Source of the DNA: an uncultured Saprospiraceae bacterium
Lineage (GTDB): Bacteria; Bacteroidota; Bacteroidia; Chitinophagales; Saprospiraceae
Reading direction: 5' to 3'
Assembly: GCA_937929835.1 (NCBI GenBank)
Contig: CALFUU010000002.1
Location: 1-41,099, forward strand
DNA length: 41,099 nucleotides
Shown: positions 1 through 41,099 of the stretch, piece after piece
How the letters are laid out: each line of letters begins with the position of its first letter
Numbering within the stretch: position 1 is the first letter of the stretch
Position numbers and translations under genes: made by a program
Notes under the pieces: generated by a model
Databases searched by the model: none
What the model saw: the letters and a program-made list of their open reading frames with translations, nothing else
Told to the model about the DNA's origin: nothing

Positions 1-136
1 CGATGCCTCTTAATATTCTTGGCATAATTGCACTGAGGGCAGTTCTTGCAATCCCTGAGTTAATCCCGACCATAGAGGCTACCTTATCGACGAGGCCATT
101 AGACATCAGTGACGTGACAGTATTTAATAATGACAT
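1..136 (-). CDS. DUF937 family protein, N-terminal part (runs off the window)
   Basis: Only the first 45 codons are present. The start is the ATG at 136-134, and the gene leaves the window at position 1. The peptide begins MSLLNTVTSLMSNGLVDKVA and continues with a small-residue-rich stretch (GINSGIARTALSAIMPRILRGI). This matches the opening of DUF937/YidB-like proteins, in which short helices rich in Ala, Gly, Leu and Ser precede a conserved P-x-L/I-L-x-G motif. The biochemical role of the family is not established. The gene points the same way as the phenylacetate operon, but about 300 bp separate them, so it probably has its own promoter. Confidence 0.6.
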   Translation of the reverse strand, partial: MSLLNTVTSLMSNGLVDKVASMVGINSGIARTALSAIMPRILRGI

Positions 137-439
137 AATTACTTGTTTAGTTAGTTAATGTTTTTCTGTTCGGTTAGAAGGGATGTAATAAATAGCAAGA
201 GGGAATGCCTTTATTACCTGGAAATTGACACGCCAAAATAACGCTTCAAGGAAAGACAATAGTTTCCAAAACCACACAATAAGGAGAAAAATAGCGATCA
301 GCTAAGTTGAAGATAAATAATATAACCCACTACAGCAGTTGCTCGATAAACTCCACCATCACAGCAAGACTTCATAAACTACTGAATATCACAACATTAT
401 ACCCTCAACCCTTATAACAAGAGGCTAATAAAACGGATA
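137..439. other. Intergenic region between the paa operon end and the DUF937 gene
   Basis: No credible gene is visible on either strand. By position it must hold the end of the paa transcript and the promoter of the DUF937 gene. I see no strong GC-rich hairpin with a T tract, so the terminator cannot be placed. Confidence 0.4.
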
Positions 440-2932
440 CTACTCAACCAAGCCAAACTGTTGGAAATGATGATGTGTATGTTTTCTATTCAGTAAGTCC
501 CATTCAAACTTGGTCAACATACCAAACGTAGGGTTAAGGGTCAGTTTCCCTTTATGCTCTTTAAAGTAGGTTTCGTACTTCTCCCTTGCCACAAAGTATT
601 TTTCTATAGCCATATCAAGCGAAGGATACCGCAATTCTTCTAATTCCCCTTTCTTCAGCATAGGATGATGATACCCCTTCATCATCGGTTCGTGATTATA
701 GATTACGGGTTCAAAAATTTCTAACAACTTAGGAGAAACAGAAAGGCGTGTATGGACTTTTTCTGTTGCAATTTGGAACTGATACTCTAGATGTTCTACC
801 ATATGCTGTGGTGTCAATATGCCCCACTTTGGTTGGGTGTTCGGGTCTAGTTTTTTGAGGGTGTCTCTTAGCGTTTTTTCATCCATAGCTATGTATGGAT
901 TCTTTTTCTCTACGAGTGTCAATATTGTCGCCATCGCCACTAACTCATCCTCTGTATCAAACATTTCCATATACCACTTTACCACGCCTGCGGGTAGGTT
1001 TTTTCCTTTGGTATCTCTGTCTATTTTTTCTTTGCAAGTCAGACGGACATAGACAGTATCGTTGTGATAGATAGGACGTAAAAATCTGCATTCATCAAGA
1101 CCATAGTTGGCTCCCACAGGTCCTTTGTCTGGCATCACAAATAGGCCCGCTGCTGCAGCTAACAAAAAGTAACCGTGTGCTGTGCGCTTCTCGAAAATAC
1201 TTCCATCCAAAGATGTGATATCGGTATGCGCATAGAAATGATCCCAAGTGACATTGGCGAAGGTGACAATATCCCCATCTGTAATCGTACGCTTATGCGT
1301 CTTGAGTGACATCCCCGGTTGTATATCTTCGAAGTGATAACTGAATGGATGTCTTTCACTTGGTTTGTACGCAGCATTCGGCTGGTATATACCTGTGATG
1401 TGGGAGACCGTCGTCGGAGAACCCTGAATAGCGCAGCGTTGTAAGTAGTGCTTTATACCACGCATACCACCCATCTCCTCACCACCTCCAGCTCGTCCAG
1501 GTCCTCCGTGCACAAGATAGGGCAGTGGAGAGCCATGGCCTGTACTTTGCTTTGCTGATTCTTCATTGATCACAAGGATACGACCGTGATGCGTTGCGGC
1601 ACCTATTACAAAATCTCTAGCCTCATCATCGTCTGCTGTTGCAATAGAGCTCACAAGTGATCCCTTCCCCATCTGTGCCAATTGTATAGCCTCATCTCGA
1701 TGGCTATATGGCATAATCGTACTGACTGGACCAAAGGCTTCTACTTCGTGTACAGCCGTATTTTTAAATGGATTTTTCTCTAGCAACAACATTGGACTCA
1801 TAAAGGCACCCTTGGTTGCGTCCGCTTCCATCAAGTCGACTTTGTCAAGATCACCGAAAACTAACTCTGCGGTTTGGGTTAACTCAGTGACGCGTTCCCG
1901 TACCTCAGCGACTTGATCCTTAGAAGCCAGTGCACCCATTCTTACGCCTTTGACCTTAGGGTCGCCGATAGTTATTTTACTGAGTGACTTACCTAGAGCT
2001 ATCTGGAAATCTTCTACCAGTTTTTCTGGCACCATTATTCTTCTTATGGCAGTACACTTCTGACCACACTTCACCGTCATCTCTCTACGAACTTCCTTAA
2101 CAAACAAATCAAACTCTGCAGTCCCCGGCACCGCCTGCATACCGAGTACAGAACAGTTAAGAGAATCTGCTTCCATATTAAAAGGAACCGCCTCAGAAAT
2201 AATTCTCTCGTGAGACTTAAGCATACGACCTGTCGTGGCAGAACCTGTAAAGGTCACCACATCTTGGGATCCTACAGAATCTAATATTCCGCGCGCCGAT
2301 CCACATATCAGCTGGAGAGCACCCTCTGGCAATATTTTAGAAGCGATTATATCTCTAACGACTGCCTCTGTAAGATAAGAAGTCGCTGTAGCGGGCTTGA
2401 CCACTGCTGGCATTCCCGCCATCCAGTTGACTGCACACTTTTCTAGCATACCCCATATCGGAAAATTATACGCATTGATGTGCACGGCGACGCCACGCTT
2501 AGGAACCATAATGTGATGCCCCATAAAAGATCCGCCCCGCGAAAGATCTATACCTTCGCCATCAACGTGAAAAGATTGATTGGCAAAATTTCTACGGAGA
2601 GACGCATTCGCAAATAAGTTTCCAAAACCCCCTTCGATATCTATCCAGCTATCCGCTTTTGTAGCACCAGTCATATAACTGATCTCGTAGTAACTGTCTT
2701 TTCTTTTTGTCAGATAAAGTGCCAGCTTCTTGAGCATCAAACCTCTTTCCTGAAAGGTCATCTTTCTCAAAGAAGGATTCCCCACTTCTCTACCATACGC
2801 AAGGATCCTAGAGAAATCTATTCCCTTAGTCGAGGCGTAATGTATCAACTGGCCATTGACGGCATTGTAGATAGATGCACCTTCGCCTTCTCCTGCAACC
2901 CATTCTCCGTGTACGTAGTTCTGTAACTTCAT
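440..2932 (-). CDS. paaZ: PaaZ: oxepin-CoA hydrolase / semialdehyde dehydrogenase with C-terminal DUF1569-like domain
   Basis: Bifunctional ring-opening enzyme of aerobic phenylacetate degradation: the hydratase domain opens oxepin-CoA and the aldehyde dehydrogenase domain oxidises the resulting semialdehyde to 3-oxo-5,6-dehydrosuberyl-CoA. Residues 1-520 are the ALDH domain, with general base E254 (NMEADS) and nucleophile C293 (GQKCTAIRR). Residues 525-680 are a MaoC/hot-dog hydratase with the expected FYAHTD (D571) and TAHGYF (H586) motifs. The protein is 830 residues against about 680 for E. coli PaaZ. The extra 145 residues read like a DUF1569/DinB-type domain: KWGILTPQHMVEHLE near 702 and KHTHHHFQQFG at the end, with His positions that could bind metal. 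It is the last gene of the operon, 35 bp after paaH. The family assignment is secure; the role of the tail is unknown. Confidence 0.95.
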   Translation of the reverse strand: MKLQNYVHGEWVAGEGEGASIYNAVNGQLIHYASTKGIDFSRILAYGREVGNPSLRKMTFQERGLMLKKLALYLTKRKDSYYEISYMTGATKADSWIDIEGGFGNLFANASLRRNFANQSFHVDGEGIDLSRGGSFMGHHIMVPKRGVAVHINAYNFPIWGMLEKCAVNWMAGMPAVVKPATATSYLTEAVVRDIIASKILPEGALQLICGSARGILDSVGSQDVVTFTGSATTGRMLKSHERIISEAVPFNMEADSLNCSVLGMQAVPGTAEFDLFVKEVRREMTVKCGQKCTAIRRIMVPEKLVEDFQIALGKSLSKITIGDPKVKGVRMGALASKDQVAEVRERVTELTQTAELVFGDLDKVDLMEADATKGAFMSPMLLLEKNPFKNTAVHEVEAFGPVSTIMPYSHRDEAIQLAQMGKGSLVSSIATADDDEARDFVIGAATHHGRILVINEESAKQSTGHGSPLPYLVHGGPGRAGGGEEMGGMRGIKHYLQRCAIQGSPTTVSHITGIYQPNAAYKPSERHPFSYHFEDIQPGMSLKTHKRTITDGDIVTFANVTWDHFYAHTDITSLDGSIFEKRTAHGYFLLAAAAGLFVMPDKGPVGANYGLDECRFLRPIYHNDTVYVRLTCKEKIDRDTKGKNLPAGVVKWYMEMFDTEDELVAMATILTLVEKKNPYIAMDEKTLRDTLKKLDPNTQPKWGILTPQHMVEHLEYQFQIATEKVHTRLSVSPKLLEIFEPVIYNHEPMMKGYHHPMLKKGELEELRYPSLDMAIEKYFVAREKYETYFKEHKGKLTLNPTFGMLTKFEWDLLNRKHTHHHFQQFGLVE

Positions 2933-2967
2933 GCTTATCTTATTATCGCGTTGACTTCTTTTTAATC

Positions 2968-4134
2968 TTAGACTTTATGGTCAAAAAATGTTGTTCCCTC
3001 CCGACTCATTTTTCTGAGTAAAGGACAGCATCTGTAACGGTCCTCATGATATTCCGCATACAAGGCATCAATACTCTTGACTACATTGTCGATGCCGATC
3101 TCGTCTGCCCACCGCAACAGACCCTTAGGATAATTGACACCTTTAGTCATTGCGGTTTCGATATCTTCCTTATTGGCTATGCGCATATATAAAGTATCAG
3201 CCGCTTCATTAATCAACATTATAATGACACGATACGATATGACCTGACCCAGTTCAGTATCCTTAGTCGGTGCAGGTTTAGTCGCGCCTTCTGCATAGTC
3301 ATAATAACCGCGGCCTTTCTTTCTCCCGTGATAACCTGCCTCAGATAGTTTCTTCTGCGTAAAAGCGGGCTTGTAGCGAGGATCAAAATAAAAAGCTGTC
3401 CATACAGTTTCTGTCACCGTATAATTGACATCGTTGCCGATAAAATCCATCAATTCGAACGGGCCCATTCTAAACCCTGCCAACTCTTTCATCGCCCAAT
3501 CTATCGTGGCAAAATCAGCCATACCCTCTTCATAAATTCTAAGTGACTCGCTATAAAAAGGCCTCGCTACTTTATTGACTATAAAGCCGGGCGTATCTTT
3601 GACCTTGACAGTTAGTTTGCCCCAATTATCTATAATGCTCTTTGCCTTATCCGATATGTCTTTCGAGGTCTGCAAGGCAGGTACAATTTCTACCAACTTC
3701 ATTAAAGGAGCAGGATTAAAAAAGTGGATGCCTATAAATCTATGTGGATGCTCTAAGCACGCTGCTAGATCTGTGATCGATAAGGACGAGGTGTTGGATG
3801 CTATAATCGCCTCCTTACTCACCAATGCTTCAACTTTCTTAAATACAGATTTCTTGATCTCAGGATTCTCCACTATAGCTTCGATAACGAGATCGCATCC
3901 TTCTAATTCTTTTAAATCACTAGATCTAGAAATGTTCTCTAGGATACTTGCTTTCCTAGCCACATTGATACGTTCTTTTTCAATCAGTCGACTGAGTATC
4001 TTCTCTAACTTGGCTGCACTCTTATCTAAAACCTCTTGCTGCAAATCATACAGCACTACTTTGCAGTCTGCCGTAGCAGCAACTTGCGCTATACCACTGC
4101 CCATAGTTCCTGCACCTATTACGCCTACTTTCAT
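2968..4134 (-). CDS. paaH: 3-hydroxyacyl-CoA dehydrogenase (PaaH-type)
   Basis: NAD-dependent oxidation of 3-hydroxyadipyl-CoA to 3-oxoadipyl-CoA, the step before thiolysis in phenylacetate catabolism. The N-terminus carries the Rossmann dinucleotide motif GVIGAGTMGSGIAQVAA. It is followed by the catalytic region IASNTSSLSIT and HFFNPAPLMKLVEIV, and then by two HCDH C-terminal domains (GFIVNKVARPFYSESLRIYEEG, and a second copy from about residue 295 containing LINEAADTLYMRIA and GVNYPKGLLRWAD). At 388 residues it is a stand-alone enzyme and not a FadB-like fusion. Its ATG overlaps the paaG stop by 4 bp (4131-4134), indicating translational coupling. The operon context makes the PaaH role more likely than a general beta-oxidation role. 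Confidence 0.93.
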   Translation of the reverse strand: MKVGVIGAGTMGSGIAQVAATADCKVVLYDLQQEVLDKSAAKLEKILSRLIEKERINVARKASILENISRSSDLKELEGCDLVIEAIVENPEIKKSVFKKVEALVSKEAIIASNTSSLSITDLAACLEHPHRFIGIHFFNPAPLMKLVEIVPALQTSKDISDKAKSIIDNWGKLTVKVKDTPGFIVNKVARPFYSESLRIYEEGMADFATIDWAMKELAGFRMGPFELMDFIGNDVNYTVTETVWTAFYFDPRYKPAFTQKKLSEAGYHGRKKGRGYYDYAEGATKPAPTKDTELGQVISYRVIIMLINEAADTLYMRIANKEDIETAMTKGVNYPKGLLRWADEIGIDNVVKSIDALYAEYHEDRYRCCPLLRKMSREGTTFFDHKV

Positions 4135-4916
4135 CTTCCTGTAAATGTTGGTTTACGTTTTTCATTAAAGGCAGACACACCTTCTTTATAGTCTGAAGTA
4201 TTGGCCGCCTTGACTTGATACGCCTGCTCTACTTGTATTTGTTGATCAAAAGTATTTGATTCTCCCAGTTGATAAGCCAATTTTGTCAACGCCAATCCTT
4301 GTGTCGGCATATGTGATAACTTCTCAGCTATCGCCCAAGACTTCTCTTCAAACTCACTGTCGGAAAAATACTTGTAAATCATACCCATTCTCTCTGCTTC
4401 TTCCGCACCTACTTTATCTCCTAACATCGCAATGGCTAAGGCTTTTTGATAACCGACTAGTCGCTGCAAGGTATAAGTCCCACCTGAGTCTGGAATTAAA
4501 CCTATCGCACTAAATGCCTGAATAAAGCTTGCCGATTGCTTAGCGACAACAATATCACACGCCAAGGCTATATTCGCTCCGGCGCCTGCGGCGACACCAT
4601 TAACTGCTGCGACAACTGGCTTTTGTAAGCCTCTTATAGCGCTGACGATAGGGTTAAAATGATTGGCAATAAAATGATCTAACTCTTTGCCTTCGCTTTC
4701 TGCCTTGGTCACCTCTTTGAGATCTTGCCCTGCGCAGAAAGCTTTACCTGTGCCTGTAAGGTAGACAGCTCTGATGCTATTGTCTTTAGCGCAGGTCTTG
4801 AGATGTTGAAGTAGCGGAAGCGCTATGCCTTCCACCATACTGTTATACTTCTCTGGTCGATTAAAAGTCAACTTTGCTACCTTGCCAACCTTCTCAAAAA
4901 GAATTAAGTTTTCCAT
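4131..4916 (-). CDS. paaG: Enoyl-CoA hydratase/isomerase family, PaaG-type epoxyphenylacetyl-CoA isomerase
   Basis: Crotonase-fold protein that should convert ring-1,2-epoxyphenylacetyl-CoA to oxepin-CoA. It has the oxyanion-hole segments KAFCAGQDLKEV and NGVAAGAGANIALACDIV. The active-site loop IGLIPDSGGTYTL has Asp at the position where PaaG has its catalytic Asp and true hydratases such as PaaF have Glu; this is why I call PaaG. The start chosen is the ATG at 4916 (MENLILFEKVG), two bases after the paaD stop; an in-frame ATG at 4931 would add five residues (MLKIN) and overlap paaD. No separate paaF is visible in the window, so hydration of dehydroadipyl-CoA must be encoded elsewhere or be shared. 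Confidence 0.9.
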   Translation of the reverse strand: MENLILFEKVGKVAKLTFNRPEKYNSMVEGIALPLLQHLKTCAKDNSIRAVYLTGTGKAFCAGQDLKEVTKAESEGKELDHFIANHFNPIVSAIRGLQKPVVAAVNGVAAGAGANIALACDIVVAKQSASFIQAFSAIGLIPDSGGTYTLQRLVGYQKALAIAMLGDKVGAEEAERMGMIYKYFSDSEFEEKSWAIAEKLSHMPTQGLALTKLAYQLGESNTFDQQIQVEQAYQVKAANTSDYKEGVSAFNEKRKPTFTGR

Positions 4917-4918
4917 AT

Positions 4919-5374
4919 TTATTTTAAGCATTTAAAATAATCAAAGGGCTCTAGGCAATCATCACATTGGAAGAGAGCCTTACAAGCTGTAGAACCAAAC
5001 TGGCTGATCATTTTTGTGTTCGTAGACTTACAATTGGTACAGGCTACGACGCGTTCTCCATCTATAATCGCTCGCTTGTCTAAGGACTCCGATAGTGGCG
5101 CCGCGACACCATATTCTTCAAGTTTGCGTCGACCATCTTCTGATATCCAGTCAGTTGACCAGGCTGGGGAGAGCACAAGTTTTATTTCAGTTTCATAGCC
5201 CGCTTTCTGCATAGCGATATCGATATCAGCAGCCATTGTATCCATTGCCGGACATCCAGAGTATGTCGGGGTCAACTCCACAAATACTTTTTTATCTTCT
5301 TGGCGGACAGATCGCACCACACCCAAGTCTAAGACTGTTAATACGGGTATCTCAGGATCTGAAACTGAATCCAA
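4919..5374 (-). CDS. paaD: Phenylacetyl-CoA epoxidase assembly subunit PaaD
   Basis: Iron-sulfur assembly-type (MIP18/DUF59) protein required for the phenylacetyl-CoA epoxidase. It has DPEIPVLTVLDLGVVRSV, the TPTYSGCPAMDTM motif and a C-terminal zinc/FeS-type Cys set (ACTNCKSTN, GSTACKALFQCDDCLEPFDYFKC). The start is problematic. The only standard start codon is the TTG at 5374-5372, which leaves five residues before DPEIPV. Homology-like sequence (IIDPELKVILDSVSDPEIPV) continues upstream in frame to a TAA at 5443-5441 with no ATG, GTG or TTG. The real start may be a rare codon such as ATC 5413-5411, ATC 5401-5399 or ATA 5398-5396. The gene lies between paaC and paaG in a tightly packed operon. 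Confidence 0.9.
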   Translation of the reverse strand: MDSVSDPEIPVLTVLDLGVVRSVRQEDKKVFVELTPTYSGCPAMDTMAADIDIAMQKAGYETEIKLVLSPAWSTDWISEDGRRKLEEYGVAAPLSESLDKRAIIDGERVVACTNCKSTNTKMISQFGSTACKALFQCDDCLEPFDYFKCLK

Positions 5375-5451
5375 AATGACTTTTAGTTCTGGGTCTATGA
5401 TAGGTTGGTTGATAGTTCTCGTTTTTTGATTGTAGAATGATTATCCAATAA

Positions 5452-6204
5452 TTACCACTCCATCTGAGGGTAAGCTCTTTGCATATACTGTAGCTCATTC
5501 AAAATATAACCCATGTGCTCAGAATGTATTCCTGTCTTACCCTTGACTACACGTGGAGCGGCTTCAGGAAGTGACAACTCTGCTTGCTCAAGCACCTCTT
5601 GTACTTTGATATAATAGTCCTCTTTGAAACTCTGCAGGTCAGGGCCTATTCCTTGCTCGAGCATTTCTTTTTCTACTGCTGTCATCACAAACAACTCGTC
5701 AGTGAAGGGTAACAAGTGATTGACAGCGGCCTGAATTTTGGACTTACTTTCTTCCGTGCCAGCACCTAATCGTTTCATCCATTGTGTGGAGAATCTAAGA
5801 TGATACTTTGTCTCCTTGATTGATTTGGCTGCAATTGCAGCTATACGTTCATCCGTACTGCGCATCAGCGCAGGCGTCAGAAAACTTTGGAACATATCGT
5901 ACAGAAATTGTCTGACGATGACGTGTGCAAAATTTTCATTGGGTTGTTCTAATAGAACGACATTCAGATAGGTTCTCTCCTTTCTTAAAAAAGCGATTGT
6001 ATCCTCAGTAACCCCCTCTCCACTGAGCTCAGCTGCATACTGAAAATAGCTCCTTACCTGGCCGTAGAGATCTAGGGATATGTTGGTCAAAGCAATATCG
6101 GTTTCTAGAGTCGGTCCGTGCCCACACAGCTCAGATAATCTGTGACCTAAGATCATCGCATTATCCCCGAGCATCATCAGATACTTAGTCAATTGATCCT
6201 TCAT
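5452..6204 (-). CDS. paaC: 1,2-phenylacetyl-CoA epoxidase structural subunit PaaC
   Basis: Ferritin-like, catalytically inactive partner of PaaA in the PaaAC core of the multicomponent epoxidase. The 250 residues are the usual length for PaaC and are almost entirely helical. Recognisable segments are LGDNAMILGHRLSELCGHGP, ISLDLYGQVRSYFQYAAELSG, the LRKERTYLNVVLLEQPNENFAHVI region, and the C-terminal HSEHMGYILNELQYMQRAYPQMEW. The start is an ATG at 6204, one base after the paaB stop, so B and C are probably translationally coupled. The role follows from family and from complete paaABCDE context. Confidence 0.94.
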   Translation of the reverse strand: MKDQLTKYLMMLGDNAMILGHRLSELCGHGPTLETDIALTNISLDLYGQVRSYFQYAAELSGEGVTEDTIAFLRKERTYLNVVLLEQPNENFAHVIVRQFLYDMFQSFLTPALMRSTDERIAAIAAKSIKETKYHLRFSTQWMKRLGAGTEESKSKIQAAVNHLLPFTDELFVMTAVEKEMLEQGIGPDLQSFKEDYYIKVQEVLEQAELSLPEAAPRVVKGKTGIHSEHMGYILNELQYMQRAYPQMEW

Positions 6205-6205
6205 C

Positions 6206-6496
6206 TTAGATATGTTTTAATTCGATAGGGAGTTCATAGAATGTGGGATGTCGATACACTTTATCCTTAGCTGGCTCAAATAGTTCGCCCGCTTGTTCAG
6301 GATTAGAAGCGTGGATATCTTTGGATTCTACCACCCATATACTAACTCCTTCTTGTCGGCGTGTGTACACATCTCTGGCATTTTCTAGAGCCATAGTAGG
6401 GTCTGCTGCATGGAGGCTTCCAGCGTGACGATGTTCAAGACCATTTTTGGATCTTATAAAGATTTCAAAGAGAGGCCATTCTTTTTTGTTACTCAT
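6206..6496 (-). CDS. paaB: 1,2-phenylacetyl-CoA epoxidase subunit PaaB
   Basis: Small bridging subunit (96 residues, typical for the family) that links PaaAC units in the epoxidase. Diagnostic sequence: EWPLFEIFIRSKNGLEHRHAGSLHAAD, followed by ALENARDVYTRRQEGVSIWVV and the C-terminal YRHPTFYELPIELKHI. About 205 bp separate it from paaA, unusually wide for this operon. I see no extra gene or convincing terminator in that gap, so an internal promoter or a processed leader is possible but not shown. Confidence 0.94.
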   Translation of the reverse strand: MSNKKEWPLFEIFIRSKNGLEHRHAGSLHAADPTMALENARDVYTRRQEGVSIWVVESKDIHASNPEQAGELFEPAKDKVYRHPTFYELPIELKHI

Positions 6497-6701
6497 TTTT
6501 TAGAGATTTTTATGATGGTTTAAAGGTTTAAGGAAGATTAGAAGAAGTAGAGACTACTGCACTATTGTGTGGGCTTGAAAATCTACAATTCTCTTTTTAG
6601 ACTTTCGTTTTCTCCAATTACTTCATACACTTCCAACAACTTCAACAGCTACTTTTATGCTAGTTTTCAAACGTGTAATATTTGAAAATCTCCCATTGTT
6701 A

Positions 6702-7685
6702 CTAGGCAATTTTTCCTTCAGACCGTTGAGCTTTTATACCATTAGACTTTTCCTCATTTTCAGATTTTTTTGCGCTGTAAGCGAGTGCGGCATCACGTAC
6801 CCATTGTCCATCATCCCAAGCTTTTTGTCTTGCTGCTATTCGCTCTTTATTGCAAGGGCCATTACCTTTGACGACTTGCCAGAACTCATCCCAATCTATC
6901 GCTCCAAAATCATAGTGTCCACGTTCTTCATTCCATTTGATTTCTGGATCGGGCATCTTCAGTCCTAGAAATTCTGCTTGTGGCACCGTTATATCTACAA
7001 ACTGTTGGCGGAGTTCGTCATTGGTTTTTCTCTTAATCTTCCAGGCCATCGATTGCTTGGTGTTAGGAGAGTCTTCGTCTCTAGGACCAAACATCATCAA
7101 GGCTGGCCACCAGGTTCTATTGAGGGCATCTTGAGCCATTTCTTTTTGCTCTGGCGTACCGTTACAAAGCGTGAGCATAATCTCATACCCTTGGCGTTGG
7201 TGAAAACTTTCTTCCTTACAGATACGAACCATTGCTCTTGCATATGGACCGAAAGATGTTCTCGTTAGCATCACTTGATTGATAATAGCTGCACCATCCA
7301 CTAACCATCCAATAGCGCCGATATCTGCCCACGTCAAGGTAGGATAGTTGAATATACTCGAATACTTAGCCTTGCCAGTGAGCAACTGCTGTGTCATCTC
7401 ATCTCTGGATATACCTAAGGTCTCTGCAGCGCTGTACAGATATAATCCGTGCCCTGCCTCATCTTGCACCTTGGCCAACAAACCTAGCTTACGCTTGAGC
7501 GACGGGGCTCTTGTAATCCAGTTGCCTTCTGGCAACATCCCTACGATCTCTGAGTGTGCATGCTGAGAGATTTGTCGGATGTGTGTCTTTCTATATTTTT
7601 CGGGCATCCAGTCCTTAGGCTCGATCTTTTCTCCTGCGTCGATGCGTTCTTGAAAACGGGTGGCGAGATTTTCTATATTATCCAT
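6702..7685 (-). CDS. paaA: 1,2-phenylacetyl-CoA epoxidase catalytic subunit PaaA
   Basis: Diiron oxygenase subunit that inserts one oxygen atom into the aromatic ring of phenylacetyl-CoA. The four-helix diiron fold is indicated by the two metal-ligand motifs: [18 protein letters not shown] (E-x2-H) and [15 protein letters not shown] (E-x2-H). [33 protein letters not shown] near the N-terminus and [20 protein letters not shown] with VRDAALAY near the C-terminus are family hallmarks. The length of 327 residues is normal, with about 20 variable residues at the end. The start is the ATG at 7685, about 113 bp after paaE. Confidence 0.96.
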
Positions 7686-7798
7686 AGTTCGTGGTTTTAT
7701 TAATTATAGATTCAACAATTTATCGGTGATACAGTTTTAGTTTTTTGTAAAAGCTTAGGGTGGTATTGATTCTCTCTCAAGGTTACCCTACTCATTCT

Positions 7799-8869
7799 CT
7801 AAGCATCAAAATCTACCACTACCTTCTCTGTCGTCGGTAAGGCTTGACAAGTCAAGATATAGCCATCAGCAATCTCATCCTCCTCAAGTCCATAGGCAAC
7901 GGCCATATCGACTTCGCCTTCTATCAGCTTCGCTCTACAGGTACTGCAGACGCCTCCCTTGCAAGCGTAGGGTAAGTCCGCTGCATTATTGAGAGCTGCA
8001 TCTAGGAGGTTATCTCCACCCATCGCTACTTCAAAATCCATACTCTTGCCGCCTTCTATCAAGGTGACACTACAAGTCTTTCCGTCTAACTTCTTTTTGA
8101 GTTCTTGACTAATAGGCTTACCTGCACCACTTGCCGTAAATAATTCAAAATGTATCTTATTCTTATCTACCGATTGTTCTTCTAGAAAATCCTTTATCAG
8201 AAATATCATCGCCTCGGGACCACACAGAAAATAATCATCTATCCTCGTAGTATCACAGATAGTCTTAAATATGACGTCCAACTTTTGCTTGTCGAGTCTT
8301 CCATTAAACAGTTCTACAGATCTATTCTGACGTGTCAAGAAATGGAAAATTTCAAAGCGCTCCATAAACTGATTCTTCAATGCCTCCAGTTCTTCCTTAA
8401 GAATAATAGAGGAAACTGTCTGATTGATATAGAACAACTTGAAAGTGGCTTGAGGCTCCGAAAGAAGATGCGTCTTGATAATGGAGAGCATAGGTGTAAT
8501 GCCCGATCCAGCTGCAAAACAGATATAATTCTTCTGTGAGGATTCATCGACTTCTACGTAAAATTTACCTCCTGGAACAAGGCTTTCTACAATGTCGCCC
8601 ACTTTCATCAACTTATTGGCATAGGTCGAAAATTGCCCTTGTGGCACCTGCTTAATGCCAACTTGCAATACCTCATCCAAAGGTGACGAGCATAAAGAAT
8701 ATGAGCGCTGGACTGGAGAGCCGTCAATATGCGCCTTGAGTGTTAGATACTGGCCTTGCTTGTATGAGAAGCTTGCCTGTTCTTCAGGATTGGGCACAAG
8801 TGTAACAAGGACACAATCATCGGTTGTCTTTGTCAGCTCTGTAACGGTCAACTTATAAAACTTTGCCAT
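7799..8869 (-). CDS. paaE: Phenylacetyl-CoA epoxidase reductase PaaE
   Basis: NADPH-dependent reductase that feeds electrons to the PaaA diiron centre. From the N-terminus: an FAD-binding ferredoxin-reductase domain (QRSYSLCSSP for flavin contact), an NAD(P)-binding domain (CFAAGSGITPMLSIIKTHL; FLCGPEAMI), then a plant-type 2Fe-2S ferredoxin domain. The ferredoxin domain has cluster ligands in YACKGGVCSTCRAKL (C-x4-C-x2-C) and a distal Cys in GYILTCQA. The length of 356 residues is typical. It is the first gene of the operon, and its ATG at 8869 lies 10 bp from a 20-bp palindrome (8879-8898) that is a candidate operator. Confidence 0.95.
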   Translation of the reverse strand: MAKFYKLTVTELTKTTDDCVLVTLVPNPEEQASFSYKQGQYLTLKAHIDGSPVQRSYSLCSSPLDEVLQVGIKQVPQGQFSTYANKLMKVGDIVESLVPGGKFYVEVDESSQKNYICFAAGSGITPMLSIIKTHLLSEPQATFKLFYINQTVSSIILKEELEALKNQFMERFEIFHFLTRQNRSVELFNGRLDKQKLDVIFKTICDTTRIDDYFLCGPEAMIFLIKDFLEEQSVDKNKIHFELFTASGAGKPISQELKKKLDGKTCSVTLIEGGKSMDFEVAMGGDNLLDAALNNAADLPYACKGGVCSTCRAKLIEGEVDMAVAYGLEEDEIADGYILTCQALPTTEKVVVDFDA

Positions 8870-8878
8870 AGTACTATA

Positions 8879-8898
8879 AAACTAACGTTTGTTAGTTT
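8879..8898. promoter_or_regulatory. Candidate PaaR/TetR-type operator of the paa operon
   Basis: A perfect 20-bp palindrome, AAACTAAC-GTTT-GTTAGTTT (8-bp arms, 4-bp centre), lies 10 bp upstream of the paaE ATG and about 110 bp from the divergent histidine kinase gene. Its core CTAACGTTTGTTAG differs at one position from CNAACGNNCGTTNG, the motif I recall for PaaR, the TetR-family phenylacetyl-CoA-responsive repressor of Thermus. The position, between promoter and start, suits a repressor that is relieved by ligand. The palindrome is seen; the regulator is inferred. Confidence 0.65.
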
Positions 8899-9010
8899 AA
8901 GAAGCAACTGCATCCAGAAAAAATTATACGAGTCACTGGATATCAATTATTTATAAATTACTATTAATTAGAATATAGTGATTATTTTCGGGGTATAAAG
9001 CCCTTACTTA

Positions 9011-10294
9011 ATGTCTTTCCTTACTAAGCTGATCTCAACGGGACTGAATGCATCTGACAATGGATTGCTCCGTCTCAGAGTCATTCTATCTAATCTAATG
9101 GCACTCTTATCCTTGCCGCTTCTACTATTTTATGTCGTTACCATCTATCTCGGCAATCATTTTGCAGCCTCTATCACGCTATTGTTATGTGGTGTATCTA
9201 TGCTTATAACCATTTTGTTAAACTACAAGCGCCAGTTTACAGCAGCATCAAAGCTGATACTCTTCTCTTTAGCCTTTATAATCGGCTACACTATCTGCCT
9301 ATATGGAAAGCAAGTAAATATCCAAGTCTTCATTCCGATACTCATCGTCTTTGTTTTTATTTTCTTGGATAAAGTATTTGATAGACTTCTGTTCACGCTG
9401 ATCATTGTCTCCTCTTTTCTAGTCTCTTTTATTTATTTAGACATTTCAGCACCAACTTTACTAGACCGTACTTTTCAATACGACTATTATCTAAATATGT
9501 CGTTTGCCATTCTTACTTGTGGGGTACTGGCTCGTGCAGTTATGGATAGTTTAAAACACCACCATAATAATCTCAATAAGACGATCGCAGAATTAGAAAC
9601 TAAAAACAAAGTTATTGCGTCCCAAAATGAGGAAATGGACTTGTTTACCTCTATGGCTTCTCACGATCTTAAAACACCAATAAGAACAATAAAGAGCTTT
9701 CTAGGCTTACTCAATAGAGCAGGCACAGTTACAGATGAAAAATCTAAGGAGTACTTATCCTTTGCTCTATCAGGCACGGATCAACTCAATACACTCATCA
9801 ATGGCATATCCGCTTTCAAAAAAACTGACAAACAGAATCTTACTACTTCTTACGATGCCACTGACTCTATTTTAGACAAAGTCATTGCTATGATCGGCCT
9901 ATCGGCAAAGCCGGAAGTAACACTGAACAAGACAGACCTTCCAGACCTCAAAGTGAGCTGCGTCCACCTACACCATATATTTCAAAACCTCATTGAAAAT
10001 GCAATTAAGTATAATGAAAACGAAGTAAAGCAAATCAATATCAGCTATACTACAAATACGGAATACATTATAATCAGGGTGGATGATAATGGCATCGGTA
10101 TAGAGGAGGCGTATCTTGAGTATGTCTTTGAACCATTCAAGAAAATGCACAGTGTCGAGAAATATCAAAGTGCAGGATTAGGCCTATCTATTTGCAAAAA
10201 ATTGATGTCACTATACCAAGGGGATATCAAGGCAAAATCCAATAATAATGGTACTTCAATGAACTTGTACTTTCCTATCCACTTACAAAATTAG
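9011..10294 (+). CDS. Membrane-bound sensor histidine kinase, orphan
   Basis: Two-component sensor kinase of 427 residues. Residues 20-180 contain six hydrophobic stretches forming a membrane sensor region, without a recognisable extracellular ligand domain. A short coiled linker (NLNKTIAELETKNKVIASQNEE) leads into the HisKA domain with phosphoacceptor H218 in MASHDLKTPIRTIKSF. The HATPase domain follows, with N-box IFQNLIENAIKYN, G1 box DDNGIGIEEAYLEYVFEPF and G2 GLGLSICKKLM. No response regulator is adjacent. The gene diverges from paaE, so the two promoters share the 8870-9010 spacer, but nothing in the sequence links it functionally to phenylacetate. Confidence 0.92.
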   Translation: MSFLTKLISTGLNASDNGLLRLRVILSNLMALLSLPLLLFYVVTIYLGNHFAASITLLLCGVSMLITILLNYKRQFTAASKLILFSLAFIIGYTICLYGKQVNIQVFIPILIVFVFIFLDKVFDRLLFTLIIVSSFLVSFIYLDISAPTLLDRTFQYDYYLNMSFAILTCGVLARAVMDSLKHHHNNLNKTIAELETKNKVIASQNEEMDLFTSMASHDLKTPIRTIKSFLGLLNRAGTVTDEKSKEYLSFALSGTDQLNTLINGISAFKKTDKQNLTTSYDATDSILDKVIAMIGLSAKPEVTLNKTDLPDLKVSCVHLHHIFQNLIENAIKYNENEVKQINISYTTNTEYIIIRVDDNGIGIEEAYLEYVFEPFKKMHSVEKYQSAGLGLSICKKLMSLYQGDIKAKSNNNGTSMNLYFPIHLQN

Positions 10295-10540
10295 AACCTC
10301 AGGATATTCGATAACCCATCACTAACAATGTCACTCTCCGGAAGGTCTATCAAGTTACTTTATAGACGTTCCTGATCTATACTCTGCTCCAGTTATTGAA
10401 ATTTTTACGCCTCCCCGTCTTAAGTTAAGTTAGATGTCCATCACGACATCAGCCAAAAATTAATTTCTCTCTCTGTGTAATTACCATTTCCTACACATCC
10501 TTTTGTAGAATGACTCATTCATTAACGAATTACTCAGACT

Positions 10541-12376
10541 ATGAAAAAGCTAATACACTTAGGAATCTTTACTTTACTTGTCTTGCCCATCTATGGATTA
10601 GAACTAGATACAATAGTAGACCAATCTCAAATCACGAGTGCTACAGTCTACTACGAGGGTGCTACCGTACACAGGACTGTCACCCTCAGCACAAAAGGGG
10701 AACATATAGTGAGACTCACAAAACTGCCGCTACACGTAGACAGAAAGTCCATAACTATAGAGGCTGATCCAAAATGTGAAATCAAGTCAGTCAAAAGTAA
10801 ATTCGAAAACACATCTCTAGTCCTAGGATATTCCAAATCTGACTTGGCCAGTCTCCAGGCATTACGTGATTCTATTGAGATCCTCAATATCCTCATCGAA
10901 GTGCTAGACGAGGAATATGACATGATTACAACCAATAAAAATTTTGAAAATGACGCAGAAATAACCAGTGTAGAAGAAGTTGTTCTAGCTTCAAAATTCT
11001 ACCAATCAAGGGTCAAGGCCCTAAAACTTGAACGACTAGACCGATCAAGAGAGCACAATAAACTTGTAGCGAGAAGGGATGCGCTATTAAAAATTAAGGA
11101 AGATTCTGATCTAAAATCGAGTGAAAAACAATTGGTACTATACATCCACTTGGACAATAAAACTGTGGGCTCTTCTCTACAACTGAGCTACTATCATCCC
11201 GATGCGAGTTGGTCCCCGTATTACGATATAAAAGCAGGAAATAACGCGGAAAAATTAGAATTGTACAGAAAGGCCTACGTCTCACAATCCACAAAAGAAG
11301 ACTGGTCCGATATTAATCTTACCCTATCCACCTCAGTCCCTGCCCGCGACAACAGTTTGCCACAACTGATTCCTGTAAGAATAAGTCACCAAAGACCTAG
11401 CCATACAACTAGCTACAGACCCCCTTTGGTTAATCCCAATGGGAAGACAGGAAGAGTGATCGATAGAAAAACAGGAGAACCAATCATAGGTGCTAGCATC
11501 TATATTGATGGCACTACACAAGGAACAATTACAGATATAGATGGCCAATTCTATTTTCCCGAAGGTATTGGCAAAAACGTTACAATTGCCTACACGGGCT
11601 ACAACAATATCACTTGTGTACTTCATCAAGAATATACCGTCGTCAGCCTTGTCGAGGGTATGCTGCTCAGTGAAGTCGTCGTAACTGGTCGAGGTAGCAG
11701 CAAAAGTAGATCTACAAAGAAGGAAGCACAACCTACTAGAAAGCAAATCGACTTGCAAATCAATGAAACGCTGAATACTTTGAGCTATAAATTAACTAGT
11801 ACTTATTCAATGAGGTCTGGCTCAGAACCTATCGATGTTCTGCTCAAAAAAGAAAATCTTCCTACCCTACTGCAATATGAATCGATTCCTATCAAAAGTG
11901 AATCAGCTTACCTTATGGCTGAAATTAAAGACTGGCATCTCTACAACCTAGAACCAGCCCCTATCAATCTATTTATAGATGGTACCTTCAAAGGGAAGTC
12001 AACAATCAACCCGAACTCTCAAGATGACAACCTCAAAATATCCCTTGGAACTGATCCTGAAGTATCGTTTAGTAGAAGATGGATTAACAATAAGTACAAA
12101 AAGAAAATACTGAGTAGACATAAAGAAGAGGTCCATCATTACATTGTCACAGTAAAAAACAACAAGTCCCAATCTGTTACCATTAATATCAAAGATCAGA
12201 TGCCCATCAGCAGTGATGCTGCTATCGAAATCGAACCACAAAACCTATCTGGAGGAAAGCTGAAGCAAGATACGGGTTTGGTGAGCTGGAAACTAACTTT
12301 AGAATCAGGAGAATCCAAGGAACTAGATTTAATATACAAACTGAAATACCCAAAAAATTACGACATCAACCTATAA
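10541..12376 (+). CDS. DUF4139 (MuiA-like) protein with embedded carboxypeptidase-like regulatory domain
   Basis: Secreted or envelope protein of the DUF4140/DUF4139 family (often annotated as mucoidy inhibitor A); biochemical function unknown. The signal peptide is MKKLIHLGIFTLLVLPIYG. The DUF4140 domain (ITSATVYYEGATVHRTVTL) spans about residues 30-95, followed by a helical segment to about 190 and then the DUF4139 beta-rich domain (SYYHPDASWSPYYDIKAG, YRKAYVSQSTKEDWSDINLTLSTS). About residues 303-375 are inserted: GRVIDRKTGEPIIGASIYID to VTIAYTGYN, a carboxypeptidase regulatory-like (CarbopepD_reg_2) domain normally found at the N-terminus of TonB receptors. The C-terminus returns to DUF4139 (SVTINIKDQMPISSDAAIEIE). 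It converges with the TonB receptor gene. Confidence 0.85.
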   Translation: MKKLIHLGIFTLLVLPIYGLELDTIVDQSQITSATVYYEGATVHRTVTLSTKGEHIVRLTKLPLHVDRKSITIEADPKCEIKSVKSKFENTSLVLGYSKSDLASLQALRDSIEILNILIEVLDEEYDMITTNKNFENDAEITSVEEVVLASKFYQSRVKALKLERLDRSREHNKLVARRDALLKIKEDSDLKSSEKQLVLYIHLDNKTVGSSLQLSYYHPDASWSPYYDIKAGNNAEKLELYRKAYVSQSTKEDWSDINLTLSTSVPARDNSLPQLIPVRISHQRPSHTTSYRPPLVNPNGKTGRVIDRKTGEPIIGASIYIDGTTQGTITDIDGQFYFPEGIGKNVTIAYTGYNNITCVLHQEYTVVSLVEGMLLSEVVVTGRGSSKSRSTKKEAQPTRKQIDLQINETLNTLSYKLTSTYSMRSGSEPIDVLLKKENLPTLLQYESIPIKSESAYLMAEIKDWHLYNLEPAPINLFIDGTFKGKSTINPNSQDDNLKISLGTDPEVSFSRRWINNKYKKKILSRHKEEVHHYIVTVKNNKSQSVTINIKDQMPISSDAAIEIEPQNLSGGKLKQDTGLVSWKLTLESGESKELDLIYKLKYPKNYDINL

Positions 12377-12391
12377 TCTCGATGCGGATTA

Positions 12392-12424
12392 CAGGAGCTC
12401 TGGTAAGGTCGACTAGAGCTCCTG
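12392..12424. terminator. Hairpin between convergent DUF4139 and TonB-receptor genes
   Basis: Perfect 10-bp inverted repeat CAGGAGCTCT ... AGAGCTCCTG with a 13-nt loop, in the 57 bp between two convergent stop codons. The position suggests a shared bidirectional terminator. No clear T tract follows on either strand, so intrinsic termination is plausible but not certain. Confidence 0.55.
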
Positions 12425-12433
12425 ATATCACTA

Positions 12434-14821
12434 TCAAAAAGTAAGCCTATACTCTATTACTGGGAAAAATCCTAACTGATAAACCAAATCAACTTCATTA
12501 TTTCTTACATCAAAGCTCTGCCCAAACACGTTCTGATTATTGAAGGTATTCTGTAGATCAATGGACCACATCTGCGAGATGCGCTTCATATTATATCTGA
12601 CAGTAAACTGAATATCTGTCCTAAAATAATCATCAAATTGTTGGCTAAAAACTTTGTCTTCTTGAAACACAGTCTCACCCTCCGCTATGGAGGCTGCAAG
12701 GTCTATAGGTGAATACCGTTTTCCTCCCGCCATAGTAGTTTTGACATCAAGGCCTAAAGTCAATTTGTCACTAATATTAAATTCTTTACCAGCAAGCACG
12801 TTACCAACATACTGATTTCCAAAGGCTGTATTGTACTCATTCCCATCACTTCCTTTATACTTGGATTCATATACAGAGAGTGTGGATAAAAGATAAAATC
12901 CATCTCTAAAACTTCTCTCCAGCGTCAATTCTATCCCATAGTTTTGTCCTTGCCCTTCATTGACTAGACTATCTCGAGAAGGCACATTGAAATCCGCTCC
13001 AATATTTAACGCAGAAAAACTAGAAGGGTGCGCCTCTACAGGTACTTGAGACAATGATTGATAATACAATTCAGACTTAATCTTCCACTTTTCGGCAAAG
13101 CTCCAGTTGAGACCTGTTATGACTTGGTCACTTCTTGTATGATCCAAAGATTCATTGCTTCTAACAGTGCCACCCGAGGCTTGTTGTGTCTCTACAAGAT
13201 AGAGTTGAAAGTCTTGAATCTTAGAATGGCGCCCTAGCCCAAGAGTCCATTCAACCTGAGGAGAAACATCATAACTGAGATTAAGTCGTGGCTCGATAGT
13301 GCTAGAATTATTTAATGTGAAATGCTGTGTAAAGAGGCCAATGTTTGTTGTCAAGCGTTCAGTAGGTTTATACTGCCATTGTCCATAGGCCTGATAGAGA
13401 TTAGCTTTATCGTCAGCATCTCTTAGTGTTCTGAAACTATTTGTATTTGTCCTTACGCTGTCCTGAAAGTTGAAGTCAAATTCGTTATAATTTATCCCAG
13501 CAATCAAAGTATGACGCTTCGACAATTTAGTCTTGTAATCATAGGCTACTCTAATTCTCTCTTGACTGGAGTCATCTCTATAAACTGGAACAATTGTCAA
13601 ATCACTCGATACTGTATCAAGAACCGTGCTGACCCCAGAGTCAGAATAAGAGATACTTAGCTTGCCGAAACTACTATCAGAAAAATAATGCTTGTTGGTC
13701 AAAGCAATAATATTACTGTCGGTATTGTAGAAGAGATTCTCGTTAGAATCAGAAAAAAGATTGGGGGTATCTGAATTGCTGATATCACTTAAAAAATCAA
13801 TCCCTGAGTTTCCGCCCAATCCAAAAAGGGCAAAAGTTCCTAACTTTTCTGTAGGAACATGCACATGAAAACTGAGATCCTGATAACGAGGGATAGCATC
13901 CCCAGTTCCTGTCGCACCGCCAGAACCTCCTGTCAACTTGCTGATCAGGTCTATAACGGAGTATCTGTAGTTGATTAGATAAGTACCACCAGTTTTACCC
14001 AGTGGCCCTTCAATGCCAGCCTCAAAACCATTGAAACTAATTCCAAATAGTCCTTCAAACTTATCTCGATTCCCTTTACGCAGTGTCAAGTCAAAAACAC
14101 CTGACAGCGCATTTCCATAATTAGCAGGGAAAGCTCCAGTCATAAACAAGGAGTTGGTCAATTGATTATTGTTCAGCATACTCACTGGTCCTCCAGTCGC
14201 TCCCAAGGCACCGAAGTGACTGGGGTTCGGTATATCAATTCCATTGAGTCTCCACAGTAGTCCTGAAGGAGAATTTCCTCTAATAACAATATCATTGCGA
14301 GAGTCATCATTAGCAGAAACACCAGCAAATCCAGCTGCCATCCGTGACACATCACTTCTGCTACCCGCAAATCTTGAAGTCAATTCTGAATCGAATTCCT
14401 GAATAGAAATGTTTGCCAACCCTGCCGCTTGTGCATCTTTCTCAACTACAGCTGTAATCTCTACTTCTACGGTATTCAGTCCTTCCTCCATCTGAAAATC
14501 ATAGATCAATTCCTTACCCGTTGTTAAGAGTATACTTCCAGTCACTTGGGGTTCATATCCTATATAAGAGCAAGCTAGACGATATCTACCTACTGCCTGG
14601 TCTGGAAATGCATAGAAACCTTCACTATCGGTTACTGTGCCATTCAAAGGATCTGATTCGTGGATATAGATACTTGCGCCTATAAGTGGTATCCCCGTTT
14701 CCTTATCAATCACTTGTCCTTTAATCTTATTAGCCAATGGGCTTTGAGCTAAGCTTGGTAAAGGGGCTTGCAAGAAAAAGAGCAGCAGATATGGAAAAGT
14801 AATGCTAAGTAGATTCTTCAT
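12434..14821 (-). CDS. TonB-dependent outer-membrane receptor with CarboxypepD_reg domain
   Basis: Outer-membrane active transporter of 795 residues. The N-terminal signal peptide ends near LPSLAQS. Residues 33-95 form a carboxypeptidase regulatory-like domain (GQVIDKETGIPLIGASIYIH ... YIGYEPQV). The plug domain follows (DIVIRGNSPSGLLWRLNGID; MTGAFPANYGNALSGVFDL). The remainder is beta-strand-rich barrel ending in a terminal Phe (YRLTF). There is no SusD partner next to it, so it is not a Sus-type pair, and the substrate cannot be told. The upstream neighbour on the same strand is a LytTR regulator, and the 172-bp gap between them carries three phased GTGAC repeats. Confidence 0.92.
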   Translation of the reverse strand: MKNLLSITFPYLLLFFLQAPLPSLAQSPLANKIKGQVIDKETGIPLIGASIYIHESDPLNGTVTDSEGFYAFPDQAVGRYRLACSYIGYEPQVTGSILLTTGKELIYDFQMEEGLNTVEVEITAVVEKDAQAAGLANISIQEFDSELTSRFAGSRSDVSRMAAGFAGVSANDDSRNDIVIRGNSPSGLLWRLNGIDIPNPSHFGALGATGGPVSMLNNNQLTNSLFMTGAFPANYGNALSGVFDLTLRKGNRDKFEGLFGISFNGFEAGIEGPLGKTGGTYLINYRYSVIDLISKLTGGSGGATGTGDAIPRYQDLSFHVHVPTEKLGTFALFGLGGNSGIDFLSDISNSDTPNLFSDSNENLFYNTDSNIIALTNKHYFSDSSFGKLSISYSDSGVSTVLDTVSSDLTIVPVYRDDSSQERIRVAYDYKTKLSKRHTLIAGINYNEFDFNFQDSVRTNTNSFRTLRDADDKANLYQAYGQWQYKPTERLTTNIGLFTQHFTLNNSSTIEPRLNLSYDVSPQVEWTLGLGRHSKIQDFQLYLVETQQASGGTVRSNESLDHTRSDQVITGLNWSFAEKWKIKSELYYQSLSQVPVEAHPSSFSALNIGADFNVPSRDSLVNEGQGQNYGIELTLERSFRDGFYLLSTLSVYESKYKGSDGNEYNTAFGNQYVGNVLAGKEFNISDKLTLGLDVKTTMAGGKRYSPIDLAASIAEGETVFQEDKVFSQQFDDYFRTDIQFTVRYNMKRISQMWSIDLQNTFNNQNVFGQSFDVRNNEVDLVYQLGFFPVIEYRLTF

Positions 14822-14907
14822 TGCGACTTGTTGTCATAGATTAGTGAAGTAAAAATTTCAAATTCTTGCGCAAGGTAAATTAGTCTATTAGGCATCACAT
14901 TGCCTAT

Positions 14908-14972
14908 GTGACTGTTGTCAACAATAAAGGTCCGCTGACAAGGCTAAGTGACCAAATACAAGGCTTTGTGAC
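14908..14972. promoter_or_regulatory. Phased GTGAC repeats upstream of the TonB receptor
   Basis: GTGAC occurs at 14908-14912, 14948-14952 and 14968-14972, i.e. 40 and 20 bp apart, so all copies face the same side of the helix. The last two sit in a tandem 20-bp unit beginning AAGGCT at 14940 and again at 14960; the first has GCCTATGTGAC. LytTR-family regulators bind direct repeats about two helical turns apart, and a LytTR gene lies immediately upstream. The repeats are seen; the link is inferred. Confidence 0.4.
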
Positions 14973-14993
14973 GATTGACAAAGCAATAAATGT

Positions 14994-15866
14994 CTAGTTT
15001 TGCTTAATGTGATCCGAGAAATACTCTTTTACTTCAGTTATGTATTTGCGAGAAACAGGTATCACTTCATCTCCATCTTGAAGAGTTAGCTTAAGGCCTT
15101 GAGCATTGCCGTTGACCTCTATTACTCTTTCTAGATTAACAATATAGGAGCGATGGCAGCGTAAAATATACTTCGACTTTACTTCCTCATCTATTGATTT
15201 TAGCGTTTTCCGGTACAGATTGCGATTCAGTACGCCTTCCTTTCGCGTGACTACATTAACATAATTGCCAACAGCCTCTATGTATAAGAGATCAGATAAG
15301 TCCACTTGCTGAGCATCGATTTCATTGGTAAAGGCGATAGGGTTCAAGGAATTCAATTCTGAATTTACTGTCGAGGATGGAGGAATCTGGATCTCAGAGC
15401 TAACTTTCTGATTAGACCTCAACAATCGTGTATACTTTACTAAGGTAATGAGGGTCAAAGGGAAAATCCCAACTAATAAAGTCTGCCACAACATGACACT
15501 CAAGCTAAAAAGACTTAGTGTAGGTGGGTTTAAAAAGTAGACATACGAAAAATTTGAGAGTGCTATGACTAAAATAGTTAAAGCACCAATCATAATCTCT
15601 TTACCTACTGTATAACTGCTTTCACTAAAAAATCCAGGAAATAAACGCGGAATTACTATCTCAACAAATAGCATCCCAATAAATGAGATAACACCAAAGC
15701 CAATATACATACCAACTGGGGATGTCTTTGTTTTCAGTTCATCTATACCAAAAGGCTTGAACAAGAATAGAAAAAATCCAACGAATAAGCCGACAAAGAC
15801 CGCTGTTATGAAAGACTGCTTCTTTGAAAAATTTGGAGGAAATGGGGCCTTGAGATTTGACAGCAT
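14994..15866 (-). CDS. Membrane-anchored LytTR transcriptional regulator
   Basis: The first 150 residues hold four transmembrane segments (FITAVFVGLFVGFFLFLF; GMYIGFGVISFIGMLFVEIV; MIGALTILVIALSNFSYVYF; LWQTLLVGIFPLTLITLV). A linker leads to a C-terminal LytTR DNA-binding domain (about residues 185-285: LLYIEAVGNYVNVVTRK, NRNLYRKTLKSI, YILRCHRSYIVNLERV, LQDGDEVIPVSRKY). There is no receiver domain, so it is likely a one-component membrane regulator, a common Bacteroidota arrangement. The TonB receptor gene follows on the same strand and is a natural target. Confidence 0.88.
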   Translation of the reverse strand: MLSNLKAPFPPNFSKKQSFITAVFVGLFVGFFLFLFKPFGIDELKTKTSPVGMYIGFGVISFIGMLFVEIVIPRLFPGFFSESSYTVGKEIMIGALTILVIALSNFSYVYFLNPPTLSLFSLSVMLWQTLLVGIFPLTLITLVKYTRLLRSNQKVSSEIQIPPSSTVNSELNSLNPIAFTNEIDAQQVDLSDLLYIEAVGNYVNVVTRKEGVLNRNLYRKTLKSIDEEVKSKYILRCHRSYIVNLERVIEVNGNAQGLKLTLQDGDEVIPVSRKYITEVKEYFSDHIKQN

Positions 15867-15993
15867 TTAATGGGTTAAAGTTGTGTGCAAGTTAACTCAT
15901 CAAACCTCTACTTTAAAACAACAATCAAAATATCTATCAAGAATTAAAAATATAAAACCCAATAGTTTTAAATAAAAAATAGACCTTAGCCCC

Positions 15994-16560
15994 ATCACTA
16001 GAAAAGAAGAAATACTCCAAGCCTCGGCTAGTCTTTTTAGAAAAAAAGGCTTTTCTGCTACCACTATGCGGGACATAGCGCGGTCAGTAGATATGGAAGC
16101 TGCAAGTCTCTACAATCATATTTCTTCCAAACAAGAGATACTAAGGGTGATCATTATGTCAATAGCCGAGCGATTTACCGACGGATTAGAAAAGATTAGC
16201 CTCTCGGAAGTCTCACCTATCCAAAAACTAGAGGCCGTCATCCAGCAGCACGTACAGATGACTATAGAGCACACAGATGCTATTGCACTAATACCGAGCG
16301 AATGGGTACATCTAAAAGAGCCCAATCTCAAGAAATTTGTCCTCCTTAGAGACAAATACGAAAAAGAATTCAAGAGTCTAATGCTTGATGCCATCGAAGC
16401 GGGAGAAATCGGTAAAGTAGATCCAGATCTTGCCGTATTTACCCTGTTGTCCACACTTAGATGGCTTTACTCTTGGTATTCTAAATATAGACCCGAGGAC
16501 ACCACTGGACTAAAGTCAAAACTCACACAATATCTACTTAAAGGCATCGTCAGCAGATAA
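15994..16560 (+). CDS. TetR/AcrR family regulator with non-standard start
   Basis: Transcriptional regulator. The HTH region ITRKEEILQASASLFRKKGF then SATTMRDIARSVDMEAASLY with HISSKQEILRVII is typical of TetR, and the C-terminal ligand domain is of the TetR_C_33 sort found in acyl-CoA-responsive repressors. The first ATG in frame (16066) would remove helix 1 of the DNA-binding domain. Upstream coding-like sequence reaches an in-frame TAA at 15973 with no ATG, GTG or TTG. Homologues often begin MTRKEEIL, which places the start at the ATC at 15994; the ATA at 15979 is the alternative. It is a candidate PaaR-like repressor for the paa palindrome, but it is 7 kb away and this is inference. Confidence 0.8.
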   Translation: MTRKEEILQASASLFRKKGFSATTMRDIARSVDMEAASLYNHISSKQEILRVIIMSIAERFTDGLEKISLSEVSPIQKLEAVIQQHVQMTIEHTDAIALIPSEWVHLKEPNLKKFVLLRDKYEKEFKSLMLDAIEAGEIGKVDPDLAVFTLLSTLRWLYSWYSKYRPEDTTGLKSKLTQYLLKGIVSR

Positions 16561-16588
16561 GATAGAAGTGTCGTCAGCACTTGCTATC
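16561..16588 (+). terminator. Hairpin directly after tetR
   Basis: GATAGAAGTG and CACTTGCTATC form a stem with a single-base bulge around a 7-nt loop, immediately after the tetR stop. No T tract follows, so the terminator call is tentative. Confidence 0.35.
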
Positions 16589-16761
16589 GTCCCTAATGAT
16601 TGGCAGTGATTATGAAAGTCACAAATGAGCCATATGAAGTGCCACAAAGTAGAAGCTAGAAGGATACATTAGATGCCTTATCGCAGAGCATTAAACTTCA
16701 GTAGGTCAACAGTCATCTTTATGTATGATGACTATCAGGATAGATAAGTCTGTATCGCTCT

Positions 16762-18735
16762 TTATTCTTTGACAAACTTCACAAAGGCAATGCGCCCTTG
16801 CTCATTTCCAATTTTGAGTACATAAATTCCGGAATCGTAAGCAGAAACATCAACTGCAAAGGTGCTAATTGAAAATCGCTTATTTTGCAGTAGTCGTCCT
16901 CGGACATCATATAACGTATAGATACCTGACTCTATCTCAGACTCACAGTAAATTGTCTCCATTGTAGGGTTAGGAAAGAGATGCAGTCTAGCATTGTTGT
17001 CGATGTCATTGACCTTAGTCGTACAACTAAAATCTTCGTCTACATGACGACTATAGACACCCTTACCACTTATAAAAGTGTGGATTTCATTATCGGTAAT
17101 ACTTAAATCATCTATGGCGTGTGAATTCCCACTGAATTGGCAAAATTCTAGATCCCAGGTCTCACCTCCATCAACCGTACTCCAGATATTGGAACCAACG
17201 GCCCAGCCATTTAATGCATCTCTAAAGCCTATCTTACGGATGGTAGATGTTGCGATGGGTAGTCTGACCACGTTCCAAGTGTTGCCGCCATCTTCTGTCT
17301 TTGCGATGGCCCCTAGAGCACCTACAAATCCTACATCGGAAGATAAAAAGTGAGAGGCGAAGGTGGCAGGCTGATCTATAGTAATAGATTTTGTCTCCCA
17401 GGTTTGTCCTGCATCTGAGGACACAAATAAAGTTCTAGACGCATTGACACCAACGAAGGTCGTCTCATCGACCATCTGGAAATCATCAAAGACCAAGGCA
17501 CCCAAACTCAATAGTTCTTCATTTTCCAAAGTATAATCAACCCAAGTAGTTCCATTGTCAGGAGAGAATCGAATAAGGGAATCTCTAGAAATGTGCAAAA
17601 ATATTCTGTCAGAATCATAATCAGCAAAGGCTAGATCTGGAGTTTCCGTCGTCTCCCAAGTCTCTCCTCCATCTGCTGTGAGGTGAATAAAATTCCGACC
17701 AGCGACATACTCCATTACCAAGGCTTCATCCTCATTATTCATCACAACTTTATTTTCAGAATCTGAGACATTAAGTACTGGTGTCCACGACACGCCGCCA
17801 TCTAGAGTCTTTAAGACCTCAGAATCTTGTATCATCATACCAACTTGATCTGTAGCAAAATCCAATGAACTTGGTAAACTTGGCAAAGCAGTTTCGACAG
17901 GAAAATCTGCTGTCCACATAGAGTCGACACAATTGGCGAACGGCTTTGTAATCTCGGTCATCTCACCGCAGCTATTAGCAGTCCGCAAGCTTACCAAGTA
18001 ACAGCCTTTAGGTCCATAGTCGTGTACAGGATTCAATTCAGTGGAAGTCGTACCATCGCCAAAATCCCAAAGGACTTCATCGGCATTTGTTACTTCGGAT
18101 GAAAATTCTACAAAATTTTTGGTGCCGTCAATTTCAAAGCTTGCAGACAACTCTTTGCATCGCTCTTGTTGACATATTTGATCCGTTATTCCATCAGCCA
18201 AATAAATAGAGCCGCCCTCATAAGACACACAACCCACTTCCGTACGACTGGCAAACTGAGGCGTCAAAAAAGCAGAACCCAACTCCCCTACTCCTTCTAT
18301 CCATACGACACGGCTAGTTCCACTTGTGAGCTCCATTTGTATCCGTTCTCTCCCATCTAAATACTCCAAAGTATGCTTAGAAACGACAGTAAAAGTTGCA
18401 TTATCTATCTCAATAGACGCTCCTTGATCCAGAGAGAAATCATAAATCAGGCGTAGATCATTACAATCTTCACCTATAAAAACTCTCATTCCATCAACTT
18501 CCATAAATACAGAATTCACGCCATTCTTATCTGAGTACTTGAGCAAATCACGGCCACAAGCAGATTCTATCCCATCAAAATGAATTGAAGAATAAGGTGT
18601 CTCTTCCCACAGTATCCCTGCGTCGACAACTAACGTCAGACCCGGAAGGCTAAATAAAGATTCTGTATTCTGCGCAGTGCTAAGATTAACGAAGAGCGCA
18701 GACAAAGCTAAAGCTAGAGTGAAGTTTTTCATCAC
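16762..18735 (-). CDS. T9SS-secreted protein with PKD domain and Asp-box (Ycf48-like) repeats
   Basis: Secreted protein of 657 residues, probably surface-attached through type IX secretion. The signal peptide is MMKNFTLALALSALFVNLSTAQN. A PKD domain spans about residues 205-265 (VLWDFGDGTTSTELNPVHDY). Six Asp-box-like units follow (LDGGVSWTP, ADGGETWET, PDNGTTWVD, SDAGQTWET, EDGGNTWNV, VDGGETWDL), suggesting a beta-propeller like Ycf48/sortilin domains. The last 80 residues are a T9SS sorting domain (LHLFPNPTMETIYCE, LYDVRGRLLQ, YDSGIYVLKI). No catalytic signature is visible; binding or adhesion is the likely role. It is a single-gene unit. Confidence 0.88.
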   Translation of the reverse strand: MMKNFTLALALSALFVNLSTAQNTESLFSLPGLTLVVDAGILWEETPYSSIHFDGIESACGRDLLKYSDKNGVNSVFMEVDGMRVFIGEDCNDLRLIYDFSLDQGASIEIDNATFTVVSKHTLEYLDGRERIQMELTSGTSRVVWIEGVGELGSAFLTPQFASRTEVGCVSYEGGSIYLADGITDQICQQERCKELSASFEIDGTKNFVEFSSEVTNADEVLWDFGDGTTSTELNPVHDYGPKGCYLVSLRTANSCGEMTEITKPFANCVDSMWTADFPVETALPSLPSSLDFATDQVGMMIQDSEVLKTLDGGVSWTPVLNVSDSENKVVMNNEDEALVMEYVAGRNFIHLTADGGETWETTETPDLAFADYDSDRIFLHISRDSLIRFSPDNGTTWVDYTLENEELLSLGALVFDDFQMVDETTFVGVNASRTLFVSSDAGQTWETKSITIDQPATFASHFLSSDVGFVGALGAIAKTEDGGNTWNVVRLPIATSTIRKIGFRDALNGWAVGSNIWSTVDGGETWDLEFCQFSGNSHAIDDLSITDNEIHTFISGKGVYSRHVDEDFSCTTKVNDIDNNARLHLFPNPTMETIYCESEIESGIYTLYDVRGRLLQNKRFSISTFAVDVSAYDSGIYVLKIGNEQGRIAFVKFVKE

Positions 18736-18838
18736 GGTATATTATTAAAAATAAAAGAAGTTGTAGATATGAAAACTGGAATGGACTATAAATTTAAAGA
18801 AAATTTGGGAAACAGTATAAATAAAGTCACCACTATAA

Positions 18839-19894
18839 TTATTCTATGCGCTTTCTCTCTATCGCCTGCTGTGCGGTCTCACATAGAAAAGCACAGACTT
18901 GGTCTAAGTTTGAAAATTTGGGATTCTGAGTTAGCCCTTTCGTATACCTGTAGTATATCTGTTGTACGATGACTGCAATCTTAAAGAGTCCAAATACATA
19001 ATAAAAAACTAAGTTATCGACATCCCTACCCGATTTAGTAGCATAAGCTTGGACCAGCTCACTCCGACTAGGGTTACCCGGAAAAATAGTCGGTGAAGGA
19101 ATCGTCTGCCCGAAAACAGGCCCATCACTTTCCATAACCCAATAACCTAACGATGTACCCAGGTCCATAAGTGGATCACCCAAGGTACACATCTCCCAAT
19201 CCAAAATAGCATTGATCTGTGACCAGTTGTCTTCGGCGTAGACCAGGTTATCATATTTGAAATCATTGTGAATCAATGTATGCGCATACACCTTAGGTTG
19301 ATGATCCAGCATCCACCGCGTAACCTTAGTTGCCGCAGGTAAGTCCTGAGTAGCGGCCTTGAGATATTGCTTGCCCCAATTGGTTACCTGACGTTCTACA
19401 TAGCCCTCTGGCTTACCCAAATCCCCTAAGCCGACGGCCTTGTAATCTAGACTGTGAAAGGCCACAAAAGTGTCGAGCCAACTCGTCGATATAACTTTAA
19501 AATCTGAGGCTGTCAACCCTCTCCGCGCTGCCTCCTTGTAGGTAATCACAACACCATCGATATTTTCCATTAAGTAAAATGGCACACCCAATATATCGCC
19601 CGTAGCTTCATAAGCATAGGTCTTAGGTGCCTTAGAAAAATGGGGGGACAAATGAGACAACACCTTATACTCCCGAGCCATATCGTGGCCACGTTTTATT
19701 GCTCCAGCTGGCGGACGACGCAAGACGAGCTCTCGCCCCTCTACCCTTAATAGATAGGTCAGATTAGAATAGCCGTTGGTAAATTGTCTCACTTCCAAGG
19801 GTGATAGCTTATCCTTTATCAATTCATTTTCGTACAAAAAGAGAGCTAAAGCTTGGGTGGGTAGATCAGCTCCTGAAACTTCTTGCTTAGCCAT
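18839..19894 (-). CDS. APH-family phosphotransferase (ACAD10/11 N-half / LvaA-like)
   Basis: Kinase-fold protein of the aminoglycoside phosphotransferase superfamily; here almost certainly not an antibiotic resistance enzyme. Motifs: nucleotide-binding VRQFTNGYSNLTYLLRV, Lys-equivalent region LVLRRPP, catalytic loop LIHNDFKYDNLVY (Brenner HxDxxxxN) and metal-binding ILDWEMCTLGDPLMDLG. This subgroup occurs next to, or fused with, ACAD10/11-type acyl-CoA dehydrogenases and phosphorylates 4-hydroxyacyl-CoA. The gene diverges from such a dehydrogenase at 19977 with only 82 bp between the starts, supporting that role. Confidence 0.85.
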   Translation of the reverse strand: MAKQEVSGADLPTQALALFLYENELIKDKLSPLEVRQFTNGYSNLTYLLRVEGRELVLRRPPAGAIKRGHDMAREYKVLSHLSPHFSKAPKTYAYEATGDILGVPFYLMENIDGVVITYKEAARRGLTASDFKVISTSWLDTFVAFHSLDYKAVGLGDLGKPEGYVERQVTNWGKQYLKAATQDLPAATKVTRWMLDHQPKVYAHTLIHNDFKYDNLVYAEDNWSQINAILDWEMCTLGDPLMDLGTSLGYWVMESDGPVFGQTIPSPTIFPGNPSRSELVQAYATKSGRDVDNLVFYYVFGLFKIAVIVQQIYYRYTKGLTQNPKFSNLDQVCAFLCETAQQAIERKRIE

Positions 19895-19976
19895 AATGTG
19901 CGCCGTATTTATATAATATTAAAATATCAGAGGCTTAAGGTAAGTTATTCTTTACTTTGAGCTATAACTCTTAGAA

Positions 19977-21194
19977 ATGAACTTTGAATATTCAGATAAG
20001 TCAAGGGCTCTCCAACAAAAGCTAACCGCATTTATGGAGGAGCACATCTACCCGCATGAGACAGCCTATCGAGAATATGTCCACGCCAATCCGTGGTCGC
20101 ATTATCCACCTCTAACAGAGCTGAAACAAAAGGCGCAGGCTGCTGGCTTGTGGAACTTGTTCTTGCCAAAAACCTATGGTGCCTATAGCCCTGGCCTCAC
20201 CAATCTCGAGTATGCCCCACTAGCGGAAGTGATGGGCAGAGTCTTGTGGTCCTCAGAAGTCTTTAACTGCTCGGCACCAGACACAGGCAATATGGAAGTC
20301 CTGGCCAAGTATGGTAGCGCAGAGCAGAAGCAACAATGGCTAGAGCCCCTGATGCAAGGAAAGATAAGATCTGCCTTCTTAATGACAGAACCGCAAGTCG
20401 CCTCTTCTGATGCAACCAATATAGAAACGAGCATCATCAAGGATGGAGACGAATATGTGATCAATGGCACAAAGTGGTGGTCATCAGGAGCTATGAATCC
20501 GGCTACAAAAGTGTATATCGTTATGGGCAAAACAGATCCCTCAGCAGATAGACACATCCAGCAAAGTATGATTCTGGTTCCGGCAGATACAGCAGGCGTT
20601 AATGTCAAACGAGCACTGAGAGTTTTTGGCTCCTTAGATTCTCCAGAAGGCCATGCCGAAATAGAACTGCAGAATGTGAGAGTACCTGCCGGCAACTTAT
20701 TGCAAGAAGAGGGGGATGGTTTCCGCATAGCTCAGGGTCGTCTTGGGCCAGGAAGAATCCATCATTGTATGCGCTTGATCGGTGGTGCACAACGTGCACT
20801 AGAATTGATGTGCCAAAGAGTCACTCAAAGAACCACCTTCGGTAAGGAGATTTCTAAATACAGCAGCATCAGACAAGATATTGCCCAGTCCAAATGTGAC
20901 ATCGATCAAGCGCGCCTGCTCACACTTGCCGCTGCAGACAAGATCGACAAAGGAGGCGTCAAGGCAGCCAAAGACTTAATATCTATGATCAAGATTGTCT
21001 GCCCAAGGATGGCCTGCACCGTAATCGATAGAGCGATACAAGCTTATGGAGGGATGGGAGTGTCTCAGGATACACCGCTAGCAGAATTCTGGACTTATGG
21101 CCGATCCATACGCCTTGCAGATGGCCCTGATGAAGTACATATGTACCAGCTGGGAAGAAATACCCTTAGAAAATACAATGATGCATCTAATTAA
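19977..21194 (+). CDS. Acyl-CoA dehydrogenase (ACAD11 / LvaC-like)
   Basis: FAD-dependent acyl-CoA dehydrogenase of 405 residues. N-terminal helical domain (residues 1-125), beta domain with [18 protein letters not shown] and [14 protein letters not shown], and C-terminal helical domain with [39 protein letters not shown] and [19 protein letters not shown]. The catalytic loop reads [16 protein letters not shown]: Asp takes the place of the usual catalytic Glu, as in the ACAD10/11 group. With the divergent phosphotransferase it reconstitutes the two domains fused in human ACAD11, which handles 4-hydroxy fatty acids via a phosphorylated intermediate. The substrate here is inferred. Confidence 0.9.
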
Positions 21195-21281
21195 CAGCCT
21201 GGCACCAAACAACAGTATGCATATAGCGTTATAAGAGGGTAATACGCAAAGCACTACGATACCTCTTAGAAATTTTTCATA

Positions 21282-21830
21282 ATGAAATACCTATCCTTTT
21301 TCATCCTTATCTTAATCCAAACGACTATGACTGCTCAAGGAAACCCCAATCCACAAACCATATATGACTTCACCGTTAAAGATATTAATGGACAAGACTA
21401 CCCTCTTAGCCAACTCCAAGGTCAGAAGGTGATGATCGTCAATACCGCTTCTGAGTGTGGGCTGACGCCACAATACGAAGCACTGCAGGCACTCTATACA
21501 GATTATGCCGAGAAGGGCTTTGTCGTGATAGGATTCCCTGCCAATAATTTTATGGGCCAAGAGCCAGGAAGCAATGAGGAGATTGCCACATTCTGCCAGA
21601 AAAACTATGGTGTCCGTTTCCCTATGATGTCCAAGATAGATGTCATCGGCGATAACCAGCACGAGCTCTATCAATACCTGACATCCAAAAGCCTCAATGG
21701 TGCACAGGACTCAGAGGTCGAGTGGAATTTCCAGAAGTACCTCATCAATGAACAGGGGTTACTGGAGAAGGTTATAGGTCCTAAGGTTAGCCCAGATGCG
21801 ACAGAGATTGTGGGGTGGATAGTAAAGTAA
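21282..21830 (+). CDS. Glutathione peroxidase family protein, exported
   Basis: Thiol peroxidase of the GPx family (182 residues). The first 20 residues (MKYLSFFILILIQTTMTAQG) are a signal peptide, so it acts in the periplasm or is lipid-free secreted. The active-site motif MIVNTASECGLTPQYEALQALY carries the peroxidatic Cys (Cys, not selenocysteine). GFPANNFMGQEPGSNEEI holds the conserved Gln region with a resolving-Cys context downstream (IATFCQKNYGVRFPM), and VEWNFQKYLI holds the catalytic Trp-Asn. Bacterial enzymes of this type normally use thioredoxin. It lies 87 bp after the acyl-CoA dehydrogenase. Confidence 0.92.
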   Translation: MKYLSFFILILIQTTMTAQGNPNPQTIYDFTVKDINGQDYPLSQLQGQKVMIVNTASECGLTPQYEALQALYTDYAEKGFVVIGFPANNFMGQEPGSNEEIATFCQKNYGVRFPMMSKIDVIGDNQHELYQYLTSKSLNGAQDSEVEWNFQKYLINEQGLLEKVIGPKVSPDATEIVGWIVK

Positions 21831-21864
21831 GTATCTACTAAAAGTGGGGCAAAAAAGCTTCAGA

Positions 21865-23712
21865 CTAGTCTTTATTGACCATTGCTAGGATTTCATCCTT
21901 ATAGGTGCGGCTAACTTTGAGCTCATCGCCATTATTCATTTTAAGTGTAGAGTGGTTGATCCATTCTATCTGAGTGAGATTTACGGCAGCGGAGCGATGG
22001 ATCCTTGCAAATCCTCTAGGCTGTAGCTCCCCTACAAAGTGCTTCAATGCCGCATCTGTCCATAGAGTCTTATCGCCATCCAGAAAGAAACGGGTCCCAT
22101 CATTATCAGCCCTCACGTAGATTATGTCTGACACTTCGACAAAATATATTTTGTCCCTTGTCTTGACCTCCAGTTTGGTATCCTCTGTGACGGTTACAGG
22201 TTTTTGATTTTTTTGTGCCAAGAGACTTTCATTTAGACTAATCAGCTCTTGCTTTTCGAAAACTAATTTTTTCTTATCCTCTACCAGCTGTTCTTTGTCC
22301 TTACTTAATAAGGCATTCAATTTCTTTTGCGTCTTGGCATTTTTGTACGCTGCCAACCACAGCAAAAAAGTGAGCAAAGTAGATAAGCCAGAAAACCCGA
22401 TCACTTTGGATCGTTGCGCGCTGATCTGTTGCTCACTGACTAGCTCACTCTCAAGATATGCGCTTTTACTCTTCTCTTGTTCTACTTTATGGACCACCAT
22501 CAATTCCGCTAATTCATTGGCTGATTTTTCATCTCGAGATCGCTTTAAGTCAGATAAGTAATTTTTCAATCTAATCCCTTGAGATCCGACAACGTTATTT
22601 AACAGCCACAACTCCTCAGACTTCAGGTCTTGCGCTTGGCTGCCACCACCTTGCACTTTATACTTTTCTAGCAATTGATTGGTTCTATCTCGAGGCTCAT
22701 ATTTCATAGAAACCTCAGCAGCCATTAAGTTCATCCTTGCCGTCAGTCTATTATCCTCTATGTCCGCACCTTGTCGATGCATATTTTCTAACTCCTTGTA
22801 GACTTCTTCTTTTCTATCTTCTTTCATAAACATTCTAAGGCGTAAGAAGCAAGTTTGTAATTTATCTAATGCCGTTAGGTTGTCGCTAGCTTTGACTTTT
22901 TGGATCAGTGAGTGCACTTCATCATTATTACCTTGTTTATAATAATTTTCTGCCTGCGCAAGGACGATGTTGTTGTGCTGGTAATTGTAAAAAGAAGGAT
23001 CACTTATAAGTTCGCCTAATTTTTTTTGTGCATAGCCATAGTCCCCCAATGCTGTAGCTGTACGAGCGATACCTTTTACAATACCCAGTCTATATTGTGT
23101 AATCTCGTCAAGCACACCAGATTGCATAACATCTAAATAATGTTGCAAGGCTATCTTATTATATCCGCGATACTCCTCTAGTTCGCCCAAGTAATTCTTA
23201 CCCATTATCCACGCGATCTTCTCTTGTCTATTGAGAGAGGTATCTATACTAACCATATAGTGTTCTACATACTGGCGAGCCGTAGTATCCTTAATGCTTA
23301 CTAAGAGTGAAGCCATATTAATTTGGATTTCTATCTGTTCTTTTCTGTTACCACACTTACTGACAATGGCCTCCGCTGCGCTTAGGTGCTTGATGGCTGT
23401 CGCCAATCGATTATTACCATGATTAACCCAACTACGGATAAGATGGTGCTTATGGTAACAAGGGTCAAACGACTCACCTCTATCTACATAGTTATCAAAT
23501 ACGGATTCTATCAGCTCTTCAGCCTTTTGTATATCATGATACACATAATAATGAGCAAGATTAACTGTAGTGACCCAGTAAGCAGATGTGTTATTATCTT
23601 GACTACTCCTTGCTGCTTGTAGGCTATCAATATTGGTCGGCTGTGCATAGAGCAGGGAGATGCAACTAGAGAGTATTATTATCGAGGCGAAGTGGGCTAA
23701 AGAACAGTTCAC
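21865..23712 (-). CDS. TPR-containing membrane LytTR regulator
   Basis: Regulator of 615 residues. The N-terminal signal or anchor segment is LAHFASIIILSSCISLLYAQ. About 370 residues of helical TPR-like repeats follow (LAHYYVYHDIQKAEELIESV, YAQKKLGELISDPSFY and others), predicted periplasmic. One transmembrane helix (VIGFSGLSTLLTFLLWLAAY) is near residue 440, then a coiled coil (LLSKDKEQLVEDKKKLVFEK) and a C-terminal LytTR domain (IYFVEVSDIIYVRADNDGTR, FARIHRSAAVNLTQIEWI, LKVSRTYKDEI). This is the common Bacteroidota one-component layout. The target is unknown; no repeat cluster was found around it. Confidence 0.88.
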   Translation of the reverse strand: MNCSLAHFASIIILSSCISLLYAQPTNIDSLQAARSSQDNNTSAYWVTTVNLAHYYVYHDIQKAEELIESVFDNYVDRGESFDPCYHKHHLIRSWVNHGNNRLATAIKHLSAAEAIVSKCGNRKEQIEIQINMASLLVSIKDTTARQYVEHYMVSIDTSLNRQEKIAWIMGKNYLGELEEYRGYNKIALQHYLDVMQSGVLDEITQYRLGIVKGIARTATALGDYGYAQKKLGELISDPSFYNYQHNNIVLAQAENYYKQGNNDEVHSLIQKVKASDNLTALDKLQTCFLRLRMFMKEDRKEEVYKELENMHRQGADIEDNRLTARMNLMAAEVSMKYEPRDRTNQLLEKYKVQGGGSQAQDLKSEELWLLNNVVGSQGIRLKNYLSDLKRSRDEKSANELAELMVVHKVEQEKSKSAYLESELVSEQQISAQRSKVIGFSGLSTLLTFLLWLAAYKNAKTQKKLNALLSKDKEQLVEDKKKLVFEKQELISLNESLLAQKNQKPVTVTEDTKLEVKTRDKIYFVEVSDIIYVRADNDGTRFFLDGDKTLWTDAALKHFVGELQPRGFARIHRSAAVNLTQIEWINHSTLKMNNGDELKVSRTYKDEILAMVNKD

Positions 23713-24313
23713 AGCGTTAATTTTGATAGAGACAAAAGATACAACAATTGTGATTTCTTAGGCTTTTCATCTGACAATAGATGAAGTTAAAGCAAAAATT
23801 AGCTTGTCGTGGTTGATAAAATGCAATTTAGAGGGGATGTTCAACCAATTAATATTGAGCTAATCAGACGAATGATACATACTGAAGAAGGTCATGCGCC
23901 AAATACGTCTTAGGGTTGTCTATCCCTTCCAGAAATTCAAAATACTCTTATGAAATATGAAAATCTTAATTATCTAAACTGTTTTACTATATCATAGGAG
24001 ACACGAACCGTGCGGTCAATCTTCAATTCCTTTTTATTTCTTAGAACCAATAAGCCTTCAATCAACCACATCTCCGCTTATTATCGCGACATAATGGTGT
24101 TGTGATAAGCCTTTAGTCCAGGTCAATACTCTATTTATTGTCACGATAATCTCTTATCCCACTGAAATATCAAGTCAAAGAGTAAAGACGTACTGTTATT
24201 ACGACATCGTGACTCTGACTTGTTTCGATAATCTCACACTTGTGCCAAGTATGTAGACTCTTCTGTCCTGAGGATATTACTAGCCTTATAATATCCAAAC
24301 TGTTGAGCTTGAA
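23713..24313. other. 600-bp gene-free stretch at the core/accessory boundary
   Basis: No ORF with recognisable content on either strand. It contains loosely repeated AT-rich motifs around CGATAATCTC (24144-24153 and 24226-24235) and related TTATYGYGATAAT-like strings near 24080 and 24135. They could be decayed regulatory or coding DNA; no function can be supported. Confidence 0.3.
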
Positions 24314-25354
24314 CTAACTTGTAATAAGATTTGCGGCTTGCAGATGATCTAGAGATTTCTGGATAAAATTGTCATTAGAAAACAACCTACGTTTCCTATC
24401 ACTCCATTTTTCCAAAGAGGCCTTAATTGAAATGGCGTCACTGGTATTTGACTGTTGAGAAACAAAATCAACAGTAGATAGAAGTTCTAGTCCAAATGAG
24501 GAATAATATCCTTCAAGGAAGTTTGTTGTGAGTGTTGCTATCTTCAGTAATTCTGGATCCTTGCTGACATAATCGATAACATCTTTTTGTGCTTCCATTA
24601 TCAAACTCAAGTACTCAAAAGGTTTCTTGTCCTTACCTTCATAACCCTTAATATAACTTCCGTTAAGCTTGTATAATAGATGTCTTACCTTTCCAGAGTA
24701 AGGACCATAATAATTAGGCGCATAATCAAGCTTGAAGATTTTCGAAGCCCCAAACCTTTGCAGGAAATAGCAAATCTTTTCACAAGCAAATTCACTCACA
24801 AACTCGCCGTTTCTTACTAAGTTATATAATACGAAGAGTAATAAGGCTCTAGCGTCTGTAAGATTGACTCTTTCTTGATTTAGAATTTCTTTTACATTGG
24901 CATTGGGCTCATAAATAATTATTTCGCAATCATGAAGGCTCAATAACGCTGCTTCCAAAATCTCTCTTACCTTATACCATTCTAAACCTCCATTGCCAGC
25001 ACCAAGAGGAGGTATGGCTATGGACTTGATATCTTTTTCAATAATCAACTGCTTAAGTCTATCTACGCCTTTTTTGATGAAAGCATACTCGGAAGGGTTT
25101 CTCCAATGCCTTTTTGTTGGAAAATTGATGATAATTTTTGGGCCTGTAATCAGACTATTGTCCTTGGTGACAATCATCTCACCTATGTCAAAATCACCCG
25201 CTTTGCATCTATCGTAATACACCTTATAATTACTGGGAAACAATTTTTTGAACTGCAAGGCTATACCTTTACCCATCACTCCGACTGTGTTGACAGTATT
25301 CACTAGGGCTTCTGCATCACTTTCAAATAAATTTCCTTTCCTGTAAGTAATCAT
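24314..25354 (-). CDS. darG: DarG: macro-domain antitoxin of the DarTG system
   Basis: Antitoxin of 346 residues that removes ADP-ribose from DNA thymidines modified by DarT and also binds DarT directly. Residues 1-150 are a macro domain: GNLFESDAEALVNTVNTVG, GVMGKGIALQFKKLFP, catalytic-type Lys81 in NFPTKRHWRNPSEY, and the phosphate loop PPLGAGNGGLEW. Residues 175-346 form the DarG C-terminal region (CYFLQRFGASKIFKLDYAPN, YYGPYSGKVRHLLYKL), the part implicated in toxin binding. It starts 3 bp after the darT stop, the usual toxin-then-antitoxin order. Confidence 0.93.
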   Translation of the reverse strand: MITYRKGNLFESDAEALVNTVNTVGVMGKGIALQFKKLFPSNYKVYYDRCKAGDFDIGEMIVTKDNSLITGPKIIINFPTKRHWRNPSEYAFIKKGVDRLKQLIIEKDIKSIAIPPLGAGNGGLEWYKVREILEAALLSLHDCEIIIYEPNANVKEILNQERVNLTDARALLLFVLYNLVRNGEFVSEFACEKICYFLQRFGASKIFKLDYAPNYYGPYSGKVRHLLYKLNGSYIKGYEGKDKKPFEYLSLIMEAQKDVIDYVSKDPELLKIATLTTNFLEGYYSSFGLELLSTVDFVSQQSNTSDAISIKASLEKWSDRKRRLFSNDNFIQKSLDHLQAANLITS

Positions 25355-25357
25355 TGA

Positions 25358-25972
25358 TTAAAAATATCTTTGTGGGGACACGAGCACCTTGGACTTATTA
25401 ATTCCTAGAGCTAATAACGCCTTTTTCGTGTACTCATCATACACGATGAAGCCTAAAATATGCTTGAATGGTAAATCACCTAGTAATAGCAATTCCGCTT
25501 CTTTTCTTCTCTTCACGTCAAGATCATTTTCATCATTCCAAAATGTAGCATCTATTGCATTGAAATCCAGATGGTTAACCATTTCTTCGGGATCTTGGTC
25601 TTTATAAAAAGTTGTCAGGCTATCTGTAGCATGGCCATCTGTGTAAATATAAGGTGTCCCTGAACTGAGAACATCTTGAACGCTGCTTACACAGTAGACA
25701 AGCTTACTGGGTCTCTGTATAGGCACACCATTAAAATCTTTCAGGATAACATATACCATCGGACTTCTAGAGCAGAAATAGAAAGGAATATACTCTCCCA
25801 ATACAGTCCCATAGGGTGTTGGCTTTGTAGCTCTAACACTTATTAATGAAGTATCACCAATCGAAACAAACTTGGAATTTCTGTTAGCAGAGTCTTTATG
25901 TGTAATACCATATTGGATAATATGTGCAAGATTATCAATATGCGTGACCCGATATATTTCTATTCTTTTCAC
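25358..25972 (-). CDS. darT: DarT: DNA thymidine ADP-ribosyltransferase toxin
   Basis: NAD-dependent toxin (DUF4433 family) that ADP-ribosylates thymidine in single-stranded DNA; DarTG systems act as toxin-antitoxin and anti-phage modules. Visible motifs: YRVTHIDNLAHIIQYGITH (NAD-binding N-terminus), SIGDTSLISVRATKPTPYG, FYFCSRSPMVYVI, and the catalytic Glu in KRRKEAELLL (E160). The length of 204 residues is normal. The start is a GTG at 25972 that directly abuts the TAA of the upstream ORF (zero spacing), so darT is probably translated by coupling with the HsdR/HsdS chimera. Confidence 0.93.
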   Translation of the reverse strand: MKRIEIYRVTHIDNLAHIIQYGITHKDSANRNSKFVSIGDTSLISVRATKPTPYGTVLGEYIPFYFCSRSPMVYVILKDFNGVPIQRPSKLVYCVSSVQDVLSSGTPYIYTDGHATDSLTTFYKDQDPEEMVNHLDFNAIDATFWNDENDLDVKRRKEAELLLLGDLPFKHILGFIVYDEYTKKALLALGINKSKVLVSPQRYF

Positions 25973-26311
25973 TTACTCTTTCCTTTTCTTCTCCACTGCC
26001 ATTCCTATCGCCTCTCTTACCTGCCTGATCTTCTCGAGCAGCTCCTTCGCATCCCCATCCCTAGGCAACTGCGGCACCAGCTCACCATTCAAAGCCTTAG
26101 CGAGGAGCGCTCGTGAAAGATGGTCTATCTTTTCCTCCAGCACTGTATAGCGCAGCTCTATCGTATCCGCCTTATCGAAGAGGAGTTGTCTTAGCTTAAG
26201 AAGGACAGCATTGGGGCAACTATAGAGGTAGTATTTTGCTTGTAAGCAGAGGGAATGCAAGAGTGAGAATTCTGCTTTGAGGAAAGTGAAGTTGCTTAGG
26301 TTATCGGGCAT
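25973..26311 (-). pseudogene. Chimeric type I restriction remnant: HsdR-like start joined to HsdS-like end
   Basis: An ORF of 112 residues. Residues 1-42 (NLSNFTFLKAEFSLLHSLCL, SCPNAVLLKLRQ) resemble the opening of type I restriction R subunits (DUF4145-like, typically ending in a D-P-N-x2-L-x-K-L-R-Q motif). Residues 43-112 (LLFDKADTIELRYTVLEEKI then LSRALLAKALNGELVPQLP) match the C-terminal helix and tail of HsdS specificity subunits (LAKAFRGELVPQ). The simplest reading is a deletion that fused hsdR to the end of hsdS, leaving an open frame that now leads into darT. It may still be translated; no restriction activity is expected. Confidence 0.7.
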
Positions 26312-26619
26312 TGGATTATTCTACTAGGATTACTAATGTACCCTTTAAGCTACGAGATAACAAATTGATGCCATCAGAATAGATGCTGACTTTATTTACA
26401 AACTAGATCCTAAAACCTCTGATTTCCTAGGATACCAAGTTGTTTAATGGCCCGTTTATTCATTTTTGATAGTTGCTGATCTACCTAACTTGTTGGTTAT
26501 CAATATCCTACAGCTAAGAAAATGGACTCAAGCAGAATACTTCCTACAGAGCTTACTTTTTAGTTGTTTATCCCATATAACCTCCTTACTTTTGGGGTCG
26601 CTGAAAAAGCCGAAAGATA

Positions 26620-26643
26620 AAGGTCTGGTAGTTCAGCTGGTTA
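26620..26643 (+). repeat. 24-bp direct copy of the tRNA-Asp 5' end
   Basis: Identical to 26784-26807, i.e. two bases of 5' flank plus the first 22 nt of tRNA-Asp through the D loop. After it the sequence diverges at once (TGATGAGG...) and does not fold as a tRNA. It is a tRNA pseudogene fragment or the scar of an earlier duplication or integration. Confidence 0.85.
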
Positions 26644-26721
26644 TGATGAGGACTGTAAAGAAATGGTCTCAATGACCATTTTAAGTCCGAACCACGAACA
26701 AAGGCTCGTGGATAGTAGAGC

Positions 26722-26735
26722 GCAGGTATTCTAAC
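26722..26735 (-). repeat. Inverted 14-bp fragment of tRNA-Asp
   Basis: GCAGGTATTCTAAC is the reverse complement of tRNA-Asp positions 26804-26817 (D loop to anticodon stem). At 14 bp, about 70 bp from the intact gene and next to the direct copy, it is unlikely to be chance, although short. Confidence 0.5.
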
Positions 26736-26785
26736 TTACCTGATTAGCTCACAAAAATAAAGAATTAGTAACTACTAAAGAATAA

Positions 26786-26859
26786 GGTCTGGTAGTTCAG
26801 CTGGTTAGAATACCTGCCTGTCACGCAGGGGGTCGCGGGTTCGAGTCCCGTCCAGACCG
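26786..26859 (+). tRNA. tRNA-Asp (GTC)
   Basis: A 74-nt cloverleaf. Acceptor GGTCTGG pairs with CCAGACC, the D arm is GTTC AGCTGGTTAGAAT, the anticodon stem CCTGC/GCAGG has loop CTGTCAC with anticodon GTC at 26820-26822, and the T arm GCGGG/CCCGT has TTCGAGT. The discriminator is G and CCA is not encoded. Its 3' end (from 26845) is the integration target of the downstream element; a second copy of this end lies at 36090. It is followed directly by a terminator hairpin. Confidence 0.97.
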
Positions 26860-26865
26860 CAAGCA
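26845..26865 (+). repeat. attL core: tRNA-Asp 3' end, 21-bp direct repeat
   Basis: Begins GTCCCGTCCAGACCGC in the T arm and continues six bases past the tRNA; identical to 36090-36110. The left copy completes a functional tRNA, the right copy is an isolated 3' fragment: the expected pattern for a tyrosine-recombinase element in a tRNA gene. Similarity continues into the following terminator (loop GTCATTGAT at both ends). Confidence 0.9.
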
Positions 26866-26867
26866 TT

Positions 26868-26897
26868 AGCCTCTAAGTCATTGATTTAGAGGCTTTT
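26868..26897 (+). terminator. Rho-independent terminator after tRNA-Asp (element-borne copy)
   Basis: AGCCTCTAA / TTAGAGGCT, a perfect 9-bp stem with loop GTCATTGAT and a short T run. The terminator beyond the right att copy (36110-36143) has the identical 9-nt loop but a partly different stem, so one was carried in with the element. Confidence 0.85.
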
Positions 26898-26917
26898 GTA
26901 ATTTATATACCCCTTGC

Positions 26918-26937
26918 TGCCGTCGCCACTGCCGTCG
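26918..26937. promoter_or_regulatory. Left paired TGCCGTCG boxes (putative integrase arm sites)
   Basis: TGCCGTCG at 26918-26925 and 26930-26937, 12-bp pitch, about 55 bp inside the left att core. The same pair, same orientation and same pitch, occurs at 35966-35985 near the right end. GC-rich 8-mers in this AT-rich DNA stand out. Arm-type binding by the recombinase is inferred. Confidence 0.6.
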
Positions 26938-26978
26938 TTATTTGGGGAATCAAAGTCTATGTTATATGTTTACTGTAG

Positions 26979-27365
26979 ATGCCCATACTACTAACAAATT
27001 TCAATGTTGTTTATCCTAAGTCAATCATAAACTCTTTATACAATGAAGGACTAGAGCAATTTAAGAAGGACTTGGGCTATGGTAAAGGTGAAAAAGACTC
27101 AGAGGATGATTTTCTATTGAGTTTCGCCTGTATGAACTATACAGATAGCTCTCCTGAAGGATTTGAGCTAGACAAAGACTATGCTATTATTGGTAAGTGG
27201 CAACAGAACAACAGTTGCGAATGGCTTCTAGATAATGGATTGTACTTCTGGCACAGAGACTACCAAGACACAAAATCAACAAATCAGAAATACCTATCTC
27301 AATCAATTACAGTGGGTATGCTTGAAGAATATTTGAAGTCTGGTTCTCTTCCAATCAAATTTTAA
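26979..27365 (+). CDS. Hypothetical protein, element cargo
   Basis: 128 residues, soluble, no signal peptide or membrane segment, acidic, with aromatic-rich patches (WQQNNSCEWLLDNGLYFWHRDY). I do not recognise the family. Its first 16 residues (MPILLTNFNVVYPKSI) resemble those of the 29638 gene (MPMQLSNFNCVYLKSE) at 10 of 16 positions, although the rest differs. Being a small stand-alone cargo gene it could be an immunity-type protein, but nothing shows this. Confidence 0.6.
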   Translation: MPILLTNFNVVYPKSIINSLYNEGLEQFKKDLGYGKGEKDSEDDFLLSFACMNYTDSSPEGFELDKDYAIIGKWQQNNSCEWLLDNGLYFWHRDYQDTKSTNQKYLSQSITVGMLEEYLKSGSLPIKF

Positions 27366-27598
27366 TTAGCCTAACCAATTTTAAAATTATTGTGCATCTA
27401 ATTGCTGAACTCTAGATTTACTATTTTTTATAGTCAGCTTACAATAAATCATAGTAAGAAATTGAGGGGGGGGATATTTGAAAATCAGTATATCAGGGAA
27501 GGGATACTAGGTATAATGCCTATATTAGATACAGATAGAATATTTCAAATATTAATGATAGGAAGACTAGATTTTATTACAAATTTAAATAGAGACCT

Positions 27599-28075
27599 AT
27601 GTTTACTAGAACAAGATTAGTGCTTCAAGATAAAAATATAATTAAGGCATTAAAAAATAGTAGCTATCTGAAAAGCTTTAAGCCTGAAACATTAAATGAA
27701 ATTGATGTTGATGATCTGAACCATAAAGAGCAATGGCTAGTAGAAATCCGTAAGTTTATTAAAACCGCTGAGAAGAAAGCAAAATATCGTGAACCTTTTA
27801 GAATGCTAGGTTACAATATTGATGATATGTATAGGAGCTACATTTATATGACCTTGTCTACTATGCCAAACCCAATATTGAAAACAGGTAAACAAGATTT
27901 AACAGTTTCAGCTATAGGTTCTTGTATGTATCAAGAGGACAAGCAATTTTCTATGTTTCGAGAATTAGTAAGAAGTAATTCACTTAAAGAAGGTTCGATT
28001 CAGTTTGCTGATATGCTTAAGGCTCAACATGATTTTGCAAATGGGGCAATTTTCTTTGAAAATGTACCATATTGA
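27599..28075 (+). CDS. Hypothetical protein, element cargo
   Basis: 158 residues, mostly helical and charged (HKEQWLVEIRKFIKTAEKKAKY), no signal peptide or transmembrane segment, ending HDFANGAIFFENVPY. No family recognised. The frame just upstream (27516-27620, beginning MPILDTDRIFQILMIGRLDF) overlaps its start by 22 bp and might be a small coupled peptide; that ORF also contains a run of eight G at 27466-27473 if read from its earlier start. Confidence 0.55.
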   Translation: MFTRTRLVLQDKNIIKALKNSSYLKSFKPETLNEIDVDDLNHKEQWLVEIRKFIKTAEKKAKYREPFRMLGYNIDDMYRSYIYMTLSTMPNPILKTGKQDLTVSAIGSCMYQEDKQFSMFRELVRSNSLKEGSIQFADMLKAQHDFANGAIFFENVPY

Positions 28076-28202
28076 TATTATCCCAAAGTGATATTTTCTA
28101 TCATTTAGAAAGAACTTATGAAGAGAGGGGTGAAGGGGTATTATCCCTATGTTCAATTCATACACCTCGTTTTTAATACCTTTTTAGGCAGACCATTAAT
28201 AT

Positions 28203-29078
28203 ATGAACAACACGTTGACTTGGATTTTTCTATTTTTTTTACCCCTCAACATATTTAGCCAAGTTAAATACGATACAATAATTGATAACTGTCGCTTCTA
28301 TTGTGCAAATGATAGCATAAATATTAGTTACAAAGGGACTTCATTTTATAAGTCAAACGAAAAGATTTCACATTGGTATTATAGTGAAACTGATGATATA
28401 GAATTTTTTCCAAGACTTATTGATATAGATTGTGACGGTCTTAATGAGCTTGTTTTTACAAGATACACCAGAGGCACACATTGTTGCTTTGGGTTGCTGA
28501 TATGGACTTTTAAGAGCGATAAGCCTAGTTTGCTATTTGAACATAAGGACAAGGACATGGGTGGTTATAAAATGACTGATATAGATGGAGATTGTGCTCT
28601 AGAGTTAGTGTACTCTGATGATAGTTGGGCCTATTGGAAGACTGACTATTCTAGGTCTCCTAGCGTAGGTGTAGGGATGAAGTTAATTTCAGGTCATTAT
28701 AAATATCATGATTTTTCAAGTGAAGTTGCTGATAGTATGAGTTACTATGACAGGAAAAAAGAAAAGTGGGAAACTATATCAGACAAAGAATATTTAAAGA
28801 CTTATAACGAAAGAGTAACCAGAGTAAAAGACTTAAAAGGCTGGACTGACCACAACCTAGCAGACCTTTCTGAATATTGGGAAACTATATTACAACTGCT
28901 TGAGTTCGGATATACGGAAGAAGCATATTGTTTTTCAGTTGATGCGTGGAATAGTTCTTGGCTAAACTATGATTCCTTTATGTACAAATTCTGTAACAAC
29001 CTGTACTCTAGTAAGCACATTGGGTATTTGCAAATGAAGAATCCAAGTTTAAAAAGTTTCTTTAATAACTCTTATTGA
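28203..29078 (+). CDS. Exported hypothetical protein with FG-GAP-like repeats
   Basis: 291 residues. The signal peptide is MNNTLTWIFLFFLPLNIFSQ. Two related motifs, LIDIDCDGLNELVFTRYTRG and MTDIDGDCALELVYSDDSWA, resemble FG-GAP/VCBS-type calcium-loop repeats (D-x-D-x-D/C-x2-x-E-L-V). The C-terminal 90 residues are helical and aromatic. Likely periplasmic or secreted. It is followed after 4 bp by a membrane protein (29083), so they are probably co-transcribed. Function unknown. Confidence 0.6.
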   Translation: MNNTLTWIFLFFLPLNIFSQVKYDTIIDNCRFYCANDSINISYKGTSFYKSNEKISHWYYSETDDIEFFPRLIDIDCDGLNELVFTRYTRGTHCCFGLLIWTFKSDKPSLLFEHKDKDMGGYKMTDIDGDCALELVYSDDSWAYWKTDYSRSPSVGVGMKLISGHYKYHDFSSEVADSMSYYDRKKEKWETISDKEYLKTYNERVTRVKDLKGWTDHNLADLSEYWETILQLLEFGYTEEAYCFSVDAWNSSWLNYDSFMYKFCNNLYSSKHIGYLQMKNPSLKSFFNNSY

Positions 29079-29082
29079 ATAA

Positions 29083-29592
29083 ATGACTGAATTAGGACTT
29101 TATCTTTTCATCATACTGGCATTACTGTATTGCTCTATTGTTCACTATAAGATAGAATTACGGTCAATGATAAATGGTACTTTATCAAAATCTGAGCGAA
29201 TTGATAATCTACGATTCAATATTAGTCAATTAATATTTCCATCTGTTCTTTGCCTGATAATTGGGATCTTAATGACTTCTGGAACAGTGTATGTTGTCAA
29301 GAAATTTTATACTGTACCTAAATTAGGTCACATATTTATAGCAGATAATTTCAAGGCTGTATATGCCTGTAAGTATAAATTAAGCAACAATTCTGAAAAT
29401 ATAAAGTATGGTAAATGTAGTTTTGAATACGACTCCCGTATGCTGGGAGTTGGCTGCGGTATAATGCCAAATATGGTTGAAGGAATCTCAATTTCTGAAA
29501 GTTGTATATCGGAGATAAATAAGTGGGAAAAGTGTCATACCTCAGATGGGAAAAACATTTGGATTTATATTTACGATGACAAAACACACTAG
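29083..29592 (+). CDS. Two-helix membrane protein, hypothetical
   Basis: 169 residues. Transmembrane segments at about residues 5-20 (LYLFIILALLYCSIVHY) and 50-72 (LIFPSVLCLIIGILMTSGTVYVV) flank a short cytoplasmic loop; the C-terminal 95 residues form a Cys-containing extracytoplasmic domain (CKYKL, CSFEY, GVGCGIMP, ESCIS, EKCHT). The even number of Cys residues suggests disulfides. No family recognised. It is 4 bp from the exported protein upstream, which suggests a functional pair. Confidence 0.55.
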   Translation: MTELGLYLFIILALLYCSIVHYKIELRSMINGTLSKSERIDNLRFNISQLIFPSVLCLIIGILMTSGTVYVVKKFYTVPKLGHIFIADNFKAVYACKYKLSNNSENIKYGKCSFEYDSRMLGVGCGIMPNMVEGISISESCISEINKWEKCHTSDGKNIWIYIYDDKTH

Positions 29593-29637
29593 CTGGCTTT
29601 AAATCATATATCAGAATAGAACCAAAAATAAAAGATC

Positions 29638-30078
29638 ATGCCTATGCAATTGTCCAATTTCAACTGTGTCTATCTAAAGTCTGAAATATCTATTTCACTT
29701 TTGATACTACTGTTTACAAACGTAGCTGACTCTATAGGACAAAGCCACAGCTTTAAGGAAAGTACTTATTCCGTTGTATTTGATGATTATTGTTACCGAC
29801 AAGAAGGATTTCTTAAAATATCTGATGTAAATGAGAATTCATTTAAAGTTGAAATTGAAGTAAGTAATGTTGATTTCAAAGGTAGTCTAGAATGCATTGC
29901 CCGCACTGATGGATATAAGAGTTATGCTCAGTTTTCAGAGTATCACGGTGATGAAAAATCAACATTCGGTTTTTGGCTAAGTCCAGACGGCAAATATTTA
30001 TTTGTAGAATACAATGGACCAGGCTTTATATATAGTGGTGCAGGCGTATGTGTGGAGGGTTACTATTTATTAGACTAA
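29638..30078 (+). CDS. Hypothetical exported protein, element cargo
   Basis: 146 residues. The N-terminus MPMQLSNFNCVYLKSE resembles that of the 26979 gene and precedes a hydrophobic stretch (ISISLLILLFTNVADSIGQ) that looks like a signal peptide, giving an unusually long n-region. The mature part is beta-rich (YSVVFDDYCYRQEGFLKISD, FGFWLSPDGKYLFVEYNGPG). No family recognised. It lies 45 bp after the membrane protein and may be part of the same transcript. Confidence 0.5.
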   Translation: MPMQLSNFNCVYLKSEISISLLILLFTNVADSIGQSHSFKESTYSVVFDDYCYRQEGFLKISDVNENSFKVEIEVSNVDFKGSLECIARTDGYKSYAQFSEYHGDEKSTFGFWLSPDGKYLFVEYNGPGFIYSGAGVCVEGYYLLD

Positions 30079-30115
30079 CACTTAATTAATTTTTATTCCT
30101 ATCGAACATATGTTA

Positions 30116-31255
30116 TTACTTATAGGTATTGTGAAACTCAATTGACCAATCTAATACTTCTTCTTCGTTTGTTGATTTCGGTAAATTCCCATCGTCTAAT
30201 ATTGACTCCAACTTGTTAATTCCCTTTTCAATGAACTCAGGTGGGTAATAGTGGTCTTCTCCATAATATTGAATTTTAGATTTTGATCTAAGTTCATTAT
30301 AGTTTTGTCGAAGAATTCTAATTACTATCTCAATAGGATAGGCGTCAATATCAGAATATCTTCCTTTTAAATTTTCTTGACGGAATAGTAGCATCAATCT
30401 GCTTTTTTGCGAAGTGCTTCCGATGTATTTAGGCTGAATATCTTTCATTAACTCAAGTCCGATTAATTGGTTTCTATAAATCGACGCAGCATTACTATGT
30501 CCAAGTTCTCTGGCATTATCATTATATTTTTTATTGAATTGAGGTTCACTTTCGATAAGTGCTATTGCCTTGTTAATAGTCTTCTTTGCATTTTCATACT
30601 CTGTCAATTCAATATATATCATTCCTAATACATAATGATGATTAGCATCTTTAGGGAAATTTACAACTGCTCTTTTACCGTATAGTACAGCCTTGCTTGG
30701 CTTGCCTAAATCTTGATAAGCCATAGCAAGATAAATGTCTATCTCAGAGGACAAATCTGGATTGAATTTTACCGCACTCTCAAAGAAATTTAGAGCAGCT
30801 TTTGACTGCCCAATTTCTAACATATGTGCTCCAGTTTCTAAGGCTGAACTACCCTCAGCTTTTACCTGTTCGAAAAAATCATTAGTATCATCAATTTCTT
30901 GATTCTCATTATCATACTTGCTCTCTATTAATTCTTTTTCTGTAAATACAAAGTCTTCACCATTGTAAGTAAACTCAACTTTATCTTTATAAAGAATGCC
31001 ACTTATTTTCTCACCTTTAAATTCTCTTCTATCATTAATAAATGGACCATAACTTACTGTACTGTTTATATTATCTAGTGTTATGGTATTAGATAACGTA
31101 CTGCCAAGTACCTTGCCCATTTTATAAAATGTATATTTTCCATTTTCAGCTTTTTTGTAACAAAAAGCATAGAATGTAATGTTCTTTCCGCTATTATGAG
31201 ATGAAAATGAGTACCATACCCATATAACCAACACTAAAACGAGAATATATATCAT
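30116..31255 (-). CDS. Membrane-anchored TPR protein
   Basis: 379 residues. An N-terminal anchor (IYILVLVLVIWVWYSF) is followed by a beta-rich domain (about 25-110: YAFCYKKAENGKYTFYKMGK, SYGPFINDRREFKGEKISG) and a TPR region (about 135-240: KAALNFFESAVKFNPDLSSE, KAVLYGKRAVVNFPKDANHH, NAKKTINKAIALIE). The remaining part is helical. TPRs point to a protein-binding role; the partner is unknown. The 104-aa gene upstream is 11 bp away, so the two are probably co-transcribed. Confidence 0.65.
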   Translation of the reverse strand: MIYILVLVLVIWVWYSFSSHNSGKNITFYAFCYKKAENGKYTFYKMGKVLGSTLSNTITLDNINSTVSYGPFINDRREFKGEKISGILYKDKVEFTYNGEDFVFTEKELIESKYDNENQEIDDTNDFFEQVKAEGSSALETGAHMLEIGQSKAALNFFESAVKFNPDLSSEIDIYLAMAYQDLGKPSKAVLYGKRAVVNFPKDANHHYVLGMIYIELTEYENAKKTINKAIALIESEPQFNKKYNDNARELGHSNAASIYRNQLIGLELMKDIQPKYIGSTSQKSRLMLLFRQENLKGRYSDIDAYPIEIVIRILRQNYNELRSKSKIQYYGEDHYYPPEFIEKGINKLESILDDGNLPKSTNEEEVLDWSIEFHNTYK

Positions 31256-31266
31256 AACTATCTAAT

Positions 31267-31581
31267 TTACTTTAGCATATCATTTATAATAATATCAGCC
31301 TGAACTCTTATAGCGAGGACTTGATTGATGTTAAATGAGCCTCTCATCACTCTGTAAGAAAGCCCTGCACTTCTATCAAATTTTTCCTTAACTAATTGAA
31401 TGTCCTCTATTGTAGAATTTAAATCCAAAACCCTCCATTTCTTAAAAAGACCTTTTCTCCTGTACATTATAGAACTTAACTTAGGTATTGGTGAGATAGG
31501 ATTATAATTATCTATAGAGACCTGAAGACCACTGTCTAACCACAATAGAGTTTTTCTTAGTTCATTTCCGATGTCTTTCAT
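31267..31581 (-). CDS. Small hypothetical protein, element
   Basis: 104 residues, soluble, basic, no recognised family. The N-terminal helix (MKDIGNELRKTLLWLD) is followed by a beta-like segment and a C-terminal helix (NINQVLAIRVQADIIINDML). It lies 36 bp after the polymerase-like gene and 11 bp before the TPR gene, on the same strand, linking the replication-type module to the cargo. Confidence 0.5.
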   Translation of the reverse strand: MKDIGNELRKTLLWLDSGLQVSIDNYNPISPIPKLSSIMYRRKGLFKKWRVLDLNSTIEDIQLVKEKFDRSAGLSYRVMRGSFNINQVLAIRVQADIIINDMLK

Positions 31582-31617
31582 AAATTCAATTTTAAAGTAA
31601 GATAATATATATATAAT

Positions 31618-33081
31618 CTAATTAGCAGCAGCTAAAGCTAGCGTTTTTCTGCGATGAATGAGGCTACTTCTGTTTCTCTTTGTGTCTGTAAGGACACTCT
31701 TTCCAAACAACCTTATTGATTCCTCTGATATTATCTCTTTAATCTCAGTCTCAAAATCTGGGATAGTACCTATGCCATCGTGTATAGTGTAAAGAGGACA
31801 TTCGGGATATTCTTCGCTTATTCTTTTACACACTACATCAAGTATGAAGTATGATTCTAGCTTTTGGCTGAAATATGCAAAAGGGCAATCTACATTATAA
31901 TGTAGTTTTCTTTTTGTTCTTCCTGTCTTAGTAAAGTAATATCTGTGATTCAGTCTGTCGAATACCTTCATTACGTTAGGGTAGGTTTCATCTAGGTAAT
32001 TCCTTTCACGAGAAGCTCTAGAAGAGGGACTATTTAGAACCTTCATTAGTTGTTTTTTAGCATCATCCCTAGTATAATTAGTTTGTAGACTTCGATTCCA
32101 TCCTTGACTCAATTCTCGGTATAAGTCTCTATGAGGTGATATAATCATATCCTGATAGTCATTTATGTCTGGATAACTTCCATCAAAGAGGTCATATTCT
32201 CCTAACATAATATAAGAACCAGAAAATAAATAACTAAACCTATCTATCCCTTCTCCATTATCCTCTATATCATCTAAAATAAACTTATTAGATTCTCTTA
32301 AAATTCTACTTATTGTCTCGTTCTGCACTAATGTATCATTGTCAAATAGCAATAGTGAAAAGAAAGGAATTGAACTTTTAAGGTCAATTTCAATTGTCTC
32401 CATTCCTCCGATTCTTATTTCTTTTCTAGCCTTTTTATTTATCTCAGTTATATGTGTAAATAGCCTATTTGTTCTTCCTTGTCTCATCTTGAAATAATAG
32501 GGGTCACTGATTCTGTTAACTAAGTTTCTTTGCTGTTGGTATTTGAGCGCTCTATTTCTGTAGAAATGCATATGCCTCACGTTGTCCAGAGGTATTTCTA
32601 TCTCTTTAAACCACTTGTACAGGTAATCATATTGGTTTATAATTCTACGAGGTCTATTATGCTTATTATAAGAGTTAAGGAAGCCAGTGTCATAGATGTG
32701 ATACTCCGAATATTGTAAGACATCACCTAGACCACTATGATATTTATAACCCTTGCATTTCTCTCTTCCTTCAAAGTTTGAATAGCTGTTGTCTACCTCA
32801 ATTATTCTATTGTATTTAAAGTAGTCCATATACTGTTTGTAGTTCTTTATATTATTCTGAAGAATAGTGCTACTGAGTCTTGTATACCCATTTTCGTCAA
32901 TATGCCTATCTTCATTTATTTGAGCCATAGAAATTTGACTTAACAAGAATGCCGCGCGATCTCTTATTTTCTCTGGACTATTTCTGTAGGTATTAGTTTT
33001 GAATTCTACACCTTGAAGTAATTTGTCCAAGTTTATATTACTTGGAATGTATGCTGTATATTTTCTACTAAATGGATTCAT
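31618..33081 (-). CDS. Polymerase-like protein with T7-type (family A / ssRNAP) palm motifs
   Basis: 487 residues. Three motifs occur in the order and chemistry of the T7 RNA polymerase/family A palm. Motif A: IEIDLKSSIPFFSLLLF, D233 (T7 RNAP: DGSCSGIQHFSAML). Motif B: RDDAKKQLMKVL, R338 and K342 (T7: RSVTKRSVMTLAYG). Motif C: YTIHDGIGTIPDF, H434-D435 (T7: LIHDSFGTIPAD). The position matching T7 Tyr639 is Asn350. Residues 40-115 look like a winged-helix DNA-binding region. The start overlaps the 101-aa gene by 14 bp. Most likely a replication or primase-type polymerase of the element; it could be an inactivated relative. Confidence 0.6.
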   Translation of the reverse strand: MNPFSRKYTAYIPSNINLDKLLQGVEFKTNTYRNSPEKIRDRAAFLLSQISMAQINEDRHIDENGYTRLSSTILQNNIKNYKQYMDYFKYNRIIEVDNSYSNFEGREKCKGYKYHSGLGDVLQYSEYHIYDTGFLNSYNKHNRPRRIINQYDYLYKWFKEIEIPLDNVRHMHFYRNRALKYQQQRNLVNRISDPYYFKMRQGRTNRLFTHITEINKKARKEIRIGGMETIEIDLKSSIPFFSLLLFDNDTLVQNETISRILRESNKFILDDIEDNGEGIDRFSYLFSGSYIMLGEYDLFDGSYPDINDYQDMIISPHRDLYRELSQGWNRSLQTNYTRDDAKKQLMKVLNSPSSRASRERNYLDETYPNVMKVFDRLNHRYYFTKTGRTKRKLHYNVDCPFAYFSQKLESYFILDVVCKRISEEYPECPLYTIHDGIGTIPDFETEIKEIISEESIRLFGKSVLTDTKRNRSSLIHRRKTLALAAAN

Positions 33082-33373
33082 TGTTTCTCTTTTTGTTTGT
33101 TCTGTAAAGGATTCTTTTATGCCTTCTTAAGCTGCCACAGAAGAAGTTTTCTAGCTTTTCGGGATGAGTATCAAGAAATACAAAAAAGCTTCTTAAGTGC
33201 ATATTCTGGGCTCCTGTGATCCCTTCTTTTAGAAATGCTATGATTTGATTATGTAGATTGTTTAGGAAGTAATGTATCTGATGTTTGTTCATATCATCTA
33301 GATGTTCGTTTACCCTATCTTGGACTAGTTTTAAGGTGCTTCTATCGTTGAACCACTGTTTGTATATTTTCAT
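33068..33373 (-). CDS. Small hypothetical protein coupled to the polymerase-like gene
   Basis: 101 residues, helical and strongly basic toward the C-terminus (FCGSLRRHKRILYRTNKKRN). No family recognised. Its 3' end overlaps the start of the polymerase-like gene by 14 bp (33068-33081), so the two are translationally coupled and probably act together, for example as a DNA-binding accessory; this is inference from position and charge. Confidence 0.55.
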   Translation of the reverse strand: MKIYKQWFNDRSTLKLVQDRVNEHLDDMNKHQIHYFLNNLHNQIIAFLKEGITGAQNMHLRSFFVFLDTHPEKLENFFCGSLRRHKRILYRTNKKRNNESI

Positions 33374-33427
33374 TAGATTTATTTGATTAGTTAATAATTC
33401 ATTGACTTAATTTTTTGAATTACTAAC

Positions 33428-33703
33428 TCAGGGGTCTTTGCCTCTTACAAATGCATCTAGTTCAGACTTTTTAAATCTTGTAGCTTTGTTGAGCTTGTGC
33501 TTTATTAAGCCCTGTTTCACATAATTATCAATACTAGAGATGCTTACATTTAGATACTCAGAGCTTTCTTTTCTGGATAGATATCTATCTTGACTAGACT
33601 CTTTGAAATCCTTTAGTAATTCAGCCTTAAGTAATGGTGTGATGCGTTCTACCTCTTGTCTTACAAGAGCTTCAATAATATTGTCTATGCTATTTTCTTT
33701 CAC
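33428..33703 (-). CDS. Excisionase-like HTH protein
   Basis: 91 residues. The C-terminal half is a MerR/excisionase-type helix-turn-helix (HTH_17): YLSRKESSEYLNVSISSIDN, YVKQGLIKHKL, TRFKKSELDAFV. The N-terminal half is a helix (NIIEALVRQEVERITPLLKA) likely for dimerisation. Such proteins direct excision or act as regulators in Bacteroidota integrative elements; its place near the integrase supports a recombination directionality factor. Confidence 0.8.
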   Translation of the reverse strand: MKENSIDNIIEALVRQEVERITPLLKAELLKDFKESSQDRYLSRKESSEYLNVSISSIDNYVKQGLIKHKLNKATRFKKSELDAFVRGKDP

Positions 33704-33776
33704 TTCTTAATTTTTCCACTAAGAAGCGAGGGAATGTGGGGAATGGAGTGGGGAATTGAACTATTCCCAAATTATT

Positions 33777-34667
33777 TTACACGAATATGGATTCAGGATT
33801 GGTTTTAAACTTTTCAAGTATATCCAGTGGCTTACCTTGACAAATTCTTGGATACTTTATTTTCAAAATCTCAATTGCATCCTCAATTTCGTATTGGTTT
33901 ACCTTTCCAGACTTGACTTGGTTAAATGAAAAATAGCTACCATTCTTTTTAAGACTAGTTGAAAAATAAGCTGACATAGATCTTAAGAGTGGCTTTTTGT
34001 GTCTTATGTCATCAACTAAGATCTCAATTGCGAACTCCTCTAATAATGAAATATCTACTCCCATTTTCCCTCCAATTAACTTTCTTTGTACTTTGTTTTC
34101 GTCCATTATGGCATTCATATAGGAAGGTAGTCGCTCTTTAATGTTTTGAATTGTAGCACCTTCAGCTCTTAGAATAGCGAACGCGAGGAGAAAGAGGTCT
34201 TTAAATTTCAGAATGGTTCTCTTCTTTCTGTCAGCCATTTGAGGAATTTCAAAATAAGACTGTTCTAGATTGTGCCTTTTGCAAGATTCTATGTAGTTGG
34301 CTTTACGAATGTCAATGAATGGCATTAGGTAATTGTCGACATTTTCTCTCCTTTCAAATGATGACAAAAAAGCATTGTCTAGTACATCAAGCAAAGCAAG
34401 TACTACCAGACCATATAAATCCCAATCTTCCTGTTCTCCATATTGTCCCTTAATAGGTAGTAAAATGCTTTCAATAAGCTCCTTGTCATATTGACCTGCA
34501 CCTTCAATTGGCTTTTCAGGAATGTAGAAGTCTATTTTTTCTCTCGGGACGATTCCTCTATTTAGTTTAAATACACTTGTTCTTAGTTTACTTAATTGAA
34601 TTTCAGATGTTGGATTTTCACCTAACAAAAGAGAAATCTTTTTGCTTTTCGCCTTTGAATAAGTCAT
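33777..34667 (-). CDS. Hypothetical protein coupled to the integrase
   Basis: 296 residues, soluble, mainly helical, no recognised family. Landmarks: the LKFKDLFLLAFAILRAEGAT helix and a C-terminal segment KSGKVNQYEIEDAIEILKIK. Its ATG overlaps the integrase stop by 4 bp (34664-34667), which indicates translational coupling and a role in integration, excision or element control. The GAGATIQNIKERLPSY-like segment could be an HTH, but this is weak. Confidence 0.6.
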   Translation of the reverse strand: MTYSKAKSKKISLLLGENPTSEIQLSKLRTSVFKLNRGIVPREKIDFYIPEKPIEGAGQYDKELIESILLPIKGQYGEQEDWDLYGLVVLALLDVLDNAFLSSFERRENVDNYLMPFIDIRKANYIESCKRHNLEQSYFEIPQMADRKKRTILKFKDLFLLAFAILRAEGATIQNIKERLPSYMNAIMDENKVQRKLIGGKMGVDISLLEEFAIEILVDDIRHKKPLLRSMSAYFSTSLKKNGSYFSFNQVKSGKVNQYEIEDAIEILKIKYPRICQGKPLDILEKFKTNPESIFV

Positions 34668-35902
34668 AATATTGAGAGGTTGTGTCTTTTACTAACTTCT
34701 GTCATATCTATTTTGAGATAGCTTGAAAACGTCTTCAGGTTGCTATGTCCTGTTAATTTCATAATTGCAGCAGGTGGAATACCTCTGTTGTGCAGCAAGG
34801 TTGCAAAAGTCCTTCTGCAATCGTGGCTTGAAATTATCTCATATTTCTTTTTACGTTCTTCGCTCACTACACCTTTTAGAGGGTTTTCTTTCCTTATGAT
34901 TATAATGTCATTAAGTTCAGCGGCTTCGCATACATCCTTTATATATTCATTGAATTTCTGTTCTGAATATGTTTTAGGGTATCCACCGTATTTATCTAGG
35001 ATATTTTGAATAGCTTCTGTTATTGGTAGTTTAACCACTTTTCGTGTTTTCTTTTGGGCAATATTAAAGTACTTCTTTCCACCTTCCTCTACAATGTCAT
35101 CAATTGAGAGGTCTTTAAAATCACTATATCTCTGACCCGTTGCAAAGCCTATCAAGAGTCTATCTCTAACCTTATCTAATTTAGGTGAAAGACTAGCACT
35201 TTTTATCTTTTCTAGTTCTTCTGATGACAAAGCAATTCCAGAATCATTAATCTTAGATACCTTAACTCTCCAATTTCCTTTTTCAAATGAAGCTGGCACT
35301 TCAAATCCTTCTAAAATAGCTGATTTAACCACCGTATTAAGCCTCCTCTGAATCTTATTTATCTGATTGGTTCCATAGTTCCGATTCTGAACCATAAATG
35401 CTGTAAGGGCATTTAATCGCTTCTCAGACAGATCATTAAATTGTAAGGTTCTACCTTTAGGAAACTCTTTGATAATTGTCTCTAATTGCTTGTAACCATG
35501 AATTGTTCCTTTGGTTAGTATTCCTTCACTTTCTCTAGTTTCAATGAATGAGTTTATGAATTTGAGGACACCTTTAGGTAAAGAGGCTGCTGCTGCACTG
35601 CTAGACACAGCTTTTTCTATTCCATCTTTAAGCTGTAAGATTGTTGGTGTCTCTCTTATTCTAGTATAACTTAAAAGAACATCGCTTACAGCCCTTTCGT
35701 AATTATTAAGCCATTGATTGTAACGTGGATACTCAAACTTACCTTGCGTGGTTCTCAGTCTCTGCGCCGATTTGTTCCAATCGCTCGTCGGTATTGTTAT
35801 CCCTGTTGACATTAGAAGTTTCCCTGACTCATATCTATACACAAGCATAATCAAGGATTTGTCCTTATTTGGTTTGTTTAAGTTGAATTTTACTTTGTTC
35901 AT
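34664..35902 (-). CDS. int: Tyrosine recombinase (integrase) of the tRNA-Asp element
   Basis: 412-residue site-specific recombinase. An N-terminal arm-binding region (residues 1-90) is followed by a SAM-like core-binding domain (about 108-205) and the catalytic domain with the full active-site set: R258 (FATGQRYSD), K285 (KKTRKVVKLP), H360 and R363 (SSHDCRRTFATLL), H386 (LTGHSNLKTF) and Y395 (FSSYLKID). The gene starts 188 bp from the right att core, with the paired TGCCGTCG boxes in between. It should catalyse integration at the tRNA-Asp 3' end. Nothing suggests inactivation. Confidence 0.95.
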   Translation of the reverse strand: MNKVKFNLNKPNKDKSLIMLVYRYESGKLLMSTGITIPTSDWNKSAQRLRTTQGKFEYPRYNQWLNNYERAVSDVLLSYTRIRETPTILQLKDGIEKAVSSSAAAASLPKGVLKFINSFIETRESEGILTKGTIHGYKQLETIIKEFPKGRTLQFNDLSEKRLNALTAFMVQNRNYGTNQINKIQRRLNTVVKSAILEGFEVPASFEKGNWRVKVSKINDSGIALSSEELEKIKSASLSPKLDKVRDRLLIGFATGQRYSDFKDLSIDDIVEEGGKKYFNIAQKKTRKVVKLPITEAIQNILDKYGGYPKTYSEQKFNEYIKDVCEAAELNDIIIIRKENPLKGVVSEERKKKYEIISSHDCRRTFATLLHNRGIPPAAIMKLTGHSNLKTFSSYLKIDMTEVSKRHNLSIL

Positions 35903-35965
35903 ATTGTTCTAGTTATAGTAATGCCTCCTATAACTAACGCAAATAAAAAATCAAAGTTCCTTTAT

Positions 35966-35985
35966 TGCCGTCGTTTGTGCCGTCG
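35966..35985. promoter_or_regulatory. Right paired TGCCGTCG boxes (putative integrase arm sites)
   Basis: TGCCGTCG at 35966-35973 and 35978-35985, 12-bp pitch, between the int start and the right att core, matching the left pair in orientation and spacing. They may also let the integrase regulate its own promoter. Confidence 0.6.
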
Positions 35986-36089
35986 TTTTTCTTCTTCTTG
36001 GGTGGTCTGTGGTGGTCTTGATAGAGCAACTATCTCTAAATATATAGCCTTAATAGGCCACTGTAGAATATGGCAGAGTTTAGGTGTGG

Positions 36090-36110
36090 GTCCCGTCCAG
36101 ACCGCAAGCA
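36090..36110 (+). repeat. attR core: isolated tRNA-Asp 3' end
   Basis: 21 bp identical to 26845-26865, but the sequence to the left is element DNA (TTTAGGTGTG), so no tRNA can form here. It marks the right boundary of the element. Confidence 0.9.
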
Positions 36111-36143
36111 GAGTCTGTAAGTCATTGATTTACAGGCTCTTTT
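36110..36143 (+). terminator. Terminator beyond attR (probably the original tRNA-Asp terminator)
   Basis: AGAGTCTGTAA / TTACAGGCTCT stem (one G-T pair) with loop GTCATTGAT and TTTT. Same loop as the left terminator. If the element brought the left copy, this one is the ancestral terminator of tRNA-Asp. Confidence 0.8.
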
Positions 36144-36351
36144 GCTTTTTATAAATAAGTAGGTAAAATATAGGTAAAATATACGCCTACCATCTTTCAT
36201 AAAGAGGTGGAATCAACATCGGACTTAAGTGAAATATCTTACTGCCCTACTTTCACTTTTTCGTTATCGGTGTTAAGTAAAATTTCATATCGAAAGCTGT
36301 TTACTTTCTACACTACACCATTGTAGGTTGAAGCACTTTTAATTTAACCTT

Positions 36352-36826
36352 CTACTTAAAATGTTCCAATTCATTTTCCACTCTTACCTTATGATAAATA
36401 GGAATATCCTGGCTAAGAATCTCTAAAGAAACTGCGAACGCAAGTGGGACTTCGCTGTTATTCTTATCCCATCCATTATGAGCAACGATAGAAAATGATA
36501 ATTCCGCAGGTAAATCATATGACTTCACAATGCAATAATATTTCTGAAGAGTATTATCGTCCTATCTTTGACCATCATTGACTTGGTTTGATGCTTTTTT
36601 CCCTAGCTTCCATCGGAAAGTGCCGTAAGAGCTTCTTTTATCGCTACCATTAGTTAAGATTCGTCTGTGATCTTTAAAGTATAAGTTTTGAACTCTTCGT
36701 AAGACTCTCCTAGCTTTGCAGAATCCCAGATTTTGCCTAGTAAGCTAATGTTGCTTCTATGATAATATCAAACTTGATTCTTATTTACGAAGGTTAAGTA
36801 GGTTTCTTTAAATCCTAAGAGTTTAC
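36352..36826 (-). pseudogene. Decayed coding region, resembles the C-terminus of a subtilase (S8)-like protein
   Basis: Read on the minus strand, two overlapping frames give a continuous protein-like sequence. It runs from KLLGFKETYLTFVNKNQ through a TGA and SLLGKIWDSAKLGESYEEFK, a frameshift after YTLKITDES, SSYGTFRWKLGKKAS, an in-frame TAG, then LQKYYCIVKSYDLPAELSFS, IVAHNGWDKNN, and PLAFAVSLEILSQDIPIYHK to VENELEHFK and a stop. At least three disruptions mean it is dead. The end resembles the C-terminal beta-domain of S8 peptidases found beside AAA ATPases in defence islands; that identification is from memory and moderate. Confidence 0.55.
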
Positions 36827-37037
36827 GTTATGCTTGAAGCTGATTTATCTAAAGATAGTTATTATTTCAACCTATCAACTTTAAGTTAAAGCATTGATTT
36901 TCAGAAAGTTGAGTTTGATATTGTTGTAGACACCTTGATACTGGGTATGTGACGAATACACATTAGGTAAGCGTATTGACTCTTTATGGAGGTTTTCCTT
37001 TCAGATACTGCCTACGTTCCTTGCTTAAATGTGACAA
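36827..37037. other. Short gene-free spacer, possibly more of the decayed gene
   Basis: The minus strand has an uninterrupted 38-codon stretch (about SIRLPNVYSSHTQYQGVYNN) between stops. It may be the upstream part of the decayed gene at 36352-36826, but I cannot align it to anything. Confidence 0.25.
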
Positions 37038-37286
37038 TTAGATCATCTCTTCGAGTTCTTTTATTAGCTCCCACAAGTCAACATCTAATCCTGTAGCAAC
37101 TTCTATTAAATAGACTATAGTTGGGTTAATACGGCCTTTCTCAAATCGTTGTATGGATTGTTGGTCCTTGTCTATCCTTGCAGCCAATTCAGCTTGTGTT
37201 AAGCCTGCTTTCAGCCTAGTCTTTTTGAATAAACCTCCTAGTTCCTTAAGTATCTTGTCTTCTATCACACTCGAAAGTGAAAACAA
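37038..37286 (-). CDS. XRE-family HTH regulator
   Basis: 82 residues at most. Cro/C1-type HTH: LFKKTRLKAGLTQAELAARI then DKDQQSIQRFEKGRINPTIV, then YLIEVATGLDVDLWELIKEL. The longest frame starts with TTG at 37286; a GTG at 37268 (IEDKILKELGG) gives 76 residues and is equally likely. The overlapping palindromes at 37297-37319 lie directly upstream and probably serve autorepression. The decayed gene lies downstream on the same strand, so this may be an orphaned regulator. Confidence 0.85.
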   Translation of the reverse strand: MFSLSSVIEDKILKELGGLFKKTRLKAGLTQAELAARIDKDQQSIQRFEKGRINPTIVYLIEVATGLDVDLWELIKELEEMI

Positions 37287-37296
37287 AAGCCTTGAT

Positions 37297-37319
37297 CACA
37301 TACAACGTATGTGTTGTAT
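37297..37319. promoter_or_regulatory. Overlapping palindromes, candidate XRE operator
   Basis: CACATAC-AAC-GTATGTG (37297-37313) overlaps ATACAAC-GTATGT-GTTGTAT (37300-37319); both are perfect 7-bp inverted repeats and use shared bases. They lie 10-30 bp before the XRE gene and about 50 bp before the divergent 37368 gene, as expected for an operator controlling both. Confidence 0.55.
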
Positions 37320-37367
37320 TGGGTATCTTAGCTATTTCTTCGATAACCATTACCAAAAAACTATTCA

Positions 37368-37751
37368 ATGTCATTTTTACTTATAGCCGCAATTATTGCC
37401 ATTCTACCTGCCTACATCGCTAACTCCAAAGGTCGTAGCTTCTTTCTGTGGTGGATATACGGGGTGTTGTTCTTTCTCTTTGCACTGCCTCATTCACTTC
37501 TAATTAAGACAAATAAGAGAATGGTACATTACAGACAACTTGCACAAGGGATGAGAAAGTGTATGTATTGTGCTGAGATGATAAAGCAAGAGGCTATGAT
37601 TTGTAGATTCTGTGGTAAAGGATACATCGAACAAAGTACAACCGTTCAATCGAGTCCTAACCTACAAGCTCCAACATTGAGCAGACCTTCACCTAAGAAG
37701 GGTATGTCCATAAATGATTTCTATAGAGAGCAAAGAAGTGGAACTAGTTAG
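37368..37751 (+). CDS. Small membrane protein with zinc ribbon
   Basis: 127 residues. Two hydrophobic helices (SFLLIAAIIAILPAYIA; FFLWWIYGVLFFLFALPHSL) are joined by NSKGRS. A zinc-ribbon CMYCAEMIKQEAMICRFCGK (C-x2-C ... C-x2-C) follows at about residues 65-84, and a disordered tail (QAPTLSRPSPKKG). This architecture is common in phage and plasmid genes and resembles superinfection-immunity-type membrane proteins, but function is not established. It is divergent from the XRE gene across the palindromes. Confidence 0.7.
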   Translation: MSFLLIAAIIAILPAYIANSKGRSFFLWWIYGVLFFLFALPHSLLIKTNKRMVHYRQLAQGMRKCMYCAEMIKQEAMICRFCGKGYIEQSTTVQSSPNLQAPTLSRPSPKKGMSINDFYREQRSGTS

Positions 37752-38179
37752 AATAGACATTATGCTTGCAGATTAGTCCATATCAAAGATTTTTTGTTTC
37801 CTGAGCCTTTGTTGAATTGTTCTGATTGCTGTTTTAAAGACCGCCAAGGGTACTTGATAAACTTTTGACAGAATGGTGCTAATCGCTATGCTTTTGACTC
37901 TTAGAGCTAACCTCAGTGGCTTCTGAGTAATATAAGTCACATATCCAAAATATGCCTCTTTATCTAAAAAACTACGATGAATAGGATTTCAAATCAAACA
38001 CTTGGTGTAAAGCCGCCAATTCCAATCCTCTTGACTAAAGTTGATCGCCACCAAACTGTAATGCTGCTGGCCTAAATGAAAGCTATGTTCCACTATCTAA
38101 GCCGAAAGGTCATTTAGCATTCTTCTGTGATTGCTGACTAGTTGTTGAAGAAAATAGACCCCGAAGGGTCTATTAATAC
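37752..38179. other. Gene-free stretch with a small coding remnant
   Basis: No complete gene. On the minus strand 37994-38096 reads as protein-like sequence (SFHLGQQHYSLVAINFSQED, WNWRLYTKCL, stop) after an in-frame TAG, so it is at most a remnant; family not recognised. A strong hairpin closes the stretch at 38153-38174. Confidence 0.35.
38153..38174. terminator. Perfect hairpin after the IS91-like transposase fragment
   Basis: AATAGACCC-CGAA-GGGTCTATT, 9-bp stem with a tetraloop, 5 bp beyond the minus-strand transposase stop. It fits a terminator, or the terminal hairpin that IS91-type elements use for rolling-circle transposition. Confidence 0.6.
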
Positions 38180-38827
38180 TTAGTTGGGAGTAGACCTGTA
38201 ATGTTCAGGAACCTTGACTGTCTTGGTACAATTGTTTCTTTTAATCTTGTCTGGTAACTTATCTCCTAGTCGCTTGAAAGTGCTGTGGTGATGCAGTCCG
38301 TAATATCTAGATTTTTGAAAGTATGGCGGCAATACGTGTCGTAGGAAATGGTTGATGGCGATGAGTGGATGCACTCTCTTTTCTGCGAATTGTGCAGCCT
38401 CTCCTATAGGTTTGTTTTTATAGTCTTTATAAATAATATTTACATAGCTGTCGTTTTTCTGCGTTTTGGCAATGTAATTCAGTCGTGACTTAGAGATGGC
38501 TATTCTGTTGATATATCCTGCCAGATATCGTTCTAGTATTTGTGTATCTGCAGTAGGGTAGGCGTTTCTTACATTCCATCTTTTGGTTTTGACGAGATCT
38601 AGTACTTCCTCCGTGTCTGGCAGTAGCTTGAGATTGTTTTTGTCAATTTCTGCTCTGACCATTTCTAGAAATATATCTCTATAGGTATTGCTTATCTTCT
38701 TGTATGGTGCAAGTTTCTTTTTATGCTTGGGCCAGAACCAGTTACCTGAATCATCGACACCACCAAACGTAATCAGAGCATGGACATGGATATGGTACTT
38801 CATATCAGAGCCAAAGGTATGCAGCAA
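38180..38827 (-). pseudogene. IS91-like HUH transposase, truncated at both ends
   Basis: 216 codons of an IS91/Y2-type rolling-circle transposase. HUH motif HIHVHALITFGG at the start, the tyrosine region LERYLAGYINRIAISKSRL, then NIIYKDYKNKPIGE, FLRHVLPPYFQKSRYYGLHH and KRLGDKLPDKIKRNN. The 5' end is broken: coding sequence continues upstream (ELADDPLLHTFGSD) to an in-frame TAG, and the apparent start is only an internal TTG. The zinc-finger N-terminus is missing, and the C-terminus diverges after NNCTK; a matching C-terminal zinc ribbon lies on the opposite strand at 38831-39013. Non-functional. Confidence 0.8.
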
Positions 38828-38830
38828 AGG

Positions 38831-39013
38831 ATCATCTGCCAGCTCATCTCCATACTAAGTGGCATCAAGCCTTATGCCTGCGAAGCTTGTGGTGGCACAA
38901 ACTTCGAAACCAAAGTTATACGGGCTAACCAGAAATGGATATTCAATTTTATTACGATACCAAGCTATAGAGGTCCGCCAATGAGACCCAAGACTCAATC
39001 TATAAAATTTTAA
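38831..39013 (+). pseudogene. C-terminal fragment of an IS91-like transposase, opposite strand
   Basis: Plus-strand reading ICQLISILSGIKPYACEACG, then GTNFETKVIRANQKW and FITIPSYRGPP to a TAA at 39013. The CEACGG zinc-ribbon half and W-x6-PSYRGPP tail look like the end of the same transposase type whose body lies on the minus strand next to it. Either an internal inversion or two opposed copies with a deletion. Confidence 0.5.
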
Positions 39014-39196
39014 TCACCGCAACTCACCTGATATACCTATGTGCCTAACCAATCAAAATGTCTAAAATCTATAGAAGTCAATATCTCATATAGCATATCG
39101 GCTCTTTTCTAGCTGCATCCAGTTACATATATGCAAAATTATTCATACCTTAAGCTATAGAGCACATCTGAGTTACCCTTTAGAGGGTTCAACTGA

Positions 39197-39227
39197 AATG
39201 TATGTGCACATTGAGTGCGCATACATT
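39197..39227. repeat. Long hairpin before the KAP gene
   Basis: AATGTATGTGCAC-ATTGA-GTGCGCATACATT: 13-bp arms with one G-T pair. A second, shorter hairpin (ACCCT-TTAG-AGGGT) lies about 10 bp to the left. Could be an IS terminus, a terminator or an operator. The only standard start codon of the KAP frame (GTG 39215) lies inside the right arm. The 39014-39196 interval otherwise shows no gene. Confidence 0.55.
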
Positions 39228-41099
39228 CCTTTTGTGTTATCGGTAACCAAAAAATAAAAACTATCTACTCAGACAAAGCAATATCACAAAAGTCACAGGA
39301 CAGATTAAATAGATTCAGGTTTGCATCTGAAATAGCAGATGGCGTAGTTAACTCATTGTCCGATCAAAATGACAGTCTTGTTTTAGGAATAACTGGATCA
39401 TGGGGAAATGGAAAGTCATCATTCGTAAATTTCGTAACGGATGAAATAGAGCGAATAAATAAGGTCAATAAATCTAACTATATAGTCTTCAATTTTAATC
39501 CTTGGTACTTTTCGGGACAGTCAGATTTGCAAACAACCTTTCTGAATCAAATGATTCTCAAACTTGGAGACAAGACGTCAAAATTTAAAAACCTTTCTTC
39601 CAAACTCTCATCTCTGCTAAGCTATTTAAACGCAATAAAATATCTAAATAGTGGAGCAGGAGAAGCGGTGACAGAGTTTAAGAAAATATTAGATAATATT
39701 GGCGAAGAAAAAGATCTTACTTCACTAAAGGAAAGTGTAGATGAGATTTTAAAGGAATCCAATATAAAACTATATATTACAATTGACGATATAGATAGAT
39801 TGACTCCTTCTGAAGTAACAGCCATATTTCAATTAGTAAAATTAAATGCAAATTTTTCAAATACTGTATTCATACTAGCTTACGACTATAATGTTGTAAT
39901 CAATTCATTGCAAAGTAAATTTGGAGGCAATAGTAAAAAATACTTAGAAAAAATTGTGCAAGTAGATTATACTCTGCCTAGGATTTCAAAGTCCATTATC
40001 AAAACAATAGCTTATGAACGTTTCACCTTAATAGTAAATAAGTTCGCTCTTAGTGATAGTGTTTTTCTACAGAGCATTGAGGCGGGAAATGCATCATTTC
40101 TTAGGATGATAAAAAACATCAGAGACATTAATCGGATAGTTAATTCAATTCTAATAAGAATTGGATCTATTAAAGATGAAGTAAATTTTGGTGATTTTGT
40201 AACACTTGAGACTATTAGAATTTATGATCCTGAGGTCTACGCCTACATTTCAGAGGCTAAAGAATATCTGACAATAAATAATAACTCTGGGTCATACAAG
40301 TATGAAAGAAGTAATAGTACCGAAAGCATTAACAAGCATATTGAAAGTCTTTGTTATGCAAGCGATTCGAAATACTTGATAAAAAGTTTGTTTACAACAA
40401 ACAAGGAGGCTGTGTATTATAGTAGCTACGCCAATCAGGACTCGTTTCGCCTCAATAAAATTAGCAATCCATACTATTTTGATAGGTATTTCAATCTAAA
40501 TTTATCTGAATCAGAAATTAGCGAAAAGGATTTTGAAGCATTTTTATCAGGTGACAAGAACAAAATAGCTGAAACATTAGATAAGCTAAAAGTAAACGAG
40601 AAGGTAATTACTTTCTTTGTTTGGCTTGAGCTAAAGATAAATTATCAATTTCCAAAAGACAAGTTAGCAACAATGCTTAAAGAGAGCTTGAGGCATTTAG
40701 AAAAATTACACTATAATCCATCTCCATTTACTTTTGACGAATACAGGGCAATAATTACTACCGTTTCCAAAATTTCTACTTCATATCTAGATTCAGATCA
40801 AGTAAGAAAATTTTTACTCGAATATGTATCTGAGGATAAAGCTATTTTGTCTTTTGCACCGACCTACATTTGTTATACTATTCTTTATTGCAATGAACAA
40901 AAGAATCAAGACAAATTAAAGTACTCTCACTATTGGTATAGGTCTTTTGAAGGCAGTGATGAAAATGTGAGAACTTTTATAAGTTCAATAGAAACTACTT
41001 ACAAAACATTACTTTGGAATTTAGTTACTGATTTTGTAGACGGAGGTATTGATCTTAATGAATCTGAGCAGGAATATATGTGGCTAGAGCTTTACAAAT
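39215..41099 (+). CDS. KAP-family P-loop NTPase, 5' part (runs off the window)
   Basis: 628 codons are present without a stop. Conserved KAP opening SDKAISQKSQDRLNRFRFAS, Walker A GITGSWGNGKSSFVNFV (39394-39417), then NPWYFSG, Walker B LYITIDDIDRLTPSEV (near 39781), FILAYDYNVVINSL and YLEKIVQVDYTLPRIS. There is no transmembrane insert between Walker A and B, so it is a soluble KAP protein. KAP NTPases are frequent in defence islands (PifA is the classical example). Start unclear: GTG 39215 is the only standard codon, but family-like sequence begins about 15 codons later, at the ATA 39254 (KTIYSDKAI). Confidence 0.85.
   Translation, partial: MRIHSFCVIGNQKIKTIYSDKAISQKSQDRLNRFRFASEIADGVVNSLSDQNDSLVLGITGSWGNGKSSFVNFVTDEIERINKVNKSNYIVFNFNPWYFSGQSDLQTTFLNQMILKLGDKTSKFKNLSSKLSSLLSYLNAIKYLNSGAGEAVTEFKKILDNIGEEKDLTSLKESVDEILKESNIKLYITIDDIDRLTPSEVTAIFQLVKLNANFSNTVFILAYDYNVVINSLQSKFGGNSKKYLEKIVQVDYTLPRISKSIIKTIAYERFTLIVNKFALSDSVFLQSIEAGNASFLRMIKNIRDINRIVNSILIRIGSIKDEVNFGDFVTLETIRIYDPEVYAYISEAKEYLTINNNSGSYKYERSNSTESINKHIESLCYASDSKYLIKSLFTTNKEAVYYSSYANQDSFRLNKISNPYYFDRYFNLNLSESEISEKDFEAFLSGDKNKIAETLDKLKVNEKVITFFVWLELKINYQFPKDKLATMLKESLRHLEKLHYNPSPFTFDEYRAIITTVSKISTSYLDSDQVRKFLLEYVSEDKAILSFAPTYICYTILYCNEQKNQDKLKYSHYWYRSFEGSDENVRTFISSIETTYKTLLWNLVTDFVDGGIDLNESEQEYMWLELYK

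Follow-up and report, generated by a model that had tools for sequence, protein, structure and literature searches.

A predicted family-A-like polymerase as candidate replication enzyme of a small tRNA-integrated element in an uncultured Saprospiraceae bacterium

The window analysed here, a stretch of 41,099 nucleotides of contig CALFUU010000002.1 from an uncultured Saprospiraceae bacterium (assembly GCA_937929835.1), carries a 9.25-kb element bounded by a repeat of the 3′ end of a tRNA-Asp gene, and inside this element lies the gene for a 487-aa protein with the motifs of a polymerase. The features of the element, with their coordinates in the window, are as follows.

26786..26860 (+): tRNA-Asp (gtc), identified by ARAGORN, integration target, its complete copy being the left one
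26838..26865 (+): attachment repeat, left copy (tRNA 3′ end), direct repeat D6
26979..30078 (+): cargo ORFs of 128, 158, 291, 169 and 146 aa, all unmatched in Pfam at E ≤ 0.1
30116..31255 (−): 379-aa TPR protein, cargo (Pfam TPR_2, E 4.2e-9)
31267..31581 (−): 104-aa protein downstream of the polymerase, no Pfam family
31618..33081 (−): predicted family-A-like polymerase, 487 aa (D233 in motif A, R338/K342 in motif B, Q406/E409, H434-D435 in motif C)
33068..33373 (−): 101-aa basic protein, its gene sharing 14 nt with that of the polymerase; no homologue detected
33428..33703 (−): HTH_17 (AlpA/excisionase-like) DNA-binding protein, 91 aa (Pfam PF12728, E 2.1e-9)
33777..34667 (−): 296-aa protein, its start lying 4 nt within the integrase gene; unmatched in Pfam, PHROG and NCBIfam
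34664..35902 (−): tyrosine integrase, 412 aa (Pfam PF00589, E 1.9e-17; PF13102, E 2.8e-10)
36083..36110 (+): attachment repeat, right copy (3′ part of the tRNA only), direct repeat

The two copies of the attachment repeat (28 nt at 89%, of which 21 form an identical core) lie 9245 bp apart, and the right copy matches the 20-nt end of the tRNA with three mismatches; no such match was obtained in 100 shuffles of the window. This recurrence of the tRNA-Asp 3′ end corroborated the tRNA integration proposed in a preliminary description of this DNA. One strand carries, in this order, the genes for the integrase, the 296-aa protein, the HTH_17 protein, the 101-aa protein, the polymerase, the 104-aa protein and the TPR protein. 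The integrase gene and the 296-aa gene overlap by 4 nt (ATGA), and the 487-aa and 101-aa ORFs were both found where they had previously been placed. The 101-aa protein is basic, as described before (K+R 17, D+E 10); it has no match in Pfam, PHROG or NCBIfam, and among the phmmer results listed none of 39 other small ORFs located between an integrase and a polymerase matched it. Among the 12 proteins of the element that were scanned with Pfam, a set leaving out the ORFs of 72 and 77 aa, we recognised no helicase or primase, no relaxase of the kind expected in an integrative mobilizable element, and no PolB. The search for an empty site, made with the right flank only in 13 other genomes of the genus, gave matches all of 36 nt or less and thus revealed no such site. 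The polymerase gene is present as a single copy in its own genome.

All the residues named in the preliminary description (D233, R338, K342, H434 and D435) are present in the 487-aa protein, and so is YTIHDGIGTIPDF. The distance between motifs B and C, 93 residues, is indeed shorter than the 181 residues of T7 RNA polymerase (RNAP); T7 gp5 has 132 residues in this interval, and the Pol I of the host has 124. The replacement by Asn of the substrate-selecting Tyr of T7 RNAP was also seen, as N350 falls at K+8, the position of that Tyr. The proposed likeness in motif A stood in part: D-x3-S is common to both proteins, but the spacing that follows differs, the window protein reading D-x3-S-x3-F-S and T7 RNAP D-x3-S-x4-F-S. 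Searched as a single sequence, the window protein gave no match in Pfam or NCBIfam at E ≤ 10, and no significant match in PHROG (best E 0.21) or among PDB sequences (best E 1.8). A winged-helix N-terminus, suggested earlier, is compatible with the predicted secondary structure.

Relatives of the polymerase were collected by successive searches. The single protein matched in 8 of 395 genomes of the phylum, and a profile built from nine members detected the family in 29 of 395 Bacteroidia genomes, both counts including the genome of origin. Within the window's genus the presence of the family is patchy, since 2 of 14 genomes carry a member (its own and one other); seven of these 14 have a completeness of 90% or more. 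When the single protein served as query, pattern scans of species-genome and viral contigs yielded no confirmed relative; the productive scans used a closer six-member alignment (A3), a 33-member alignment (A2) being too diverse, and in 84,980 species genomes they led to 159 relatives confirmed among 185 candidates. The best 80 of these 159 were analysed as loci. According to record names, 78 of these best 80 are Bacteroidota; of the other two, one is titled as a Rhizobium MAG (L144) and one is unassigned (L151). Because the L144 contig also encodes a Fib_succ_major protein, we suspect that it is misbinned. Relatives were also found on 22 IMG/VR contigs, on one Hymenobacter plasmid and in six phage records of 595-735 kb, two of which have equal length and position; through the large-phage relatives the family extends beyond elements. 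Two of the IMG/VR loci (L077 and L078) have the same gene lengths as the chromosomal loci L170 and L159, and chromosomal elements are therefore probably present among the IMG/VR contigs. PHROG 4756, of unknown function, is matched by 23 of 77 members (best E 2.7e-8) and not by the window protein. Part of the family is therefore already in that library, without a function. The polymerase family is large and essentially undescribed.

After removal of six identical proteins, the 136 loci yielded 130 distinct members, 104 cellular (one of them on the plasmid) and 26 viral. For the main alignment of 127 sequences, members shorter than 380 aa (L062, L085 and L153) were left out; split-ORF members (L062, L081 and L153) were kept unjoined, and the row L013 or L113 entered alignments A2, A5 and A6 without its fused C-terminal domain. 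The 127 aligned members are 380-686 aa long (median 492), and from this size and the lack of Pfam matches the family apparently has no exonuclease domain. In the 77-member alignment the invariant columns are D233, Y321, K342, Q406, E409, H434 and D435. With gaps set aside, the 127-member alignment has D233 in 127/127, K342 in 126/126, E409 in 126/126 and D435 in 125/125, followed by H434 (123/125), R206 (126/127), S237 (124/127) and Q406 (122/125). The two Asp and the Lys, whose invariance had been suggested as a check on the original proposal, are thus kept wherever a letter is present. The F-S pair of motif A is not family-wide, with F at column 241 in 30/127 members and S at column 242 in 50/127.

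At two positions the window copy departs from its relatives. Position 238 is Gln in 124/127 members and Ile in the window protein; position 350 (K+8) is Phe or Tyr in 123/126 (Phe 98, Tyr 25) and Asn in the window protein, L016 and L173. In the profile alignment these two positions pair with sugar-selection residues of family A, so that the window copy deviates from the family at two presumed sugar-selection sites (I238 and N350). The residues of its catalytic centre are intact. The window protein is at most 27% identical to any other row in the family tree, which was used solely for placing it, on a long and unsure branch.

The structure of the window protein was predicted with AlphaFold2 from a 77-row alignment (pLDDT 83.8, pTM 0.86). 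The model has a right-hand palm, in agreement with what had been deduced from the motifs, and the 487-aa protein is therefore predicted to be a right-hand polymerase. In a Foldseek search against PDB, 47 of the 50 matches listed, including ranks 1-34, were family-A DNA polymerases (Pol I, theta, nu); the best E was 2.8e-4, the sole value below 0.001 among the matches listed. The other three of the 50 were mitochondrial RNA polymerases at ranks 35, 47 and 48 (E 7-9e-3). For a second, more typical member (L122; pLDDT 88.1, pTM 0.88), all 50 matches listed were family-A DNA polymerases, the best with E 2.7e-5. In both predicted models the palm fold is thus closest to family-A DNA polymerases. TM-scores of the two models to PDB chains were 0.23-0.41 by query length; being low, they indicate that the PDB match covers the core and not the whole chain. 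The nearest folds in BFVD were A0A516L5C2 and A0A8D9FR19 (TM-scores by target length 0.77 and 0.69).

The family was also compared with two profiles, one built from 16 family-A polymerases (nine Bacteroidota Pol I, six other phage enzymes and T7 gp5) and one from 16 T7-like RNAPs. Against the family-A profile it scored 51.8 (E 8e-6, probability 84%) over 181 columns, while the best of 60 column shuffles reached 19.8 and the reversed profile 18.0. Against the RNAP profile the score was 33.2 (probability 8%) over 26 columns around motif C, with 24.2 for the best of 60 column shuffles and 15.3 for the reversed profile. The likeness of motif C to T7 RNAP (IHDSxxT), which the preliminary description had stressed, thus exceeds the shuffles as well, but it is short. 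The family-A alignment spans motif A, the RxxxK helix, the Q helix and motif C. It pairs D233, K342 and H434-D435 with D475, K522 and H653-D654 of T7 gp5, and I238, M346, N350 and Q406 with E480, Y526, Y530 and Q615; of the gp5 numbers D475, K522 and D654 were computed, and the remaining ones were counted from those or taken as known. N350 and I238 of the window protein stand where T7 RNAP carries Tyr (K+8) and Gly (gate position). At the gate the family has Gln in nearly all members as against the Gly of T7 RNAP, and at K+4, where T7 RNAP has Met, Phe or Tyr stands in 93/126. The near-universal Gln at the putative sugar gate suggests that the family uses dNTPs. At E ≤ 1 none of the nine members scanned matched PF00476, and none of nine matched Pfam RNA_pol (PF00940). 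The signatures of Pol I are missing, the family having DIxNSQPxL and HDS, not DYSQIELR and HDE.

The loci, collected by polymerase similarity alone, were then inspected for their neighbouring genes. A tyrosine integrase lies within 3 kb of the polymerase in 67 of the 104 distinct cellular loci and in 5 of the 26 viral ones; chance would give about 0.01 integrase per locus, as estimated from 88 PF00589 matches in about 54 Mb of 12 of these genomes (rounded sizes). In the cellular loci the integrase is upstream on the same strand in 46, downstream on the opposite strand in 20 and otherwise placed in one. No integrase was found within 3 kb in 37/104 cellular and 21/26 viral loci; some loci are cut by contig ends. 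In 40/130 distinct loci a related HTH gene precedes the polymerase gene on its strand at a distance of up to 1.5 kb, as judged with a profile built from 15 of these loci, and in 20/130 it overlaps the start of the polymerase gene; the window HTH protein is related to HTH proteins upstream of other members (for example L128, E 4e-11). An ORF of 234-461 aa between the integrase and the HTH gene occurs in 10 other distinct loci; by phmmer these ORFs are dissimilar in sequence, one identical pair excepted, and homology among the ORFs of about 300 aa at this place was dropped as none was detected.

A tRNA gene is present in 67/104 cellular loci. A repeat of at least 18 nt of a tRNA 3′-end region spans the member in 16/104 cellular loci and lies elsewhere in two (L128 and L137). 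In L144 and L172 both repeat copies are whole tRNA genes, and these may therefore be paralogous tRNAs. We considered 17 repeat-bounded stretches of 5.3-18.0 kb, including L121 with its weaker 16-nt repeat and leaving out L110 (16 nt); the integrase is found in 16 of the 17, the exception being L166. Integrase and polymerase alone are nearly constant in these stretches and the rest varies. In the two shortest (L144, 5.35 kb, and L169, 5.26 kb) they are the only genes above 250 aa. A pair formed by AAA_24 and DUF3871 genes occurs in 6 of the 17, so that integrase and polymerase are not the sole shared genes. Over all 136 loci, AAA_24 and DUF3871 clusters, each annotated from one representative, lie within 10 genes in 24 and 26, respectively; AAA_24 we take to be Sak4-like. 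A UvrD helicase gene lies upstream in one small group of loci. Ten cargo proteins picked by hand from five loci, a choice that gives no frequency, all have matches among the PADLOC models (restriction-modification of types I and III, AAA ATPase of the PARIS/Septu/Gabija type, SIR2), and the surroundings are thus defence-rich in those five loci. For ten neighbour proteins encoded on four viral contigs, Pfam was almost uninformative. The Hymenobacter plasmid has its own annotated replication initiator and ParA; with this initiator present, the polymerase is not the only replication gene of that plasmid, and a role as its sole replicase was rejected.

Several known systems resemble parts of this arrangement. 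In pipolins, as described in PMC7385651, piPolB and att sites are the only features common to all, and most carry recombinases and sit at a tRNA gene. The window element is like them in tRNA-gene integration, terminal att repeats, a tyrosine recombinase, variable cargo and a polymerase as hallmark, but unlike the primer-independent family-B polymerase of pipolins its own polymerase is family-A-like. According to PMC10803314, PICMI carry int and iolg, two genes that overlap by 4 nt, as well as an AlpA-type regulator (its models include PF12728) and a primase; when the primase is deleted, circular and concatemeric copies become fewer. The window element shares with them the int gene, a gene overlapping it by 4 nt (that of the 296-aa protein), the AlpA-type/HTH_17 regulator and a replication gene, a putative one in the window element; PICMI, however, have a DUF3987/DUF5906 primase and a Fis regulator, and the window element has the polymerase in the place of the primase. 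Neither a DUF3987/DUF5906 primase nor a Fis-type regulator (PF02954) was matched by Pfam in the 12 proteins scanned, the 72- and 77-aa ORFs being outside that set. PICMI are phage satellites, induced and packaged by a helper phage.

With family-A DNA polymerases such as Pol I and T7 gp5 the family has in common the palm fold, the Asp of motifs A and C, the RxxxK helix, the Q helix and Phe/Tyr at K+8 and often at K+4; it differs from them, besides the missing PF00476 match and the altered signatures, in the Gln instead of Glu at the sugar gate, in the apparent absence of an exonuclease and in the B-C distance (93 vs 124-132). T7-like RNAPs share only IHDSxxT in motif C and D-x3-S in motif A, and differ in B-C distance, in the Gly gate and in a profile match confined to the motif C stretch. 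The two viral models are likened to the family by fold alone, A0A8D9FR19 being named 'Putative DNA polymerase I' of an uncultured marine phage; like PHROG 4756, they are phage records, whose entries describe no element context or function. In PMC open-access titles and the beginnings of abstracts, a body of text that most subscription papers and bioRxiv fall outside, we found no family-A-like polymerase described as hallmark of tRNA-integrated elements.

These data can be read in more than one way. An element-encoded RNA polymerase of T7 type, or a primase-like transcriptase, making primers or element transcripts, would account for the motif C stretch and the D-x3-S spacing, and the window copy lacks the Gln gate residue of nearly all members; two RNA-polymerase PHROGs also match, weakly, one of 77 members each (best E 0.008 and 0.009). 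We regard such an enzyme as unlikely, given that nothing outside motif C matches the T7-like RNAP profile, that the fold matches favour family-A DNA polymerases, that the Gln gate and the Phe/Tyr at K+4 look more DNA-polymerase-like than the Gly and Met of T7 RNAP, and that Pfam RNA_pol is matched by none of the nine members. The 'T7-type' label of the preliminary description was set aside for the same reason: family-A DNA polymerases lead the fold ranking, and the profile comparison with T7 RNAP covers the motif C stretch alone.

A polymerase of family-A type might instead serve in repair or recombination, filling gaps during excision, integration or annealing and not copying the whole element. 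Pol I itself is a repair enzyme, and the AAA_24 and DUF3871 clusters near many loci, together with the UvrD gene in a small group, would suit such a function. The two smallest repeat-bounded stretches, where the polymerase is the only large gene beside the integrase, and the 20 loci in which its gene overlaps the HTH gene speak against it; to our knowledge, other tRNA-integrating elements need only host repair. This role therefore seems to us improbable. The defence-rich cargo of the five loci would allow the polymerase to be itself cargo, a nucleotide polymerase of defence or abortive infection comparable to defence reverse transcriptases. That is very unlikely in our judgement: among 77 members searched at E ≤ 0.01, PADLOC found homing-endonuclease models only (two models, one member each), and identity with a defence family was rejected on this result; in addition, the gene keeps its place next to the HTH gene at the integrase end, amid otherwise variable genes, and relatives occur in the large phage records.

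The explanation that we favour, and hold to be probable, is that the 487-aa protein represents a new branch of the family-A superfamily (Pol I/T7 gp5) and acts as the replicase of small tRNA-integrated Bacteroidota elements, which would be equivalents of pipolins with a family-A-like enzyme and a gene order like that of PICMI. The earlier proposal of an element-specific polymerase as candidate replication enzyme is upheld in this respect by the palm and the element context, but its T7-type nature is not. The palm fold, the two catalytic Asp, the O-helix-like RxxxK, the Q/E helix, the repeats of the tRNA end and the integrase and HTH neighbours are computed; replication, priming and substrate of the polymerase are what we infer. 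In the replicase model the AlpA-like HTH protein would switch on the operon that makes integrase and polymerase, and the integrase would excise the element at the tRNA repeats. The polymerase could then copy the excised circle with dNTPs, either through host primase and helicase or by self-priming, and the many copies would allow the element to spread. Variable cargo would travel along, including the restriction-modification and other defence genes of some relatives.

A bolder form of this model can be put forward only tentatively, and we consider it rather doubtful. Here the elements would constitute a widespread and so far undescribed class of self-replicating tRNA-integrated Bacteroidota elements, the family-A equivalent of pipolins. 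A single family-A-like polymerase would initiate as well as elongate their DNA (or mixed RNA-DNA), integrase and polymerase being sufficient at 5 kb, and the window copy, given its I238 and N350, would be a relaxed-sugar variant that makes its own primers.

A search profile now exists for this gene, which is missed by the annotation libraries that we used, and on the replicase reading the compact polymerase family would offer a candidate set for primer-independent synthesis. In polintons, casposons and pipolins the hallmark replicative polymerase is of family B, as stated in PMC7385651. If the replicase reading is true, a family-A-like branch would hold the same role, and this life style would have arisen with another polymerase family. 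It would also help to explain how small tRNA islands without a recognised replication gene, some of them with defence cargo, multiply.

Outside the 9.25-kb tRNA-integrated element, the following features were recorded in the window, the coding sequences being recognised by eye:

24314-25972, minus strand: neighbouring ORFs of 346 and 204 aa, resembling a macro-domain antitoxin and a DarT-like ADP-ribosyltransferase
25973-26311, minus strand: 112-aa ORF, similar to a type I restriction specificity subunit in its C-terminal end
26613-26643: 31-nt stretch repeating the 5′ portion of the tRNA-Asp region at 94%; it precedes the intact tRNA by 164 nt
38180-38827, minus strand: transposase-like fragment, outside the element
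39215-41098, plus strand: KAP-type P-loop NTPase, outside the element and truncated by the contig end

By eye, the 346-aa and 204-aa ORFs look like a DarTG-type pair, and the 112-aa ORF is probably a fragment. The 31-nt copy is perhaps a scar left by an earlier integration.

Among the relatives of the 487-aa polymerase, the locus L013 (8523-10583) carries a polymerase with a GIY-YIG/NUMOD homing-endonuclease domain fused in frame at its C-terminus. HNH PHROGs matched one of the 77 aligned family members; by eye, the L138 polymerase has a C-terminal extension that is HNH-like in appearance. At three Bacteroidales loci (L121:7795-9825, L124 and L127) the gene directly upstream of the polymerase gene belongs to cluster c77, annotated as a UvrD-type helicase on the basis of the L121 copy; this helicase could possibly be a replication partner of the polymerase, or a defence gene.

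The contig of the L144 family member, binned as Rhizobium sp. Q54, also has a Fib_succ_major protein nearby and is probably a misbinned Bacteroidota contig, the alternative being an inter-phylum transfer. Furthermore, the profile search of Bacteroidia genomes returned family matches at two or more separate places per genome in G561, G072, G387, G583, G481 and others, as expected if elements were acquired independently.
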